From Actinomycetota bacterium (lineage in GTDB: Bacteria > Actinomycetota > Nitriliruptoria > Nitriliruptorales > Nitriliruptoraceae), in contig JAHWKY010000011.1 of assembly GCA_019347575.1 (NCBI GenBank), forward strand, positions 1 through 64,000: DNA of 64,000 bases. The letters are read 5' to 3'. The notes under the pieces were generated by a model. It did not search any database, was not told where the DNA came from, and was given only the letters and a program-made list of their open reading frames with translations. Positions within the stretch are counted from its first letter, which is position 1. Each line of letters begins with the position of its first letter. Made by a program: the position numbers and the translations under genes. Shown in pieces: positions 1-64,000 of the stretch.

Positions 1-289
1 CGAACCGGTACCACACCGACGGGAAGACGGGGTTGGGGAGGAGCACCGGCGGGTTGTTGCAGCTGCCGACCGTCTCCAGCGGCTCCGCCGTGGCGCCGCC
101 GATGTCGCGCGTGTCCGCGAACGGCAGCACCCCGACGACCGCGGCGTCGGCGTAGTCGTCGTTGCTCGGGGCGCTCGTCTCGCCGGTGACCGCGGCCGGA
201 ACGAACCCGACCGTGGCCACGACGAGCAGCCAGGGCAGCGGGCCCCGGAGCTGTCGCGAGCCTGCACGAGTCGATCGGTTCCTCGTCAT
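1..289 (-). CDS. Secreted protein with PPC-like N-terminal domain, 5' part only (runs off left edge)
   Basis: The frame opens at ATG 289 and leaves the window, so about 96 residues are visible. They show a Sec-type signal peptide (basic start MTRNRSTR, hydrophobic LPWLLVVATVGFVPAAV) and a mature start NDDYADAAVV ... LPFADTRDI ... VFPSVWYRF. The same order of motifs follows the signal peptide of the hydrolase at 1088-3249, so the two are paralogues; it also recurs in the propeller protein at 8349-10538. The motif order (acidic N-D repeat, conserved E, Cys, then W-Y-R-F) fits a bacterial pre-peptidase (PPC-like) beta-sandwich. The catalytic part, if any, is outside the window. The visible frame is intact at the point where the paralogue is shifted. 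Confidence 0.75.
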   Translation of the reverse strand, partial: MTRNRSTRAGSRQLRGPLPWLLVVATVGFVPAAVTGETSAPSNDDYADAAVVGVLPFADTRDIGGATAEPLETVGSCNNPPVLLPNPVFPSVWYRF

Positions 290-564
290 GGTGTGCTCCT
301 CTGCTCGGCACGCCCTCGTTCGGCGCCTGCTCGGTGGCCAGCGCTCGCCCCCGGCCGACAGCACGTCGTCACCCGGGGCGGAACACCCGCCGTCCCGCAC
401 GGCACGATCGGTGCTCAGGCGGGGGTGCCTGCCCGGTAGGGGAACCCCCGGGACGCACGGGCCTGGCGGGGTCGAGGTCGCGGCAGGCTCGAGGATCTCC
501 GTGCCCGACGGCGCCGTCGCCGCCGGTTCAGCGAGGTAGCGCAGCGTCCGAGACGCTGATCGGA

Positions 565-1056
565 TCAGCGACGGATCGTGCCGGTGTACGTGCCGGAGGT
601 CTCTCCGCTCGTGGTGTCCAGTTCACCGGTGGCGGTGAGCGACCCGGTGGCGTCCTGGTAGGACCCGGTGCCTCCGACGATGTGCACCCGGGTGACGAAC
701 GGCGACGGCCCGGTGGCGTTGGGGGTGAACGATCCCTCGTCCTCCGCGAAGAGGAACCCTGGCGCGCCGGTCAGCTTGGTCAGCACGCTCTCGCCGGTGA
801 AGTCCACCTCGGCGCCCTTGCCCGACGGGCGCATCGTGAGCATGGTGAACTCGTAGATCGCGACCGCCTTGCCGGTGTCGGCGTCGTGAAGGACCCCGCG
901 GGTGCAGATCCCAACCGGCGAGGTGCACTCGGGCGGGTGCACCGGCTCCGCCTCGAAGGTGCCCTCCCACGGCTCCCCGCCGGACCCGGCGCCGATCAGC
1001 ACTGCGGCGAGCACGACCAGGACGGGCCAGCCCCGTCGCGAGTTCCGGATCTGCAT
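565..1056 (-). CDS. Small exported protein, possible AOC/dirigent-like beta-barrel
   Basis: 163 residues from ATG 1056, which has a perfect AGGAGG (1063-1068) six bases upstream; the longer frame from 1086 lacks one. A signal peptide is visible (WPVLVVLAAVLIGAG), then a domain ending in GGTGSYQDATGSLTATGEL and TGTIRR. The G-T-G-x-Y-x-x-A-x-G pattern followed by short strands resembles the calycin-like barrels of allene-oxide-cyclase/dirigent-type secreted bacterial proteins, but I assign this only tentatively. It lies 31 bases behind the stop of the hydrolase gene at 1088 and may be co-transcribed with it. No catalytic residues are recognised. Confidence 0.65.
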   Translation of the reverse strand: MQIRNSRRGWPVLVVLAAVLIGAGSGGEPWEGTFEAEPVHPPECTSPVGICTRGVLHDADTGKAVAIYEFTMLTMRPSGKGAEVDFTGESVLTKLTGAPGFLFAEDEGSFTPNATGPSPFVTRVHIVGGTGSYQDATGSLTATGELDTTSGETSGTYTGTIRR

Positions 1057-1087
1057 CGTCGTCCTCCTGCGGGATGGGCTCAACACG

Positions 1088-3249
1088 TCAGCCCGTGGTC
1101 GTCAAGGTGCCCTCGACGATCGGCAGGGTCAGGGCGCTGACGGTGCCGGGGCCCGTGGTGACGGTCAGGACTGGGCGGTAGGGGTCGGGCACGGTGTTCC
1201 ACCCGGCCGAGCCGACGGTGAGCACGAGCTGGTGGCCGGCGGGGATGCGGCTGGCCAGGGGCATGCTGGTCAGGGTGATGTCGGTCGGGGTGTCGACCGG
1301 GAAGTCCGCACCCTCGTCGACGAACACGTGTCGCAGGTCGGTGATCGCCTGCCCCGACTCGGTGTGGTCCGCCGACGCGCACGGGTCGTCGGCGTGGGTG
1401 TGGTACAGGAACGAGGTCAGCGTCCCGTCGGGCAGGGTGCTCTCGATGGTCAGGTCGACGGTGTAGTGCCCGGCGATGACGACCTCCTCGGCCAGCGGCT
1501 CGGAGACGTACACGAGGTGGTCACCGAGGCAGCCGGGCGCGCGACCGGCGACCGGGCGCAGACAGACCCCGGCGCAGGGCACCTGGTCGCTAGACAGGAA
1601 CGAGCGGGTCGATGGCTCCATTTGGGACTGGTCGGTGACAAGATCGTCGCCGCTGAGCCACAGCGTGGTCGCCTCGGCGCGGGGCGGCCACTGCCGGGCG
1701 CTGTGCCACGCGCCGGCGTCGTCCTGGTAGTCCACGACGCCGGGCGGCGCGATCGCCGAGGCGGACCCGCCGCGCAGGTAGCGGTCCAGCCACGCCACCG
1801 CCATCCGGTCGAAGTCGGCGCGGGTGGGGAAGCCGTGGCCCCACTGGCCGAGCATGAACCGCCGGTGCGGGCCGAGCAGGTCCCAGACCCCGTCGAGCTG
1901 GGAGATGTGACCGTCCCAGCCGCCGCTGCCGTCACCCTTGAACAACCGGAGGCCCACGGTGGCGAACACGGCCACCTTCGTCCCGTCGATCAGCGGGCGC
2001 AGGTCCCGCTCCTGCCAGTACGCCGTGCGGTCGCCGTTCCAGACCGGCGGAGAGTGCACGACCTCCTCGCCGTAGCGGGGGCAGGCGACGTGGTCGGGTC
2101 CGGTGTCGGGCACGAACGGGACACCGGTCTGGATGGCCACGGGTGCAAGGCCCCCGGTCGTCAGCAGGGCGGTCCACAGCGGCTGACGGGTATGGCGCGA
2201 CTCCCGCGTGGCCCCGTTGTTCGTGTAGAGGTTCCACAGGTCGGTGACCGGACTGACCGGGACGACCGCCTTCAGCGACGGCGCGTCGTCGCTGGCGAGT
2301 GCGAGCATCTGGCTCCACCCGGGGAAGCTCAGCCCGTACATGCCGACCCTGCCGGTGCTCCACTCCGCGTCCGCGAGCGCCTCGATCACCGTGGCCACGT
2401 CGGACGAGTCGACCGGGCCGCCCCACTGCATGCAACCGCCGCTCTCGCCGGTGCCGCGCATGTTCACCAGCGCCACGGCGAAGCCGGCGTCCATCAGTGG
2501 CCGCAGCCATCGCACCATCGTGACGTGGCCGTTGTGGTCGTCGGTGAAGGACTCGCTGGGGCCGTAGGCGGTGTTCCAGTACGGGCTGTACTCCAGTACC
2601 GGCGCGAACAGTCCCTCCCCTTCGGGGAGGTACACGTGACCGCGCAGCGGCGTGCCGTCGTCGGCCTCCACCTCGAACGGCAGGATCTGGGCCACGCCCG
2701 GAAGGCCCGTTTCCTCGATCCGCAACTTCAGGACCGAGTCGCGACCGCCGCCGTCGAGGAGCTGGATCGCGTACGAACGTCCCTCGTCGAGGTTCAACGT
2801 GAGGGGTCCAGAGCTCACGATGATGGGTCCCGAGAAGCCGTTGCAGGTCACCTCCTGCTGGGTCAGGAGGTCCTGGCCCTCCCACACGATCAACCAGTTC
2901 GTGAAGTCGCTGGCCGTGGGGTCGATCGTGACCTGCACGTCGACCGCCGGCTCGAACCGGTACCACACCGACGGATAGAAGACGTTGGGCACGACGGCGT
3001 GTGGCTGCCGCGGGTACGTACAGCTCCCGAGCCTCTCCAACGGCTCGGACGTGGCGCCGCTGATGTCCCGGGTGTCGGTGTACGGCAGCGACTCGACCAC
3101 CGCCGCGTCGGCGTAGTCGTCGTTGTTCGGGCGCTCGCCTCGCCGGTGACCACAGCCGGAACGAACCCCACCAGCGCCGGGACCACCAGCAGCCACGCCA
3201 GCCGCGTGCCGGGCGACCGGCGCGCCTGTTGCAGGGAGTCGTTAGCCAT
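1088..3249 (-). CDS. Secreted CocE/NonD-type alpha/beta hydrolase, frameshifted after the signal peptide
   Basis: The body (open from 3196 to 1088) is an X-Pro-dipeptidyl-peptidase (S15)/CocE-type serine hydrolase: GRVGMYGLSFPGW carries the nucleophile Ser, NMRGTGESGG the upstream loop, and GQWGHGFP the likely catalytic His, followed by the C-terminal jelly-roll domain. Before it comes a PPC-like domain (NDDYADAAVV to PSVWYRF). The signal peptide (MANDSLQQARR, then WLLVVPALVGFVPAVVTGEASA) is encoded from ATG 3249 in a different frame. Aligning with the paralogue at 1-289 puts the break near 3128-3136, where one base is missing between the Ala-Ser-Ala cleavage region and N-N-D-D-Y. As sequenced the protein would be made without an export signal. 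True inactivation or a sequencing error cannot be told apart here. Confidence 0.8.
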
Positions 3250-3284
3250 GGTCTCGCCTCGGTGTCGGGGTCGACCTCAGGGGC

Positions 3285-3301
3285 GTTCCACCGCGAGGAA
3301 C
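3285..3301. promoter_or_regulatory. 17-bp inverted repeat upstream of the secreted hydrolase gene
   Basis: GTTCCACCGCGAGGAAC lies 35 bases before ATG 3249. Near-identical repeats lie exactly 35 bases before ATG 6214 and 89 bases before ATG 10538. In the first two leaders another GTTCC half-site is found 41 bases further upstream at identical spacing, with AGTAGAG beyond it. In gene orientation the motif contains GGTGGAAC, so it could include an ECF-type -35 element or be an operator. Confidence 0.5.
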
Positions 3302-3505
3302 ACGACATCACGGCGCGGCACGAGACACGGTCGGCGCGGAACGACCTCTACTACACCGGTCCCGCTGCCGATGAAGGTCTTGAGAGCCTGCTGGCCGAAG
3401 GCGATGGTGTCGGCGCTGACTCCACACGCAGGTCGCCGCTTCGGCGCCGAGCCGGCGTGGCTCGCCCCGGCCAGAAGCGCTGGCGCCTGCCTCGGCCCGA
3501 TGTGA

Positions 3506-6214
3506 TCAGTTGGGCGGTCCGGGCTCGTGTTCGACGATGGTGTCCCACGTCAGCGCGTGGAGCATCAGGTGCTGGCCGGTGAGGGTCATCGCGTAGGGCT
3601 CGAGACCGAACCAGTGGTCGAACGCCTCGGTGGGGGTGGGCAGGATCGCGCCGAACGCCACGACCCGACCGGCACCCAGTGGGGCGGTGCCCAGCACGGT
3701 CCGGTCGGTGTCGTTGCCCTCGTGGGTCACCTTGGGGCCGCTGGGCGGGTCCACGGTCCCGATGGTCGTGCCCCCGGCCGCCTCCCACGCGGCCCGGTCG
3801 ACCGACCAGATGGGGGCGCTGTTCTCGGTGATGGTCTCGGGGCCGCGGCCGTCGAGACAGACGACGCAGGCGATCCAGTAGTTGTCGCGTTCGAGCAGCA
3901 GGGGGTAGCCGAGCGCGGTCGGCTCGTAGGTCTGGCGTGCCGGCTCGTGCAGGCCGTCGGTCCAGGGGTGGGTGCGGTCGAGGTCGGCGTAGCCGACGTA
4001 GCCGCGGTGCTCGGTCACCGCGTCCGCGGCGATCGGCAGCAGGTCGGGTGCGAGCTGCAGGGCGGCGTCGGTGAGCACGACGTTGCCTCCGGCCTGGGCG
4101 AAGGCTCGGAGCTGGTCGGGATCCGCTTCGGTGTGGTCGGCGACGACCACGGTGGCGAGGTCGGGCCACAACTGCCGTGCCGGCGCCAGCCGTACGACGG
4201 CATCGGTCACCGACCGGCGCAGGTCGCGGAACCAGTCGGTGTTGGCCACGTCGTAGCCGACCTGGTCGATCGAGGGGTGGAAGGGGGTCCCGGGGTAGCC
4301 GGCGGGGGGCGGGGTGGGGTTGCCGTCGGCGTCGGTGACGCGATCGCCGGTGGCGATGTAGCCGACCGGGCCGCCGAGGTCGTGCTCGCGCACGACGTCG
4401 CGGTCGAAGCGGGTCGCGGCGTGCACCAGCAGCACGTCGGTCATCGCGCGCACGTTGTCGACGAACAGCTGGAACAGCTCGCCCGGGTCCGTCCGGTGCG
4501 GGCGGGAGACCACGTCGCAGGGGATCTCGTGCAAGAAGGTATCGGCGCCCAGCCCGGCTTCGGCGCCGAAGAACCACGCCCACGCGTTCGGCGTGTTGTA
4601 GTCGATCTGCTCCCACGTCGTCCCGTAGCTGTTCCAGTGTGTCGTGAGGTAGACGAGCTTGCTGGTCTCGGCCTCGCCCCGGTGCTCGTCCCAGGCGCGC
4701 AGCGCGTGGCCTCGGGCCTGCTCGACCGCGTCGAGGAGCTGGCGGTGCACCGGGGTCACCACCTCGTGACCGTCGCGCCACAGCGTCTGGTAGGCACGCT
4801 GGGTGATGCGCTCCGCGACGTCGTGGAGCCGGTCGATCCGGGCAGCGTCGCTGCCCTGGTCCACGAAGAGCATCGCGCCGGTCGGGACGGGACCGTGGTA
4901 GTCCATCGCCGCGGCGAACGGACGCCCACCCAGCTCCGCCTCCCGCACCTGCCGCAGGTAGGTGGTGATCGCGCCGCCGGCGGGCTGGGTCAGCGTCGAG
5001 TAGCCCCAGTTGTTGATGACCCGGTCCTGCGGGATGACCCAGCCGGGCCCGTAGGCGATGCGGTTGGTGTTGGCACCGGCGCCGTTGCTCGTCGAGTCTC
5101 CCCAGCCGTCGGGTGAGAGCACCACGAACATCAGCTTGACCCGGCGCAGCAACTCACCCACCGGCATCTCCAGCGTCTCCCCGGTGGTGCCGGTGCCCGC
5201 CCGCACCAGCGTGTCGGGAGCCTCGCGGGCCGCGATCGCCAGGTCCTCGATGATCCTCGGGATGGCCTCCAGGCCGCACCACTCCTTGCCGTGCGCCACC
5301 GTCAGCAGCAGGTAGCCCTTGCCGGCATCCGGCACCGACCGGTCGGTGATCGTGGCGACGTGGAAGTCGTGACCGTCGCCGGTGTCGCCGGGGTGCCACG
5401 GCGCCAGCCCGTCGCCGCCGACGCTGACCGCGTTGGGGTCACCGAGCTCCTCACGCACCGTGGTGAGCGCCACCAGGTCCGGGTAGCGCTGGACCAGCAC
5501 CCGAGCCCCCAGCACGAAGTCGCCGCGGCGGATGGCTGCCCCTCCCGCGTCGCGCGGCTCGGGGAACACCCGGCCCTCGATGTCCGGGGTGGGCACGGGC
5601 AGCGACCCCTCCGGTCGTGGCGGTGCCGACGACACCGACCACAACACGACGTCGTCGAGCCACACGCCCACCCCGAGCCGCTCACAGAACAGCAGCGGCG
5701 GCTGGACCAACCCCCCGCTGCATAGGACGTCACTCGTGAGGCGGAAGCGCACCTGGAACGGACCCGCCGGAGGGGTGAAGGTGACGCGTTCGGCGTTCCA
5801 GTCCGGCCACGGGCCGGACTCGCCGCTCACCGACCGGAGCTCGTGCCACGTCAGCCCGTCCCCGGACCACGCGACCTCCAGGAAGTCGAAGCCCTCCTCG
5901 GTCCTCATCCGCTGCCACCAGTCCAGGGCCACGGCGTCCCCGTCGCCCTCTATGAGCGGTGACACCAACGCGGTGTCCGCGAAGTCCTCGTAGGCAGGGA
6001 TCTGGAACGAGATGTCGGATGCGGCTCCCGGGCCCCCGCGTTCCCACGTCGTGGTCGGCGCTCCTGGCGTGTCGACGGTCCACCCCTCGGCGTCGGCCTC
6101 GAACCCGAACGGCCCAGCGATCGGCTCCGGTGCAGCATCCTCTGCGGCGATCGTGCCGAGCCCGGTCAGCAGCGCCACGACCAGCACGGGCCAGCGGTAG
6201 CTGTGGATCCCCAT
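3506..6214 (-). CDS. Secreted M14-family zinc carboxypeptidase, multidomain
   Basis: 902 residues from ATG 6214; signal peptide YRWPVLVVALLTGLGTIAAE. Residues about 30-200 form a jelly-roll-like region (GFEADAEGWTVD, later WLDDVVLWSV) of the kind attached to secreted peptidases. The M14 core follows: HGKEW near residue 306 (H-x-x-E zinc ligands; Lys where Arg is usual), a VVLSPDGWGD / GANTNR substrate-binding segment near 380, DYHGP near 438 (third zinc ligand) and FLHEIP near 559 as candidate general base. About 300 C-terminal residues look like a class-I amidotransferase-type Rossmann fold without a recognised active site. Start 6214 fits the 35-base spacing to the upstream inverted repeat, seen again at 3249. 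Specificity is unknown. Confidence 0.8.
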   Translation of the reverse strand: MGIHSYRWPVLVVALLTGLGTIAAEDAAPEPIAGPFGFEADAEGWTVDTPGAPTTTWERGGPGAASDISFQIPAYEDFADTALVSPLIEGDGDAVALDWWQRMRTEEGFDFLEVAWSGDGLTWHELRSVSGESGPWPDWNAERVTFTPPAGPFQVRFRLTSDVLCSGGLVQPPLLFCERLGVGVWLDDVVLWSVSSAPPRPEGSLPVPTPDIEGRVFPEPRDAGGAAIRRGDFVLGARVLVQRYPDLVALTTVREELGDPNAVSVGGDGLAPWHPGDTGDGHDFHVATITDRSVPDAGKGYLLLTVAHGKEWCGLEAIPRIIEDLAIAAREAPDTLVRAGTGTTGETLEMPVGELLRRVKLMFVVLSPDGWGDSTSNGAGANTNRIAYGPGWVIPQDRVINNWGYSTLTQPAGGAITTYLRQVREAELGGRPFAAAMDYHGPVPTGAMLFVDQGSDAARIDRLHDVAERITQRAYQTLWRDGHEVVTPVHRQLLDAVEQARGHALRAWDEHRGEAETSKLVYLTTHWNSYGTTWEQIDYNTPNAWAWFFGAEAGLGADTFLHEIPCDVVSRPHRTDPGELFQLFVDNVRAMTDVLLVHAATRFDRDVVREHDLGGPVGYIATGDRVTDADGNPTPPPAGYPGTPFHPSIDQVGYDVANTDWFRDLRRSVTDAVVRLAPARQLWPDLATVVVADHTEADPDQLRAFAQAGGNVVLTDAALQLAPDLLPIAADAVTEHRGYVGYADLDRTHPWTDGLHEPARQTYEPTALGYPLLLERDNYWIACVVCLDGRGPETITENSAPIWSVDRAAWEAAGGTTIGTVDPPSGPKVTHEGNDTDRTVLGTAPLGAGRVVAFGAILPTPTEAFDHWFGLEPYAMTLTGQHLMLHALTWDTIVEHEPGPPN

Positions 6215-6249
6215 CGTCGGCCTGCCTTCGGTCGGGTCGACCGTGGGAC

Positions 6250-6266
6250 GTTCCACCACGGGGAAC
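6250..6266. promoter_or_regulatory. 17-bp inverted repeat upstream of the carboxypeptidase gene
   Basis: GTTCCACCACGGGGAAC, 35 bases before ATG 6214; same type as at 3285-3301 and 10628-10644. The flanks match the 3285 site as well: GGTCGACCC follows on the gene side and CGTTCCGCGC precedes it at the same distance. Confidence 0.5.
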
Positions 6267-6398
6267 GCGACGCCCGGGCCCGGAACGACAGGCGATCAGC
6301 GCGGAACGGTTCTCTACTCCCCGAGTAGCACGTTGGACTCACGCGGTGAGGGAGCGACTCCAGGTGCTGCTCGAGGAGCACGAGTTGGCTGACTGGTG

Positions 6399-8036
6399 CT
6401 AGCGGCGAGCGCGGGTGCGGTGAACCGCCCCGTTCGACGCGACCCCGCTTGCAGCACCCGCAACGGCGATCGGCAGGGTGAAGCGGAAGGTCGTGCCGGC
6501 GCCGAGGGTGCTGTCGTAGGTGATCTCGCCACCGTGTGCCTCGACCAGCCGGCGGGTCAACGCCAGTCCGAGGCCGGTCGATGCCTGGCCGGTACGTGGG
6601 GCAGTGCGTTGGACACGGAAGAAGGGCTCGAACAGCTGGTCGCCCACGCCGTCGGGGATCCCGAGGCCGGCGTCGGCGACGAGCACGGCGACATGGTCCT
6701 CCTCGGCTTCTGCCGTGACCCTCACCTCGCTCCCGGGGGGGCTGTACTTGACCGCGTTGTCCACGAGGTTGATCACGATCTCGCGGAGGCGCTCCCGATC
6801 CGCGGCGACGACGGGTAGATCCTCCCCGATGTCCACGGTGAGATCGATCTCGCCGGCACGGGTCAAGCCGGCGAGGGTCGGGTGGAGGTCGGCCACGAAC
6901 TCGGCCAGCGCGACGGGCTCCGGCTCGACCTCGAGGGTGCCGCTCTCGGCGCGGGCGAGTTCGAGGATCTCGGACACGACGCCGAGGAGCTGCGCGGCCG
7001 ACTGGCGGATGGCCCGCCCGGTGTCGGCGACTTCGCCCTCGTCCGCCTCCAGCAGCAGCAGGTCCGACTGGCTGAGGATGATCGCCAGCGGGGTCCGTAG
7101 CTCGTGGCTGAGCGACGCGAAGAACTCGGTGCGTTGCCGCAGCAGCCGCTCGACCTCGGCGGTGCGCTGCTCCACGCGCGACTCGAGCGTCGCGTAGCTG
7201 GCCTGGAGCTGCTCGGCCATCTGGTTCAGCCCGCTGGCGACCTCGCCGATCTCGTCACCACTGACGATCGGGACCCGGGCGGTCAGGTCACCCGACCCGA
7301 GGCGCTTGTTGGCCTCCACCAGCGGCCGGACCTGGCGCAGGATCCCGCGTGACACCAGCGCCCCGACCGCGACGATGCCGACGAGCGCGAGCAGCAGCAC
7401 GAGGGTCAGTCGCAGGCCCGTGCCCCGGAGGTCGGCGAAGGCCGACTCGGCGGACAGCGTGACGGCCACCGTCCCGCGAGCCTCGCCCTGCAGGCCGTAC
7501 GGGGCGTAGAGCGTGTGCACCTCCGACCCGCTGACCTCGCCGACGACACGCACGAGCCGGTCGGGTTCCGGCCCGGTGTCCTCTGCAACCGACGGCGTCG
7601 TGCCGGTCGCGGCCAGCGGTCGCCCCGCCTCGTCGAACAGCGTCAGGCCACCACCGTCGAGACGCGCCGCCAGATCGCCCGCTGCCAGGCCCTCCAGGAC
7701 ATCGCTCAGGTCCTGGGCGACGACCGCCGCCCCGACCGGGGCGCACGGGTCGGTGCCGGAGCAGATCGGTGCCGCGATGGCCAACATCGTGGATGCGCCG
7801 GTAGCCACGAACCCGGCGTGCTTGTTGCCATCCTCGCTCGCCAGTGCCGCGGCGATGAACGAGCTGCTCGCATCGAACGTCATGCCGCTGGGTGTACCGG
7901 CGGATCCCAGCGACGCGAGCGGTGTCCCGTCCGTGACGAGGACCGCGACCGCGTCGAGCTCCCCCTTCAGGGCCACCACGGGACGCAGCAGGTCCGCCGA
8001 CGCCGCGGGGTCGCCCTCGGTGACCGCGGCCGCCAT
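6399..8036 (-). CDS. Orphan membrane sensor histidine kinase, N-terminus probably damaged
   Basis: From ATG 8036: an extracytoplasmic sensor-like region (about 1-215), one transmembrane helix (LTLVLLLALVGIVAVGALV), HAMP (LGSGDLTARVP, DEIGEVASGLNQM), coiled coil, HisKA with the phosphoacceptor His in SLSHELRTPL, and HATPase with N box NLVDNAVKYSPPGSEV, G1 DAGLGIP and G2 STGLGLAL. A sensor of this type normally starts with a helix before the periplasmic part; here coding similarity (LQQRELYLLESANLAANLEG) continues upstream of ATG 8036 but no start codon or Shine-Dalgarno serves it, and the frame meets a stop inside the 8083-8352 ORF. The 5' end appears lost or shifted. No response regulator is adjacent. 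A near-perfect palindrome at 6364-6381 behind the stop may act as terminator. Confidence 0.8.
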   Translation of the reverse strand: MAAAVTEGDPAASADLLRPVVALKGELDAVAVLVTDGTPLASLGSAGTPSGMTFDASSSFIAAALASEDGNKHAGFVATGASTMLAIAAPICSGTDPCAPVGAAVVAQDLSDVLEGLAAGDLAARLDGGGLTLFDEAGRPLAATGTTPSVAEDTGPEPDRLVRVVGEVSGSEVHTLYAPYGLQGEARGTVAVTLSAESAFADLRGTGLRLTLVLLLALVGIVAVGALVSRGILRQVRPLVEANKRLGSGDLTARVPIVSGDEIGEVASGLNQMAEQLQASYATLESRVEQRTAEVERLLRQRTEFFASLSHELRTPLAIILSQSDLLLLEADEGEVADTGRAIRQSAAQLLGVVSEILELARAESGTLEVEPEPVALAEFVADLHPTLAGLTRAGEIDLTVDIGEDLPVVAADRERLREIVINLVDNAVKYSPPGSEVRVTAEAEEDHVAVLVADAGLGIPDGVGDQLFEPFFRVQRTAPRTGQASTGLGLALTRRLVEAHGGEITYDSTLGAGTTFRFTLPIAVAGAASGVASNGAVHRTRARR

Positions 8037-8082
8037 CCCCTCGAGGTTGGCAGCGAGGTTGGCCGACTCCAGCAGGTACAGC

Positions 8083-8352
8083 TCACGCTGCTGTAGGCGA
8101 AGGCCGGGCGACGTCCGCTTCCGTCTCCGACGGTGGCACCAGGCCCAGCACCTGCGCCACGAACGCCTCGGTCAGCCGCGCGATCGTCCCCCGCAGCGCG
8201 GTGTAGTCCAGGGCCGCGCCCCCCGACGCCCCGCTCAGCGGCTCCCGGTCCGGCGTCGACAGGCCCACCTGCACCGCCCCGAACAGCACCAGCCACGCCG
8301 CGAACCCCTCCGCCGACGCGTGACCGATCGTCGAGGCGTCGCCGCGCGTCAC
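8083..8352 (-). pseudogene. Duplicated N-terminus of the propeller protein, truncated
   Basis: 89 codons from GTG 8352, which overlaps the TGA of the preceding gene as GTGA and has GGGAGG six bases upstream. The product AAWLVLFGAVQVGLSTPDRE ... LDYTALRGTIARLTEAF ... VLGLV is nearly identical to the first part of the propeller protein at 8349-10538 (AAWLVLFGAVQVGLSTPDRE ... LDYSALRGTIAQLTEAF ... VLGLV). It stops after PSPTAA and runs into the damaged 5' end of the histidine kinase gene. The simplest reading is a second copy of the propeller gene whose remainder was deleted, the deletion also removing the start of the kinase. It may still be translated as a one-helix membrane peptide. Confidence 0.55.
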
Positions 8353-10538
8353 GACACACCTCCCAGGGAGTGCACGAACAGGTCCCTGCCGCCGTTGGTG
8401 TCGTCGTCCACGAGGTTGTCGGCGGACGACAGGAAGACGACCTCGGCGCCGCTGGGGGACAGGCCCCCGAGTGAGCTGCAATTGTTGGCCTGCTCGCCGC
8501 GGGAGTTGACCGACACCAGTAGCGTGGTGCCGGCGTGGCGGTCGCGCAGGTACACGTCGTCGAAGCACCCGGTCGCGGTGGGCACGGCGGCGCGTGCTTC
8601 GTCGCGTGCCGACAGGTTGTCCGCCGGCGACTCGAAGGCGACGTAGCGCCCGTCGTCCGACACGAGCGCGTAGAACTCACCGACGCCGGCCCGCTCGGTC
8701 GCGTCCCTCTCGACCTGCTGCTGCTCGCCGTCGCTGTTCACCGACACGACCTCCAGCGACCCGGATGCCACGTCGTAGCCGAAGATGTCCGTGATCTCGT
8801 TGCGGTCCTCTGCGACCAGGTCCGAGGCCAGTGACGCGAACACCACCACGCGGCCGTCACCGGAGATGTCCGGTGCGAACACGTGGCCGTTCGAGGGCCC
8901 GCCCCCGTTGACACTGCTGGAGACGAAACGCATCTCGCCCGTGACGCGGTCGGCCAGGAACAGCTGGAAGGTCTCGCCGGGATCGATGCCCGGCACGAGG
9001 TTGGACGCCACCGACTTGAACACCACCAGCCGCCCATCCGCGGACACCGCCGGACCGGAACTGGCGCCGTTCCCGGGCTCGCCCGCCGCGTCGACCGACA
9101 CCCGGGTCGTCTCGCGCACGCAGCGATCGTGGGCGTAGACCTGGTAGGGCGGGTTGAAGCGGGCGTCGACCACCGCGGCCTCCTGGTCCTCACCCTCGAT
9201 CAGACCGAGCATGGCGGACTCGAAGACCACGACACAGCCGTCCGCGGTGATCGACAGCTGCGCGACCCACTCGATGCAGGGTTGGTGCTGGTGCCCTCCG
9301 ACCGGCGCGTCCCGTGGGCGGTGCTGGCAGTCGGCCCGGAACGGCGTGAGCAGGGCGTGAACGGTAGCGAAGCGCCGTCCCTGACGGCCCGACGACGACA
9401 CCGACACCCGGGTGGTCTCACGGGTGAGCCGGTCGTGGACGAAGGCGTCGTGCTCCTTATTGGTGTCGTCGGGCACGAGGTTGTCCGCCCACGAGTAGAA
9501 CGCCACGAAGCGACCGTCCGCCGAGATGTCGACCGGGCTGCCCCCGCTGTGGTCGTTGCCCTCGGTGCCGTCCGAGGCTTCCGAGACCCGTTCGACCGCA
9601 CCCGTCAGCCGGTCCTTGACGAACACGTCCCAGGCGGCGTTCGTGTCGCCGGGCACGAGCTGGGACGACAGCGACTGGAACGCCACGAACCGACCGTCCG
9701 CGGACGTCGCGCCCATCCAGTACCGCGCCGCGCCGATCTCCTCCCCCTCGGAGTTCAGCGAGACCCGCTCGGTGACGCCGGCTGCGTCCAGCGTGAACAC
9801 CGTGGAGCCACCGCCCGCGGGCCGGCCGACCTGGAAGTAGTAGTCCGAGCCCGCTACCGACTCGAACGCGACGTGCGCGTCGCCGACCAGGTCGGTGTCG
9901 CAGCCGACGCGGTGCAAGTCGTCCAGGCCGCTGCCGGTGAAGACACCCAGGCTGGTCGCGCTCGAGGTCCCCTCCGTCGAAGCGACCAGTCCGGTCGTCC
10001 TTTCCGGGCTGTAGCGGTACCACAGCGTCGGACCGGCCGGGGCGCACGACGACGGCTCGCCCGGCTGCCGCGAGGCACTGCGCGCGTCGGTCCGCGCGGT
10101 GAACGGCACCGACGGCACCTCGTACGCCTCCGCGAACGTGTCGTTGTCGGGGGGATGGGTGACCTCGATCCGTCCGGCCGGTGGAGCATCCAGCGGGGTC
10201 TGCTCAGCGCTGATCGGAGCCGCAGGGCTCGCGATGTCACGGGCCGGATCAGCCGTGTCATCCGTCGTCGGGGCCGGGACCAGTCCCAGCACCTCGGCGA
10301 TGAACGCCTCGGTGAGCTGCGCGATCGTCCCCCGCAACGCGGAGTAGTCCAGGGCGACGGCCCCCGACTCCCCGCTCAGCAGCTCCCGATCCGGCGTCGA
10401 CAACCCCACCTGCACCGCCCCGAACAGCACCAGCCACGCCGCCAGGCCGGCACCGACCAGCCGCGGCGTGGCGAGAGACCGGGCGCGGGGCGCATCCCCG
10501 ACCCCCAGTCCCCGGTCGATCCGCTGCGACGCTGCCAT
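8349..10538 (-). CDS. Exported or membrane-anchored PD40/TolB-type beta-propeller protein
   Basis: 729 residues from ATG 10538. One hydrophobic N-terminal segment (GAGLAAWLVLFGAVQVGL, about residues 30-47), a helical region, then a PPC-like domain (PDNDTFAEAYEVPSVPF ... CAPAGPTLWYRYSP) matching the secreted hydrolase neighbours. The rest is a series of propeller blades with repeats such as ISADGRFVAFYSWADNLVP and VSADGRLVVFKSVASNLVP, each followed by D-x-F-V/L-H/A-D-R-x-T and RVSV. These are the hallmarks of PD40/TolB-like blades in actinobacterial surface proteins. No enzymatic motif is seen. A longer open frame reaches 10883, but that part overlaps the remnant at 10690-10885 and the leader repeat, so ATG 10538 is preferred. 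Confidence 0.75.
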   Translation of the reverse strand: MAASQRIDRGLGVGDAPRARSLATPRLVGAGLAAWLVLFGAVQVGLSTPDRELLSGESGAVALDYSALRGTIAQLTEAFIAEVLGLVPAPTTDDTADPARDIASPAAPISAEQTPLDAPPAGRIEVTHPPDNDTFAEAYEVPSVPFTARTDARSASRQPGEPSSCAPAGPTLWYRYSPERTTGLVASTEGTSSATSLGVFTGSGLDDLHRVGCDTDLVGDAHVAFESVAGSDYYFQVGRPAGGGSTVFTLDAAGVTERVSLNSEGEEIGAARYWMGATSADGRFVAFQSLSSQLVPGDTNAAWDVFVKDRLTGAVERVSEASDGTEGNDHSGGSPVDISADGRFVAFYSWADNLVPDDTNKEHDAFVHDRLTRETTRVSVSSSGRQGRRFATVHALLTPFRADCQHRPRDAPVGGHQHQPCIEWVAQLSITADGCVVVFESAMLGLIEGEDQEAAVVDARFNPPYQVYAHDRCVRETTRVSVDAAGEPGNGASSGPAVSADGRLVVFKSVASNLVPGIDPGETFQLFLADRVTGEMRFVSSSVNGGGPSNGHVFAPDISGDGRVVVFASLASDLVAEDRNEITDIFGYDVASGSLEVVSVNSDGEQQQVERDATERAGVGEFYALVSDDGRYVAFESPADNLSARDEARAAVPTATGCFDDVYLRDRHAGTTLLVSVNSRGEQANNCSSLGGLSPSGAEVVFLSSADNLVDDDTNGGRDLFVHSLGGVS

Positions 10539-10627
10539 CCGATGCTCTCGTACCTCCCGGGGGCGCTTCGACACAGGCGCGCCCGGAACCTGCCTCAGCA
10601 GCCCGATCGGACCCTCACTGCTCCATC

Positions 10628-10644
10628 GTTCCACCGCGTGGAAC
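10628..10644. promoter_or_regulatory. 17-bp inverted repeat in the leader of the propeller gene
   Basis: GTTCCACCGCGTGGAAC, a perfect 7-bp inverted repeat around CGC, 89 bases before ATG 10538. Third copy of the motif found at 3285 and 6250. The 3-base centre distinguishes it from the 14-bp parS palindrome GTTCCACGTGGAAC. Confidence 0.5.
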
Positions 10645-10689
10645 ACCAGGTCGGAGCTGGGAACACGAAAGTCCGCGGCCACGCGACGA

Positions 10690-10885
10690 TCACGGCAGGA
10701 CCGCGAAGTCGTGGAAGAACAGGTCGCCGCCCCAGTCGCCGTTGGTGACGTCCTCGACGAGGTTGTCGGCGGCGTTGACGTAGGCGACCGTGCCGCCGTC
10801 GCCGGAGATGAACGGTGCGGCCGAGCAGCGGCTGCCCGGCTGCCCCTGCTGGCAACCGACACCGACAGGGTCGTACCCGCCACCG
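10690..10885 (-). pseudogene. Remnant of a second propeller gene (C-terminal end, frameshifted)
   Basis: Translating toward the stop at 10690 gives AAPFISGDGGTVAYVNAADNLVEDVTN then GGDLFFHDFAVLP, which matches the last blade of the propeller protein (LGGLSPSGAEVVFLSSADNL, DDDTNGGRDLFVHSLGGVS). The preceding conserved bit AGTTLSVSV lies in another frame, so there is a frameshift near 10850. Nothing recognisable of the rest of the gene remains upstream, where the winged-helix gene sits. Together with 8083-8352 it marks an old tandem array of at least three propeller genes. Confidence 0.6.
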
Positions 10886-10940
10886 TGTCCGGGACGAGGG
10901 GAGCGCGAGCGAACGAACGAGAGGACTTGGGATGACCTCG

Positions 10941-11267
10941 TCAGCGTCGACCGCGGGTAGCGACGCTCGCGCCTCGTCCCGCTTGCTGCATCTCGTCGCG
11001 GGCCGCGTTCGCCGCACGGAAGATCTGCCACAGGGGATGGTCGACAACGACGTAGTACTTCCGGCGCGAGCCTTCGACCTCGACCGTCGTGATGAGGCCG
11101 AGGTCCTCGAGCTTGTCGAGCTCTTGCACGACGGCGGTCCGGTCCGCCTGGACCGAAGCGACGGCCTCATGCTGGGAGAAGGCCGCGTCCTGTTCGACGA
11201 CCCAGAGCCCGACGCGGGCGCGCGCCGCCCTCCCGAAGAGGGTCTTCATCCAGCCTTCGTCGGGCAT
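10941..11267 (-). CDS. Small winged-helix transcriptional regulator
   Basis: 108 residues from ATG 11267 (GAGG four bases upstream). The sequence FSQHEAVASVQADRTAVVQELDKLEDLGLITTVEVEGSRRKYYVVVDHPLW reads as recognition helix, wing helix (L-x-x-L-x-x-L-G-L-I) and beta-hairpin of an ArsR/MarR/PadR-like winged helix. No metal-binding Cys/His set is visible, so the signal is not deduced. It is divergently transcribed from the DUF5678/retropepsin pair across a conspicuously AT-rich 78-bp gap, and is a likely regulator of itself and that pair. Confidence 0.65.
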   Translation of the reverse strand: MPDEGWMKTLFGRAARARVGLWVVEQDAAFSQHEAVASVQADRTAVVQELDKLEDLGLITTVEVEGSRRKYYVVVDHPLWQIFRAANAARDEMQQAGRGASVATRGRR

Positions 11268-11345
11268 GTCGCCTCAGGAAGTATCATGTTTCTTGTTAGT
11301 TGTTACTTGGCTTCGGATACTACGTCGCGAGCGCGGGGGACGTCC
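11268..11345. promoter_or_regulatory. AT-rich divergent promoter region with short inverted repeat
   Basis: The stretch about 11278-11322 is much lower in GC than everything around it. It contains AGTATC (11280-11285) and its complement GATACT (11316-11321). It separates the winged-helix gene (minus) from the DUF5678-like gene (plus). Promoter and operator function are inferred from position and base composition. Confidence 0.4.
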
Positions 11346-11610
11346 ATGCTCGGTAGCTTGTGGAAGGGCCTGCTCGCGCGACTGAGGAACCCGAACGTGT
11401 CCCGTGATCCTGTGGTGAGCCCGGCGTCGCTGCGCGGCTTCGAGGGCCGCTGGGTCGCGGTTGAAGGACGGCGAGGTGGTGGCCGCCGCAGAGACGATGG
11501 ATCAGCTGATCGTGGCGCTCCGCGACAGCCAGCGTGGACCCCAGGTGAGGAACGCGACGATCCTACGCGTGCCCGGTGAGCACGAGGCGGAACTCGTCGG
11601 TCTCGGCTGA
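11346..11610 (+). pseudogene. DUF5678-like small protein, frameshifted
   Basis: ATG 11346 opens MLGSLWKGLLARLRNPN ... GFEGRWVAV. The conserved continuation LKDGEVVAAAETMDQLIVAL ... VRNATILRVPGE is found in another frame, ending at TGA 11608-11610. Joined, the product has the DUF5678 pattern: W-V-A, then D-G-E-V-V-A, an alpha helix and a final V-P strand. The break is near 11455-11465, and one extra base would explain it. The following gene is the retropepsin-like ORF five bases on. Such DUF5678 proteins act in unknown processes; the neighbour suggests a functional pair. Confidence 0.55.
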
Positions 11611-11614
11611 CCGT

Positions 11615-12248
11615 GTGACGGCACAGCCCTGGGTCTTCCCCTACGTGACGGAGCCCGGGAGCGAGTCGGACTCCGATCCGCCGCTCCGTCCTGCCGTCGC
11701 GGTCGAGTCTCCTTGCGCCCGACGGGGACGAGAGTCCCAAGCTCCTCGCCCTCGTCGACTCGGGCAGCGAGCGCACCGTCGCCGGACCGGGTCTCGGTCG
11801 CCTCGCCCGGCCGGTGTTCGCAGAGCCGCCGCGTGAGATCACCCTCCAGATTGGTGGGGACACGAGGGTCGCTCGCTTCGGGGAGGTTCGACTTCGCCTG
11901 TACGAGCACGTGTACTCCGTTGACGAGCCTCCCCTGACGGAGTGGTCCGCCGAGGTCGGCTTCTTCACGCAGTGGGAGCCGCCGTGGGGCGTCGTGCTGG
12001 GACAGCAAGGGTTCTTCGATCGGTTCACGGTGACGATGAGCCGGCTCGCGTTGGCGCTCGCCCTCGAGGATCGCGACGTCTTCGACGCCCGCTTCGAAGA
12101 TGCCGCCACAGGACAGGGGTCGCGGGTGGCGACCGCCCCGTCGGTTCCGGCCGTGACGTCGCACGCTCGGCGTGTGCCCAAGCTGTGCCCAAGTAGACCG
12201 ATTATGGGGCCGAGAATGGAGCGGCGGGTCCCGTGGAACCCGCCCTGA
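11615..12248 (+). pseudogene. Retropepsin-like aspartic protease gene, frameshifted
   Basis: GTG 11615 opens VTAQPWVFPYVTEPGSE ... PAVAVES; the frame then changes near 11700-11716 and continues LLAPDGDESPKLLALVDSG, with the active-site triad Asp-Ser-Gly typical of retropepsin-like proteases, then GLARP-like segments, ITLQIGGDTRVARFGEVRL and GVVLGQQGFFDRFTV, where an I/V-L-G turn near the C-terminus is also a family trait. A single monomeric domain of about 200 residues would dimerise like retroviral proteases. The last 30 codons overlap a hairpin (12223-12244) next to the tRNA, so the native C-terminus may differ. As sequenced the gene cannot make the full domain. Confidence 0.55.
12223..12244 (-). 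terminator. Hairpin just behind tRNA-Ile
   Basis: GGCGGGT and ACCCGCC pair around an 8-base loop, starting 23 bases after the tRNA 3' end in tRNA orientation. No T-run follows; terminator role is inferred from position. It overlaps the last codons of the retropepsin-like ORF. Confidence 0.35.
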
Positions 12249-12266
12249 CCTGCGGTTTCGTGTCGG

Positions 12267-12341
<75 letters not shown>

Positions 12342-12399
12342 GAGAGCTCCGTGGGGCGGGGGAAGGGTAGCGACTGGCGTGAGAGGGGCGCGACCCGAC

Positions 12400-13203
12400 T
12401 CAGCGCGACCCGCCCTTGTCGTCGCTGTCGCTACCCCAGGCGGAGTTGCTGCTGCGACGGCTCGGGTCCACCGGACGCGGCGGTCCGCTCGGCGCCCCGC
12501 CGGAGCCCGCCGACCCACCTCCGCCGGGCGCGGTCTGCGTCCCGAAGAGGCCCGGGCTCGTGCCCGCTGGCTCGGGCGCGGGGCGTTCGGGGGGGCGCTC
12601 CGCCGGCGGCGAGCTGGGGGGGCTGCTGGCGGGGTTGGACGGCGTCTGAGCAGCGCCTCCGCTGCGCTCACCCACCGGCTCCGGCCGCTTCTCGGGGGGC
12701 GGCGGGGCGGGCGTCGCCGGTCGATCGAGCGCGTCGGTGCGCTCTGCAGGGGGACGCTCCGGCGCGGGGCGCGCAGCGGCCGCAGGGGTCGCCGCCGTGG
12801 GCTGTGCTGGCGGACTCACGTAGCCGCTGCGGGCGGGGGCCGACTTCGCGGGGGCCGCCGGGGACTCGTCGACGAACGTGAAGCCCAGACCACCGGTCAG
12901 ATCCGCGATGAGGTTGTGCAGGAACGCGAAGAACACGAGCAGGCCGGTCTGGATGATGGTCCCGAGCAGGCCCAGCAGCAGCATCAACCGGAACAGGTTG
13001 CCGCCGTTGACCCCGCAGTTCTGGAAGCCCAGATCCTCCGCGATCGAGCACGCCTTGTCGATCAGCCCGAGGCGCTGGATGAAGAACCACACGGTCCCGA
13101 AGCCCAGCAGGAAGATCGCCAGCAGGGCGAGGTTGACCACGAACCCGAACTTCAGCACGGACCAAGGGTCGATCCGCTTCAGGGTCAGGCGGCGACGCGC
13201 CAC
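12400..13203 (-). CDS. DUF3566 transmembrane protein
   Basis: Residues about 8-110 form the DUF3566 unit: two hydrophobic helices (FVVNLALLAIFLLGFGTVWFF and MLLLGLLGTIIQTGLLVFF) separated by a polar segment with two Cys. A long Pro/Ala-rich, low-complexity tail (about 150 residues, PPAERPPERPAPEPAG) follows. In mycobacterial homologues the Pro-rich part precedes the domain, so the order is reversed here. GTG 13203 is chosen because GAGGAG lies five bases upstream; the GTG at 13209 overlaps that signal. It directly follows gyrA, conserved synteny across actinobacteria. Its role, thought to be in the cell envelope or division, is not established. Confidence 0.85.
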   Translation of the reverse strand: MARRRLTLKRIDPWSVLKFGFVVNLALLAIFLLGFGTVWFFIQRLGLIDKACSIAEDLGFQNCGVNGGNLFRLMLLLGLLGTIIQTGLLVFFAFLHNLIADLTGGLGFTFVDESPAAPAKSAPARSGYVSPPAQPTAATPAAAARPAPERPPAERTDALDRPATPAPPPPEKRPEPVGERSGGAAQTPSNPASSPPSSPPAERPPERPAPEPAGTSPGLFGTQTAPGGGGSAGSGGAPSGPPRPVDPSRRSSNSAWGSDSDDKGGSR

Positions 13204-13303
13204 GGTCACTCCTCGATGCCGGTGAGCCGCCGGGAGTCTACGGCCGGTCGTACAGGAACCCGCGGTTGGCCCCCCGGACTTGCGACCGGGTGCGAGGGCG
13301 CGG

Positions 13304-15886
13304 TCACTCCTCGTCGCCGTCGTCGAGGAGCGGCGCGATGCCGACGACGCGTGCGCCCTCGTCGGGCTTCATCAGTCGGACGCCCTGCGTGGCCCGGGTC
13401 ATGGGCCGCAGCGACTCGTAGGACACTGGCACCCGGATCACCGTTCCCCGGTCGGTGACGACCAGCAGCTCGGTGTCCTCCTGCACGATGAGGGCTCCGG
13501 CCAGGCCGCCCTTCGCGTCGGTGAGCTTGGCGGTCACGACGCCCTTGCCGCCGCGGCGCTGGCGTGGGTAGCGGACGAGCGGCGTGCGCTTGCCGTAGCC
13601 CTCCTCGGTGACGACGAGCAGGTAGCCGTCTGTGGTATCCGTGCCGATGTCAGCGGCCACCTCAGCGGCCGCCTCGCCGATCGCGTCGTCGTCCTCCTCG
13701 ACACCGCCGGTCCCGGCGACGCCCATCGCGAGCACCTCGTCGCCGTCCTCGAGCCGCATGCCGATCACGCCGGTGGTGTCGCGCCCCATCGCGCGGGCGT
13801 CGTCCTCGTGGAAGCGGATCGCTTGCGCCCCACGCGACACCAGGAACACGTCGTCGTCACCGGACGTGACCGCCACCCCGATCAGCTCGTCGTCATCCTT
13901 CAGCTTGATGGCGTTCAGCACGGAGCGCAGCGAGTCGTACTCGTCGAGCTGGGTGCGCTTGACCACGCCCTGTCGCGTCGCGAAGACGAGGTAGCGCTGG
14001 TCGTCGAACTCCTTGAGCGCGAGCATCGCCGCGACGGTCTCGCCCGACTCGAACGCCAGCCCCGGGACGTTAGCGACGTACACGCCCTTGGCCGCTCGGT
14101 TCTTCTCGGGGATCTGGTAGCCCTTGATGCGGTGGACCCGACCCTTGTTGGTGAACACGAGCACGTAGTCGTGCGTCGAGCAGGCCAACAGGATGGTGAC
14201 GATGTCGTCCTGCTTCATGTCGGTGCCGCGGACGCCGCGGCCACCACGCTTCTGGACCTTGAACTGCTCGACCGGGGTGCGCTTGACGTAGCCACCCGAC
14301 GTCAGCGTGATGGCGACGTCGGCCTCGGGGATCAGGTCCTCGACGGTCATCGCGCCGTCATCCGGCACGATGCGGCTGCGGCGCGCGTCGGTGAACTCCT
14401 CCCTCACCGCCGTGAGCTCGTCCTTGATGATCGTCAGCACGCGGGTCGGGTCGTCGAGGATGGCGCGCAGCTCCGCGATGAGCTCCTGCAGGTCGCGGTA
14501 CTCGTCCTGGATCTTCTGCCGCTCGAGGGCGGCGAGCCGCCGCAGCTGCATGTCGAGGATCGCCTGGGCCTGCACCTCGGTGAGCTCGAAGCGCTCGATC
14601 AGGCCCGTCTTGGCCACGTCGGCGGACTCGGAGTTGCGGATCAGGGTGATGATCTCGTCGATGTGGTCGAGGGCGATGAGCAGTCCCTCGAGCACGTGGG
14701 CCCGGTCCTCGGCCTTGCGCAGACGGAAGCGGGTGCGCCGGGTGATCACCTCGACCTGGTGGTCGATGTAGTGGCGCAGCATCTGGTCGATGGTCAGCGT
14801 CTTGGGCACGCCCTCGACGATGGCGAGCATGTTGGCGCCGAAGGTGTCCTGCAGTTGGGTGTGCTTGTAGAGCTTGTTGAGCACCACCTGGGCGTTGGCG
14901 CCGCGCTTGAGCTCGATGACGATGCGCATGCCGTCGCGGGAGCTGTGGTCCTGGATGTCGCGGATGCCCTCGAGCGTCTTGCTGTTGACCAGCTCGGCCG
15001 TGCGCACGAGCAGGTTGGCCTTGTTGACCATGTAGGGGATCTCGGTGACGACGATCTGCTCGGACCCGTCCTCCTCGACGATCTCGCACACCGCACGGAC
15101 CTTGATGGACCCGCGACCGGTCGTGTAGGCCTCGTGGATGGCCGCCTGACCCAGGATGAGCCCGCCGGTCGGGAAGTCGGGGCCGGGGATGTAGCTCATG
15201 AGGTCGACCGCGGTGAGGCTGGGGTCGTCGATCAACGCGATCGTGGCGTCGATGACCTCGCCGAGGTTGTGCGGTGGGATGTTGGTCGCCATCCCGACCG
15301 CGATACCGGTCGAACCGTTCACGAGCAGGTTGGGGAACCGCGCCGGCAGGACGACCGGCTCCTCCTCGTAGCCGTCGTAGTTGGGGATGAAGTCGACGGT
15401 GTCCTCGTCGATGTCCCGCAGCAGCTCGAGCGCGAGCTTGGACAGCCGCGCCTCCGTGTATCGCATCGCCGCGGGCGGGTCGCCGTCGACCGAACCGAAG
15501 TTGCCGTGACCGTCGATGAGCAGAGCCCGGATGGAGAAGTCCTGTCCCATCCGGACGAGCGCGTCGTAGATCGCCGAGTCGCCGTGGGGGTGGTACTTCT
15601 TCATAACCTCGCCCACCGCGGCGGCGCACTTGCGGTGAGCACGGTCGGGGCGCAGGCCCGACTCGAACATCGAGTACAGGATGCGCCGGTGGACCGGCTT
15701 GAGCCCGTCGCGCACGTCGGGCAGCGCGCGTCCCACGATGACCGACATCGCGTAGTCGAGGTACGAGGCTTTCATCTCGTCCTCGAGCACGACCGGCTCG
15801 ATGCGACCGCCCGCGAGTACGGGTGCGTCGAGGGTCACCTCGACGTCTCCGTCACCGTCGGGGATGAGGGTCTCGTCATCAGCCAC
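13304..15886 (-). CDS. gyrA: DNA gyrase subunit A
   Basis: 860 residues from GTG 15886 (GAGGA upstream). Breaks and reseals the G segment in negative supercoiling with GyrB. The active-site Tyr is in [11 protein letters not shown]; the quinolone-determining segment reads [20 protein letters not shown], with the Ser and Asp of the fluoroquinolone-sensitive type. The C-terminal beta-pinwheel has repeated blades and a canonical GyrA box QRRGGKG, which makes it gyrase and not topoisomerase IV. The acidic C-terminal tail ends in DDGDEE. It overlaps the small membrane-protein gene upstream by eight bases. Confidence 0.97.
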
Positions 15887-16144
15887 GGGTGTCCTCGTCT
15901 ATCGGTGGGTCGGAAGTGGGGTCGGGGTGAGGTGTCGCAGCGGTCGCGGGGCCGGCGGCGGGGCCGTGGAGTCGCTCCGAGCGCCGGGCGACGCCCCACA
16001 CGAGCAGGAACGCGAGACCACCCAGCACCACGCCGATCAGCAGGGCGAGGCCGGGGCTCATCCCGAGGAACCACAGCGACCCGCCGATCAGCACGAACGT
16101 GGTGAAGTCGGCCATCGCCGCCGCGCGGAGCGTCCGCTGCTCCA

Positions 16145-16145
<1 letters not shown>
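15879..16145 (-). CDS. Two-helix membrane protein inserted between gyrB and gyrA
   Basis: 88 residues, ATG 16145 overlapping the gyrB stop as TGATG, and a stop eight bases inside gyrA, so translation of all three is coupled. Two transmembrane helices are predicted ([16 protein letters not shown] and [21 protein letters not shown]), followed by a Pro/Asp-rich tail. No family is recognised. Most actinobacteria have gyrB and gyrA directly adjacent, so an extra membrane protein in this operon is unusual. It has normal base composition and a strong overlap arrangement, so it is likely real. Confidence 0.75.
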
Positions 16146-18416
<2,271 letters not shown>

Positions 18417-19310
18417 CTAGGCATCGAGGTCGTCGAGGGAACGGGGCCAGTCGTCCTTGAGGATCCGCGACAGCGCGCGGTCGGCGAGGAGCTTGCCGCC
18501 GGTCTGGCACGTCGTGCAGTAGTTGGTCTCGTTGTCTGCGTAGCGGATGCGCTGGATGGGGTTCCCGCACTGCGGACACGGCTCCCCGTACTTGCCGTGC
18601 GCCCCGAACTCCTCACGGAAGGCCGTGACCTTCTCGGGGAACGTCTCGTGGGCCTCGGCTACGAGGCGGTCGGTCCACGTGGCCAGCACGTCCTGGGTCG
18701 CGCGGTGCAGTCGCTCGAACTCGTCCTCGTCGAGACGTGAGGTCGTCTTCACGGGCGACACGCGGGCGACCAGCAGGATCTCATCGCTGAACGCGTTGCC
18801 GATGCCGCTGAGGATGCGGGGATCGGTCAGCGCGCGCTTGACGGTGCGGTTCTCTCGGGTCAGGACCTCACGGAACGCCGGGAGGTCGAGTCCCAGTGGT
18901 TCGACTCCACCCCGATCGTGCTCGGCGAGCGCGGCCTCCCACGAGCCGTGGACCCAGATGCCGGCCCGCTTCTTGGTGCCCTGCTCGGTCAGGATCAGGG
19001 TGCCCGACGGGAAGTCGAAGGCGCCGTGCCCGACCTTCTTCGGCACCGCCTTGCCCGGCTCGTCGGACCAGCGCAGGCGCCCCGTGACCATCAGGTGGAT
19101 GACGATCCAGCGGTCGGCGGGGAACCCCAGGCAGATGCGCTTGCCGAGCCGGCGGGTGGCGGTCACCTCCTGCCCGTGCAGGTCCTCGATCGGGGGCTCG
19201 AAGGTCTTGAGCACCGAGAAGCTGACGATCCGTGCCCGCTGCAGCGGCTGGCCGAGGACGCGTTCCTCCAGCGCCGCGCGGTACGCCTCGATGTCGGGCA
19301 GCTCAGGCAT
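18417..19310 (-). CDS. mutM: Fpg/Nei-family DNA glycosylase (formamidopyrimidine-type)
   Basis: 297 residues from ATG 19310, N-terminus PELPDIEAYRAAL with the catalytic Pro and Glu of the Fpg/Nei family. The H2TH region is visible (ILSGIGNAFSDEIL) and the C-terminal zinc finger is CPQCGNPIQRIRYAD ... YCTTCQTGG (C-x2-C-x16-C-x2-C). It excises oxidised bases and cleaves at the abasic site. Exact substrate class (8-oxoG versus oxidised pyrimidine) is not certain; PELPDIE resembles the Nei-like actinobacterial branch. Its place between the DUF721 gene and gyrB is unusual. Same strand, 13 bases behind the DUF721 gene. Confidence 0.88.
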   Translation of the reverse strand: MPELPDIEAYRAALEERVLGQPLQRARIVSFSVLKTFEPPIEDLHGQEVTATRRLGKRICLGFPADRWIVIHLMVTGRLRWSDEPGKAVPKKVGHGAFDFPSGTLILTEQGTKKRAGIWVHGSWEAALAEHDRGGVEPLGLDLPAFREVLTRENRTVKRALTDPRILSGIGNAFSDEILLVARVSPVKTTSRLDEDEFERLHRATQDVLATWTDRLVAEAHETFPEKVTAFREEFGAHGKYGEPCPQCGNPIQRIRYADNETNYCTTCQTGGKLLADRALSRILKDDWPRSLDDLDA

Positions 19311-19323
19311 GGCGGGGATGCTC

Positions 19324-19767
19324 TCACAGGTCGGAGGTAGTGCCCTCGAGCGGGCCGACGATGATGCGGACCTCCTTCACGAGGTCGGCTCCGATCGCCG
19401 CGGCTGCCTGTTCGCGCAGGCGCGTGGTCATGTAGCGGATCTGGGTGGCCCAGGTCTGGTTCTCGGCGCGGACGGTGAGGGTGCCACCGACGACGCGCAC
19501 CGGTTCGCACCGCTTCGCGAGTGCGGGCCCGACCACCTCCTCCCAGCGGTCGAACAGCCGCGCGCCGCGCAGGCGCACCGCCCAGCCGTGCTCGGCCACG
19601 AACGCATCCACGACTGAACCCACGGTCTGGGGGGCGCGGGCGGCACGCAGGCGCTCGCCCTCGGTGGTCTCGTGGTCGGTCACCGCCCACACGTCGTCGT
19701 CGGGATCGGTGGCGTCGGCGCTCTCGGAGGTGCCGGTGACCAGGCGGTCATCGTCGGAGGGACTCAC
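19324..19767 (-). CDS. DUF721/DciA-family protein
   Basis: 147 residues from GTG 19767, which overlaps the recF stop as GTGA. The N-terminal third is acidic and probably disordered; the DUF721 domain runs from VGSVVDAFVAEHGWAVRLRG to LFDRWEEVVGPALAKRCEPVRVVGGTLTVRAENQTWATQIRYM. DUF721 proteins downstream of recF are standard in actinobacteria. DciA members load replicative helicase in many bacteria, so a role in helicase loading or DNA binding near the fork is likely by family and context. Confidence 0.85.
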   Translation of the reverse strand: MSPSDDDRLVTGTSESADATDPDDDVWAVTDHETTEGERLRAARAPQTVGSVVDAFVAEHGWAVRLRGARLFDRWEEVVGPALAKRCEPVRVVGGTLTVRAENQTWATQIRYMTTRLREQAAAAIGADLVKEVRIIVGPLEGTTSDL

Positions 19768-20942
19768 GCCGCGCCGCCCTCCGCGGCGCGGGGACGCGGG
19801 TACAGCGCGGTGCCGTCGGGGCCGCGCACGACGTCGATCATCGCGCCCCGCAGCGGGACGTCGGCCTCGACCGCGGCCGTGACGATGACCTGCTCCCACC
19901 GCTCGCACGCCCTGGCGAGCTGGGCTCGTCGTTCCTCGTCGAGCTCAGCGAAGACGTCGTCGAGCGCCACGACGGGTCGGTCACCGACCTCGGCGAGGAC
20001 GTCGTAGGTCGCCAGCTTCAGTGCCAGCGCGAGTGACCATGCCTCGCCCTGGCTGGCATGCGTGCGCGCCTCGAGCGAGCCGATCGCCAGCAGCAGATCG
20101 TCACGGTGTGGCCCCACGAGCGTGACGCCGCGATGGCGCTCGTCCGAGGCCACCGCGGTGAGCGCGTCGCGGAAGGCCTCAGCGAGCAGGACCGGATCGG
20201 GCACACCCTCCGACGAGCGCCCCTCCACCACGACCCCGACCGAGGACTCGTAGGCCAGCCTGATTGGGTCGGGGCGGTCGGCGAGGTCGCGGTAGAAGGT
20301 GTCGGTCGGACCTGCCAGAGCGTGGGTGACGGCGATCCGCGCGGCGAGCAGCTGCGTGCCGTGGTTGACGAGTTGGTCGGTCCAGGCGTCCAGCGTCGCG
20401 GTAGCGGTCTGCGTTGCCGACGACGACAGGCCACGGAGCTGCTTGAGCAGCTGGTTGCGCTGGCGCAACACGCGGTCGTACTCGCTCTTGGACGCGGCGT
20501 ACGCGGGGCGGCGCTGGCTCAGAAGCTCGTCGAGGAATCCGCGCCGGCCGGCCGGATCCCCGCGGATGAGCGCGACGTCCTCCGGGGCGAACAGCACCAC
20601 CCTCAGCACGCCCAGCGCGTCGGACGCGCGCCCGACGTCGTTGCCGTCCACGCGGACACGCGTGCCGCGACCGGGCGCGAGCGCGAGCTCCAGGGTGCGT
20701 CGGCGGCCCGCGTCGTCATCGCACAGCAGGCGCACGTAGCCCGCGTCGGCGCCGGCGCGGACGAGCGGTGCATCCGAGGCGACCCGATGCGAGGAACCGA
20801 CGGCGGCGCGGTGGATCGCCTCGACGAGGTTGGTCTTGCCCTGCGCGTTCGCCCCCACCAGGACCGTGACCCCGGCCGACAGATCGAGCGTCGCGTGCGT
20901 GTAGGACCGCACGTCGCGGAGTTCGACGCGACGCAGCAGCAA
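19764..20942 (-). CDS. recF: DNA replication/repair protein RecF
   Basis: 392 residues from TTG 20942, chosen because GGAGG lies five bases before it and the product starts LLLRRVELRDVRSYTH, the expected RecF N-terminus; the frame extends further up but only through repeats. Walker A GANAQGKTNLVEAIH, ABC-type signature SQGEAWSLALALKLA, Walker B PVVALDDVFAELDEERR. RecF loads RecA at gaps with RecO and RecR. The spacer to dnaN is 220 bases and holds two repeats, unlike the tight spacing usual in this cluster. Confidence 0.95.
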   Translation of the reverse strand: MLLRRVELRDVRSYTHATLDLSAGVTVLVGANAQGKTNLVEAIHRAAVGSSHRVASDAPLVRAGADAGYVRLLCDDDAGRRRTLELALAPGRGTRVRVDGNDVGRASDALGVLRVVLFAPEDVALIRGDPAGRRGFLDELLSQRRPAYAASKSEYDRVLRQRNQLLKQLRGLSSSATQTATATLDAWTDQLVNHGTQLLAARIAVTHALAGPTDTFYRDLADRPDPIRLAYESSVGVVVEGRSSEGVPDPVLLAEAFRDALTAVASDERHRGVTLVGPHRDDLLLAIGSLEARTHASQGEAWSLALALKLATYDVLAEVGDRPVVALDDVFAELDEERRAQLARACERWEQVIVTAAVEADVPLRGAMIDVVRGPDGTALYPRPRAAEGGAA

Positions 20943-21023
20943 CGGGACCTCCGATCGTGGGGCGCAGCGACCGACATCGCGCCGCGTGTGCGCGCCTCGG
21001 TCGCGGGTGGACTGGTGACCCGG

Positions 21024-21052
21024 ATCGACGACGCGGATGCGGCGTCGCCAAG
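21024..21052. repeat. 29-bp direct repeat copy, hairpin-forming
   Basis: Identical to 21133-21161. The core is an eight-base arm around GGAT (GACGACGC and GCGGCGTC, one mismatch). It forms the conserved half of the double-hairpin element also found at 38393-38460 and 55295-55358. Confidence 0.6.
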
Positions 21053-21087
21053 GTAGGGGACCGGCGCCCGGGTTCCCTGCTGCGCAG

Positions 21088-21161
21088 CCGCCGCGACCGC
21101 GCTCTCGGCGGCGGACCAACCGCAACGGCCCCATCGACGACGCGGATGCGGCGTCGCCAAG
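21088..21161. repeat. Double-hairpin repeat element behind dnaN
   Basis: Hairpin 2 around CCGCGC loop (arms containing CCGCCG / CGGCGG, 21088-21111) and hairpin 1 around GGAT (21136-21155), about 25 bases apart, ending one base before the dnaN stop codon. The same two hairpins in the same order and orientation are found behind the stops of the genes at 38480 and 55366. Likely REP-type element or terminator. Confidence 0.6.
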
Positions 21162-21162
21162 A

Positions 21163-22284
21163 TCAGTTGATCCGCATCGGCATCAGCAGGTAGGTGAAGT
21201 CGTCGGGCTCGGCGTCCTCGTCGGCGGTTGGGTGGGGCTTGAGGACCGCGGGCTTGAGTCCGTCACGCAACTCGATGCGGACCTTCTCGCCTCCGACGGC
21301 ATCGAGGCCGGAGAGGAAGAACCCGGGGTTGAACGCGATCTCGAGCCCCTCACCGCTGACCTCGCTGGGCAGGGCCTCGCTGGCGGCACCCACCTCCTGG
21401 TTGCCGGCCGCGAGCTCGAGCGTGCCCTCGGACACGGTGCACTTGACCGGCGTGTTCGCCTGCCCGATCGACACGACCGACACGCGCTGCAGGACCTCGG
21501 CGAGCGCGGCCCGCTCGACCACCACGCTGGTCTCGAACGCGTCCGGCAGGAGCCGCGAGTAGTCGGGGAACTGTCCCTCGATCAGCCGTGTGGTCAGCCG
21601 CCGGTCGCCGTAGACGAACGAGACCTGCCCCGCCTCGAGCACCAGGGTCACCGCCCCTCCGGCCTCGGTCGCGGCCTTGGCGGCCTCCTGCAGGGCCCGC
21701 GCCGGGACGAGCGACGCACCGTCGACGGCTTGGTCCCAGCCGATGGTGCGTACGGCGAGGCGGTAGCTGTCGGTCGCGACGGCAGTGAGGCTGCCCTCCT
21801 TGGCGACGAGGTAGACGCCGGTCAGGACGGGGCGGCTGTCCTCGGTCGACGCGGCACGTGCCACCTGGGTCACGAGCTTGCCGAACGCCTCGGCCTTGAT
21901 GGCGCCGCGCGGGGCGTCCTCGGCAGGCTCGGGCAGAGTCGGGAAGTCGTCCGCGGGCATCGCCCGCACGTCGAAGCTCGCGCGTCCGCAGCGGATCGAG
22001 ACCCGCTCCGGGGTCGCTTCGAGCTCTACGGGCGCGTCGGGCAGCCTCGGCACGAGCTGGCTGAGCAGCTTGCCCAGGATCAGCGCGCTGCCCGCGGTCT
22101 CGACCTGCACCGGGATCGACACCTCGGCCGACACCTCGAGATCCGTCGCGCGACAGGTCAACCGCCCCTCGTCCGCCTGGAGGTGCAGGCCTGCCAGTGC
22201 GGGCAGGTTCACGCGTGAGCTGACGGTGCGGGTCGCCCAAGCGACCGCCTCGTTGAGCTCGTTGCGCTCGGCACGGAGCTTCAC
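21163..22284 (-). CDS. dnaN: DNA polymerase III sliding clamp (beta subunit)
   Basis: 373 residues from GTG 22284 (GGAGG five bases upstream). Three clamp domains can be followed: MKLRAERNELNEAVAWATR at the start, the middle domain with STEDSRPVLTGVYLVA and DSYRLAVR, and the last with RRLTTRLIEGQFPDY and the C-terminal YLLMPMRIN, the standard clamp ending (M-P-M-R). It encircles DNA as a dimer and tethers polymerase, and binds other clamp-binding proteins. It follows dnaA after a 330-base spacer and precedes recF. Confidence 0.97.
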   Translation of the reverse strand: MKLRAERNELNEAVAWATRTVSSRVNLPALAGLHLQADEGRLTCRATDLEVSAEVSIPVQVETAGSALILGKLLSQLVPRLPDAPVELEATPERVSIRCGRASFDVRAMPADDFPTLPEPAEDAPRGAIKAEAFGKLVTQVARAASTEDSRPVLTGVYLVAKEGSLTAVATDSYRLAVRTIGWDQAVDGASLVPARALQEAAKAATEAGGAVTLVLEAGQVSFVYGDRRLTTRLIEGQFPDYSRLLPDAFETSVVVERAALAEVLQRVSVVSIGQANTPVKCTVSEGTLELAAGNQEVGAASEALPSEVSGEGLEIAFNPGFFLSGLDAVGGEKVRIELRDGLKPAVLKPHPTADEDAEPDDFTYLLMPMRIN

Positions 22285-22614
22285 GATGGCCTCCGGTGTG
22301 TCGAGGTGGCGGGTTGTCCACCACCGTGATCGAAGAACGGTACTTGGAGTATCTGACCCGTCGTCGTAGTCGGGTCTGTGGACGGTGGGGAGAACCGGGT
22401 ATCGGCCCAGGTCAGGTCAGGATCGGGGGTGTTAGCGACCGTGTGTACGGATGGCCACCATCGCGGCACTTGTCCCCGTGACAGCGCTGTAGTTCCAGGG
22501 AGCGGCGTGACCGTCCACGGCGCGCCCCCCACCGGTCCACCGCCTTTCCACAGGCCAGGTGGCGGGACGGCGGGGCCGCTGGGGACGGTCGGGCCGGGTC
22601 GGTGGGCCACGAGG
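22285..22614. other. oriC: dnaA-dnaN spacer, candidate oriC part
   Basis: 330 bases without a gene. DnaA-box-like 9-mers: TTGTCCACC (22314-22322), CCGTCCACA on the minus strand (22377-22385), TTGTCCCCG (about 22470), CCGTCCACG (about 22511) and CTTTCCACA (22544-22552). The part 22331-22354 is locally less GC-rich. In Streptomyces and Mycobacterium oriC lies in this spacer. The boxes are degenerate, so the call rests on position as well. Confidence 0.6.
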
Positions 22615-24090
22615 TCAGCCACCGCGACGCGCACGGGTCTTGATGCGGTTGGTCAGTTCCTGGACCTGCTCGTAGATGGTGCGCTTCTCGGTCATCAGGC
22701 CGGCGATCTTGGAGTTGGCGTGCATCACCGTGGTGTGGTCGCGGCCACCGAAGGCCTTGCCGATACGTGGCAGCGAGAGGTCGGTGAGTTCACGGACCAG
22801 GTACATCGCGATCTGGCGAGCCGTGACCAACTGGCGGCTGCGGTTGGGGCTGCACAGGTCGTCGAGCGTCAGGGAGAAGAAGTCGGAGACCTCCTCCATG
22901 ATCAGCTCGACCGAGATCGCCTGCTCGCGGTCGTCGGGGAACAGGTCCTTCAGCACCATCTCGGCGAGCGCCAGCTCGACCGGGGCGCGCTGGAGGCTCG
23001 CGAACGCGGTGACGCGGATCAGCGCACCCTCGAGCTCGCGGATGTTGGACTCGACCTTCGAGGCGATGAACTCGAGCACGTCGTCGGGGATCGGCAGGTC
23101 CTCGTGTTCAGCCTTCTTGCGCAGGATGGCGATGCGCGTCTCGAGGTCGGGAGGCTGCACGTCGGTGATCAAGCCCCACTCGAAACGGCTGCGCAGGCGG
23201 TCCTCGAGGCGCGGTATCTGCTTGGGTGGCCGGTCGGAGCTGATGACCAGTTGTTTCTCAGCGTTGTGAAGCGCGTTGAAGGTGTGGAAGAACTCCTCCT
23301 GGGTCCGCTCCTTGGACTCCAGGAACTGGATGTCGTCCACGAGCAGGACGTCGGACTGGCGGTAGGTGCGCTGGAACCCCAGGATCTGGTCGTCACGGAT
23401 GGCGTTGATGAACTCGTTGGTGAACTGCTCGGTGGTGACGTAGCGCACCTTCAAGCGTGGGTAGAGCGAACGCACGTAGTGGCCGATCGCGTGGAGCAGG
23501 TGGGTCTTGCCCAGTCCGGCGCCCCCGTAGATGAACAGCGGGTTGTAGGCCTTCGCGGGGGCTTCCGCCACCGCGAACGCGGCCGCGTGGGCGAAACGGT
23601 TCGACGAGCCGATGACGAACCACTCGAACACGTACTTGGGGTTGAGTTGGGTCTCGTGGTCGACCTCGTCCTCGGTCGCCAGCGCCACGGTCGGCCCGGG
23701 GGGTCGCCCGGGCGCTTCGAGCGGTTGGACCGTGGTCGGGACCGTCGGCGGGGACGAGGGGTCGTCGTCGCTGACGTCCTCGACGGCGAGGGCATCGGCC
23801 TCGGCGAGCGGGCCCAGCGGCTCGGGGTTGGGCTGGACCGTGATCATGACGGTGAGTTGGCGGCCCGCGGCGCGGCTGAGCGCGGCCCCGATCACCTCGC
23901 CGCAGCGGGTGTCGAGCCACTCGCGCGCGAACGCGTGCGGGGTCGCGAGGATCACCGTGTCGTCGGTGAAGCCGACGGGTCGGGTGGCGTGGAGCCACTG
24001 CCGCTGGGCGGGTGACGTGACCGTTTCCACCACGTCGTCGAGGCTCTGCTTCCATAGCACCTCGAGGTCGAGGGGCGGGTCGGGTGTCAC
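22615..24090 (-). CDS. dnaA: Chromosomal replication initiator DnaA
   Basis: 491 residues from GTG 24090, with AAGGAG five bases upstream; the open frame continues up to 24216 without a better signal. Domain I ([13 protein letters not shown] ... [14 protein letters not shown]) is followed by a disordered Pro-rich domain II, then AAA+ domain III with [20 protein letters not shown] (Walker A), [10 protein letters not shown] (Walker B), [24 protein letters not shown] (sensor 1, arginine finger), and domain IV with the signature [10 protein letters not shown] for DnaA-box binding. Divergent from rpmH and flanked by candidate origin DNA. Confidence 0.98.
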
Positions 24091-24719
24091 GTCGGCTCCT
24101 TCGGCGTGGGGCGCCATGGGGCACGCCCGCTCTCGGCCGGTGCGTGGACGGTCACGCGGGCCGGACCACTCCAGCGGAGCGGTACGGGACAACCGCCCAT
24201 CCACAGAGCTGTCCACAGCTGTGGATAGCGCACCGGTGGTGCTGCGACCGTGGAGCCGGGACCCCCGGAGGGGCCGACCCCCCGGCAGGTACCGGAACCC
24301 GGCCGCGGGCGGGGAAGAGGCCTCAGCGGTGACCCGGATGGCGACTGCCGCGTGAGGCGCGGCGGGACTCTACTGCCGCCGTCCGGGGCTTGGCAAGAGG
24401 TTTTCCACAGCACCGACAGACGTGCACCCATCGCTCGTTCGTGGCAGCGGTGCGATGATGACCGCACGGTGAGGACCTCCAACGAGCGATGGACGCACGC
24501 CACAACCACGCTTCGTGCGGATACTGCCCGCCCTCGGTGACACCGCACGCCGTGCTCGCGGACCGCACGGAAGGCATCCGCTGACGCCGGATCGTCGCCG
24601 CGGCGATCCACGGGTTGACCCCGCTGGCACCGAGGTCGTAGACTCCGCCGCTCGTCCGCCCACGCACCGACACCGCCGGTGTTCGCGTGCCCCCGATCAC
24701 CCCCAGGGAGGGCCGGTCC
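24091..24719. other. oriC: dnaA-rpmH spacer with DnaA boxes, candidate oriC part
   Basis: 629 bases without a gene. Three DnaA boxes cluster at 24197-24205 (CCATCCACA), 24209-24217 (CTGTCCACA) and 24220-24228 (minus strand CTATCCACA), and a good match TTTTCCACA lies at 24401-24409. These are closer to TTATCCACA than the boxes in the other spacer. A nested inverted repeat occupies 24422-24498. The promoters of dnaA and rpmH must also lie here. Confidence 0.65.
24422..24498. repeat. Long nested inverted repeat in the origin region
   Basis: Outer arms 24422-24439 and 24481-24498 pair at 16 of 18 positions (core CCATCGCTCGTT), separated by 41 bases that contain an inner hairpin GTGCG / CGCAC (24450-24454 and 24463-24467). 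It may form a cruciform in DNA or a structured leader RNA. No such feature is known to me at this position. Confidence 0.55.
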
Positions 24720-24854
24720 GTGAAGCGCACCTTCCAACCCAACAACCGACGCCGTTCACGCAAGCACGGGTTCCGTGCGCGCAAGCGGACGCGTGCAGGC
24801 CGGGCGATCCTCCGAGCCCGACGCCGCAAGGGCCGCGCGCGTCTGTCGGCCTGA
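24720..24854 (+). CDS. rpmH: 50S ribosomal protein L34
   Basis: 44 residues from GTG 24720 with GGGAGG eight bases before: [20 protein letters not shown] and on to [11 protein letters not shown]. This is the full-length, highly basic L34 of the large ribosomal subunit. First gene of the rpmH-rnpA-yidD-yidC-jag-rsmG-parAB series; three bases separate it from rnpA. Confidence 0.96.
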
Positions 24855-24857
24855 CCG

Positions 24858-25205
24858 GTGCCGGTCGGCTACGACCGTCTCCACCGCCCCCGCGACATCG
24901 CCGCCGTCCTCCGTGGCCGGCGCCAGCGCGCGGGGCGGTACGCGGTCGTGCACGTGCGCTCCCGCACCGACACGGGAGCGCCGCGGCTGACCGCCGTGGC
25001 GAGCCGGCGCGTCGGGAGCGCCGTGGGTCGCAACCGGGCCAAGCGGGTCCTGCGGGAGGCCGGGAGGGCGACCCCCTGGCTGGCTGGTACCGACGTCGTG
25101 CTCGTGGCTCGGGGGGCCTGCGCCGAGGCCGGCGCCGACGCGGTAACCGACGAGGTGCGCCGTCTGGCAGCCGACCTCGGGGTGCTGCACCAGGAGGCGG
25201 CGTGA
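24858..25205 (+). CDS. rnpA: Ribonuclease P protein component
   Basis: 115 residues from GTG 24858: [20 protein letters not shown], and the RNR motif in [15 protein letters not shown] that contacts the RNase P RNA and the tRNA 5' leader. Its length is normal. It overlaps yidD as GTGA, so the two are translationally coupled. Confidence 0.94.
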
Positions 25206-25489
25206 CCACGTCAGACCTGACAAGAGAACGAGTGGATCGGGGCACCTCCAGCCGGCCCGGCCCCCTCGCCGCGGTCCTGCTGGCCGTTCTGCGCTTGTAC
25301 CGCCTGACCGCCGCGTGGCGCACCCCACGCTGCCGCTACCTGCCCACCTGCTCCACCTACGCGGTCGAGGCCATCGAGACCCACGGGGCGTGGCGGGGCG
25401 CGGGGCTCGCGCTGCGTCGCGTCGGCCGCTGCCACCCGTGGCGCCCCGGAGGCCTCGATCCCGTCCCGCCTCGGAAGGCTGACGCGTGA
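25202..25489 (+). CDS. yidD: Membrane protein insertion efficiency factor YidD
   Basis: 95 residues from GTG 25202. The family signature is complete: [19 protein letters not shown] and [21 protein letters not shown] with three conserved Cys. YidD assists YidC-dependent insertion. Its N-terminus is somewhat longer than usual. It overlaps both rnpA (GTGA) and yidC (GTGA). Confidence 0.93.
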
Positions 25490-26484
25490 GTTTCTTCCTC
25501 GACCTCTGGAACGGCCTGCAGGATCTGCTGCGGGGCGCCCTGGAGGGCATCCACGGCGGGATCGACGGGCTCTTCGGGGTCCACGCCTGGGGCTGGGCCA
25601 TCGTCGCACTCACCCTGATCGTGCGGATCCTGCTGCTGCCGTTGGCCTCGAAGCAGTTCAAGAGCATGCGCGCGATGCAGCAGCTACAGCCCAAGGTCAA
25701 GGCCATCCAGAAGAAGTACAAGGTCGACCGGGAGCTGATGCGCAAGGACCCGGAGAAGTACCGCAAGCGCAAGCAGCAGCAGAACGAAGAGATGATGGCC
25801 CTGTACAAGGAGCACGGGGTCAACCCCGCGTCGGGTTGCCTGCCCTTGCTGCTGCAGGCCCCCATCTTCTTCGCGCTGTTCCGCGTCCTGCAGACCGAAG
25901 CCGAGATCAAGACCGCCCAGTTCTACTTCTTCACGAGCAGCGTGAGCCTGCCCGCGCGCCCCGATCCGCTGCCCGCCGACTACGTCGATCCCACCGGCCT
26001 GGGAGCCTCGCCGATGAACGCGGGCTTCGCCGGGTGGCTGCTGGTGCTGCTCATCGCCGGGACGATGTTCGTGACACAGAAGCAGATGATGGCGCGCCGG
26101 AGCGCCGGAGCGGACGAGCAGACGACCCAGCAGCAGCGCATCATGCTCTACGTGATGCCGGTGTTCCTCGGTGCCATCTCGATCAACCTGCCTCTCGGGG
26201 TGCTGCTGTACTGGGTCACGACCAACCTGTGGCAGTTCGCGCAGCAGGCCATCATCCTCAAGGAGGTCGAGGCCGAGCCCGGTGGCACCTCCGAACAGGG
26301 TGCCAAGCGGTCCCCTCGCAAGGGGCCCGACACCGGCTCCGGCGTGGCGAAGCCGGGTCGCGGTGGGCGTCGGGACCGCTCGAGGGCACCCGGGCGCCCC
26401 GAACCCAGCCCCAAGCCGAAGCCCAAGCCCAAGCCACGCGGCCGACCCGACCACCTCCCCGGTGGGAGACGATCGAGCCGCTGA
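25486..26484 (+). CDS. yidC: Membrane protein insertase YidC
   Basis: 332 residues from GTG 25486. Five transmembrane helices are visible, starting [23 protein letters not shown], with the conserved Arg of the hydrophilic groove in the IVRILLLPL helix and the cytoplasmic coiled loop [17 protein letters not shown], then [19 protein letters not shown] basic, Pro-Lys-rich C-terminal tail (PKPKPKPK) is presumably ribosome-contacting. It inserts and folds membrane proteins with or without Sec. It is of the Gram-positive type, without the large periplasmic domain. Confidence 0.95.
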
Positions 26485-26500
26485 CCAGGAGCGAACCCCC

Positions 26501-27172
26501 GTGCGACGACGAACCGACACCAAGGCCGACACGCTCACCCAGGCGCTGGCCGCCGCGATCGCGGAACTGACCGAGACGGAGCCCGACGAGGTGGAGCTGA
26601 AGCTGGCGGTGCCCGGCCTCGATGAGGACGAGGCGGGGCCGGTTCGGGTGCGCCTGGAGTTCACCGTGGCCAAGGACACCGAGGAACCACAGGAGGAGAC
26701 GCCGATCTCGGTCGAGGAACTCGACGAGGAGGCCGACGTCGCGGCCGACTTCATCGAGGGCCTGCTCGACCGCATGAAGCTGCCCGGCGACATCCAGATC
26801 AGGGTGCTCGAGGACCGTGCGGAGGTCGAGGTCGTGCAGGTCGGCTCGGGGGCGCTGATCGGCCGCCGCGGCGCCACACTCGAGGCCATCCAGGAGCTGC
26901 TGCGGTGCGTGCTACAGCGCAAGTTCGAGCGGCGCTCCCGCGTGGCTGTCGACGTCGAGGGCTACCGCGCCCGACGCCTCGAGCGGCTCCTGGAGAAGGC
27001 GGACGAGGCGATCGAGGAGGTCCAGGACTCGGGCGAAGCGGTGCGGCTGGAGCCCATGGACGCCTTCGAGCGCAAGGCCGTCCACCGCCGGGTCGCCGAG
27101 GCCGAGGGCGTCGGCAGCCGCAGCCAGGGACGCGAGCCGGGACGCCGCGTCGTCATCGAGCCCGACGACTGA
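26501..27172 (+). CDS. jag: RNA-binding protein Jag/KhpB
   Basis: 223 residues from GTG 26501 (AGGAG upstream). An acidic N-terminal Jag-N type region is followed by a KH domain with GALIGRRGATLEAIQELL (G-x-x-G loop) and an R3H domain with DAFERKAVHRRVAE. KhpB/Jag binds RNA and is tied to cell elongation control in Gram-positives; in mycobacteria and streptomycetes it sits between yidC and rsmG, as here. Confidence 0.92.
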   Translation: MRRRTDTKADTLTQALAAAIAELTETEPDEVELKLAVPGLDEDEAGPVRVRLEFTVAKDTEEPQEETPISVEELDEEADVAADFIEGLLDRMKLPGDIQIRVLEDRAEVEVVQVGSGALIGRRGATLEAIQELLRCVLQRKFERRSRVAVDVEGYRARRLERLLEKADEAIEEVQDSGEAVRLEPMDAFERKAVHRRVAEAEGVGSRSQGREPGRRVVIEPDD

Positions 27173-27188
27173 CCCGCCCCTGAGCGCC

Positions 27189-27202
27189 GTTCCACGTGGA
27201 AC
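27189..27202. promoter_or_regulatory. parS: parS site 1
   Basis: GTTCCACGTGGAAC, a perfect 14-bp palindrome matching the bacterial parS consensus (TGTTCCACGTGAAACA class). It lies between jag and the conserved part of rsmG, close to parAB, where ParB is expected to nucleate. Confidence 0.85.
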
Positions 27203-27299
27203 ACCCCGACGGAGTGAGCGGCCGCGCCACCCCGACACCCTGGCGGCGCTGGCCGCGGCCATCCGGCGCTCGCCGCACAACCTGCTGTCGCCGCGTGCC

Positions 27300-27806
27300 G
27301 TGACCGAGCTCGAGAGCCGCCACCTGCCCGAGTGCGTCGCCTTCGCTGCGGGCCTGCCGTCCGGCCCCGCGTCACTGGTCGACATCGGCAGCGGGGCGGG
27401 GCTGCCCGGCCTGGTCATCGCCATCGAGCGCCCCGACCTCGCGGTCACGTTGGTGGAGGCGACCGGGAAGAAGGCGACGTTCCTGCGCGGTACCGCCCAG
27501 ATCCTGGGGCTGGAGCACGTGGAGGTCGTCCACGGTCGTGCCGAGCAGCTCGGACGCGGAGCGCTCGCCGGCCGGTTCGACCTCGCGACCGCTCGTGCCG
27601 TCGCGCCGCTGGCACGGCTCATCGCGTGGGCGCTGCCGCTGCTGCGGCCGGGCGGCACCCTGCACGCGATCAAGGGCGAGCGGTGGCAGGAGGAACTCGC
27701 GGACGCCGCCGCGGTGCTGGCGCGCACCGGGGCGCAGGTGATCCACCGCCCCGTCGAGCTACCGCCGGTACCCCAACCGCGGGTTGTTACCATCGCCCGC
27801 GCCTGA
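27300..27806 (+). CDS. rsmG: 16S rRNA m7G527 methyltransferase RsmG
   Basis: SAM-dependent GidB/RsmG fold: SLVDIGSGAGLPGLVIAIERPDLAVTLVEATGKKATFLRG (motifs I and post-I), VVHGRAEQLG, DLATARAVAPL, LHAIKGERW. GTG 27300 is the first ATG or GTG in frame, but family-conserved residues HNLLSPR are encoded just upstream (27276-27296) and the frame is open back through parS. The real start may be CTG 27240 or 27180, or a frameshift may separate it from GTG 27214. From 27300 the protein is 168 residues, about 30 short of typical. Function is confident; the 5' end is not. Confidence 0.85.
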   Translation: MTELESRHLPECVAFAAGLPSGPASLVDIGSGAGLPGLVIAIERPDLAVTLVEATGKKATFLRGTAQILGLEHVEVVHGRAEQLGRGALAGRFDLATARAVAPLARLIAWALPLLRPGGTLHAIKGERWQEELADAAAVLARTGAQVIHRPVELPPVPQPRVVTIARA

Positions 27807-27852
27807 CGGTCTGCGTGTGGCAGATCGACACCGTCGGGCGGAGGGACGCGGG

Positions 27853-28425
27853 GTGATCTGGTGGCGTCGCGGCGAGCCCGCCCCGCAGGCGCTGCCGCCC
27901 ATCGCCGCACGGGAGGACGAGGACGTGGAGATGCTCGGGGCACGGGTCCTCGGCGGGGCCGATGACCCCTCCGTGCGCCCCGTGCGCCCCCCGCCCGCAT
28001 CGACCCGTACCGACCCCGGGTCCGAGCGCTCGCCCGGGAGTGGGTTCCACGTGGAACACGGCGATCGCGCCGCGGCCGGGCCGGTCGAGGGAGCCCGTCA
28101 GCCACCGATCGCGGATCCCGAGGCTCTGGCGTGGCGGTGGCGGCGGGGACAGCGCGAGCCACGACCGGCGCCCCCCACCGACGAGCACCAGGCCGTGACC
28201 GTCCGCCCCGTCGGCGCGCCCGTGACCGAGGACGCCCCCCGACACGGCGATGCCCCGGCGCCCCGCCCGCGCCAGTCGGCGCCGGTGCGGAGGGTCGGGG
28301 GCGGCGGATCGGCGCCGCGGGAGGAGCTCGAACGGGCGCGTCACCTCGCCACCGGCGCGTGGCAGCAGCCGCCCGAGGACGCCGCGCCCTGGGTGCGCAT
28401 CGCCGAGGAGCTGCGGCGCCCGTGA
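27853..28425 (+). CDS. Proline-rich protein of unknown function coupled to parA
   Basis: 190 residues from GTG 27853 (GGAGG upstream). The sequence is Pro/Arg-rich and largely disordered, without a recognised domain; it ends [23 protein letters not shown]. Its TGA overlaps the parA start (GTGA), which argues that it is translated. parS site 2 lies inside its coding sequence. An old spacer with an accidentally open frame is an alternative, since GC-rich DNA gives long ORFs. Confidence 0.5.
   Translation: MIWWRRGEPAPQALPPIAAREDEDVEMLGARVLGGADDPSVRPVRPPPASTRTDPGSERSPGSGFHVEHGDRAAAGPVEGARQPPIADPEALAWRWRRGQREPRPAPPTDEHQAVTVRPVGAPVTEDAPRHGDAPAPRPRQSAPVRRVGGGGSAPREELERARHLATGAWQQPPEDAAPWVRIAEELRRP
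28044..28057. promoter_or_regulatory. parS: parS site 2
   Basis: GTTCCACGTGGAAC, identical to site 1 and 855 bases from it, about 365 bases before parA. Confidence 0.85.
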
Positions 28426-29567
28426 ACGCCCCCACCAGCGAGGACCTGATCGCGGCCGTCCCATGGCCGAGACCCCGCGGTGAGGGCACGCCTCCCGAAC
28501 GGAGGGCCCGGGTCGTGGCGGTGGCCAACCAGAAGGGCGGGGTCGGCAAGACGACCACCGTCGTCTCGCTCGGGGCGGCGCTGGCCGAGGCTGGCGTCGC
28601 GGTGCTCGTGGTCGACCTCGACCCTCAGGGCAACGCCACCACCGGCCTGGGGCTGCGGGGCCACGGGGCGGCGGTGAGCTCGTACGAGGTGCTGGTGGAC
28701 GGCCTCGGTCTCACGGAGGCGGCGACCGCCACCGAGGTCGCGGGGCTCGACTGCGTCCCCTCCAGCCTCGACCTCGCCGGGGCCGAGATCGAGCTCGTGT
28801 CCGCCTTCTCGCGCGAGCAGCGCCTGCAGCGCCAGCTCGACCCGGTCCGCGACCGCTACGACGTCGTGCTGATCGACTGCCCCCCGTCGCTGGGCCTGCT
28901 CACGGTCAACGCGCTCACCGCCGCGGACGAGGTCCTCGTCCCCATCCAGTGCGAGTACTACGCGCTCGAGGGGCTCGGTCAGCTCCTACGCACCGTCGAG
29001 CTCGTCCGTCGCAACCTCAACCCCGACCTGGCGGTGGGTGGTGTCGTGCTCACCATGTTCGACGCGCGGACCAAGCTCAGCCAGCAGGTCGTGGACGAGG
29101 TGCGGGAACACTTCGGTGACGCCGTGCACGACACGATCATCCCCCGCACGGTGCGCCTGTCGGAGGCACCGGGGTTCGGTCAGCCCATCACCGTGTTCGA
29201 CCCGACCAGCCGCGGGGCGCGCGCCTACGCGCGGCTGGCGCAGGAGGTGGGGCACCGCCTGGGGGTGCTGGAGCGACCAGGGGAGGCAGGCTCCGCCCTC
29301 GACCGCCTCCTCGCGCCCACCGGAGCGACCGACCCTGTATCGGAGGCGGCCGGGACGGTCAGCGAGGAGGCCGATCCCGCCCCCGAGGTCGGCGAGCAGG
29401 CGGAACGCACCCAGAGCGCTTCTACGCCCCGTTCTGACCGACCCCAGGGCGATCCCCTCGGGCCGTCTGAGCCCGACACGACGCCTCCCGCCCCCGAGAC
29501 CGGGGTCCCGTGGTCCGAGCCCCACCCGACATCTCCCGCATCCTGGTACGGAGGGACCCCCCGATGA
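28422..29567 (+). CDS. parA: Chromosome-partitioning ATPase ParA
   Basis: 381 residues. Deviant Walker [21 protein letters not shown]' [15 protein letters not shown], Walker [15 protein letters not shown]. Forms an ATP-dependent gradient on DNA that moves ParB-parS complexes. GTG 28422 overlaps the upstream stop. The last 100 residues (after RLGVLERP) are an acidic, Pro-rich low-complexity tail not present in most ParA proteins. It overlaps parB as ATGA. Confidence 0.95.
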
Positions 29568-30463
29568 GCAACCGACCCGGCGGTCTCGGCCGCGGCCTGG
29601 CCGCCCTCATCCCCCCGGGCACGGGCCCCGTGCTGGTGGAGGTGCCGATCAGCGCGGTGAGCCCCAACCCGCGCCAGCCGCGCGGGGTGTTCGACACCGA
29701 CGAGCTCGAGGAGCTCGCCACCTCCATCGCCGACGTCGGGCTGCTGCAACCCATCATCGTGCGACCGCTGGGCGACCAGCGCTACGAGCTCGTCGCCGGG
29801 GAGCGACGGCTGCGCGCGAGCAAGCTCGCGGGACTGACCCGGATCCCCGCGATCGTGCGCGAGACCAAGGAGGAGAACCGCCTCAAGGAAGCCCTGATCG
29901 AGAACGTCCACCGCGTCGACCTCAACCCCCTCGAGGAGGCCGCCGCCTACCGCCAACTGCTCGACGATTTCGGGATCACCCAGGACGAGCTGAGCCAGCG
30001 CATCGGCAAGAGCCGCCCCAGCATCTCCAACAGCCTGCGGCTGCTGTCGCTGCCTCCGGCGGTGCAGCGTCGGGTCGCCGCCGGGGTGCTGTCCGCGGGC
30101 CACGCCAAGGCCCTGCTCGCGCTCGAGAGCCGCAGCGCGCAGGAACGGCTCGCGGAGCGGGTCGTGGCCGAGGGTCTGTCGGTCCGCGCTACCGAGGAGG
30201 CGGCACGTCTGGCCCTGATCGACGACGAGGACGCGGCCGCGACCTCGGGGCGCTCGGGGCGATCCCGACGCCCCCTCAACGCTCCTGGCCTGCAGGAGCT
30301 GGAGGAGACCCTGAGCGATGCGCTGCAGGCGCGGGTGCGCATCTCGATGGGGGCACGACGGGGCCGGGTTCAGATCGACTTCGCTTCGGTCGATGACCTG
30401 GAGCGGATCGTGGGCACCATCACCCGTGGCCTGTCCGCGGTGGAGGCCCTCGAGGAGGGCTGA
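29564..30463 (+). CDS. parB: Chromosome-partitioning protein ParB
   Basis: 299 residues from ATG 29564. N-terminal ParA-contact segment [18 protein letters not shown]-binding box GERRLRAS and [17 protein letters not shown] (box II with ENVHR in place of ENxQR), HTH with [21 protein letters not shown], dimerising C-terminus. As a CTP switch it loads at parS and slides. The two parS sites upstream and the ATGA coupling with parA fit a standard par operon. Confidence 0.95.
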
Positions 30464-30490
30464 AACACCCTCCGCCACAACTGGGAGTAA

Positions 30491-30510
30491 CTTCCAGTCC
30501 GGGCTGGAAG
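30491..30510. terminator. Bidirectional terminator between parB and rpiA
   Basis: CTTCCAG and CTGGAAG pair around a six-base loop between the convergent stop codons at 30463 and 30515. No U-run; a factor-assisted or intrinsic hairpin terminator for both genes is inferred. Confidence 0.5.
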
Positions 30511-30514
30511 ATCC

Positions 30515-31198
30515 TCAGCGGGTCTCCGCGGGCCGCGTGAGGCGCTCGATCGTGCCGTCGGCGCGCCCGAGCAACGCCTCGGTGGCCAACCCCACGAACA
30601 GCCCGCAGCACACCACCCCCGGCGTAGCGGTGAGGATCGCATCGGTGCTCGCCGGATCGGCGAGGCCGCCGGGGAAGCGGGCATCGAGCACGACGTTGCC
30701 GTTGTCGGTGCGGTACGCCCCGTCGCCCCGGGCCCTGACCGTGAACCCCAGGCGCTCGAGCGTGCGGGTGACCGGCCCGACGGCGAAGGGGACCACCTCG
30801 ACCGGCAAGGGGAAGGAGTCAGCGAGGGCGTCGACCACCTTGTCGGGCGTGGCGATGACGACGAAGCGGTCGCACAGCGTCGCCACGACCTTCTCACGCA
30901 GAAGTGCTCCGCCTCCGCCCTTCGTCAGGGCCAGCTCGCCGGTCAGCTCGTCGGCACCGTCCACACCGAGGTCGAGGCGCTCCACCTTGCCCGGATCGAG
31001 CAGCCCGATCCCGAGCTCGCGGCAGCGTGCGGCCGTGGCCTCGCTGGTCGGTACCCCCGCGACCGTCGCGCCGCGCGCGGCGAGGGCGTCGAGGAAGTGG
31101 GCGACCGTCGAGCCCGTACCCAGGCCCAGGACCATGCCGTCCTCGACGAGCTCGGCGGCGGCCGCGCCGGCCGCGCGTTTGCCCATGTCGTCAGCCAC
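30515..31198 (-). CDS. rpiA: Ribose-5-phosphate isomerase A
   Basis: 227 residues from GTG 31198 with GGAGG six bases before. Signature motifs: GLGTGSTVAHF for phosphate binding, DLGVDGADEL, ALTKGGGGALLREKVVA (catalytic Lys and Glu region). Interconverts ribose-5-phosphate and ribulose-5-phosphate in the pentose phosphate pathway. Minus strand, 27 bases behind the HAD-hydrolase gene. Confidence 0.95.
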   Translation of the reverse strand: MADDMGKRAAGAAAAELVEDGMVLGLGTGSTVAHFLDALAARGATVAGVPTSEATAARCRELGIGLLDPGKVERLDLGVDGADELTGELALTKGGGGALLREKVVATLCDRFVVIATPDKVVDALADSFPLPVEVVPFAVGPVTRTLERLGFTVRARGDGAYRTDNGNVVLDARFPGGLADPASTDAILTATPGVVCCGLFVGLATEALLGRADGTIERLTRPAETR

Positions 31199-31225
31199 CG
31201 CGGCCCTCCGTGACGGGCCGCGACC

Positions 31226-31927
31226 CTACCCGTGCTCCTCGTCGGCGACGGGCCACGAGCGCACCAGGGTCGCGAGCTCGCCGAGGCCGTCGAGGACGAG
31301 ATCGGTCTCGACCTCCTCGGGCAGGTCCTGCAGCCGACCCCAGGGACCGCGACGCAGCCAGCACGTCGACAACCCCGCGGCGGCGGCGGGCAGGATGTCG
31401 TTGTCGACCCGATCCCCGACGTACAGGACCTCCGCAGAGGGCACCTCCGCGATCGCGACGACGGCCTCGAAGAAGCCCGGATCGGGCTTCTCGACGCCGA
31501 TCCCATCGCTCGTGACGACCTCGTCGGCACCCAGATCGAGCGCGCGGAGCTGCTCGCGCCGTCGCTGCGGCTGGTTGCCGGCGAGCACCGTCCGCAGCCC
31601 GGCGTCGGCGAGCTCGACGAGGCAGGCGCGCACATCGGGGTACACGTCACTGAGCAGGAAGCCGCCGTAGCGGTCCTCGTGCGTGGCGGACAGCTCGCGC
31701 CAGTCGGTGTTGGGTGCGACCTCTGCCAGTGCCAGCTCGTGATCGAGGCCCTGGACGATGGCCGCGCCCATCACGGCGTGGAGGGTGAAGGGCGAGACCC
31801 CGAGCAGCTCGGCCCACACCGACCAGACGCGCGTCTCATCGATCACCACCTCGCCGATGTCGAACACGACCGCGCGAGGAGGCGGGTTGACCGGCGGCTC
31901 CAACTCAGTGGCCCCGTTCACGACCAC
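31226..31927 (-). CDS. HAD-superfamily hydrolase
   Basis: 233 residues from GTG 31927. HAD motif I VVFDIGEVVID (nucleophile Asp; Gly instead of the usual second Asp), motif II region TVLAGNQPQ, motif III Lys in GVEKPDPGFF, motif IV VLYVGDRVDNDI. The cap is of the helical type. This fits a phosphatase/haloacid-dehalogenase-like enzyme; the substrate is unknown. It lies directly behind the Ddl-type gene (adjacent bases) and before rpiA, in one transcription unit with the aminotransferase. Confidence 0.8.
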   Translation of the reverse strand: MVVNGATELEPPVNPPPRAVVFDIGEVVIDETRVWSVWAELLGVSPFTLHAVMGAAIVQGLDHELALAEVAPNTDWRELSATHEDRYGGFLLSDVYPDVRACLVELADAGLRTVLAGNQPQRRREQLRALDLGADEVVTSDGIGVEKPDPGFFEAVVAIAEVPSAEVLYVGDRVDNDILPAAAAGLSTCWLRRGPWGRLQDLPEEVETDLVLDGLGELATLVRSWPVADEEHG

Positions 31928-32854
31928 TCAGGCCGTGGCCAGCTCGACGAGCCGCGCGCACAGATCGGTGAACGACGACCCCGCGGCCTGGGCTGCCAGC
32001 GGCAGCAGCGACGTCTCGGTCAGTCCCGGGCAGGTGTCCAACTCGAGGATCCACGGTCGGCCCTCGGCATCGACGATCAGGTCCGCACGCGACACGTGCC
32101 GCGCCCCGACGGCGTCGAAGGCGGTCACCGCGGTGGCGTTGCAGCGCTCGAGCACCTCGGGATCGAGCCTGGCGGGGACGTGGAACTCGGTGGCACCGGC
32201 CGTGTAGCGCGCGGCGAAGTCGTAGACGCCCTCCTTCGGCTGGATCTCCACAGCGGGCAGCGGTTCGCCATCGAGGACCGAGACGGCGACCTCGGTGCCG
32301 GGGACGAAGCGTTCGATGAGCACCCGGTCGGCGTAGGAGAAGCCCCCCACGATGGCGGCAGGCAGGTCGCTGACCTCCTGGGCGTAGGACAGTCCCAGCG
32401 ACGACCCACCGTTGGCGGGCTTGACGACCAGCGGCAACCCGAGTTCGCCGGCGATGCGCTCCACGGCAGCCGATGCGCCCATCTCGCGGAACGCCGACTG
32501 GCTGAGCGCGACGTGCTCGGGCACGGACAGACCGGCGCGGCGGTACACGCCGTGCGCGATCGACTTGTCCCAGGCCAGTGCCGAAGCCAGCGCGTCCGGC
32601 CCGGTGTAGGGCACGTCGAGGACCTCGAGGATCGACTGGATCGTGCCGTCCTCGCCCGCCGCCCCGTGCAGGGCCAGGAACGCGAGGTCGAAGCCGCCCT
32701 CGGACAGCCGCGGGACCAGATCGCGGTCGACATCGAGGCGGGTGACCTGGTGTCCGACGTCCACCAGGGCGTCCGCGACCCGGCTCCCGGAGCGCAGACT
32801 GACCTCGCGCTCGAGCGAGATGCCTCCGGCGAGGACGGCGATGTGCAGGCTCAC
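31928..32854 (-). CDS. ddl: D-alanine-D-alanine ligase-type ATP-grasp enzyme
   Basis: 308 residues, GTG 32854 overlapping the aminotransferase stop as GTGA. ATP-grasp with GGISLEREVSLRSG, HGAAGEDGTIQ, KPANGGSSLG, and the C-terminal metal motif ELDTCPGLTETSLLP. In characterised Ddl this last motif is E-x-N-T-x-P-G; here Asn is Asp. Ddl joins two D-alanines for peptidoglycan. The change in a Mg ligand and the link to an aminotransferase leave open another D-amino-acid or dipeptide ligase activity. Confidence 0.85.
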   Translation of the reverse strand: MSLHIAVLAGGISLEREVSLRSGSRVADALVDVGHQVTRLDVDRDLVPRLSEGGFDLAFLALHGAAGEDGTIQSILEVLDVPYTGPDALASALAWDKSIAHGVYRRAGLSVPEHVALSQSAFREMGASAAVERIAGELGLPLVVKPANGGSSLGLSYAQEVSDLPAAIVGGFSYADRVLIERFVPGTEVAVSVLDGEPLPAVEIQPKEGVYDFAARYTAGATEFHVPARLDPEVLERCNATAVTAFDAVGARHVSRADLIVDAEGRPWILELDTCPGLTETSLLPLAAQAAGSSFTDLCARLVELATA

Positions 32855-34143
32855 AGCGGACCTCCCGGCTGCTCACGTCGGCGCGGTCTGGGCTCGGGCC
32901 TCGCCTCGCCGCCGTAGACCGCTTCGACCAGCTCGATCTCCTCGTGCAGCAGCTCACCGAGCCGGACGATGCCCTCGTGGATGCGCTCTGGGGTCGGGAA
33001 CGAGTAGCACAGGCGCAGCTGGCCACCGCCCTGACCGTCGGCGTAGAAGCCGCGTCCGGGGACGTAGGCCACGCGGTGCTGGATGGCCTTGGCGAGCAGC
33101 GCGGACGTGTCGATGCCGGTGGGCAGCGTGACCCACACGTAGAAACCGCCGGTCGGCCGGGTCCAGCTGCAACCGGACGGGAACTCGCTCGCCAGCGCGC
33201 CGAGCATCGCCTCGGCACGTTCGCGGTAGACCTCTCGGAAGCGCTTGATCTGCTCCGCCCAGGGCTGCCGGGTCAGCCAGGTCTCGACCACCATCTGGGT
33301 GAGGCTGGACGGGCACAGGTCCGCGGCTTCGCGCAGCAGGACGAGCTTGTCGCGGATGGGGGTCGGGGCGGCGATCCAGCCGATACGCGCCCCGGGCGCG
33401 AACGTCTTCGAGACCGTGCCCACGTACACCACCCGGTCGGGGATGAGGTCGAGGAACGCGGGCCACGTCTGCCCCTCGAAGTCCAGCAGTCCGTAGGGGT
33501 TGTCCTCGAGGACGACGAGGTCGGACTGCTCCACGATCGCGGCGACGCGCTCGCGGCGCGCGGGGGACAGCGAGACCCCGGCGGGGTTCTGGTGGTTGGG
33601 GACGGTGTAGAGGAACTTGACGCGCCGGCCCTCCGCCGCGATCTGCGCGAGCGTGTCCTCGAGCGCCTCGGGGAGGATGCCGTCGTCGTCCATGGCGACG
33701 TGGCGGACGTCGGCTCGGTGCGACGCCAGCGCCCCGAGCGCCCCGACGTAGGTCGGGCCCTCGCACAGCACAACGTCACCGTCGTCGACGAACACCTTGG
33801 TGACCAGCTCGAGTCCCTGCTGGCCGCCGACGGTGACGACGAGGTCGTCGGCGTGCGCCCCGATGCCCTCGAGTGCCATCACGTCGACCAGCCGCTCACG
33901 CAGCTCGGGACGCCCCTGGCCGATGCCGTACTGCAGCGCGGTCACGCCGTGGTCGCGCACGACCTCGCTGACCACCTCCTCGACCGCCTGCAGGTCGAGC
34001 GCCGCCGTGTAGGGCATGCCCCCGGCGAACGAGACGATCTCGGGTCTGCTCGCGACCGCGAAGAGCGCCCGGATCTCGGAGGCGGCCATGCCACGGACCC
34101 GCATCGCGTACCGCTCGAGGTAGGGGTCGGTGTCGAGGCGCAA
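32851..34143 (-). CDS. PLP-dependent class I/II aminotransferase (LysN/2-aminoadipate type)
   Basis: 430 residues from TTG 34143, or ATG 34104 (weak signals for both). Fold type I: IVSFAGGMP, ALQYGIGQGRPELRERL, TVGGQQGLELVTKVF, VPNHQNPAGVSLSPARRERV, PLP Lys in GTVSKTFAPGARIGWI, final RLCYSFPTPERI. Sequence features match the 2-aminoadipate / aromatic / broad-specificity branch (LysN, KAT-like). Donor and acceptor not deducible. Translationally coupled to the ligase downstream, so it may provide or remove an amino acid for that reaction. Confidence 0.85.
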   Translation of the reverse strand: MRLDTDPYLERYAMRVRGMAASEIRALFAVASRPEIVSFAGGMPYTAALDLQAVEEVVSEVVRDHGVTALQYGIGQGRPELRERLVDVMALEGIGAHADDLVVTVGGQQGLELVTKVFVDDGDVVLCEGPTYVGALGALASHRADVRHVAMDDDGILPEALEDTLAQIAAEGRRVKFLYTVPNHQNPAGVSLSPARRERVAAIVEQSDLVVLEDNPYGLLDFEGQTWPAFLDLIPDRVVYVGTVSKTFAPGARIGWIAAPTPIRDKLVLLREAADLCPSSLTQMVVETWLTRQPWAEQIKRFREVYRERAEAMLGALASEFPSGCSWTRPTGGFYVWVTLPTGIDTSALLAKAIQHRVAYVPGRGFYADGQGGGQLRLCYSFPTPERIHEGIVRLGELLHEEIELVEAVYGGEARPEPRPRRREQPGGPL

Positions 34144-34203
34144 GGCGGGTTCCGGAGGCAGGGGTAGTCTCGGCCACTGTACCGGCGAGGAGCAGCGGCG
34201 ATC

Positions 34204-34374
34204 GTGGCAGGCACGCCCCAGGAACCGCCAGAGGCAGCGATCTCGGAGCTCCGCTACGTCGCGCCGGGAGGGTGGCGCCGGGCGCTGGTCGGCCTGTTGT
34301 TCGGGGCGGCGATCGGGGCGGCCGCGGCGCTGGTGCTCCCGCGCGACGAAGGGCCGCGACGGAACCGCCCTTGA
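34204..34374 (+). CDS. Small single-helix membrane protein
   Basis: 56 residues from GTG 34204: PPEAAISELRYVAPGGWRR, a hydrophobic helix ALVGLLFGAAIGAAAALVL and a short basic end. Its stop overlaps the TTG start of the GNAT gene (TTGA), which supports translation of both. No family recognised. Confidence 0.55.
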   Translation: MAGTPQEPPEAAISELRYVAPGGWRRALVGLLFGAAIGAAAALVLPRDEGPRRNRP

Positions 34375-35042
34375 GCCGCCCCGTCGCAGCGCTGTCCGCC
34401 GATCACCTCGACCGGCTGCCGGGGCGTTGCGCGGCGTGCCTGTTCTGGGAGTTGGGCCGGCCCCGACCCGATCCGCGCGTCCCGTCCGACGGCGACGAGC
34501 TCGCGGGCGATGCCAGGGTCCAGAAGGGAGCGTGGATCACGGCGCAGACGCTCGACGGCTTCCCTCCGGGCAGGGTCGTCGTCCGCGACGGTCAGGTCGC
34601 CGCCTTCGCGCTGTTCGGCGCCCCCGGGACGTTCGCTCGTCGGCGTCACCCCGTCCCACCTTCCTCGGACGACGCGCTGTTCCTCGCGACGATCCGGGTC
34701 GGGGCAGCGGCACGGGGCGGGGGACTGGGCAAGCTGCTGCTGCGTGAGTCGATCCGGGCCGCGGTCGAGTCGGATCTGCGAGCGGTCGAGGCCTACGGCG
34801 ATCGGCGCTTCCGCGACCACGACTGCGTGCTGCCGTCGCAGTGGCTGCTGCACCACGGTTTCGAGGTGCACGCCGAGCACCCTCGGTACCCGCTGCTCCG
34901 GCTCGAGGTCAAGCGCACCCTGCGCTGGGCCGAGTCGCTGGAGCAGGCCTTCGACGAGATCCTCGAGCGCATGCCGCGACGCGTCCCCGTACCGCAACAG
35001 GCGCCGATGCCACGCAGCGGTAGCACCCGCGTGGACGGATGA
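34371..35042 (+). CDS. GNAT-family N-acetyltransferase
   Basis: 223 residues from TTG 34371. An N-terminal part has CAACLFWELG, followed by the acetyl-CoA binding core ATIRVGAAARGGGLGKLLLRESI (R/Q-x-x-G-x-G/A pattern as ARGGGLG) and LLHHGFEVHAEHP. Target is unknown. In mycobacteria a conserved gene also occurs between cwlM and parB; this GNAT gene is in that position. The Cys pair near the start may bind metal. Confidence 0.75.
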   Translation: MSRPVAALSADHLDRLPGRCAACLFWELGRPRPDPRVPSDGDELAGDARVQKGAWITAQTLDGFPPGRVVVRDGQVAAFALFGAPGTFARRRHPVPPSSDDALFLATIRVGAAARGGGLGKLLLRESIRAAVESDLRAVEAYGDRRFRDHDCVLPSQWLLHHGFEVHAEHPRYPLLRLEVKRTLRWAESLEQAFDEILERMPRRVPVPQQAPMPRSGSTRVDG

Positions 35043-35110
35043 CGGGACCCATCCGATGTGAGGGTGTCATGCCTGCCTCCTGGAGGGGGAGGGGCCGGCG
35101 TTGCGCCTGG

Positions 35111-36178
35111 TCATCCCCCCCGCACGTAGGCGTCGAGTGCCCCGATCAGCGCGTCGGCGATGGTGTCCTGGTACTCGCTATCGGCGAGGCGCAGGCCCTC
35201 GTCGGGGTGGGTCAGGAACCCGGGTTCGACCACGACCGCCGGGGCCCGCGTCTCGCGGAGGATGGTCGAGGCCGCGGGATGGGCGCGGCAGTTCGGGGCA
35301 CCGGTGGCCGCAGCCAGCGCGTCGACCGCGCGCTCGGCGAGCTCACAGCCGGCCTCCGATCGTGACTGCGCGGTTCCGAAGTAGTACGCGGCTGCCCCAC
35401 AGGCGTTGGGCGATGCGAGTCCGTTGAGGTGCAGCGACACGACGAGTTCGACCCCCTCGTCGTTCGCGAGCCGCGCGCGCCGGGACGGCGACGGGGTGTT
35501 GCTGGGCCCCCGGGACAGGATCGCCTGGCCTCCGAGCGCGATCAGCCGCCCCACCACCCGGTTCGCGAGCTGCCACGCGATCTCGTGCTCCGGTGTGCCG
35601 TCGGGACCGACGACGCCGGGATCGCTGGGACCGTGGGCGGGATCGACGAGCAGGCGGACGCCCACGAGCGAGCCCTGTCGGCCCCGCCGCAGGCCTTCAC
35701 GTTCCTTCACCGCGACCGCGGGGGCGGACTGGTGCTGGCGGTGCAGTCTGCGCAGCGCGCTCAGGGTGTCGGACCCGGCGATGCCATCGACCGGCAGCCC
35801 GACGTTGAGCTGAAAGTCCCGTACCGCACGTTCGGTGTCGGGTCCGTAGATCCCGTCCATGTTGCCCGCATCGAAGCCGAGGTGGTTGAGACGGGACTGC
35901 AGCTCGCGGACGTCGTCGCCCCGCAGCATGGGATGACGCGCGTAGAGCGTGCGGTCGCCGAGGTCGTAGCCGGCCTCCACCAGGATCCGCCACGTGTCGG
36001 GGCCGACGACCCCGTCGGCGACGAGGCCGCGCCCCTGCTGGAAGGCCCGCACCGCCGCCTCCGTGCCAGCATCGAACACGCCACGGTCGTCGCTGCCGAT
36101 GTCGAGAGCGAGGTCGGCCAGCCGGCGCTGGACGTCCTCCACCTCGGGTCCCGCGGAGTCGCGGCGGATCACCTGCAT
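35111..36178 (-). CDS. cwlM: CwlM-type N-acetylmuramoyl-L-alanine amidase family protein
   Basis: 355 residues from ATG 36178, no signal peptide. Two peptidoglycan-binding (PG_binding_1) repeats (DSAGPEVEDVQRRLADL ... DGVVGPDTWR and GDDVRELQSRLNHLGF ... DGIYGPDTERAV), then Amidase_3 with LLVDPAHGPSDPG, EHEIAWQLA, VVSLHLNG and VVVEPGFLTHP giving H-E-H-E ligands. In mycobacteria CwlM is cytoplasmic and, when phosphorylated, stimulates MurA. Absence of a signal, the trxA/trxB context and the nearby kinase make the regulatory role likely here too. Confidence 0.85.
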   Translation of the reverse strand: MQVIRRDSAGPEVEDVQRRLADLALDIGSDDRGVFDAGTEAAVRAFQQGRGLVADGVVGPDTWRILVEAGYDLGDRTLYARHPMLRGDDVRELQSRLNHLGFDAGNMDGIYGPDTERAVRDFQLNVGLPVDGIAGSDTLSALRRLHRQHQSAPAVAVKEREGLRRGRQGSLVGVRLLVDPAHGPSDPGVVGPDGTPEHEIAWQLANRVVGRLIALGGQAILSRGPSNTPSPSRRARLANDEGVELVVSLHLNGLASPNACGAAAYYFGTAQSRSEAGCELAERAVDALAAATGAPNCRAHPAASTILRETRAPAVVVEPGFLTHPDEGLRLADSEYQDTIADALIGALDAYVRGG

Positions 36179-36276
36179 GCGCGGAGGTTACGGCGCCCCC
36201 ATGAGCGTGCGGTCTTCTCGGAAACCCGCGCCGCTCGGTGGCGTGAGGGGCGTGGGCAGGTGCGTGCGCTGTCCCC

Positions 36277-36341
36277 CGGAAACCCTCGCCTTCGGTGGTT
36301 TCCGTTGCACTTCGGAAACCACCGAGCGGCGAGGGTTTCCG
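36277..36341. terminator. Long imperfect inverted repeat behind trxA
   Basis: Arms 36277-36303 and 36314-36341: GGAAACCCTCGCC with its complement outside, GGTGGTTTCC with its complement inside, a TTC/GAGC bulge and a ten-base loop. It begins 15 bases after the trxA stop. Terminator or mobile palindromic unit; related half-sites lie at 36218 and 62975. Confidence 0.5.
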
Positions 36342-36355
36342 AGAAAGCGTGGCGG

Positions 36356-36679
36356 CTACGGCAGGACGTCAGAGATATCCGAGAGGAGTTGTTCCTTGCC
36401 GCGGGCGCCGACGATGCGCTTGATGGGCTCGCCGTCCTTGAAGAGCATCAGCGTGGGGATGGACATGATCCCGTACTGGCGGGCGGTCTGCGGGTTCTCG
36501 TCCACGTTCAGCTTCATGACCTTGAGCGTGTCGCGCTGCTCGTTGCCGATCTCGTCGACGATCGGGCTGACCATCCGGCACGGGCCGCACCACTCGGCCC
36601 AGAAGTCGACCAGGACGGGCTTGTCGGCCTCGAGGACCTCCTGCTTCCACTGGTCGTCGGTGACCGGTACCGAACCCAT
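36356..36679 (-). CDS. trxA: Thioredoxin
   Basis: 107 residues from ATG 36679 (AGAGG upstream). Active site [10 protein letters not shown], cis-Pro in [13 protein letters not shown], and Asp in VDFWAEW. Reduces disulfides with electrons from TrxB. Located next to trxB and cwlM, in the same order as mycobacterial trxC/trxB2. Confidence 0.95.
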
Positions 36680-36803
36680 GGTCGTGCCTCTCGCTCGTGA
36701 ACGTGTCGGCGGGGGAACGCGGTGAGGGCGGTGGGTTGTTCCCGCGTCCACCGTTCAGCGTAGACCGGTACCCCGCGTACCCCGGTGACCGGAAGAGCGT
36801 GAC

Positions 36804-37754
36804 TCAACCGTGGAGATCGGCGAGGTAGCGCTCGGCATCGATGGCCGCGCGGCACCCGGTTCCGGCTGCGGTCACCGCCTGGCGGTAGGTGTGGTCCATG
36901 ACGTCACCGCAGGCGAACACACCGGGGACGTTGGTCCTCGTGGTGGGCTCGTCGACCTCGATGTAGCCGAACTCGTCGGTCGTGACGACGCCGTCGACGA
37001 GCTGGGTGTTGGGGATGTGCCCGATGGCGAGGAACACGCCGTCCGCAGCCAGCTCGGTGGTCTCGTCGGTCCGGACGTTGCGCAGCTTGACCCCGTTGAC
37101 CTGGCCGTTCTCACCAGTGATCTCATCGATGAGGGTGTCCCAGATGAAGGCGACGCGGTCGTTCTTCAGCGCCCGCTCCTGCATGATCTTGGAGGCGCGC
37201 AGCTCGGACCGCCGGTGGACGACGGTCACCTTCGATGCGAACTTGGTGAGGAAGGTGGCCTCTTCCATGGCGGAGTCCCCCCCGCCGACCACGACGACGT
37301 GCTGGTCACGGAAGAAGAAGCCATCGCACGTCGCGCATGCGGACACGCCGCCCCCCCAGTACTCGTCCTCTCCAGGGATCTCGAGCTTCCGTGGGCGCGC
37401 GCCGGTCGCCATGATCAGGGCTTGGGCGAACACCTCACGGGCCCCAGTGCGGACCCGGAAGGGCCGGACGTCGAGGTCGATCTCGGTCACGTCCTCGGTC
37501 CAGAACGTCGTACCGAACCGCTCCGCCTGAGCCCGCATGTCGCTGATCAGCTGTGGCCCCATGATCCCCTCGGGGAAACCCGGGTAGTTCTCGACGTCGG
37601 TCGTGAGCGTGAGCTGACCACCCGTAGGGCCGCCGGCTGTCATGCCCTCGATCACGAGCGGTTCGAGGTTGGCGCGGGCCGTGTACAGCGCAGCGGTCAG
37701 CCCTGCGGGACCTGATCCGATGATGACGACGCTGCGGGTCTCGGGTGGCGACAT
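36804..37754 (-). CDS. trxB: Thioredoxin reductase
   Basis: 316 residues from ATG 37754. FAD site VVIIGSGPAGLTAALYTARA, redox pair in SACATCDGFFF (CATC), NADPH site VVVVGGGDSAMEEA and HRRSELRASK, C-terminal FAD contact GVFACGDVMDHTYRQ. Transfers electrons from NADPH to thioredoxin. Precedes trxA on the minus strand with a 124-base gap; divergent from the B-box-like gene. Confidence 0.96.
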   Translation of the reverse strand: MSPPETRSVVIIGSGPAGLTAALYTARANLEPLVIEGMTAGGPTGGQLTLTTDVENYPGFPEGIMGPQLISDMRAQAERFGTTFWTEDVTEIDLDVRPFRVRTGAREVFAQALIMATGARPRKLEIPGEDEYWGGGVSACATCDGFFFRDQHVVVVGGGDSAMEEATFLTKFASKVTVVHRRSELRASKIMQERALKNDRVAFIWDTLIDEITGENGQVNGVKLRNVRTDETTELAADGVFLAIGHIPNTQLVDGVVTTDEFGYIEVDEPTTRTNVPGVFACGDVMDHTYRQAVTAAGTGCRAAIDAERYLADLHG

Positions 37755-37876
37755 CGCGGGGTGCTCCGGGGGGGGCGGTGGGTCGGCCTGAAGCGTAACG
37801 GGGGGTGGCTTCGTGCCATTCCCGCTGCGACTGGCTGACCGCGGGCGGACACGGAGCGGGTGTCTACCCTCATCGC

Positions 37877-38365
37877 GTGGACACGACGACGACCTGCACC
37901 CGGCACGGGACGCCGACCCGCCTGGCGTGCTCGAACTGTGGCACGCCGATCTGCCCGCGTTGCTCGGTCGACACGCCGGTGGGTCAGAAGTGCCCGGACT
38001 GCGCGAAGCTGCCCCGCCGGGCCCGCGCGCAGGCGAAGCCGCAGCAGTACGTCAAGGGCATCGCCTACGGCGCGCTCGCCGCGGGGGTCGGGGCGTTCCT
38101 GCTCAACCTGCTGTTCGCCAGCTCCGTACCGTTCCTCCGCTGGATCCTCGCCGGCGTGGTCGGATTCGGTATCGGGCGTGCCGTCATCAAGGGAGCGGAG
38201 GGCAACCGGGCCTCCACCCTCCAGCGTTCCGCGGTTCTGCTCGGGGTGGTCGCGGTCCTCGGTGGCTGGCTCATCGCCGGGTACCCGCCGCTGCTGGCGA
38301 ACATCACCGTGATCGGCAGCTACCTCGCCGCCGCCTACGGCGCCTGGCTTGCGTTCGAGAGGTGA
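37877..38365 (+). CDS. B-box-like zinc-finger membrane protein
   Basis: 162 residues from GTG 37877. The N-terminus has a treble-clef/B-box-like zinc site TCTRHGTPTRLACSNCGTPICPRC ... GQKCPDC with six Cys and one His; then three or four helices (IAYGALAAGVGAFLLNLLF, FLRWILAGVVGFGIGRAV, SAVLLGVVAVLGGWLIAG, NITVIGSYLAAAYGAWL). Such fingers are common in front of actinobacterial rhomboid and other membrane domains, but no rhomboid catalytic motif is present. Function unknown. Confidence 0.75.
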   Translation: MDTTTTCTRHGTPTRLACSNCGTPICPRCSVDTPVGQKCPDCAKLPRRARAQAKPQQYVKGIAYGALAAGVGAFLLNLLFASSVPFLRWILAGVVGFGIGRAVIKGAEGNRASTLQRSAVLLGVVAVLGGWLIAGYPPLLANITVIGSYLAAAYGAWLAFER

Positions 38366-38392
38366 GAGCCGGCCGTGTGGCGGGGTGCGCGA

Positions 38393-38460
38393 GCGGCCGA
38401 GACCGCGCTCTCGGCCGCGGGGGATGGCGAGGCCCCTATCGACGGCGCGGATGCGCCGTC
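38393..38460. repeat. Double-hairpin repeat element between convergent genes
   Basis: Hairpin 2: perfect ten-base arms GCGGCCGAGA and TCTCGGCCGC around CCGCGC (38393-38418). Hairpin 1: GACGGCGC and GCGCCGTC around GGAT (38441-38460), 20 bases before the stop of the anti-sigma gene. Same design as at 21088-21161 and 55295-55358. Position between converging stop codons suits a two-way terminator. Confidence 0.65.
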
Positions 38461-38479
38461 GCCAGTACTCGAGCGCTGA

Positions 38480-39427
38480 CTACAGCTGCCACTGGGTGAA
38501 GTGCAGGACGACACAGTCGGCGCGGGCGACGGCCCAGACCTCGAGCCGGGTGAACGAGCCGTCGTCGGGTGACGGCGAGGCGAACAGGTACAGCACCGCG
38601 GGCTCGCCCTCGAACGTCGCGACCTCGGCCAGCAGCGGGATCAGCGTGTCCGTGGACTCGAGGAGGATCTCGGCCGCGCAGCGCCGCGCATCCTCGACGG
38701 GATCGTCCGTGACCCGTGCGGCCTCGGCTCCGTCGGCACTCTCGGTCCCTGCGCCCAGCTCGGCGGACGGCGCGGCGTCGCTCTCGAGGGTGGCGTCGGC
38801 GCTCGCGCCGAAGTCGTCCGCGCCGGGAGCTTGGAGGGCGGTCGCCACGTCGCTGGTGTAGCCCAGTTCCTGGGTGTTGCGTTGAGCCAGATCGCGGGCT
38901 TCGTCCTGCGACAGGTCGTCGAGGCGGTCGGGGTCGACCACGGCACCGTCGGTCAACGACTCCAGCGTGTCTGCGCGGTAGTCGGTGTCGCTGACCTGGA
39001 CCAGCGCGAGGGCGTCGTCGGCCGGGCCGGACAGCTCGGTGAGGGCCGTGTCAGCGTCATCCCCGGACAGCAGCGAGGCGACCCCGAAACTCGCCACGCC
39101 GATCACTCCGGCGGCGGCGGCCGCGAGGCCGGCGCCCCGGAGGAACCGGGTCCGTCGCTGTTGCCGGCGGGCAGCCAGCTCGTCCGCAGCGCCGTCGGTC
39201 CGGGCGAGCTCCTCGCGGAGGGTGGCGCGTAGCCGCCGCGAGAAGTCGGCGGGTGGCTCCACGGGCGGCAGAGCGGCGAGGGCGGCGTCGGAGCGACGGA
39301 TGGCCTCGAGCTGGCGGCGCAGCGCGGCGTCGCGGGCGAGCCGGGCCTCGAGGGCCGCACGCTCGTCCGCGGGGAGCTCGTCCGCCAGGTAGGCGGCGAG
39401 CTTCTCGCCGTTCGCGCTCATGTCCAT
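38480..39427 (-). CDS. Membrane-bound anti-sigma factor
   Basis: 315 residues from ATG 39427 (GGAGGA upstream; ATG 39421 possible). The cytoplasmic anti-sigma-like N-domain (EKLAAYLADELPADERAALEARLARD) lacks the zinc H-x3-C-x2-C motif. A helix (AGLAAAAAGVIGVASFGVASLL) at about 96-117 leads to a large acidic extracytoplasmic region with a single Cys pair (RRCAAEIL, ARADCVVL). It lies 66 bases behind the sigma gene. In mycobacteria the gene at this place encodes the SigM anti-sigma factor. Confidence 0.8.
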   Translation of the reverse strand: MDMSANGEKLAAYLADELPADERAALEARLARDAALRRQLEAIRRSDAALAALPPVEPPADFSRRLRATLREELARTDGAADELAARRQQRRTRFLRGAGLAAAAAGVIGVASFGVASLLSGDDADTALTELSGPADDALALVQVSDTDYRADTLESLTDGAVVDPDRLDDLSQDEARDLAQRNTQELGYTSDVATALQAPGADDFGASADATLESDAAPSAELGAGTESADGAEAARVTDDPVEDARRCAAEILLESTDTLIPLLAEVATFEGEPAVLYLFASPSPDDGSFTRLEVWAVARADCVVLHFTQWQL

Positions 39428-39493
39428 GGTCTCCTCCAGGGAGTAAGAGGTCGCGGAGGTCCCAGAAGTTCCGGGCCAGCGCGAGATGCCCTC

Positions 39494-40141
39494 CTACTCC
39501 GGTGGGCCCCGTGCGGTCCTGCGCCTGGATGCCGGGGTCGAGGGGGCGTCGTGCTGGTCGGAGGGTGGCGCGGGGTCCCCCGGTTCCTCCTCGAGGAGGA
39601 CGGCCATCTGGGCTCGGGCGCGGTGGACGCGGCTCTTGACCGTTCCGACGGGTAGCTCGAGCGCCTCGGCGACCTCGCGGTAGCCCTGACCCTCGATGGC
39701 GACGAGGATCAGCAGCGTGCGGGACAACTCGTCGAGTTGAGCGAGCGCGCGCTGGACCTGCATCACCGTCTCGGTCGCCCCGATGGCCTCGTCCTCCAGC
39801 GCGAGAGCGTCGCCGGCGAACTCCCCGACGTCCTCGACGGGTGTCTGGGGGCGGCGCGCGCGCTTGCGGGCGAGGTCGTTGCACACGTTGACCGTGACGC
39901 GGTAGATCCAGGTGGACAGCTTGCTGTTCCCGCGGAACGAGCCCGCCCGGCGCAGGATGGTCAGCAGGGTCTCCTGGGTCGCGTCCTGCGCGTCGGTGTG
40001 GTCGCCGAAGTAGCGGTAGCAGATGCCGTACACGCGGCGTTCGTAGCGGTCCACGAGCTCGGCGAAGGCGTTGTCACGCACGTGTCCGGTCGCCGCGACG
40101 AATGCGGCGATCAACTCCTCATCGGTGCGCGTATCTGCCAT
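39494..40141 (-). CDS. sigM: ECF RNA polymerase sigma factor, SigM-like
   Basis: 215 residues from ATG 40141, overlapping the kinase stop as TGATG. Region 2: YERRVYGICYRYFGDHTDAQDATQETLLTILRR with -10 recognition FRGNSKLSTWIYRVTVN; region 4: LDELSRTLLILVAIEGQGYREVAEALELPVGTVKSRVHRAR. Position between kinase and anti-sigma gene and next to trxB matches mycobacterial SigM, an envelope/thiol-stress factor. Target promoters are not known for this organism. Confidence 0.88.
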   Translation of the reverse strand: MADTRTDEELIAAFVAATGHVRDNAFAELVDRYERRVYGICYRYFGDHTDAQDATQETLLTILRRAGSFRGNSKLSTWIYRVTVNVCNDLARKRARRPQTPVEDVGEFAGDALALEDEAIGATETVMQVQRALAQLDELSRTLLILVAIEGQGYREVAEALELPVGTVKSRVHRARAQMAVLLEEEPGDPAPPSDQHDAPSTPASRRRTARGPPE

Positions 40142-41793
40142 CACGATCGCCCCACGAAGCTGACCTCGGCGATGCCTGCCTCGAACCGGCCGTCGTCGCG
40201 GGGCGCCAGCTCGGTGATCCACAGCAACCAGTAGCGCGCGCCCGGAACCTCGTCGGGAACCGTGAACGAGCCGGTCTCCTGCAACACGACGGGAGCGATG
40301 ACCGGTTCTCCCCAGGCCGCGAAGGCATCCAATCCGGCAGCGTCGATGTCCCTGAGCTGATCGACGGCGTGCACCTGGACGGTGATCCCCGGTGTCGTGA
40401 CGGCCACTCGGACCTCCGCCACGTCACGGGTGGTGCCCAGGTCGAACCACAGACCTGCTCCCGGCTTGAGGTTGCCGAACTGGGGGGCGCGCTGGTACGG
40501 CTCGGTGGTCCACGCGGTCGCGGGATCGCCGTCGTGGGCGAGGGGGACCTCGTCGGGACTCTCCCTCCGGTCCGGTGTGCCGAAGGGGTCGAAGTCGCTG
40601 GTGGCCTCGATCGGCAACGTTTCGGTCCCGGTGCCCGCGTCGGGCGCCGACGGGCCGCCGTCGAGGTCGCCGAGCGCCCGCGTGGCGAGGAAGGCGATCG
40701 TGGCCAGCAGCAGCGTGCCGACGATCAGCACCATCCAGCGGCTGGGGTCGGTCCGCGGTTCGCGCATCGACGGCAGCGTGGTCGTCTCGTCCCCCGCGGC
40801 ACCGACCGGCGAGACCAGACGTGAAGTCACCTCCGATGGGCGGGTGGGCACGAGACGCCCGAGTCCATCCGCGAGGGCGATCCCGTCGGGGAAGCGTTCG
40901 TCCGGGTCGCGCCGCGTTGCCCGGACGAGGACGTCGTCGAGGCCGCGCGGGACGTCGGCGCGCAGCTGGCGCGGCGACGGCAGCTCCTGGTGCAAACGCG
41001 CCGCAGCCGTGGCCGTCGGGGTGTCGCCCTGGTAGGCGGGGCGGCCGGTGAGGCACTCGTACAGCACGACCCCGAGGGCGTAGACGTCGGCACGGGCGTC
41101 GACCACGGCGTCGCTCTGGAGCTGCTCGGGGGCGATGTAGGCCGCCGTGCCGACGACCGTTCCGGGGTTGGTCAGCTTGGCCTCCTCCATCCCGATCGCC
41201 TTCACGATCCCGAAGTCGGTCAGCTTCACGACACCATCGGTCGTCAGGAGGATGTTGGCGGGCTTCACGTCCCGGTGGACGAGGCCGTGGGCGTGTGCCT
41301 CTCCGAGCGCTGCGGCCACCTGCTCGCCGAGCGCGGCCACGACCACCGGGTCCATAGCCCCGCCGCGCTTGAGCAGATCGGCGAGGCTCGGTCCCGCAAC
41401 GAGCTCCATAACGATGTAGACGATGTCACGGTCCGTGCCGACGTCGAAGATGGGGACGACGTTGGGATGCGTCAGCCGGGCCGCAGCCTTCGCCTCCCGG
41501 TGGAAGCGCTCGACCGTTTCATCACTTATGGCGAGGTGAGGGTGCAGGATCTTCATCGCGACCGAGCGGTCGAGCGCTCCGTCGTAGGCGCGCCACACCA
41601 CCGACGCCCCACCCGAGCCGATGGGCTCCTCCAGCGTGTAGCGATCGTCGACACGGTGGGACGCGCCTGGCCAACTGGTCGAGACGGGTGGAGGCAGGTC
41701 GGGGGGCGGTTCGTCGCTGTGTGAGACGACGGTGGGGTCGTCGTTCCCCACGCCACCCCCCTGTGCGCGTTCGGACCGAGAGGCGATGGTCAC
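40141..41793 (-). CDS. Transmembrane Ser/Thr protein kinase with discoidin-like extracellular domain
   Basis: 550 residues from GTG 41793 (GTGA overlap). Kinase domain about 51-320: GSGGASVVW loop, Lys81 in VAMKILH, HRDVKPANILL (Asp175), DFG at 193, and a TNPGTVVGTAAYIAPEQL activation/APE segment; all catalytic residues are present. One helix at 353-373 (VLIVGTLLLATIAFLATRAL). The outer domain (DGDPATAWTTEPYQRAP, PGAGLWFDLG, VAVTTPGITVQVH) resembles the F5/8-type domain fused to the MurJ pseudokinase in mycobacteria. Here there is no flippase part. It likely senses envelope state and may act on CwlM. Confidence 0.85.
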   Translation of the reverse strand: MTIASRSERAQGGGVGNDDPTVVSHSDEPPPDLPPPVSTSWPGASHRVDDRYTLEEPIGSGGASVVWRAYDGALDRSVAMKILHPHLAISDETVERFHREAKAAARLTHPNVVPIFDVGTDRDIVYIVMELVAGPSLADLLKRGGAMDPVVVAALGEQVAAALGEAHAHGLVHRDVKPANILLTTDGVVKLTDFGIVKAIGMEEAKLTNPGTVVGTAAYIAPEQLQSDAVVDARADVYALGVVLYECLTGRPAYQGDTPTATAAARLHQELPSPRQLRADVPRGLDDVLVRATRRDPDERFPDGIALADGLGRLVPTRPSEVTSRLVSPVGAAGDETTTLPSMREPRTDPSRWMVLIVGTLLLATIAFLATRALGDLDGGPSAPDAGTGTETLPIEATSDFDPFGTPDRRESPDEVPLAHDGDPATAWTTEPYQRAPQFGNLKPGAGLWFDLGTTRDVAEVRVAVTTPGITVQVHAVDQLRDIDAAGLDAFAAWGEPVIAPVVLQETGSFTVPDEVPGARYWLLWITELAPRDDGRFEAGIAEVSFVGRS

Positions 41794-42173
41794 TGTCTCC
41801 AGCGGGCGCGGCCATCGACCGAGGGCGTGGTGAAGTCCTCCGAGACCCGGTGGAGCAGGAGCGTGTTGGCCGCGCGCTGCACCGTGACGGTGACGAAGTC
41901 TCCGTCGACGCCGATGGACACGAGCTCGACATCCTCCCGCTCTGCGGCCGCCAGCGCCGCCTCCTCGCCCTCGGCCAGGTCGTCGGGGTCACTCATGACG
42001 TTGGCGGCGGCCGTGGCGACCTCGCGGGCGGGGTCATCGAGGGCGAACCACGTGAACGCGACGGAGAGGAACTCGTAGCCCACCAGCGCGATGACCGCCA
42101 TGAACACGACGAGCTGGATCAACCACCTGCTGATGACCTCCCCTGCTTCGTCCGTGTGCATGCGGTGCCGCAT
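41790..42173 (-). CDS. Single-pass membrane protein in the kinase operon
   Basis: 127 residues from ATG 42173, with GGAGG six bases upstream. A helix (IQLVVFMAVIALVGYEFLSVAF) near residues 20-41 is followed by an extracytoplasmic domain (DDPAREVATAAANVM ... VELVSIGVDGDFVTVTVQRAANTLLLHRV) reminiscent of TadE/DUF-type pseudopilin-like small proteins. Its stop overlaps the kinase start. No assigned family; co-translation with the kinase suggests a partner or pilin-like envelope component. Confidence 0.65.
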   Translation of the reverse strand: MRHRMHTDEAGEVISRWLIQLVVFMAVIALVGYEFLSVAFTWFALDDPAREVATAAANVMSDPDDLAEGEEAALAAAEREDVELVSIGVDGDFVTVTVQRAANTLLLHRVSEDFTTPSVDGRARWRQ

Positions 42174-42225
42174 CGTCACCCTCCCGCGCCGGCGCGATCG
42201 TACCCAGCCGAGGTCCTCTGGCCGG

Positions 42226-44349
42226 TCACACCCGTTCACGATTGACGACCTCGAGGCGGGGTCTGCTGGGGCGTGACCGTCGCCACAGACCGATCATCAG
42301 CAGCACGAGAACGACGACGACGGTGCCGATGATCGCGGGGCCGCTGATCGCGGTCGAACGCACCGGGATGGTCCCGGTCGCCAGGAGACGGCTGCCGGTC
42401 ACGTCGGTGACGGTGACGATCACGCCGAACGATCCCGGCGCCGCGACCCGTACCGGGAACGCGAGGGTGCGTACACCTGGTTGCTCGAACGTGATCACCT
42501 CCTCCTGGCCCTCCGTCCAACGCAGGCTCGCGCGGCTCTCCAGCGTCACGAGGACCTGCAGCGGGTCGCCGGTCCGCCGTTGGATCGTGACCGGGATCGT
42601 CCCTGACTCGGACGTCAGGGTGATGCGCGCCCCGGTGGGGACATCGATCTCACCGAACGCGCGGGCGACGGTCGCCATCACGTCCTCCACCATCGCGGTT
42701 CCCGTCGCGCCTCCCCGGTACCAGATCGACGGGGCGCGCAGCAGCTGACGCTCGAGCGCGGTGACCTCGCGGCCGGCGATGCGGTCGTCGAGCTCCCCCG
42801 GGATCGCCTCGAGCAGCGTCGCGAGGTCGGCTCGCGCCGACACGAGCGCTTGCTCGAGGGCGAGCGAGAGGTTGGTCGGTCGCTCACGCAACGTTGCGGG
42901 AGCCGGAGGCACCGCGCTGGATGCGAGCTGGCCGGCGGGATCGGTCAGCCGTAACCACGGCGCCTCGTGCGCTGCGGCGTACAGCGCCGCGGCCAGAGGT
43001 CCGTCGATAGCCCAGTCCAGTGGCGGGTGGATCGCCAGGGCACGTCCCGGCGCGTTCGGGCGTTCTCCCCACAGCACCGCGGTCTCGGCGAGCAGACGCT
43101 GCGCCGCGACCGTCGGCCCGTGGCGTGGGTCGGGCTCGAGTACGACCTGATCGAGGTACGGGTCGGGCACGGTCGTGGTGAGCCGTCGGCCCCGCGGTGT
43201 GGTGAGGGCCCGGACGGGGTTGGGCAGCTCGGGGTAGTTGGCGAGGTCGTGGGGGTAGGTCACCTGGTTGGCGGGCAGCAGGAGGTGCTCGATCCCGTTC
43301 TCGACGAGCACATCGAGCACGGGGCGGTTGACCGGCGTCGTCACCCAGAACGTGGCGGGGTCGGGGCGGCGCTCGAGGGCATCGTCGAGGCGCCGTCGAC
43401 CCTGGCTCGTGGCCGTCCCCGCCTCGCTGTCGAGGGGCGGGGGCGCTGCTGCCAGTGCGGCGACGTCGGCGTCGGCGTAGCTGCCCGCCACCGGCTCGAA
43501 CGCGGTGCTGGCACCGACGGCACGGAGCCGCGACAGGAACTCCTCGGAGCGGACCGCTGGCGCCTCCGATGGGCTCACCTCGCGGCGGGTGCCATCGCTC
43601 TCGACGACGGTGAAGCCATCGGCACGGTCCTGCAGGTCCTCCAGCAGGTGAGCTGCCGGAGCGAGCAGCACCTCCGGAGCGTCACTCCTCTCCACGATCC
43701 GGAGCAACGTGTCGAGTCGCCCTCCAGGTCGGATCGAGACATCGACGTCCGGTGGGTAGACATCGCCGGGTAGGCGCCACGGTGGCTCGTTGAGGGGCCA
43801 CACGAAGGTTGTGTGGAGGGGTTCGGTGACGGGCTCCGCCAGGTAGACGACGGCGGTCGCGACGCGATCGAGCTCGGCCGCTCCCTGCAGGAGCGTCAGC
43901 ACGACGGGGTAGACGGCGGTCGTGCCGGGCGCGGTCGCCCAGGGCATCTCCCCTTCGGGGCGCGTGACCGCGACACCCTGCACGTCGCCGACCTGCAGCG
44001 CGGATCCGTCCGCGATATCGATGATGGTCGAGTGGAGCAGCGCGATCCGGTCACCGACGTCGAGGACCCCGTGCAGGGTGCTGCGGAAACGCGCTCGCTC
44101 GAAGACCTCGACCGAGAGCCTCAGGTCCTCGAGGTCGGTGACGCCCTCGTTCTCCACCAGCAGGCGCAGACGTAGGTCCGCGGCCGGAGCTTCCGCGTCG
44201 GACGGCACCGTGCCTGGCCCGATGATCCCATCGAGGCCGGCGAGGTAGAGACCCGCCTCGGTCGCTCGTTCGGGTTGCGCGGCCGCCGGGACCACGCCCA
44301 CGACCAGCGCCGCGAGGCAGGCCGCGACGCCGGCCCACGCTCGGATCAC
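42226..44349 (-). CDS. DUF6049 family exported protein
   Basis: 707 residues from GTG 44349 overlapping the Nudix stop as GTGA. Signal peptide [21 protein letters not shown], long extracellular part (Ig-like [25 protein letters not shown], a central region with LLPANQV and LDWAID, a C-terminal beta domain [21 protein letters not shown]) and a final helix [19 protein letters not shown] with basic cytoplasmic end. Length and order match the actinobacterial family found between the mutT gene and murJ. The biochemical role is unknown; linked to envelope synthesis by context. Confidence 0.85.
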
Positions 44350-44822
44350 CCGTCGGCCCCCCTGGTGGCCACGTTCTCCCGCGGCCCGGACGGCAGCACC
44401 TGTCGCACCAGGTTGCGTTCGTTGCGGTGTGCGAGCCGGACGAGCGCGACGTCCACGGGGACCCACTCGACGTACTCCGCCTCGTCGTCGCGCTCTCCCG
44501 GCGGCTCCCCGTCGTGGCGCATGCGGTAGTAGTGCACGTACTTGTGGTAGCGGACCTTGTCGGGGCGCCACACGAACCAGTAGTCGATGGTGCCGAGCTG
44601 CTCCTCGATGATGGCGCCGTACCCGGTCTCTTCACGGACCTCGCGCACCGCCGCCTCCTCGGAGGTCTCGCCGGGCTCGATGCGCCCCTTCGGAAGGGTC
44701 CACTGGGCTCGCCCCGCTGCGTTCCGACGGGCGATGAGCAGCACCCACCGCTGGCCGTCGTCGCGGTCGTCGAGCACGACCCCGCCCGCCGACGTGGCCT
44801 TCCTGGTCGGGTACCTGGGCAT
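44346..44822 (-). CDS. Nudix hydrolase
   Basis: 158 residues from ATG 44822; the open frame upstream of that is non-coding. Nudix box [23 protein letters not shown] is complete. The sequence continues [25 protein letters not shown], like the MutT4-type proteins in front of DUF6049 genes in mycobacteria. It hydrolyses a nucleoside diphosphate derivative; specificity not deduced. First gene of a six-gene minus-strand operon (Nudix, DUF6049, small membrane protein, kinase, sigma, anti-sigma) and divergent from dtd. Confidence 0.88.
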
Positions 44823-44909
44823 GCCAGCGAGAGTAGCGGGTGGTGTGCGCGGCCCTGCCCGCCTCGGCTCCACGACACCTACCCTCGACGGGTCGATCAG
44901 GGGATGGTC

Positions 44910-45359
44910 GTGCGAGCCTTGGTGCAGCGCGTCATTCGAGCCCGGGTGAGTGTCGAGGCGGAGGTCGTCGGCGAGATCGGCCCGGGGCTGCTCGTGCTCG
45001 TCGGGGTCACGCATCACGACGACCGGGGGGTCGCGACCCGGGTCGCGGAGAAGGTCGCCAACCTGCGCGTGTTCGCCGACGAAGCCGGGGTGATGAACCG
45101 CTCCCTGCTCGAGATCGGTGGCCAAGCCCTGGTCGTGAGCCAGTTCACCCTGTACGGGGACACGAGCCGGGGTCGCCGACCTTCGTGGATCGGCGCGGCG
45201 CCACCCGAGGTCGCGGCCCCGCTCGTGGACGCGTTCGCGGAGTACCTGCGAGACTTGGGACTGGTGGTTGAGACCGGCGCCTTCGGTGCCGATATGCAGG
45301 TGGAACTCACCAACGACGGCCCCGTGACGCTGTCGTTGGAGCTCGAGAAGCGAGGGTGA
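44910..45359 (+). CDS. dtd: D-aminoacyl-tRNA deacylase
   Basis: 149 residues. GTG 44910 gives [15 protein letters not shown], the family-standard beginning; ATG 44904 would add two residues. Conserved [17 protein letters not shown] and C-terminal [10 protein letters not shown] (the N-x-G-P-V-T cross-subunit motif) identify DTD, which hydrolyses D-Tyr-tRNA and other D-aminoacyl-tRNAs, and Gly-tRNA-Ala. Divergent from the Nudix gene, 51 bases before pilT. Confidence 0.94.
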
Positions 45360-45410
45360 GCGGAACCGCGACCCGCTAGGGTTCGGCGACAGGGGCCAGG
45401 AGGCGCTCGC

Positions 45411-46493
45411 GTGGTCACCATCAACGAGTACCTGCAGTACGTCGTCGAGAAGGGCGGTTCCGACCTGCATCTCAAGGCAGGCGGCCCGGCGTACGTCCGC
45501 ATCGACGGCGAACTCAAGCCCATCACGAGCCTGCCCCCTCTGTCTCCGGCGGACACGGAGCGCTTCGCGTTCGCGATGATGGACGACCGCACCACCAACC
45601 AGTTCATGAACCACAGCGAGGCCGACTTCGCGTACTCGCTGCAAGGTGTCGGTCGCTTCCGGGTCAACGCTTTCCGACAGCGCGGCTCGGTCGGGATCGT
45701 GCTCCGCCGCGTCCTGCCCGGCACCCCGGACTTCGAGTCGCTCGGTCTGCCGCCTGCGGTTCGGGCGCTCGCCGAGGAGCACCGCGGCCTCGTGCTCGTC
45801 ACCGGGCCGACCGGCTCGGGGAAGACCACCACGACGGCGGCGATGATCGGGCACATCAACCGCTCGCGGCGCTGCCACATCGTCACGATCGAGGACCCGA
45901 TCGAGGTGATGCACCGCGACGAGTCGGCCATCATCGACCAACGCGAGGTCGGGGTCGACACGTCGGACTTCCCGCGGGCGCTCAAGGCCGTCGCCCGCCA
46001 GGACCCCGACGTCATCTTCATCGGCGAGATGCGAGACCTCGAGACCGTAATCGCCGCCCTGCAGGCCGCCGAGACCGGCCACCTGGTCATCTCGACCCTG
46101 CACACGACCGATGCGCGCGAGACCGTCAACCGCATCGTCGACTTCTTCCCCTCCGAGCAGCAGCACCAGGCGCGCATCTCGCTGGCCAACAACCTCAAAG
46201 GGGTCGTCAGTCAGCGTCTCCTGCCTCGTGCGACCGGCGAAGGGCGCATCGCGGCGATCGAGGTGCTGGTGATGACCACCCGCATCTTCGAGTTCATCCT
46301 GGACCCCAACCAGACTGACGAGATCCCTGACGCCATCGCCGAGGGCGAGTACTACGGCATGCAGACCTTCGACCAGCACCTTCTGCAGTTGTACAAGGAC
46401 GGCCTGGTGTCGTTGCGCGACGCGTTGAGTGCCTCGACCAACCCCCACGACTTCCGGGTCGCGCTACGCGCGGCGGGGCTGGCCAGCAGCTAG
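45411..46493 (+). CDS. pilT: PilT-like type IV pilus retraction ATPase
   Basis: 360 residues from GTG 45411 with AGGAGG seven bases before. N-domain start INEYLQYVVEKGGSDLHLKAGGPAYVRIDG, Walker A GPTGSGKTTTTAAM, Asp box/Walker B DPDVIFIGEMRDLET, His box GHLVISTLHTTDARETVNRIVDFFP. Hexameric ATPase that depolymerises pili. No other pilus gene is nearby, so it is isolated from its machinery; the pilin-like small protein at 41790 is the nearest candidate. Ends in a strong hairpin. Confidence 0.92.
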   Translation: MVTINEYLQYVVEKGGSDLHLKAGGPAYVRIDGELKPITSLPPLSPADTERFAFAMMDDRTTNQFMNHSEADFAYSLQGVGRFRVNAFRQRGSVGIVLRRVLPGTPDFESLGLPPAVRALAEEHRGLVLVTGPTGSGKTTTTAAMIGHINRSRRCHIVTIEDPIEVMHRDESAIIDQREVGVDTSDFPRALKAVARQDPDVIFIGEMRDLETVIAALQAAETGHLVISTLHTTDARETVNRIVDFFPSEQQHQARISLANNLKGVVSQRLLPRATGEGRIAAIEVLVMTTRIFEFILDPNQTDEIPDAIAEGEYYGMQTFDQHLLQLYKDGLVSLRDALSASTNPHDFRVALRAAGLASS

Positions 46494-46517
46494 GTGGCCT
46501 GCGCACAGGCCGCCTAG
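46490..46517 (+). terminator. Hairpin terminator overlapping the pilT stop
   Basis: 12-base arms CTAGGTGGCCTG and CAGGCCGCCTAG (one T-G mismatch) around CGCA, starting inside the stop region of pilT. No U-run follows. Confidence 0.55.
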
Positions 46518-46570
46518 GACGGGGCCCGGGCACGCAGCCCTCCACGTGCCGACCAGTAGCCTGCTGGGTG

Positions 46571-48019
46571 ATGTCCTCGTCCGAGCCCCACGGTGGGCTG
46601 ACCCCCGACCAGGCCGCTCAGCTCGGGCGGCTCGTCGACGTCTTCCCCGAGGCCCGTGAGCTCGGTGAGCTGTTCGCCGCGGCGGGGCAGGAGCTGTACC
46701 TGGTCGGCGGGACCGTGCGGGACACGCTCCTGCGGCGGGGGGTCGATCGGCTCGACCTCGATCTCGCGACCTCGGCCACGCCCGAGATCAGCGAGAAGCT
46801 GATGTCCTCGTGGGCCGACAACGTGTGGCTCACCGGTGCCCGCTTCGGCACCGTGTCCGCGCGGAAGGGTGGCCGGCAGATCGAGGTCACCACCTACCGG
46901 TCCGACGACTACGAGCCGGGTTCGCGTCACCCCGAGGTCACCTTCGGCGACACGATCGACGGCGACCTGCACCGCCGTGACTTCACCATCAACGCGATGG
47001 CGGTGAAGGTCCCCGACTTCCTCTTCGTCGATCTGTTCGGCGGTATCAGGGACCTCAACAGCGGCGTGCTGCGCACCCCCACCGATCCCGAGGTGTCGTT
47101 CTCCGACGACCCGCTGCGCATGGTGCGGCTCGCACGGTTCGTCTCGGTCCTCGATGCGCGCCCCGACCCCGCGACGGAGGCGGCGGCTGCACGGATGGCG
47201 GAGGCGATCACAACCATCAGCACCGAGCGGGTTCGCGACGAGCTCGACAAGCTGCTGCTGGGCGCCGAACCCGGACGCGGTCTCGACGTCCTCGTACGCA
47301 CCGGGCTCGCGACGCACGTGCTGCCCGAGCTCGACCACCTCCGGGCGTGTCGGGACCCGCTGCACCGCCACAAGGACGTCTACGCGCACACGCTCGCGGT
47401 CGTGGATAACGCACGCGACCTCGAGCCGGACGAGCCCGACCTGTGGCTGCGGCTCGCGGCACTGCTGCACGACATCGGCAAGCCGAAGACCCGCCGCATC
47501 CACGGCGACGGGACGGTGACGTTCCACCACCACGAGCTGGTCGGGGCGCGCATGACCCGCACCCGGCTGCGCGAGCTGCGCTACGACAACGCCACCGTCG
47601 ATGCGGTCACGTCGCTGGTCGAGATGCACCTTCGCTTCCACACCTACTACCTCGGATGGACCGACAGTGCCGTCCGCCGCTACGTCCGCGACGCGGGCCC
47701 GCTGCTGAAGCGGCTCAACCTGCTCACCCGCGCCGACGTCACCACCCGCAACGAGCGTAAGGCCGACCGCATCCAGCGACGCATCGACGAACTCGAGGAA
47801 CGCATCGTCGAGCTGACCGAGCAGGAGGAGCTCGACCGGCTCCGCCCCGCCCTCGACGGCAACCAGATCATGGACCACCTGGGCATCGAACCGGGACCGC
47901 TCGTCGGTGAGGCGTGGAACCACCTGTTGGAGCTACGGATCGAGAACGGTCCGATGACCGAGGACGAGGCCCGAGCCGAACTCGATCGATGGTGGGCCGA
48001 GCGCCAGCAGGATGACTGA
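46571..48019 (+). CDS. pcnA: CCA tRNA nucleotidyltransferase
   Basis: 482 residues from ATG 46571 (GTG 46568 also possible). Class II nucleotidyltransferase head LVGGTVRDTLLRRGVDRLDLDLAT with the D-x-D metal pair, RRDFTINAMAV, SDDPLRMVRLARF, then an HD domain with DVYAHTLAVVDNA and LAALLHDIGKPKTRR. Adds or repairs the 3' CCA end of tRNAs; the tRNA-Ile in this window lacks an encoded CCA. Position beside the Nudix/DUF6049 block agrees with mycobacteria. Confidence 0.93.
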   Translation: MSSSEPHGGLTPDQAAQLGRLVDVFPEARELGELFAAAGQELYLVGGTVRDTLLRRGVDRLDLDLATSATPEISEKLMSSWADNVWLTGARFGTVSARKGGRQIEVTTYRSDDYEPGSRHPEVTFGDTIDGDLHRRDFTINAMAVKVPDFLFVDLFGGIRDLNSGVLRTPTDPEVSFSDDPLRMVRLARFVSVLDARPDPATEAAAARMAEAITTISTERVRDELDKLLLGAEPGRGLDVLVRTGLATHVLPELDHLRACRDPLHRHKDVYAHTLAVVDNARDLEPDEPDLWLRLAALLHDIGKPKTRRIHGDGTVTFHHHELVGARMTRTRLRELRYDNATVDAVTSLVEMHLRFHTYYLGWTDSAVRRYVRDAGPLLKRLNLLTRADVTTRNERKADRIQRRIDELEERIVELTEQEELDRLRPALDGNQIMDHLGIEPGPLVGEAWNHLLELRIENGPMTEDEARAELDRWWAERQQDD

Positions 48020-48785
48020 GCTCCCTCCGAGTTGGCGCGACGAAGCGGACCGAGCCACGACCGCACCGTCGCCTCCGGGCCCGGACGAACCCTCGCCCTA
48101 CGTCCCGATCGGCGAGTTCCAGGCGGGCAGCTACCAGCGCAACGCCTTCGCCCAGGGCACCGCGGAGGAGGCCGAGGCGCTGGTCGATGTGCTCGGGCTC
48201 GCCGCCGGCGCGGTCGTCCTCGACGTCGGCTGCGCCGACGGCCGCCACCTCCGCCACCTCGCCGCCCACGGTGTGCGCGGCATCGGGGTGGACGTGGTCC
48301 ATGCCACCCTCGCGGCGGCGCCCCGCCAGGCCGGTGTCACCTACGTCACGGCGGATGCCCGGCGTCTACCCGTGCGCCCTGGGAGCGCAGATGCGGTGCT
48401 GTGCCTGTGCCAGGGTGGGCTCGGGGTGTCGCCGGCCACGGACGCGCGGGTCCTGGCGTCACTCGCGTCGGCGGTCCGTCCCGGCGGTCTCCTCGCCGTC
48501 ACGCTCTTCCACGCGCTCGCCGCCGCGCGCAGCCTCGTCCCCGGCGACGCCTTCGATCCCGTCCACCTCGTGCACCACCACGTCGCCGAGGTCACGGGAC
48601 GGGACCGGGAGGTCGCACGCCTCCCGCTGTGGACCTCCACCTACACCGTGCCGATGGCCGTGACGGCCGTGACCGCCGCGGGGTTGTCGGTGCGGGAGGT
48701 GCGCGGCGTGCAACCGGGGCGCTACCGCGGGAGCGGGGTCGGGCTCGACGACCCCGAACTGCTGATCGTCGGCGAGCGCCTCTGA
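48012..48785 (+). CDS. Class I SAM-dependent methyltransferase
   Basis: 257 residues from ATG 48012, overlapping pcnA by eight bases. Motif I VVLDVGCADGRHLRHLAAHG, motif II GIGVDVV, and ADAVLCLCQGGLG / VRPGGLLAVTLFHA as motifs III-IV; the C-terminal half binds an unknown substrate. Methyltransferase_11-type. Target unknown; coupling with pcnA hints at tRNA or nucleotide metabolism but is not proof. Confidence 0.8.
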   Translation: MTELPPSWRDEADRATTAPSPPGPDEPSPYVPIGEFQAGSYQRNAFAQGTAEEAEALVDVLGLAAGAVVLDVGCADGRHLRHLAAHGVRGIGVDVVHATLAAAPRQAGVTYVTADARRLPVRPGSADAVLCLCQGGLGVSPATDARVLASLASAVRPGGLLAVTLFHALAAARSLVPGDAFDPVHLVHHHVAEVTGRDREVARLPLWTSTYTVPMAVTAVTAAGLSVREVRGVQPGRYRGSGVGLDDPELLIVGERL

Positions 48786-48936
48786 CCCGGGCGGGTGACC
48801 GGGGAACCGCTGCACCGCTCGGGTTCGCGCGGTGAGCGCACGCCAGCGGACGAGCGCTCCGTCACGGTTCAGGCTTGCATGCGCCTGGCCGATAACCACC
48901 CACGGGGGATCGACCAGTGCCGCGCAGGAGGTCACG

Positions 48937-51810
48937 GTGGCCGAGGTCGCCACAGCACCGACCGCTACCGAGCGGCCACGCGCGGCCAAGGGGCTCAGCC
49001 CCATGGCCGCAGTCGCCCGTGCCGTCTTAGTGCTCGGGGCGCTGGGGGTGCTCGGCGCGTGGACGGTGTTGGACTTCCCCGACGATCCTCGCTGGGCCGC
49101 CTTCGGCGTGCTGACCGGGGCCGCGGTCGTGCTGAGCTACCTGCAGGAGCGCCGTCAGCTCATGCCGATGTCGGTGTCGATGGTGGTGGTCGGCGCCACG
49201 ACGCTCGTGCTGTCTCCACCGCTGGCACTGTGGTGCGCCTTCACGCTCGGGGTGTTCCGGGCGCTTCGCGGCGAGCGCACCTCGAGGCTGGTGGTGACGT
49301 CCTCATCGCTGGTGTTGACCAACGCACTGGCGGCGTGGGTGCGGCTGCTGGCGGACGAGCACCTCGGTGACCAGCCAGTCGTCTCGAGCGCCGACGGCGC
49401 CATCGGGATGCGTACCGCGCTCGCCGTCGCGCTCGCGCTCGCTCTTGGTTGGCAGCTCTCCCGCTGGATCGGCGCGTGGATCGACCAGCGTTCGATGAGT
49501 GCGACGTGGCGCCTCCACGCGCACAAGCGCTGGCTGCGCGACATGACGTTCGCGGCGACCGCCATCGTGCTGGCCATCGCCTGGGTGCTCTATCCACCAA
49601 GCATCCTGCTCGTGCTCGTCCCGCTCCTCGTCGCACTCCAGCAGGGCGCCACCGACGTGTTCACCGACGAGGTCAGCAGCGTCGACGAGCTCACCGCCCT
49701 GGCCAGCTCGGGGATGCTGCGCGTGGCGTTGGCCGAGGAGCTCGCCCGCAGCGAGCGGTTCGACCGTGAGGTGTCGGTCATCGTCGTGGACGTCGACGAG
49801 ATGAGCGAGCTCAACCTTCAGTACGGGCACACCATCGGCGACGACGTCGTCCGAGGAGTCGCGGACCGCATCCGATCGGTGGCGCGTGACTACGACGTCG
49901 TCGCCCGCATCGGGGGCGACTCGTTCGCGCTGCTACTGCCCGAGACCGCCGAGGACGGGGCCCGTATCGCCGCCGAGCGGTTGTCGGAGGCCATGCGGTC
50001 CGGCCCGATCCGGGTCGATGGCGGGGCGACCTCGGTCCCGGTCTCGGTGTCGATCGGGGTGGCGACCTTCCCCGGCGACGCCGACCAGCGCGAGACCCTG
50101 CTCACCGAGGCCGAGCTCGCTGCCGCTTTCGCGCGCCTCGAGGGCGGTGACCGCATCGCCGCGGCGTCCAAGCTCCCCGAGGGGTTCCACCGCGCCGCCT
50201 CGGCCCCCGGTCGGGCGAGCGACGCCGTCCTGGCCCGGTTCGCGGGTACCGACGCGATGAGCGGCGACGGCGGTCCGTTCACTCCGTCCGACGATCCCCT
50301 GACGACCTCGTCCATCGACAGCGAACGCCTCGTGCGCGCCTCCAGCGAGCCGCTCGGTGGCGCCAAGCCACGGACCGACCGGCTCCTGCTCGCAGCGGCG
50401 ATCGTCGCGGCCGCCGTCAGCATCGTCGCGATCACGAACGAGCCCGGCATCGCGGACGTCGGCCGGTTCGCGCTGTTCGCGGGCATCGCCGTTGCTGCGG
50501 AGTGGTTCGCGGAGTCGATCTACGGTCGCGCGAACGCCTCGTGGTCGGCCGTGCCGCTCATCGGCCTCGCCGTGACCCCGGCGCTGCCCGCCGCCGTCGT
50601 GCTCGCGGCGGTCATCGCCGGCATCGGCGGCGGGGTGATCCGTGGTGTGCGGGCCCGGCAGGCGCTGTTCAACACGGCGGTGCTGGTCCTGTCGACGCTC
50701 GCAGCGAGCGTGGTCGCGAAGCCGCTCACGTCCGGCGTGCTGTCGGCGGAGGTCGAACTGTTCGCGGCGGGTGCAGTCGCGGGTGTCGCGTTCTTCGTGA
50801 TCGACACCTGGCTGGTGGCGACCGCCGTCGCGCTGTCGAGCGGCGCGCCCGTGTTCGAGATCTGGCGCGAGGACCTCGCGTGGCTGCTGCCTCACCAGGT
50901 CGGCATGGGTCTGCTCGCGGGGGTCATGGCGTTCGCTCACGACCGCATCGGCATCCTCGGGACCCTCGTGCTCGTCATCCCGGCGCTGGGCCTGCACTTC
51001 GCGCAGCGACAGTTCGTGTCCCGGACCCGCGACCACGTCGTCCGTCTGCGCAACCTCAACGACGACCTCCAGCACGCCAACACCCGTGTCGTCCGCGTCA
51101 ACGAGCGCCTCACCGACGCGCTCGAGCAGGTGAACCAGGGCTACCTCGTCACCGTGGAGTCCCTCGCGCTCGCCGTCGATGCCAAGGACAGCTACACCGG
51201 CAGCCACATCGACCGCGTCGAGGCGTTCGGGTCACGGCTACTCGAGGTGCTCGACCCCGAGCTGCGCGACGACGAGGCGATGCTGTGGGGCTTCCGACTG
51301 CACGACGTCGGCAAGATCGGCGTCCCCGACTCGGTGCTGCTCAAACCCGGCCCGCTCGACGAGGAGGAGTGGGAGCTGATGCGGCGCCACCCCGACATCG
51401 GGGCGCAGATCGTGTCCGAGGCTCCGTTCCTCCAGGGCGCCCGCGACATCATCCTGCACCACCACGAGCGCTGGGACGGCCGCGGCTACCCCCACGGGCT
51501 GCGTGAGATGAACATCCCGTTCGGGGCGCGGCTGTTCTCGCTCATCGACGCCTTCGACGCCATGACGTCCGACCGCCCCTACCGCAAGGCGATGGCGATC
51601 GACGAGGCCCTCCACGAGCTGATGCGCCACGCCGGCACGCAGTTCGACCCCGAGATGATCGAGGCGTTCCTGCAGATCGACCCGAACGAGTTCGGCGAGA
51701 TCCGTGCGCGGGTGGACGCGCGCCGAGACGCGCGTCAGGGCCGCTCCGGTGGTCGGCTCATCCCCATCGCCGAGGGCTACGAACCCTCCCGCCTCGCCGC
51801 CCACGGCTGA
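48937..51810 (+). CDS. Membrane GGDEF/HD-GYP protein with two membrane modules
   Basis: 957 residues. GTG 48937 is chosen for AGGAGG five bases upstream, although the frame is open from 48832. Order: membrane block 1 (about 25-220), degenerate GGDEF domain (VIVVDVDEMSELN, RIGGDSFALLLPE near 325: GGDSF instead of GGDEF), linker, membrane block 2 (about 480-680), coiled coil, HD-GYP phosphodiesterase (DSYTGSHIDRVEAFG, HDVGKIGVPDSVLLKPGPL near 788, HHHERWDGRGYPHGL). The GGDEF part is probably inactive or only binds GTP; the HD-GYP has all metal and GYP residues. Predicted c-di-GMP hydrolysis tuned by two membrane sensors. Confidence 0.85.
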   Translation: MAEVATAPTATERPRAAKGLSPMAAVARAVLVLGALGVLGAWTVLDFPDDPRWAAFGVLTGAAVVLSYLQERRQLMPMSVSMVVVGATTLVLSPPLALWCAFTLGVFRALRGERTSRLVVTSSSLVLTNALAAWVRLLADEHLGDQPVVSSADGAIGMRTALAVALALALGWQLSRWIGAWIDQRSMSATWRLHAHKRWLRDMTFAATAIVLAIAWVLYPPSILLVLVPLLVALQQGATDVFTDEVSSVDELTALASSGMLRVALAEELARSERFDREVSVIVVDVDEMSELNLQYGHTIGDDVVRGVADRIRSVARDYDVVARIGGDSFALLLPETAEDGARIAAERLSEAMRSGPIRVDGGATSVPVSVSIGVATFPGDADQRETLLTEAELAAAFARLEGGDRIAAASKLPEGFHRAASAPGRASDAVLARFAGTDAMSGDGGPFTPSDDPLTTSSIDSERLVRASSEPLGGAKPRTDRLLLAAAIVAAAVSIVAITNEPGIADVGRFALFAGIAVAAEWFAESIYGRANASWSAVPLIGLAVTPALPAAVVLAAVIAGIGGGVIRGVRARQALFNTAVLVLSTLAASVVAKPLTSGVLSAEVELFAAGAVAGVAFFVIDTWLVATAVALSSGAPVFEIWREDLAWLLPHQVGMGLLAGVMAFAHDRIGILGTLVLVIPALGLHFAQRQFVSRTRDHVVRLRNLNDDLQHANTRVVRVNERLTDALEQVNQGYLVTVESLALAVDAKDSYTGSHIDRVEAFGSRLLEVLDPELRDDEAMLWGFRLHDVGKIGVPDSVLLKPGPLDEEEWELMRRHPDIGAQIVSEAPFLQGARDIILHHHERWDGRGYPHGLREMNIPFGARLFSLIDAFDAMTSDRPYRKAMAIDEALHELMRHAGTQFDPEMIEAFLQIDPNEFGEIRARVDARRDARQGRSGGRLIPIAEGYEPSRLAAHG

Positions 51811-52165
51811 TCGGCCAGCGGAACAGGACGATCGCCTCGACGTGCTCGAGCGGGACCGGCCCGAACGTGCGCGAATCGGTCGATGCTAGGGGGTTGTCGC
51901 CCCGCACCTCCACCCCCGCAGCGGTTACCTCCACGACGCGCTTGACGGCGGTCCGCGACGTCTCGCGCGGGTCGCGGACGACGACGAGCTGGCCGACCCG
52001 CAGACGCCGGGCGGGGCAGGTGACGACCAGATCGCCGGGGCGCAGCGTGGGGAGCATCGAGGTGCCTTCGATCCGGCGCGTCGCCCGGTTGAGCACCAGC
52101 GCCGCGCCCCACAGCAGCGCGACGGCCGCGGCGACCTGTCCGAACGTGGGTCGGCGTACCTGCAA
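51758..52165 (-). CDS. sodX: S26 signal peptidase-like nickel-SOD maturation protease
   Basis: 135 residues from TTG 52165 (GAGG seven bases upstream). One N-terminal helix (VAAAVALLWGAALVL), Ser36 in IEGTSMLPTLRPGD, Lys75 in SRTAVKRVVEV, then GDNPLASTDSRTFGPVP. This is the short S26 family that removes the propeptide of nickel superoxide dismutase. Divergent from sodN over 61 bases. The 3' end overlaps the tail of the HD-GYP gene by 53 bases. Confidence 0.88.
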   Translation of the reverse strand: MQVRRPTFGQVAAAVALLWGAALVLNRATRRIEGTSMLPTLRPGDLVVTCPARRLRVGQLVVVRDPRETSRTAVKRVVEVTAAGVEVRGDNPLASTDSRTFGPVPLEHVEAIVLFRWPISRGRRGGRVRSPRRWG

Positions 52166-52226
52166 CGGTCTGCCTCGACGTGACTAGGCTCGGGGCGGAC
52201 TCCCACACCGGCAAGGAGCCTCGCCC

Positions 52227-52652
52227 ATGCGTTCCGCGTCCCTCTTCGACGCAGTCAACCCGTTCCGCCGCCTCCGTACCGTCTCCGCTCACTGCGACCT
52301 CATGTGCGGCGTGTACAACCCCGCCCAGGCCCGCATCGAGGCCGAGTCGGTCAAGGCCATCGCCGAGAAGTACCAGGACTCCGACGACGAGGTCTTCCGC
52401 CAGCGCTGCGTGATCATCAAGGAGAAGCGCGCCGAGCTGGTCAAGCACCACCTGTGGGTGCTCTGGACCGACTACTTCAAGCCCGACCACGTCGAGGATC
52501 ACCCCAACCTGCACGACCTGTTCTGGCGTGCCACCAAGAAGGCCGGCGACGCCAAGAAGTCGATGGACCCCGCGGTGGGTCAGGAGCTGCTCGACCTCAT
52601 CGACGAGATCGACGACATCTTCTGGCAGACCAAGGGCGGCAAGCCGTCGTAG
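52227..52652 (+). CDS. sodN: Nickel superoxide dismutase
   Basis: 141 residues from ATG 52227. Propeptide of 21 residues, then the mature nickel hook starting at His22: HCDLMCGVYNPAQARIEAESV, with the two Cys ligands; the usual HCDLPCG has Met in place of Pro here. The rest forms the four-helix subunit (FRQRCVIIKEKRAELVKHHLWVLWTDYFKP). Dismutates superoxide as a hexamer after cleavage by the divergently encoded SodX. Terminator hairpin follows. Confidence 0.93.
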   Translation: MRSASLFDAVNPFRRLRTVSAHCDLMCGVYNPAQARIEAESVKAIAEKYQDSDDEVFRQRCVIIKEKRAELVKHHLWVLWTDYFKPDHVEDHPNLHDLFWRATKKAGDAKKSMDPAVGQELLDLIDEIDDIFWQTKGGKPS

Positions 52653-52668
52653 GAGCCGTCCCGACCAT

Positions 52669-52687
52669 GAAGGCGCGAAGCGCCTTC
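52669..52687. terminator. Hairpin terminator between sodN and the MFS gene
   Basis: GAAGGCGC and GCGCCTTC around GAA, 16 bases after the sodN stop and before the convergent stop at 52702; a short C-rich run follows. Works for both directions in principle. Confidence 0.55.
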
Positions 52688-52701
52688 CCCCAGAAACCAC
52701 G

Positions 52702-54054
52702 CTACGCACTCTCGGCGCCGGTGACGGCCTCGAACTCGTCCCAGGTTTCGACGTCTACGGGTGGGGGCATCTTGGCGAGCCAGGTGCGCGTGACGACGGC
52801 GGCGATGATGGCGACCAGGCCGACGGCGACGAGCACCGGTTCGGCGCGCTCGGCCTCGGTGAGTGTCAGCGCCCCGACCAGCGCCCCGCCGAGGAAGCCA
52901 GCGTTGTAGAGCACGTCGTACGCCGCGAAGACCCTCCCACGGAAGCGGTCTGGCAGGGCTCCCTGCACGAGCGTGTCCGTGGCGATCTTCGCGAACGCGA
53001 ACGCTGCCCCCAGGATCAGATTGACTGCCAGGAGGCGCGGCTTGCTGAGCCCCGGCGCGAACACGACGCTGGCGATGCCGCTGACCAGCAGCGCCAGTCG
53101 CAGCGCCGACTCGGGGCGCAGATCGAAGCGGCGCTCGGCGGCTGGCAGCAACAGCGCCCCAACCCCCGCTCCGGCCCCGAACAGCCCCAGCACCAGGCCG
53201 ACGTCGCCGGGCCCGCCTCCGTAGAGGTTGCGGAACACCAACAGCGCCGAGATCGACGCGAGGCCACCCAGCCCGCGCAGCAGGCTCATCACCGCGATCG
53301 GTGCCCAGGCGCGGCGCGTCCGAACGACCATCCGCACCCCGTCGGCGAACTCCGTTGCCGCTCGCCCGAGGCTGTGACGCAGCGGCGGCGGTGGCTCGGT
53401 GAGCTCGGGTCCGAGGGTGCGGACCGACATCCGGGTCGCGGCCAGCGCGCTCAGGGCGTACAGCCCCATCGCGGCCACGACCGCGAGCTCGGGCCCGCCG
53501 CCTTCCTCGCCCACCAGCTCAGCCACGATCGAGCCGAGCACGGCGCCCACGAGCGTGGACAGAGATCCGCCGATGCCGGCGATGGCGTTGGCGGGGACGA
53601 GCTCCTGTCCTGGAACGACTCGTGGCAGCACCGCCCCGAGCGTCGCCAGCAGGAAGCGGTTGACCGACAGGGCGACGAGCACGGCGGCGAGGAACAGCGG
53701 CTGGCCGATGCTCTCGATGGTGACGACCGGGAGCGCGAGCGCGACGACGAGCACGCGCACGACGTTGGTCCAGACGAGGATGCGCTGGCGCCGCCACCGG
53801 TCGATCACGACGCCGGCGAACGGGCCGACGAGCGTGAACGGAAGGGTCGTCACGGCGATGATCCCCGCGACCTCGGAGGCACTGGTGGCCTTATCAGGCG
53901 ACAGGGTGAACAGCAGCAGGGTCGCGGCGCCGAGCTGGAACATCCCGTCGCCGGCCTGGCTGCTGTACCGCACCGCCAGCAGTCGCCGGAACCCGCCCAG
54001 GCCCACCAGCCGACGCAGGTGGTGGGCTCTCAGATCCTGGGTGTCGGCGGTCAC
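52702..54054 (-). CDS. Major facilitator superfamily transporter
   Basis: 450 residues from GTG 54054. About 10-12 helices: GVVIDRWRRQRILVWTNVVRVLVV has the MFS loop 2-3 motif (G-x-x-x-D-R-x-x-R), and the second half repeats it as GALPDRFRGRVFAAYDVLYN. Similar to the DHA/enterobactin-exporter-like branch (MFS_3) common in actinobacteria. Substrate unknown; possibly drug or small metabolite efflux. Convergent with sodN. Confidence 0.8.
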   Translation of the reverse strand: MTADTQDLRAHHLRRLVGLGGFRRLLAVRYSSQAGDGMFQLGAATLLLFTLSPDKATSASEVAGIIAVTTLPFTLVGPFAGVVIDRWRRQRILVWTNVVRVLVVALALPVVTIESIGQPLFLAAVLVALSVNRFLLATLGAVLPRVVPGQELVPANAIAGIGGSLSTLVGAVLGSIVAELVGEEGGGPELAVVAAMGLYALSALAATRMSVRTLGPELTEPPPPLRHSLGRAATEFADGVRMVVRTRRAWAPIAVMSLLRGLGGLASISALLVFRNLYGGGPGDVGLVLGLFGAGAGVGALLLPAAERRFDLRPESALRLALLVSGIASVVFAPGLSKPRLLAVNLILGAAFAFAKIATDTLVQGALPDRFRGRVFAAYDVLYNAGFLGGALVGALTLTEAERAEPVLVAVGLVAIIAAVVTRTWLAKMPPPVDVETWDEFEAVTGAESA

Positions 54055-54208
54055 GCGCGCAGCGTAGGTGGGGCGTCGCGACGACCACCGAGCACGAACC
54101 CGGTGGTCTTGTCAAGTGCCGTCCTCGCAGCCACGCTCCGTCGCCCCGACCGGACCCGTACCCTGCTGCCCAGCCCGTCCAGAGGGGGCGGCCGACCACG
54201 GAGGGCCC

Positions 54209-54580
54209 GTGCGTCGCGGAAGGATCGACTACCGGATGGCGCGTCGCGCGCTGCTGCGCGACGTCGTGACCGGGCTGCGTTCGAGGGTCGACGTCTGCGA
54301 CGCGCATCCCGACCTGATGCGTGCGGGGCGCTCCATCGGGATCACCGGCTCCGGGGACTGCCCCATCTGTGACGACGGTGAGCTTCGCCAGGTCACTTAC
54401 GGGTTCTTCGGCAAGGGCCAGACCCGACGCAGCGGCCGCGCGATCCCGCGTGACTCGATCGCCAACCTCGCGAAGCGCTACGGCGAACTCGGCGTGTACA
54501 TCGTCGAGGTCTGCCCGGACTGCGGCTGGCACCACCTCCTCGAGAGCTACTGGGTCGCTCCCAAGCAACAGGCCAGCTGA
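54209..54580 (+). CDS. DUF5318 family protein
   Basis: 123 residues from GTG 54209 (GGAGG upstream). IDYRMARRALLRDVVTGLRSRVDVCDAHPDLMRAGRSIG, then a zinc ribbon CPICDDGELRQVTYGFFG ... VEVCPDCGWHHLLESYW. This is the standard length and pattern of DUF5318, an actinobacterial protein often near a penicillin-binding protein gene; none is in view here. Function unknown. Confidence 0.85.
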   Translation: MRRGRIDYRMARRALLRDVVTGLRSRVDVCDAHPDLMRAGRSIGITGSGDCPICDDGELRQVTYGFFGKGQTRRSGRAIPRDSIANLAKRYGELGVYIVEVCPDCGWHHLLESYWVAPKQQAS

Positions 54581-54680
54581 GTCCGGGTCGACGGCGCGGC
54601 CCGTCGAGGGCGGTTGCCCGCGGGGTCGCGCCGTCGTAGCGGCCGGAGCGCGGGCCCCGGCCGTTCGATCCGGGGTGGGG

Positions 54681-55130
54681 TCAGCCGACCTCGCCGCGCC
54701 AGGCGCCGGTCTCGGTGCCGCGCGACTCGATGAACTCCTTGAACCGCTTGAGGTCGCCCTCGACGCGCCGGTCGACGATGTTCATGGCGTCCCCGGCCTT
54801 CTCGACCCAATCGGTCGGCTCGAGCTCCATCTGGAGCATGATGCGGCTGCGGTTGTCGTCCAGACGGTGGACCGTGACGACCCCGGATTGCTGCGTGTCG
54901 CCGTGGGCCTGCCAGGCGATGCGCTGGTCCGGTGTCTGTTCGGTGATGTCCGCCCGGAACGACCGCTCGGACGACCCGATCTTCACCGTCCACTCGAGCG
55001 TCGTGTCGTCGAGCTGCTTCACCCGTTCGACACCTTCCATGAACTCGGGGAAGGTCTCGAACTGCGTCCACTGGTTGTACGCCGTGCGGACGGGGACTTC
55101 GACCTCGATGCTCTTCTCGATGAGGCTCAC
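54681..55130 (-). CDS. SRPBCC-family (polyketide cyclase/START-like) protein
   Basis: 149 residues from GTG 55130 with GAGGAG five bases before. MSLIEKSIEVEVPVRTAYNQWTQFETFPEFMEGVERV is the typical SRPBCC start, followed by a DITEQTPDQRIAWQAHG strand pair and C-terminal helix EGDLKRFKEFIESRG. It binds a hydrophobic ligand in a helix-grip fold. Stand-alone actinobacterial members often respond to stress; ligand unknown. Confidence 0.85.
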   Translation of the reverse strand: MSLIEKSIEVEVPVRTAYNQWTQFETFPEFMEGVERVKQLDDTTLEWTVKIGSSERSFRADITEQTPDQRIAWQAHGDTQQSGVVTVHRLDDNRSRIMLQMELEPTDWVEKAGDAMNIVDRRVEGDLKRFKEFIESRGTETGAWRGEVG

Positions 55131-55238
55131 GTGTTCTCCTCGGGGCGTGGGGTCGGTCGTCTGTCACGTTCCAGGGTGCAGCCGCGGTGGCTGCGCCCGA
55201 GGCGCTGACCCCCCACGGCTGACCGGTGGACCTGTGCG

Positions 55239-55260
55239 GCGACGGACGGAAGTCCGTCGC
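55239..55260. terminator. Perfect hairpin near the SRPBCC gene
   Basis: Arms GCGACGGAC and GTCCGTCGC around GGAA, between the SRPBCC start and the double-hairpin element. Terminator of the 55366 gene is possible. Confidence 0.45.
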
Positions 55261-55294
55261 GGAGTAAGTCCGGGTGGGGCGCTTGCCGAGGGGT

Positions 55295-55358
55295 CGAGAC
55301 CGCGCTCTCGGTGGCGGGTCCCGTGCGCCCCTCGGATCGATGGCGCGGATGCGCCGTC
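55295..55358. repeat. Double-hairpin repeat element behind the glycosyltransferase gene
   Basis: Hairpin 2 CGAGA / TCTCG around CCGCGC (55295-55310) and hairpin 1 GATGGCGC / GCGCCGTC around GGAT (55339-55358), eight bases from the stop at 55366. Compared with 38441-38460 one pair has changed C-G to T-G, still pairing as RNA. Confidence 0.65.
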
Positions 55359-55365
55359 GCGAGTA

Positions 55366-56685
55366 TCAGAAGACGTAGTACCAGTCGATGAAGAGGGCCA
55401 GGTGGACGCCGAGCAGGCAGGTCGACGCTGCGACCCACGTGGTCTCGGCCAGCCGACCGCGCGTCCAGACCGCGAACGCCCAGAAGATGGGGAACACCAC
55501 GATCGCGAACCGAGGCGTCGACATCAGCGGCCGGCTCGGGAACGGGTAGGTGAGCCAGGCCAGCAGGTGGGCTGCCGTGTAGACGGCCAGGGACAGCGGG
55601 GCGCGGCGGAACAACCACACCGCCGCGACGGCGACCGGGACGAACACGAGCAGGTCGAGCGAGTGGTAGCCGGTCGCATAGCGCCCCGCCGTCTGCACCG
55701 CGAAGCGCACCGCGTCGACGATGGCGACGATCGGGACGGCCGCCTCGCGCTGCCAGTCGGCCTGCGCCTCGATCGGCCCGAGGAACGTGCCGAACCGCAC
55801 GAGCCCGTAGCTGAGGTACAGACCGAGCCCGACGATCGGGGAGACGATCGCCGCCCACGCGACCACGCGTCGGTGCGCGCGCTGACGGATGGCCTCGATC
55901 GCGAGCGGCAGGACCAGCAGCACACCGACGTTGCGGGTAAGTCCGGCGACTACCCCGAGCGCGATCGGGACGCCCCACCGACCCCGTCGTGCGAGGACCA
56001 CCGCCCACACCGTCACGGCGAGGAAGAGAGCCTCGGTGTACGGTGCGAGGAGAAAGAACGCGCTGGGGAAGACCGCCGTGGTGGTGACCGCCCGACGCGC
56101 GAGTTCGAGATCGCCGGTCTCGTCCTCCAGCAACCGGTGGATCCCGGCGAGCCCGGCCACGGTCGCGGCGAAGGCGGCCAGGGACCCTGCCAGCACGTAG
56201 GCCCCCCCGAGCAGCCGTCCGAGCACCGCCATCAGCAGTGGCCACCCCGGGAAGAACGCCGCGGCACCGGGCACGGTGCCGGAGGCGTTGCTCGGCGGGT
56301 AGCTGTCGCGGGCGATGCTCAGGTACCACAGCGCGTCGTAGCGCTCCAGACCCGCGCCGAGCAGCCCCACCCCCTGCTGCTCCGACGAGTGAGCTTGCCA
56401 GCCCTCGAAACCGGTGCTCGCGACGGGTTGGGCGGGCTGGACGCTCACGGGTTCGAGGCCCGGCAGCAAGCCACCGAAGGCGAAGGCCAGGACGGCCACC
56501 GCCACGCGCAGGATCAGGGTCGCCACCAGGGCGCGCCGCCACGCGAGCGGCAACGCATCCCAGCGCCGTCGCAGGCGTTGCCGCCTGCTCCCCGACGTGC
56601 TGACGTCGACCTCGTTCACGGTGTCCCTCGTCACGCGACCCAGCCTCCCCAGGTCAGGCTGGTCGTCGTGAGGGCGTGGCGCCAC
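55366..56685 (-). CDS. PIG-V-type (GT76-like) polyprenyl-linked mannosyltransferase
   Basis: 439 residues from GTG 56685 or a start slightly downstream. About 10 helices; the first loop has ERYDALWYLSIARDSYPPSN, the Asp-Trp-Tyr pattern of GT-C mannosyltransferases, followed by AAAFFPGWPLLMAVL. GT-C enzymes take a polyprenyl-phosphate sugar and act outside the membrane. Lies four bases behind the GT87-type gene, an operon. Acceptor unknown (lipoglycan or glycoprotein). Confidence 0.75.
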   Translation of the reverse strand: MAPRPHDDQPDLGRLGRVTRDTVNEVDVSTSGSRRQRLRRRWDALPLAWRRALVATLILRVAVAVLAFAFGGLLPGLEPVSVQPAQPVASTGFEGWQAHSSEQQGVGLLGAGLERYDALWYLSIARDSYPPSNASGTVPGAAAFFPGWPLLMAVLGRLLGGAYVLAGSLAAFAATVAGLAGIHRLLEDETGDLELARRAVTTTAVFPSAFFLLAPYTEALFLAVTVWAVVLARRGRWGVPIALGVVAGLTRNVGVLLVLPLAIEAIRQRAHRRVVAWAAIVSPIVGLGLYLSYGLVRFGTFLGPIEAQADWQREAAVPIVAIVDAVRFAVQTAGRYATGYHSLDLLVFVPVAVAAVWLFRRAPLSLAVYTAAHLLAWLTYPFPSRPLMSTPRFAIVVFPIFWAFAVWTRGRLAETTWVAASTCLLGVHLALFIDWYYVF

Positions 56686-56689
56686 GATC

Positions 56690-57886
56690 TCACGCCGCGA
56701 CCTCGACGCGCTCGTCGTTGGCCGGCACGAGCGGCCGGGCGGCTGCCCGTCGCCACCCGACCCACGCGACGGTGCCGAGCACCACGGCGCGCACCACGAG
56801 CGCGGAGCCGAAGGGCCCCCAGTCCCACGCCCCGTCGAGTCCCTCGTCGGTCACGAAGTTGGCGAGGTAGGGGAACCGGGTCGCGGTCACGGCGACGTCG
56901 GCCACGGCGAAGACGCCCCACCACGCCCAGCCGGGGAACGCGAGGGCGAAGAGCGGGAGCAGCCACAGGCTGAACTGCGGCGAGTACACCTTGCTCGTGA
57001 GCAGGAACCACGCCAGGAGCGGCAGCGCGGCGAGGTGCCAGCGCTCGGGGGGATCGCGGCGTACCGCGACGACACCCACCGCGACCGCCCCCGCCACGAA
57101 CGCCCCGCCGGAGATCGCGTTGAGCACCGGCGTCGAGGGCGCCCAACCCGTGACGTGACCCGCGACGTTGGCGAGCGCGTCCCAGTCGGCGGGGCGCTCG
57201 CGGCTGAGGCGGAAGAACTCCCACCAGCCGCTCGGGGCTGCGACCAGGACGGGGACGTTCACAACCATCCACGCCCCCACCGCTGCTGCCGCCGTCGCGA
57301 TTCCGGCGCGGCGGCCACGGGCGCGCCATGCCGCGAGCGCGACGAGTGGCACGAACAGTCCGGGGTAGAGCTTCGCCGCCGTGCCCAGCCCCAGTAGCGC
57401 ACCCGAGGCCGTGTCGGCAGCACGCCGGTGGGCGACCAAGCCTGCGGTCGCGAGGAAGACCGCGAGCAGGTCCCAGTTCACGAACGCGCTGATCGCGAGC
57501 GTCGGGGCGGCCGCGAAGGCGAGCGCTCGCGGCCACCCCGTTTCCCGCGCCAGCAGGCCCGCGGTGGCCAGCCCCGCCCCAGCCAGTAGCAGCGCGTTCG
57601 CGACCAGGAACTGCCAGCCGCCATCCGACACCGCGCCCGTCAGACCCATCTGCGCCCCGGTCAGGACCGGGTACTCGACCGGATGGTCGAGGTAGGGCAC
57701 CGCGCCCTGGTCGAGCCGTTCGGAGAAGAAGAGGGGAGGGATGTCCGAGTAGCACCAGCCCAGGTACTCGCCCTCGAGGCTGGAGGGGACGCCGCACCGT
57801 GCCTTGACCGTGAAGGCCAGCGCCAGGCTCAACGCGGTCACGGCGAGGGTCAGGGCGAGGGCCCGGCGGGTCATGCGCGCGAGCAT
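56690..57886 (-). CDS. GT87-type (DUF2029) membrane glycosyltransferase
   Basis: 398 residues from ATG 57886 (or 57874). Multi-pass: TLAVTALSLALAFTV, then GWCYSDIPPLFFSERLDQGAVPYLDHPVEYPVLTG (Asp-containing first loop with the E-Y-P motif of GT87), AAKLYPGLFVPLVAL and KVYSPQFSLWLLPLFALAFP. GT87 members are polyprenyl-phosphomannose-dependent alpha-mannosyltransferases in actinobacterial lipomannan synthesis. The open frame to 57997 is not supported. Partner of the GT76-like gene. Confidence 0.8.
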   Translation of the reverse strand: MLARMTRRALALTLAVTALSLALAFTVKARCGVPSSLEGEYLGWCYSDIPPLFFSERLDQGAVPYLDHPVEYPVLTGAQMGLTGAVSDGGWQFLVANALLLAGAGLATAGLLARETGWPRALAFAAAPTLAISAFVNWDLLAVFLATAGLVAHRRAADTASGALLGLGTAAKLYPGLFVPLVALAAWRARGRRAGIATAAAAVGAWMVVNVPVLVAAPSGWWEFFRLSRERPADWDALANVAGHVTGWAPSTPVLNAISGGAFVAGAVAVGVVAVRRDPPERWHLAALPLLAWFLLTSKVYSPQFSLWLLPLFALAFPGWAWWGVFAVADVAVTATRFPYLANFVTDEGLDGAWDWGPFGSALVVRAVVLGTVAWVGWRRAAARPLVPANDERVEVAA

Positions 57887-57974
57887 AGGACCGTCCCCCC
57901 ACCGCTCCTGTGCGGGGGGCCGCTCCGACACCCCGGCCCTGCCAGTGCTCAAGTAGCGAAGCGATAGCACGACG

Positions 57975-58022
57975 GCTCCGTGGAGACCTGTGCTCACATC
58001 TGAGGCCAGGTCTCCACGGAGC
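57975..58022. terminator. 16-bp perfect stem-loop behind the zinc-ribbon gene
   Basis: Arms GCTCCGTGGAGACCTG (57975-57990) and its exact complement (58007-58022), 16-base loop, three bases after the stop codon at 58025. No U-run in gene orientation. A strong structure; terminator or mobile palindrome. Confidence 0.55.
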
Positions 58023-58024
58023 GA

Positions 58025-58603
58025 TCAGCGAGGGATGAAGACACCCACGCCGGCGGAGCCGAGGCCGAGGACCATGAGCAGTGGCGCGGTCTCGCCGCCG
58101 ACGTACCAGCCGATCAGGGCGGCCGTCAGGCCGGAGGCGACCATCGCCGGACCGAGGACCCGGCGGGCCTCCTCCTCCGCGGCGTCAGCATCGGGACGTT
58201 CGACCTGCAACCGCCCTTGCCGGTCCACCCACGCCCCGGTGGGTGCGTCGCGCCAGCCCGGCAGCACGCCTCCCTCGGCCAGTACCTCGAACACCGTCTC
58301 CTGTGGCAGCGACCCGATCAGCTCCTGCCAGTTCACGACGAGCTCGGCTCGCAGATCATCGCGCCAGCCGGAGGGCACCAGGACCTCGGCCTCCTCGCCG
58401 GCCGGGATGACCTCGTGATCGATGCCCTTGTCGCGCACGATCGCGACCACGCGCTCGGCGACCTCGGGACGGAAGCGTCCGAGCAGCGCGTCGACGCGTG
58501 GAGGCGGGGGCGGGGCGCCGGGGTGGGCGAGCTCCACGTGACAGTCGGGGCACTCCCGTACGTCGTCGTGGAACTCGTCGCCGCAGCTGGGACACAGGAG
58601 CAT
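58025..58603 (-). CDS. Zinc-ribbon membrane protein
   Basis: 192 residues from ATG 58603. Zinc ribbon CPSCGDEFHDDVRECPDCHVEL, then a domain with VVAIVRDKGIDHEVIPAGEEAEVLVP resembling DUF2007-type signal-transducing domains, and two C-terminal helices (MVASGLTAALIGWYVGG, LLMVLGLGSAGVGVF). The order ribbon, DUF2007-like, membrane suggests a membrane-associated regulator. Function unknown. Convergent region contains a strong stem-loop. Confidence 0.7.
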   Translation of the reverse strand: MLLCPSCGDEFHDDVRECPDCHVELAHPGAPPPPPRVDALLGRFRPEVAERVVAIVRDKGIDHEVIPAGEEAEVLVPSGWRDDLRAELVVNWQELIGSLPQETVFEVLAEGGVLPGWRDAPTGAWVDRQGRLQVERPDADAAEEEARRVLGPAMVASGLTAALIGWYVGGETAPLLMVLGLGSAGVGVFIPR

Positions 58604-58680
58604 GTGACCGAAGGTACGCGATGGGAGCGGCCGGAGCTCTGCTCAACTCGACCCCAGGACGACTTCAGGAGCAGGCGAAC

Positions 58681-59214
58681 GTGGACACGATCTCGGACTG
58701 GTTCGGGGCGCCGTGGGCGGACCTTGGGATGGTGGCGCTCGGGGCGCTGCTGGTTTACCTGTCGGTGCTGATCTACACGCGCGCCGCCGGGCTGCGTTCG
58801 TTCGCGAAGATGTCGGGCACCGACTTCGCGGGCACGGTCGCGATCGGTTCGGCCATGGCGACCGTGGTCCTGTCGAAGTCGGTCCCGCTCGCGCACGGGC
58901 TGGTGGGCATCGGCATGTTCTTCCTCGTCCCCGTCGGGCTCGCGTTCCTCCGTCGCCGCGGCACCGGCATCGACCAGGTGCTCGAGAACCAGCCGCTGCT
59001 GCTCATGCGCGACGGTGAGATCCTCGAGCACAACCTCGGCCGCGGCAGCGTGAGCGTCCAGGACCTGCGGGCCAAGCTGCGGGAGGCCAACGTGATCCAG
59101 CTGTCGGAGGTGAAAGCGGTCGTGCTCGAGACCACCGGGGACGTGTCGGTGCTGCACGGCTCCGACGACACCGACGTCGAACCGTGGCTGCTCGAACAGG
59201 TCGAGGGCGCCTGA
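58681..59214 (+). CDS. DUF421/YetF-family membrane protein
   Basis: 177 residues from GTG 58681 (AGGAG nine bases upstream; ATG 58621 would add 20 residues). Three helices (LGMVALGALLVYLSVLIYTR, GTVAIGSAMATVVLSKSVPL, GLVGIGMFFLVPVGLAFL) then the cytoplasmic DUF421 domain NQPLLLMRDGEILEHNLGRGSVSVQDLRAKLREANVIQLSEVKAVVLETTGDVSVL. It is slightly short for YetF. Role in membranes or spore-related functions in firmicutes; unknown here. Confidence 0.88.
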   Translation: MDTISDWFGAPWADLGMVALGALLVYLSVLIYTRAAGLRSFAKMSGTDFAGTVAIGSAMATVVLSKSVPLAHGLVGIGMFFLVPVGLAFLRRRGTGIDQVLENQPLLLMRDGEILEHNLGRGSVSVQDLRAKLREANVIQLSEVKAVVLETTGDVSVLHGSDDTDVEPWLLEQVEGA

Positions 59215-59276
59215 ATCGGTACCGTCACCGGCGCACGGGGTCACCGCCCCGTGCCCCGTCGGCCCGGGAGGTCACC

Positions 59277-60017
59277 GTGACCGAGCGCATCTACGCGACC
59301 GACCAGTACGCCCGAGAGGTCGATGCGACCGTCGTCGACGTGGACGCCGACGACGTCCGCGTGCTACTCGACCGCACCGTCTTCTACCCCGGCGGTGGCG
59401 GCCAGCCGCCCGACACGGGCGCGCTGTGGATCGGCGACGACCGGCTCGTGGTCGCGAAGGTCGCCCAGGACGCCAGAGGCGTGTGGCACTGGGTCGAGGG
59501 CGAGGGCCTCGGCGGGCTGCCGTCGACCGGGACCGAGGTGCGGGGTGTGGTCGACTGGGACCGCCGCTACGAGCTGATGCGGACCCACACCGCCATGCAC
59601 GCGCTGTGCGGAGTGATCTGGGAGCGGTTCCACAGCCCCGTGACCGGTGGGAACATGGAGCCGGGCGAGGGCCGGCTCGACTTCGACATCCCCGACTGGG
59701 ACTCCGACCGCGACCGCGAGCCGGTCGAGGAGGAGCTGAACCGCCAGCTCGCCTCCGCGCGGCCCGTCGAGATCGACTTCCTCCCACGCGAGGAGGCGGA
59801 CCAGGACCCCTCGCTGATCCGCACGAAGGTGAGCCTGCTCCCTGACTCGCTGCGCACGGTCCGCGTGGTCGACATCGTCGGCCTCGACCGGCAGGCCGAC
59901 GGTGGCACCCACGTCAGTAACACCACCGAGGTCGGCCACGCCCGCGTCGTCAAGGTCGACAACAAGGGCAAGGGCTTCCGCCGCATCCGCATCGCCCTCG
60001 AGCCTCAGTCGGACTGA
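59277..60017 (+). CDS. Alanyl-tRNA editing protein (AlaX-type)
   Basis: 246 residues from GTG 59277 (GGGAGG upstream). Editing domain with VFYPGGGGQPPDTG, HTAMHALCG (H-x3-H zinc ligands) and the C-terminal GGTHVSNTTEVG. In most AlaRS/AlaX proteins a Cys lies in front of the GTHV segment (C-x-x-H-type); here it reads RQADGGTHV, so the third ligand is different. It removes Ser or Gly from tRNA-Ala. Its last bases overlap the opposite-strand gene by 13. Confidence 0.85.
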   Translation: MTERIYATDQYAREVDATVVDVDADDVRVLLDRTVFYPGGGGQPPDTGALWIGDDRLVVAKVAQDARGVWHWVEGEGLGGLPSTGTEVRGVVDWDRRYELMRTHTAMHALCGVIWERFHSPVTGGNMEPGEGRLDFDIPDWDSDRDREPVEEELNRQLASARPVEIDFLPREEADQDPSLIRTKVSLLPDSLRTVRVVDIVGLDRQADGGTHVSNTTEVGHARVVKVDNKGKGFRRIRIALEPQSD

Positions 60018-60241
60018 TCCTCGGATCCCTCGTCGTCAGCGCGCTGCTGCTCGAGCATCTGGAAGCGCGCCAGCTGCGGGTCGAACGTGGGGTTCAGCTC
60101 GCCCTTGGGCACCGGCGCGCCACCGTCATCGGGGCACTCGTCCTGCCACGGCAGCAGCTCGCGGCGGCAGATCGAGCACGCCTTCAGGTCCAGGTCGAGG
60201 TTGAGATCGTCCTCGTCGTCCTTCTCGTACAGGTACCCCAC
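60005..60241 (-). CDS. Small zinc-binding protein of unknown function
   Basis: 78 residues from GTG 60241 with GAGGAGGA close before. Acidic start EKDDEDDLNLDLDLKACSICRRELLPWQDECPDDGG: C-x2-C ... C pattern of a small rubredoxin-like/zinc-ribbon, followed by an acidic tail. Third gene behind the acylase. The tail overlaps the end of the AlaX gene (convergent). Confidence 0.65.
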   Translation of the reverse strand: MGYLYEKDDEDDLNLDLDLKACSICRRELLPWQDECPDDGGAPVPKGELNPTFDPQLARFQMLEQQRADDEGSEDQSD

Positions 60242-60279
60242 GGGGTCCTCCTCGACTCACGTCCGGCCCGTGACCGCGG

Positions 60280-60471
60280 TCAGCGACGACGCAACCGCGG
60301 CACGTTGGGGTGCCAGTACGGCTCGTAGGTCCAGCTGACCGAGGTGTCCGGGCAGTGCAGGTTGACGCTCGCCGACTCGCGGCTCGCCGTGAGCTGCTCG
60401 AGGTGGTCCTCGGCGTACTCGCGCGCGGCCTCGCCGGTGAGCACGTTCATGATCTCGCAGCGGCACTTCAC
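60280..60471 (-). CDS. Small protein coupled to the acylase gene
   Basis: 63 residues from GTG 60471, overlapping the acylase stop as GTGA: CRCEIMNVLTGEAAREYAEDHLEQL, then SVNLHCPDTSVSWTYEPYWHP. A helix plus a short beta part with Cys residues near each end. No family recognised. The strong coupling suggests that it is translated. Confidence 0.6.
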   Translation of the reverse strand: MKCRCEIMNVLTGEAAREYAEDHLEQLTASRESASVNLHCPDTSVSWTYEPYWHPNVPRLRRR

Positions 60472-62810
60472 GCGTCTGCCTCCGGGAGCAACCGTAGGGT
60501 GGCGGTCGTGGCCCGCGCCACCGCTTCCTCGGACCAGGGGATGGCGATGGCCCGCCCACTCAACCACTCCTCGAGCTGGTCGTCGTAGTGTGGCGACAGG
60601 GGGTTGCCGGACTGGCCGCCCGCGAGCACCCAGCGGCTCTCTTCCCAGTCGCCGACGTCGACGACCATCCGGAGGGACGGGATGGCCAACGTCGGACCGG
60701 TCGGATCCAGCGGCGAGCTGCCGTTCTGTGGGATCGTGTGCGCATCCCCGCCGACCGTGTACGGCCCCCGGTCGAAGATAGGCCGCAGCGGACCTGCCTC
60801 CTCACTGACGAGGTGGCGAAGGTGCAGCGGCCGGACGTGTCCCCAACGCCAGTCGTCGGGGTGCTCGGTCCGCAGCCGGTGGACGACGTGGCGCAGCGCG
60901 TCGGCGATGAGGTCGGACCACGGTGCGTCGAACCAACCGTCGGGCTGGGTCCGCAGCAGACGGCTCAGGTGCGACACGCGACGCAGAGCGAGGATGGAGT
61001 GGTCGGTGATGGCCGTGAACGGTTCCCCCAACATCGCGTCGGCGCTCCGGGGCGCCTTGACCCGCACGATGCGGACGGCCAGCTCCGCCACCAGCAACTC
61101 GAACACCGTCGCCGCGGACGAGTCGGCCGTCACCCTACCGTCCCACCGCTCGAGCAGTCCCAGCACGTAGGCGACGTCGGGATCGTCCCTGGGCGCCGCG
61201 AGGACCGACTCTCGGATCTCGCGCCAGGGCAGCGACCGCACATCGGTCTGCGCGGCCAGAGTCGATGCGACGTCCCAGTCGTCGCGTGCCTGCAGCAACT
61301 CCCCGATGGCGGCGACGCGGTAGCCGTCGAGGAAGTCGGCACCGAGGAAGGCGGTGTGCGCCGCCCCGACCGGTTCGTTGTTGGCGGTCGCGACCCAACC
61401 ATCGTCGGGATCGCGCACGTGCGGAAGCTGCTCGGGGTCGAGCAGGTCGTCCTCCCACCCGACGTTCGCCTCCCACGCCGGCAGGGGCACGGTGTGGTAG
61501 CCCCTACGCCGCACGGGCAGGTCGCCGACCAGTTGCCACCCGATGGTCCCGGACGTGTCGGCCCACGCCAGGTTGAGCTGGAACGCGGGCCACGACCGCA
61601 CCGCAGCACGGAAGTCGTCGAACGTGCGGGCCCGCGGCAGCGCGAGCACACCCGGAGCGGCCCGGGGCGCGCGCCACGTCGCGGCCATCGACAGGGCGAC
61701 GTCGATGCCTTCGAGAGCGGGGCTGACGATCGGGCCGCGGGGGGTCTCCAGCACGGACTCGATCACCGGCTCGCCACCTCGCACCTCGATCACCTCCTCC
61801 CGGACGGTGCACGGCGTCCAGCCGTCGGGCCCGCGGACGGAGCGGCCGTCGGGACCGACCTCCTCGATGAACAGGTCGGTGTTGTCGGTGTGCGCGGCGG
61901 TCGCCCCCCACGCCCCGTGGCCGTTGTGCGCCGCACCGAACCCCACCGTCCCGACGAGCGACGCACCCGCGACGGTCCACTCCGATGACCGCAGGTGCAG
62001 CAGGTACCACAGGTTCGGCAGCAGCGGGGGCAGGTGGGGGTCGTTGGCCAGCAGCGGCCGGCCGCTCGAGGTCCTCGACCCGGCGACCGCCCAGTTGTTG
62101 GACGCTGCCCCGGCGAGCGCCCCGACCACGTGCTCGACGTCGTGGCTGAGGTGGTCGATGACCTCGCCCAGAGCCGTACCCGGTGGCGAGGTCACCGGCA
62201 GCTGGGGATCGCGCCCCGGGTCGACCACCGCGAGGGCGTCGGGTCCGTCGGCGAGCAGGACCCGGAGCCGCGCCAGCTCCGACTCCCAGTTCCCGGCGAG
62301 AAGGAAGCTGAGGAACTTGATGGTGGCCAGGACGTCCACGGGTCGGTGGGGGGTCGGGGCGCGGCGCAGCAGCGTGAACTCGTGCGCCGGCTTGGGCACG
62401 CCCCGCGTCGCCCCGGCGGTCACGCCGGCGGCGTAGGCGGTCACGACCGTGCGCTCCTCGTCGCCGAGGTGGTCGAGCTGTTCGCGGGCGACGTGGTGGA
62501 AGCCGATGCGCCGTGCGAGCCGATCCCAGCCGATCCCGCCGGCGCCGACCAGCTCGCTGAGCTCACCGGCAGCCAGGCGCTTGTACAGCTCGAGCTGGAA
62601 GGAGCGGTCCTGTCCCATCGCGAAGCCCGCCCCGAACCACACATCCTCAGCGGACGCCGCGGTCACGTGCGGCACGCCCCAGCCGTCGCGGCGGATCGTC
62701 ACCGGGGCGCGCGCCCCGTTCACCGTGAGCACCCCGTCCGTGATCGGCAGCCGCGCCCCGAGCGTGGCCCGGAACGCCGTCCGCAGCAGGCGCTGCGTGG
62801 GGCGGGCCAA
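60468..62810 (-). CDS. Penicillin acylase-family Ntn hydrolase
   Basis: 780 residues from TTG 62810, chosen because GGAGG lies seven bases before; the frame is open to 62885 but lies in a repeat. The catalytic N-terminal Ser follows autocleavage in GALAGAASNNWAVAGSRTSSGRPLLANDPHL; conserved bits DGWGVPHV, FAMGQDRSFQLEL and FGAAHNGHGAWGATA belong to the S45 family. No Sec signal is visible, so it may be cytoplasmic or exported another way. It cleaves an amide such as an acyl-homoserine lactone or beta-lactam side chain; substrate unknown. Operon with two small genes. Confidence 0.85.
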   Translation of the reverse strand: MARPTQRLLRTAFRATLGARLPITDGVLTVNGARAPVTIRRDGWGVPHVTAASAEDVWFGAGFAMGQDRSFQLELYKRLAAGELSELVGAGGIGWDRLARRIGFHHVAREQLDHLGDEERTVVTAYAAGVTAGATRGVPKPAHEFTLLRRAPTPHRPVDVLATIKFLSFLLAGNWESELARLRVLLADGPDALAVVDPGRDPQLPVTSPPGTALGEVIDHLSHDVEHVVGALAGAASNNWAVAGSRTSSGRPLLANDPHLPPLLPNLWYLLHLRSSEWTVAGASLVGTVGFGAAHNGHGAWGATAAHTDNTDLFIEEVGPDGRSVRGPDGWTPCTVREEVIEVRGGEPVIESVLETPRGPIVSPALEGIDVALSMAATWRAPRAAPGVLALPRARTFDDFRAAVRSWPAFQLNLAWADTSGTIGWQLVGDLPVRRRGYHTVPLPAWEANVGWEDDLLDPEQLPHVRDPDDGWVATANNEPVGAAHTAFLGADFLDGYRVAAIGELLQARDDWDVASTLAAQTDVRSLPWREIRESVLAAPRDDPDVAYVLGLLERWDGRVTADSSAATVFELLVAELAVRIVRVKAPRSADAMLGEPFTAITDHSILALRRVSHLSRLLRTQPDGWFDAPWSDLIADALRHVVHRLRTEHPDDWRWGHVRPLHLRHLVSEEAGPLRPIFDRGPYTVGGDAHTIPQNGSSPLDPTGPTLAIPSLRMVVDVGDWEESRWVLAGGQSGNPLSPHYDDQLEEWLSGRAIAIPWSEEAVARATTATLRLLPEADA

Positions 62811-62879
62811 CGATGAGCCTCCGGGTCCGGCGAATGCGAGCCGAGGGCACGCTACTAGCGTGTCCTCCGTCTCCCCAGA

Positions 62880-62984
62880 AACCACCGGATGCGGTGGTTG
62901 TCGGGTGGCTGGGCCCGGTCGGGGCGGGGTCGGGCGCGGCTTCGGGCGGGGGAACGCGTAGGAACCCCCGGATACGGTGGTTTC
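62880..62984. repeat. GAAACCACC palindromic repeat upstream of tyrS and the acylase gene
   Basis: AACCACC GGATGC GGTGGTT (62880-62899), and CGGTGGTTTCCGT at about 62975-62987 inverted relative to AGAAACCACCG at 62877. Half-sites also appear at 36294 and 52690. It lies in a 209-base gap with divergent starts. Confidence 0.45.
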
Positions 62985-63019
62985 CGTGAGGTGCCGCGGT
63001 GGCCGGTAGCGTCCGCGGC

Positions 63020-64000
63020 GTGAACGCTGAGGACGCCCCGAACCCCCTCGCCCTCCTGCACGAGCGGGGCTACGTCCAGGACGTCACCGACGAGGCCGGG
63101 CTGCGCGAGGCTCTCGCGACCCGACGGGTCACCTTCTACGTCGGCTTCGACCCCTCGGCCCCGAGCCTGCACGCCGGCAACCTCGTCGGGATCATGGCCA
63201 TGGCGTGGCTGCAGCGCCTCGGACACCGACCGATCGCGATCTCGGGCGGGGCGACGGGGCGCATCGGCGATCCCAGCGGGAAGGACGAGGAGCGCGAGCT
63301 GCTCGACGACGCCACGATCGAAGCCAACCTCTCGCGCCACAAGGCCCAGCTCGGGCGCTTCCTCGACCTCTCGCAGCCCGACCGCGGGCTGCTCCTCGAC
63401 AACCACGACTGGCTCGGGGAGTTCAGCTTCCTCGGCTTCCTCCGTGACGTCGGCAAGCACTTCTCGGTCAACGCGATGATCGCGCGCGAGTCGGTCAAGC
63501 GTCGGCTCGAGGAGCGCGAGCAGGGCATCAGCTACACCGAGTTCAGCTACCAGCTGCTGCAGGCGTACGACTTCGCCCACCTCTACGAGGCCGAGGGATG
63601 CATCCTCCAGGGTGGCGGCTCCGACCAGTGGGGCAACATCGTCGCTGGCGTCGACCTGATCCGCCGCATGCACGGGGGTGAGGCCTTCGGCCTGACCTGG
63701 CCGCTGTTGACCACCGCGTCGGGCCAGAAGTTCGGCAAGTCCGCTGGCAACGCCGTCTGGCTCGACCCCGACATGACCTCGCCCTACGCCTGGTACCAGT
63801 ACTGGCTCAACACCGAGGACGGCGACGTCGAACGCTTCCTCAAGCTGTTCACGTTCCTCGATCTCGACGAGGTCGGAGCGATCGTCACCGAGCACGCTGA
63901 GGCACCGCACCGCCGGCACGGCCAGCGGCGCCTGGCCGAGGAGCTCACCCGCATCGTCCACGGCGCCGACGGTCTCGCCGAGGCGGAGCGCGCGACGGCG
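63020..64000 (+). CDS. tyrS: Tyrosyl-tRNA synthetase, 3' end outside the window
   Basis: 327 residues from GTG 63020, continuing past the right edge. Class I synthetase: HIGH-like PSLHAGNLVGIMAMAWLQRLGH, TyrRS-specific TEFSYQLLQAYDF and LQGGGSDQWGNI, and KMSKS-type KFGKSAGNAVWLD. It charges tRNA-Tyr. The C-terminal S4-like domain lies beyond the window. Confidence 0.95.
   Translation, partial: MNAEDAPNPLALLHERGYVQDVTDEAGLREALATRRVTFYVGFDPSAPSLHAGNLVGIMAMAWLQRLGHRPIAISGGATGRIGDPSGKDEERELLDDATIEANLSRHKAQLGRFLDLSQPDRGLLLDNHDWLGEFSFLGFLRDVGKHFSVNAMIARESVKRRLEEREQGISYTEFSYQLLQAYDFAHLYEAEGCILQGGGSDQWGNIVAGVDLIRRMHGGEAFGLTWPLLTTASGQKFGKSAGNAVWLDPDMTSPYAWYQYWLNTEDGDVERFLKLFTFLDLDEVGAIVTEHAEAPHRRHGQRRLAEELTRIVHGADGLAEAERATA

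Follow-up and report, generated by a model that had tools for sequence, protein, structure and literature searches.

Bacterial retropepsin-like proteases have so far been represented mainly by RimB, RloA and the APRc protein of Rickettsia. Within clan AA, DDI1 carries UBA/UBL domains and APRc has membrane segments. The nearest characterised bacterial systems are RimB and RloA of Pseudomonas, whose functional partners are encoded in the same operons as the proteases themselves (PMC11957791, PMC12239564). DUF5678 (Pfam PF18929) is an uncharacterised family; in the full text of 5.39 million open papers, a corpus to which subscription papers and preprints do not belong, it appears in one unrelated paper only, and no description of its pairing with a protease was found there.

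Here we report the analysis of a 64,000-nucleotide stretch of DNA from a Nitriliruptoraceae genome (contig JAHWKY010000011.1; hereafter the window), in which a DUF5678 gene precedes a gene for a retropepsin-like protease, and of the occurrence of the same pair across the phylum. Intact pairs were detected in many families, which gives them the look of a two-part protease system, so far undescribed, that moves between genomes.

Results

Layout of the locus

The two genes lie between a divergent winged-helix (wHTH) gene and a tRNA-Ile(GAT) gene, beyond which gyrA and then gyrB follow (Table 1). Much of this layout had been proposed in a sequence-only reading of the window and was borne out: the wHTH ORF, which is intact, runs divergently from the two-gene unit, an AT-rich gap separates them, each member of the pair carries one frame break, and the second member is an aspartic protease with a D-S-G active site.

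Table 1. Features of the DUF5678-protease locus and its surroundings (positions in the window)
Feature	Position	Strand	Evidence or detail
Relic of a beta-propeller (TolB/PD40-like) C-terminus, apparently frame-broken	10711..10896	-	tblastn E 1.9e-7 and ORFs
wHTH protein, 108 aa, divergent from the pair	10941..11267	-	ORF and profile matches
AT-rich divergent gap, 78 bp	11268..11345	.	46% AT, equalled or exceeded in 0.1% of 78-bp stretches
DUF5678 gene, read-through product ~88 aa; frame changes in ~11454-11464	11346..11610	+	
Gene for a retropepsin-like aspartic protease; frame changes in ~11700-11715	11615..12248	+	
D-S-G catalytic motif	11757..11765	+	alignment: D15 and G17 of the fragment from 11715 invariant
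V-V-L-G, the hydrophobic-hydrophobic-Gly motif of retropepsins	11991..12002	+	alignment
tRNA-Ile(GAT), 3' end toward the pair; probable integration hotspot	12265..12341	-	

When the first gene was read through its change of frame, located after '...GRWVAV', the resulting protein scored above the curated cut-off of PF18929 (25.0 bits against 23.2; E 1.6e-5), although the match covers no more than 26 residues in a profile of 49 positions. Neither of the separate frames matched PF18929 alone.

The frame of the protease gene switches once, between '...LRPAVAVES' and '...KLLALVDSGSE', and the final ~50 codons of its ORF are unlike those of every relative. DSG and VVLG are conserved in the protease alignment and correspond to the D-[ST]-G and hydrophobic-hydrophobic-Gly motifs of retropepsin-like (A2-type) proteases. 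A relation to solved retropepsins was found in both sequence and predicted fold: the protease profile matched FIV protease (2.5e-6), DDI1 (1.4e-5) and Rickettsia APRc (0.016), and the modelled fold ranked the Rous sarcoma virus (RSV) protease and APRc first, with Foldseek probabilities of 0.99 and 0.98 but E > 0.001. A weak match to Asp_protease_2 was obtained for 13 of 14 linked proteases, and none of the 14 matched a Pfam family beyond Asp_protease_2, gag-asp_proteas, Asp_protease, RVP and SEN1_barrel; PF05618, which we take to be the RimB family, was matched by none of them at E up to 0.1. The proteases of the pair are free-standing proteins of about 130-180 aa without an evident signal peptide. 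Two candidate defence models of PADLOC, PDC-M08B and PDC-M52B, each drew weak to modest matches from six of the 14; the A components of PDC-M08 and PDC-M52 were not identified.

Recurrence of the pair in the phylum

PF18929 was searched in a sample of 296 genomes of the phylum, and a protease profile was then run against the same set. As the DUF5678 matches come from an independent Pfam profile, the DUF5678 side of the resulting count is unbiased by the protease alignment, whereas the protease side is biased, the profile having been built from linked proteases. PF18929 gave 28 matches, in 18 of the genomes. Directly downstream of 20 of them (15 genomes, 11 families), on the same strand and mostly at a distance of 21-157 bp, lay a protease match, and none of the 28 had a protease match upstream of or opposite to DUF5678. 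One further downstream protease was recognised by its motif (L033). Chance would be expected to yield about 0.03 such linkages, on a rough estimate that takes a genome of a few thousand genes to contain 1-4 of these proteases; the association is not accidental. The occurrence of DUF5678 beside retropepsin-like genes in other actinobacteria, which the sequence-only reading had named as the check on its proposal, is thus recurrent and strongly supported.

The DUF5678 gene comes first in the window, in L056, L057, L058, L010, L016 and in others. It encodes a protein of 60-90 residues and is usually overlapped or abutted by the protease gene; in L056 its TAG stop codon is immediately followed by an ATG. 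The partnership is not obligatory, since DUF5678 also occurs as a stand-alone protein or joined to further domains (L012, L013, L019, L029, L034) and related proteases occur without a recognisable DUF5678 neighbour (L086, L087, L089, L090). At G115:C24:6108-6449, two DUF5678 matches stand in tandem, with a single protease downstream.

The DUF5678 protein

DUF5678 proteins display the pattern GKWVA...T.(E/D)....P. The Pro is invariant in 16 sequences, in which the protein ends ~5-13 residues later with a short, mostly hydrophobic C-terminal tail. The predicted fold is a compact alpha-beta-beta-alpha-beta domain with a core pLDDT of about 90. Among fold relatives of this model, Foldseek returned none below E 1 and VIA-align none above Z 2.9, a result which does not show that the modelled fold is new. 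No PADLOC model was matched. Two candidate relationships were dropped: a link to ubiquitin or BLIP-II from the profile search, in which hardly any individual stretch passed and the matches arose from summed repeats, and a ubiquitin-like tag, an idea taken from the G-L-G tail of the actinobacterial subfamily and abandoned because DUF5678 proteins outside it end in quite different residues.

Read by eye, DUF5678 forms the C-terminal part of a sigma-factor-like protein in L034 (1474-2052, minus strand) and of a HEAT-repeat-like protein in L029 (1474-2346, minus strand). In L012 (1465-2122) a lone DUF5678 gene, without a protease, is divergent from an XRE-like helix-turn-helix gene.

The divergent winged-helix gene

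The wHTH gene had been taken for a dedicated repressor of the pair, a claim that comparison with other genomes did not support. No homologue of the wHTH protein was found in 60 related genomes, nor beside other pairs. Of four named relatives, only L055 has a divergent wHTH gene at the matching position, and BLASTP detected no similarity between its product and that of the window; L056, L057 and L058 have different neighbours there. A conserved third gene was rejected after inspection of 82 neighbour ORFs of 18 pairs, among which no family dominated.

The wHTH protein scored 18.8 bits against MarR and 16.3 bits against PadR, below the curated cut-off of 27, and its best PADLOC match was to PDC-M05A (6e-7). 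As PDC-M05 is a candidate system that combines a nucleotidyltransferase with a HEPN protein (PMC12988326), this match suggests that the wHTH protein is a generic winged helix. The AT content of the gap compares with 29% for the window, and neither a sigma-70-like promoter nor an inverted repeat was found in its 78 bp. The wHTH gene is probably a neighbour without relation to the pair, or one that other genes can replace.

Possible integration at tRNA-Ile and probable horizontal origin

The protease of the pair was absent from 34 genomes of the same family. The closest proteases are those of L055 (57%; another class), L056 (53%; Acidimicrobiaceae) and G080 (51%), that of L057, from the same class, reaching 43%. 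Absence from these 34 genomes, together with closer relatives in other classes, makes horizontal transfer the simplest reading.

The pair sits at the 3' end of tRNA-Ile, which is probably an integration hotspot. In L056, the order is tyrosine integrase, DUF5678, protease, tRNA-Ile, gyrA and gyrB, and the insertion site is that of the window. Another contig of the source genome contains a 51-bp copy of the tRNA-Ile 3' half (92%), plus 6 bp beyond it (G000:C36:37805-37855; L062 13806-13856), and this copy is a candidate for what is left of the att site of an element at tRNA-Ile. G014, of the same family, has both an ectopic 43-bp copy of the 3' half (G014:C115:7718-7760) and a tyrosine integrase 243 bp from tRNA-Ile (G014:C209:4228-5173). 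The ORFs 3' of tRNA-Ile vary among family members, and in G046, of the same class, tRNA-Ala follows tRNA-Ile.

The idea of a mobile module stands in part: the integration site at tRNA-Ile, the presence of an integrase next to the L056 pair and the patchy distribution speak for it, but no integrase was found in the 64-kb window, and no complete element with delimited ends. Carriage by plasmids or phages was considered and set aside, one protease and one DUF5678 sequence having no plasmid or phage match and the protease alignment no match in viral contigs.

Near the half-copy on C36 lie, as read by eye, a RelE-like toxin-antitoxin pair and what remains of a transposase. The integrase of L056 (1596-2937, plus strand), next to an intact pair, is itself divided over two frames. 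The L055 pair (3492-6297) is bordered by DUF5677, DUF2971 and a transposase, which suggests an island of variable content.

Frame breaks in the window copy

Both genes are in continuous frames in the relatives, so the breaks are changes in the window copy and not a family feature. In each case the frame shifts by a single base. Among the neighbours, gyrA, gyrB and others are whole over their full Pfam domains, the completeness of the assembly is 98.8%, and the propeller fragment, which shares 40% identity with the C-terminal end of the ORF at 8352-10538, adjoins the wHTH gene. On account of this nearby, apparently frame-broken fragment and the intact conserved genes, we read the window copy as a decaying insertion and favour mutational decay over assembly error. 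The DUF5678 and protease genes are probably both inactive in this Nitriliruptoraceae genome. The alternative that both breaks are assembly or sequencing errors, and that the pair is functional in the source organism, deserves some weight without being likely: each frame shift amounts to one base, and the catalytic motifs, the flap region and the third-position GC are still coding-like, but the conserved neighbouring genes show no breaks, a third broken fragment adjoins the wHTH gene, and the protease C-terminus is unlike that of all relatives.

Discussion

We give about even chances to the reading that the window pair represents a recurrent two-gene cassette, gained here by horizontal transfer and now in decay, in which DUF5678 is the partner or controller of the protease. 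The fixed gene order, the overlap or abutment of the genes and their one-to-one linkage argue that DUF5678 and the protease act together. Coupled translation would supply the two proteins in matched amounts, and DUF5678 may bind the dimeric protease and thereby control it. Its invariant Pro, and a C-terminal tail that is short and mostly hydrophobic, suggest that this tail could fill the substrate cleft as a pseudo-substrate, or present a substrate there. When the L056 pair was modelled as one chain, read through the stop codon, pLDDT was 57 and no reliable interface was obtained. For DUF5678 itself, the role we infer as most likely is that of a dedicated binding partner and controller of the protease.

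The pair might instead be a toxin-antitoxin or abortive-infection module, in which proteolysis or loss of DUF5678, as a labile antitoxin, would free the protease, as the toxin, to cut essential host proteins. A small gene upstream of a coupled, overlapping or abutting enzyme gene is the arrangement of type II systems, and the location at an integration site, the patchy distribution and the diversity of the neighbours (among them nucleotidyltransferases, MazF, transposases, DUF2971 and DUF5677) fit such a module, as do the weak matches of several proteases to PDC-M08B and PDC-M52B. These candidate-defence matches are modest, however, and may reflect the shared protease fold only; moreover, DUF5678 has no PADLOC match, and searches of plasmids, phages and viral contigs did not turn up this protease. 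We consider this explanation unlikely. It is just as doubtful that DUF5678 is a substrate whose maturation or destruction (for example at the conserved tail) serves as a switch in regulation, the protease having a housekeeping role like that of RimB or RloA: one-to-one linkage, the conserved Pro and tail position, and the cooperation of RimB and RloA with proteins of their own operons (PMC11957791, PMC12239564) would agree with it, but the 14 proteases match no Pfam family outside the five retrieved here, and DUF5678 does not resemble the partners in the rim and rlo systems.

The recurrent, order-conserved pairing gives this uncharacterised family its first testable functional assignment, and it hints at a further class of HIV-protease-like enzymes in prokaryotes whose partner is built in. 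Should DUF5678 prove to be an inhibitor in nature, it would also be useful for comparison in work on the inhibition of aspartic proteases. A more far-reaching proposal, to which we attach a low probability, is that DUF5678, as a proteinaceous inhibitor or a small tag-like partner, and the prokaryotic HIV-protease-like enzymes linked to it make up a proteolytic switch inside the cell, widespread but so far undescribed, that travels between genomes as a defence or addiction cassette.

In comparison with known systems, the protease of the pair is like the clan AA retropepsin-like proteases (FIV protease, DDI1, APRc) in profile match, motifs and modelled fold, and differs from these three in being free-standing, without a polyprotein, UBA/UBL domains or membrane segments. 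Several proteases of the pair resemble the B components of PDC-M08 and PDC-M52, so that related proteases have already been flagged near defence genes, whereas DUF5678, which matches no PADLOC model, has not; the partner here therefore either differs from those in PDC-M08 and PDC-M52 or is not modelled in PADLOC. RloA proteins have signal peptides, whereas the protease of the pair has no evident one. Finally, where the Pseudomonas RimB and RloA proteases are accompanied by RimK and related proteins and by an inactive transglutaminase, the partner in the present pair is DUF5678.

Follow-up and report, generated by a model that had tools for sequence, protein, structure and literature searches.

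What does a cyclase domain with a degenerate signature do when it lies between two membrane modules and shares its chain with an HD-GYP domain? The question is raised by one gene of the window, the whole 64,000-nt stretch of DNA analysed here, in which frame analysis places a 957-codon open frame at 48937-51810 (+). The start codon is GTG 48937, preceded at a distance of 5 bases by an AGGAGG ribosome-binding site (48926..48931, +); the earliest start in frame, GTG 48832, is without an AGGAGG-like site. G+C at codon positions 1/2/3 is 0.73/0.49/0.92. Because long stop-free frames are frequent in this GC-rich window, frame length alone is no proof of a gene. The proof comes from domain matches, as Pfam detects GGDEF at residues 248-404 (E 1.3e-31) and HD_5 at 760-906 (E 1.1e-32) of the 957-residue protein (P0001). 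Four distinct orthologs, the window protein itself, L009, L010 and L011 (the start of the last being less certain), can be aligned along the chain.

The chain consists of membrane module 1 (residues 20-240; 48994..49656, +), a GGDEF domain (residues 244-408; 49666..50160, +) with the degenerate signature GGDSF (G326-G327-D328-S329-F330; 49912..49926, +), membrane module 2 (residues 470-705; 50344..51051, +), a conserved helix (residues 701-740; 51037..51156, +) and the HD-GYP domain (residues 741-918; 51157..51690, +). A preliminary description had given the order as membrane, GGDSF, membrane and HD-GYP within 957 residues, and Pfam, hydrophobicity and motif positions bear this out; the domain architecture search that it proposed as a check returned the two Pfam matches given above. 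Hydrophobic peaks fall at 23-228 (4 above 1.4) and 483-689 (6 above 1.4). The full-length structure model is poor (pLDDT 42.5, pTM 0.33), so that the true number of membrane helices is not fixed, and the helix at 701-740 is likewise taken from this low-confidence model. Compared with its orthologs, the window protein is 28-38% identical in module 1, the least conserved large part, and 42-53% identical in the GGDEF domain; the figures rise to 52-60% for module 2, 75-85% for the helix and 78-79% for the HD-GYP domain.

The HD-GYP domain carries HDVGK and HHERWDGRGYP, matching the HDxGK and HHExxDGxGYP motifs. Mapping onto PmGH shows that all four orthologs retain seven of its eight metal ligands together with D183/K225, the putative catalytic pair. 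The domain called intact in the preliminary description is therefore intact in its named motifs and in these seven ligands, with Tyr753 standing in the place of E185, a replacement by Tyr common to the four orthologs. According to PMC4159591, Tyr or Phe at the E185 position marks a subfamily that is more likely to hold two metals, and in this the window protein differs from PmGH. The nearest solved domains by sequence, V-cGAP3 (5z7c) and PmGH (4mcw), have motif residues in common with it, which makes cGAMP possible as a substrate besides c-di-GMP. Most likely, the protein is a membrane-bound HD-GYP phosphodiesterase for c-di-GMP, its activity being predicted from these residues. Elsewhere in the class, ORFs of G036:C84, G037:C231 and G046:C1:1326844-1327746 each have two HD_5 matches, a layout like the double-domain one of V-cGAP3.

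The model of the GGDEF domain (pLDDT 71.7) has a GGDEF fold. In VIA-align, PleD comes first with 146 residues aligned at Z 16.7 and rmsd 2.6, although many other GGDEF structures tie with it, and Foldseek ranks DosC first. As a modelled match, this indicates the fold; it does not favour c-di-GMP and is silent on the ligand. In phmmer, query residues 3-160 pair with chain positions 288-445 of PleD 2wb4 at equal length (positions in 1w25 are one lower). PleD numbers used below are the protein number plus 42, an offset adopted because RDYD then falls on R359/D362 and GGDSF on 368-372, in the numbering given in PMC7288161 and PMC12943098.

In PleD, D327 and E370 are described as metal ligands, K332 as the transition-state stabiliser, and N335, D344, K442 and R446 as substrate-binding residues (PMC12943098), with the guanine-side role of D344 also given in PMC7288161. 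Listed for the window protein, L009, L010 and L011 in this order, the equivalents of K332 are S/P/P/G, a loss in all four (Ser290 in the window protein), those of F331 are M/L/L/I, again changed in all four, and those of R446 are G/G/G/G. Within the signature, E370 corresponds to D/D/D/D (D328 of the window protein) and E371 to S/V/V/E, the signature of L011 being SGDEF. D327 corresponds to D/H/L/D and is lost in two. N335 (N/R/R/K) and D344 (D/A/A/Q) are kept in the window protein only, in which the change at K442 (R/T/T/R) is also mild. Nine full-length, non-orthologous GGDEF domains with GG(D/E)E and an intact look served for comparison: K332 and N335 are kept in all nine and D344 in eight, while R446 is variable even among these and is not diagnostic. 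An active diguanylate cyclase would have GG(D/E)EF and the catalytic Lys, in place of which we find GGDSF and Ser290. The domain is thus degenerate at residues 326-330, as first described, and the cyclase that was considered inactive is, judging from its residues, very probably dead.

It would be most improbable, then, for the protein to be a bifunctional enzyme that combines weak cyclase and phosphodiesterase activities. Degenerate motifs such as AGDEF of VCA0965 and SGDEF of ECA3270 are reported as still active (PMC3974145), L011 reads SGDEF, and D328 is kept in 4/4; however, VCA0965 and ECA3270 keep Glu as the fourth residue, where three of the four orthologs have Ser, Val and Val, and the loss of the K332 equivalent throughout also argues against catalysis.

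The preliminary description had further proposed that the domain might sense GTP on behalf of the phosphodiesterase. GTP in the old active site would then activate the enzyme, as in FimX or in Caulobacter CC3396 (PdeA). Both of these likewise join a degenerate GGDEF to a phosphodiesterase-type domain within a single chain, although the latter is an EAL and not an HD-GYP domain. These EAL precedents are given in PMC7288161 and PMC8846402. What speaks for the proposal is confined to the window protein, which retains more GTP-site residues than its three relatives (D327, E370, N335 and D344 equivalents, with Arg for K442); moreover, as K332 acts on the transition state (PMC12943098), its loss need not stop binding. 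What speaks against it comes from the family as a whole, as the guanine contacts N335 and D344 are present together in one ortholog of four and have been lost from the others by different substitutions. The D327 losses and the changes at F331 and R446 add to this, although R446 carries less meaning given its variation in intact-looking domains. Since the contact residues are not conserved across orthologs, even if the window protein keeps several, GTP sensing is ranked low and seems unlikely. Overall, two of 11 active-site columns are unchanged in the four orthologs, against 44/157 over the whole domain (P 0.36), so the active site appears to be under no special constraint.

Conservation is found instead at the allosteric c-di-GMP site. 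The I-site of PleD comprises R313, R359, D362 and R390 (PMC7288161). In the alignment, the equivalents are Arg271 (49747..49749, +), for the R313 position contributed by the neighbouring subunit, the RxxD motif R317-D318-Y319-D320 (49885..49896, +), five residues before GGDSF, and Arg348 (49978..49980, +). The set R271, R317, D320 and R348 (RRDR) is unchanged in four of four orthologs. The chance that four named columns would all be unchanged is 0.0056 over all columns and 0.013 over charged columns only (16/44), in a test that was chosen after inspection of the alignment and that covers about three lineages only, given the 80% identity between the GGDEF domains of two orthologs. I-site residues are also common among GGDEF domains: RRDR occurs in 4/9 of the non-orthologous GG(D/E)E domains as well as in L048 and L053, both of which are degenerate, and RXXD in about 53% of GGDEF domains according to PMC3974145. 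Plain inheritance is thus possible, and some of the residues may be kept for folding. We therefore take I-site conservation as moderate evidence. Across the orthologs the GTP site looks more decayed than the c-di-GMP site, and an I-site kept in all of them while the GTP contacts decay points to a ligand other than GTP.

Degenerate GGDEF domains that bind c-di-GMP through RxxD have been described in PopA and PelD (PMC10333796; for PopA also PMC5052742). The window protein resembles these receptors in combining a dead cyclase signature with a kept RxxD site; unlike them, it has the domain in one chain with an HD-GYP enzyme and between two membrane modules, whereas PopA and PelD act on other partners. 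Our tentative preference is that the pseudo-GGDEF, having no cyclase function, has been kept as a c-di-GMP receptor that would adjust the HD-GYP enzyme through its I-site.

A pseudo-GGDEF that binds no nucleotide at all and serves as a dimerisation or protein-contact part, positioning the HD-GYP domain, is also possible, if somewhat doubtful. Such a part would bring into a single chain the HD-GYP : GGDEF contact that Xanthomonas RpfG makes, which is reported to need no cyclase activity (PMC3749722), and it would suit a domain that is conserved overall around an active site without special constraint. The unchanged RRDR set is not explained by a contact role alone, however, and the D381-x-D383 that is also unchanged in four of four orthologs cannot be equated with the DxD contact motif of Xanthomonas. 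In the RpfG HD-GYP : GGDEF : PilZ complex the two domains likewise act together, but as separate proteins. A pilT-like gene does lie close to the gene studied here, but the same neighbours also occur without it.

The gene order in the window is DUF6049, Tyr-deacylase, PilT-like T2SSE ATPase (45411..46493, +), CCA/polyA polymerase-type nucleotidyltransferase (46568..48019, +), methyltransferase (48012..48785, +), the HD-GYP gene, S26 peptidase (51758..52165, -), Ni-SOD and MFS transporter. The same neighbours recur around the orthologs of G045, where the stretch read gave no MFS match, and of G031, where the methyltransferase was not found; the G044 contig begins at the methyltransferase. In five of 12 stretches read (G046, G043, G055, G042 and G040), the methyltransferase is followed by the S26 peptidase at a distance of 61-91 bases, with no match to the HD-GYP gene between these borders. 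In G063 the methyltransferase and the S26 peptidase stand in the same order but about 1.9 kb apart, again with no match to the HD-GYP gene; in the other six stretches the order is rearranged or one of the border genes is missing. In the five genomes, which are of the same family, the gene has been gained or lost at this site. PilT-like matches at E 1e-40, paralogs included, are found in 54/66 class genomes and the CCA enzyme in 57/66. As both are widespread and five related genomes have the same borders without the HD-GYP gene, proximity to pilT tells little and a functional link to it was set aside. The S26 peptidase frame is convergent with the HD-GYP gene and overlaps its 3' end by 53 bases (51758-51810). 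The peptidase is in turn divergent from the nickel superoxide dismutase gene (PF09055; 52227-52652, +), an arrangement that we take to resemble sodX-sodN.

The two membrane modules bear on how the chain arose. Pfam reports no MASE9 (PF20972) match for module 1 and a match of 15.5 bits (E 0.017) for module 2, below the cut-off of 24.3, which is not reached in the orthologs either (13.1 bits in L011, unreported in L009 and L010). The class has 20 MASE9-hit loci, of which 17 were taken for profile comparison and 15 aligned, two being without the anchor pattern. Against these 15 MASE9-like modules, module 2 scores 81.4, compared with at most 40.7 in 40 block-shuffles and 15.0 for the reversed profile; the corresponding values for module 1 are 45.8, 25.7 and 20.4, and control slices of a transporter of the window reach 16.4 or less. 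By these scores both modules are distant relatives of MASE9. Direct homology of module 1 to module 2 found no support in hhalign (1.0% and 0.6%); the two are linked solely through the MASE9-like set, and the like helix pattern in the full-length model is weak given its pLDDT. Motif patterns divide the 20 MASE9-hit loci into six with HD-GYP (L022, L024, L025, L028, L035, L038), three with GGDEF (L033, L034, L039), in proteins separate from the HD-GYP ones, and 11 with neither. HD-GYP proteins of the first type (e.g., L022, L025 and L028) also have a membrane module before the HD-GYP domain, but they have one module and no GGDEF, whereas the window modules score under the MASE9 cut-off. Two distant MASE9 relatives in one chain suggest the fusion of two signalling genes, and a fusion of two MASE9-like genes would be the simplest origin.

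Such an origin invites the thought that the first half is a passive relic of the fusion of a membrane-GGDEF gene with a membrane-HD-GYP gene, the second half working alone. The separate MASE9-hit proteins with either domain and the weak conservation of module 1 are consistent with this. We find it distinctly unlikely all the same, because the GGDEF domain is 40-53% identical across different genera, one of the orthologs belonging to another family, and the frame is kept in 4/4; a domain more conserved than module 1 is not what would be expected of a free relic.

The preliminary description considered the order of parts uncommon, and within the class it is. At E 1e-60 or better, matches occur in 5/66 class genomes and are full length in four (own genome, G044, G045 and G031), the same four, and the only ones, that a profile of membrane module 2 matches at E 1e-5. 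In a phylum sample, two of 396 genomes match at E 1e-70, both already among the known relatives. A scan of genome contigs gave two full-length loci, whose products are identical to L009 and L010, besides one match confined to the HD-GYP part; the proteins of G045 and G044 are also encoded in two named records, from Actinomycetota MAGs.

A census of HD-GYP proteins covered 30 search loci and all 38 non-ortholog ORFs of at least 590 residues among the matches listed; it comprises 69 ORF records, in which a single gene may be represented by more than one copy, and one later addition from G052, an ORF with HD-GYP and no GGDEF. Among the 69 records, some of which come from stretches that end at contig ends, GGDEF was detected at E 1e-5, a threshold that a very degenerate domain may escape, in the four orthologs, one of which is counted twice, and otherwise in L106 of G011 only. 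L106 (G011:C21:626111-630590, ORF 306-2573) is a 756-residue membrane protein with an intact RYGGEEF, an RRDR I-site and HD-GYP; its GGDEF lies directly before the HD-GYP domain with no membrane module between, and it is a possible bifunctional enzyme. At L098 (G028:C148:31000-40000), two long HD-GYP ORFs of 1096 and 835 residues stand in tandem.

Under the preferred reading, in which the pseudo-GGDEF is a c-di-GMP receptor, c-di-GMP would bind the I-site (R271, R317, D320, R348) of the pseudo-cyclase and alter the packing of protein copies. The signal would then pass through membrane module 2 and the conserved helix, raising or lowering HD-GYP activity, so that the enzyme would tune the breakdown of its own substrate, with the two membrane modules contributing further signals. 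Binding, coupling and its sign are all predictions from conserved residues and domain order.

We know of no HD-GYP case in which a pseudo-cyclase built into the chain reads the substrate by its I-site. The pairing of a degenerate GGDEF with an EAL phosphodiesterase domain is well known, and for degenerate GGDEF domains control by GTP as well as control by c-di-GMP has been described. Control of HD-GYP by an attached pseudo-cyclase was not found described in the literature searched, which barely covers subscription journals. The c-di-GMP and GTP readings predict different outcomes in one simple assay. Taken as a whole, and with more doubt than attaches to the receptor role, this protein may represent a one-protein controller of c-di-GMP levels, derived from two fused MASE9-like genes, in which an HD-GYP enzyme would read its own substrate through the I-site while two membrane inputs act upon it.
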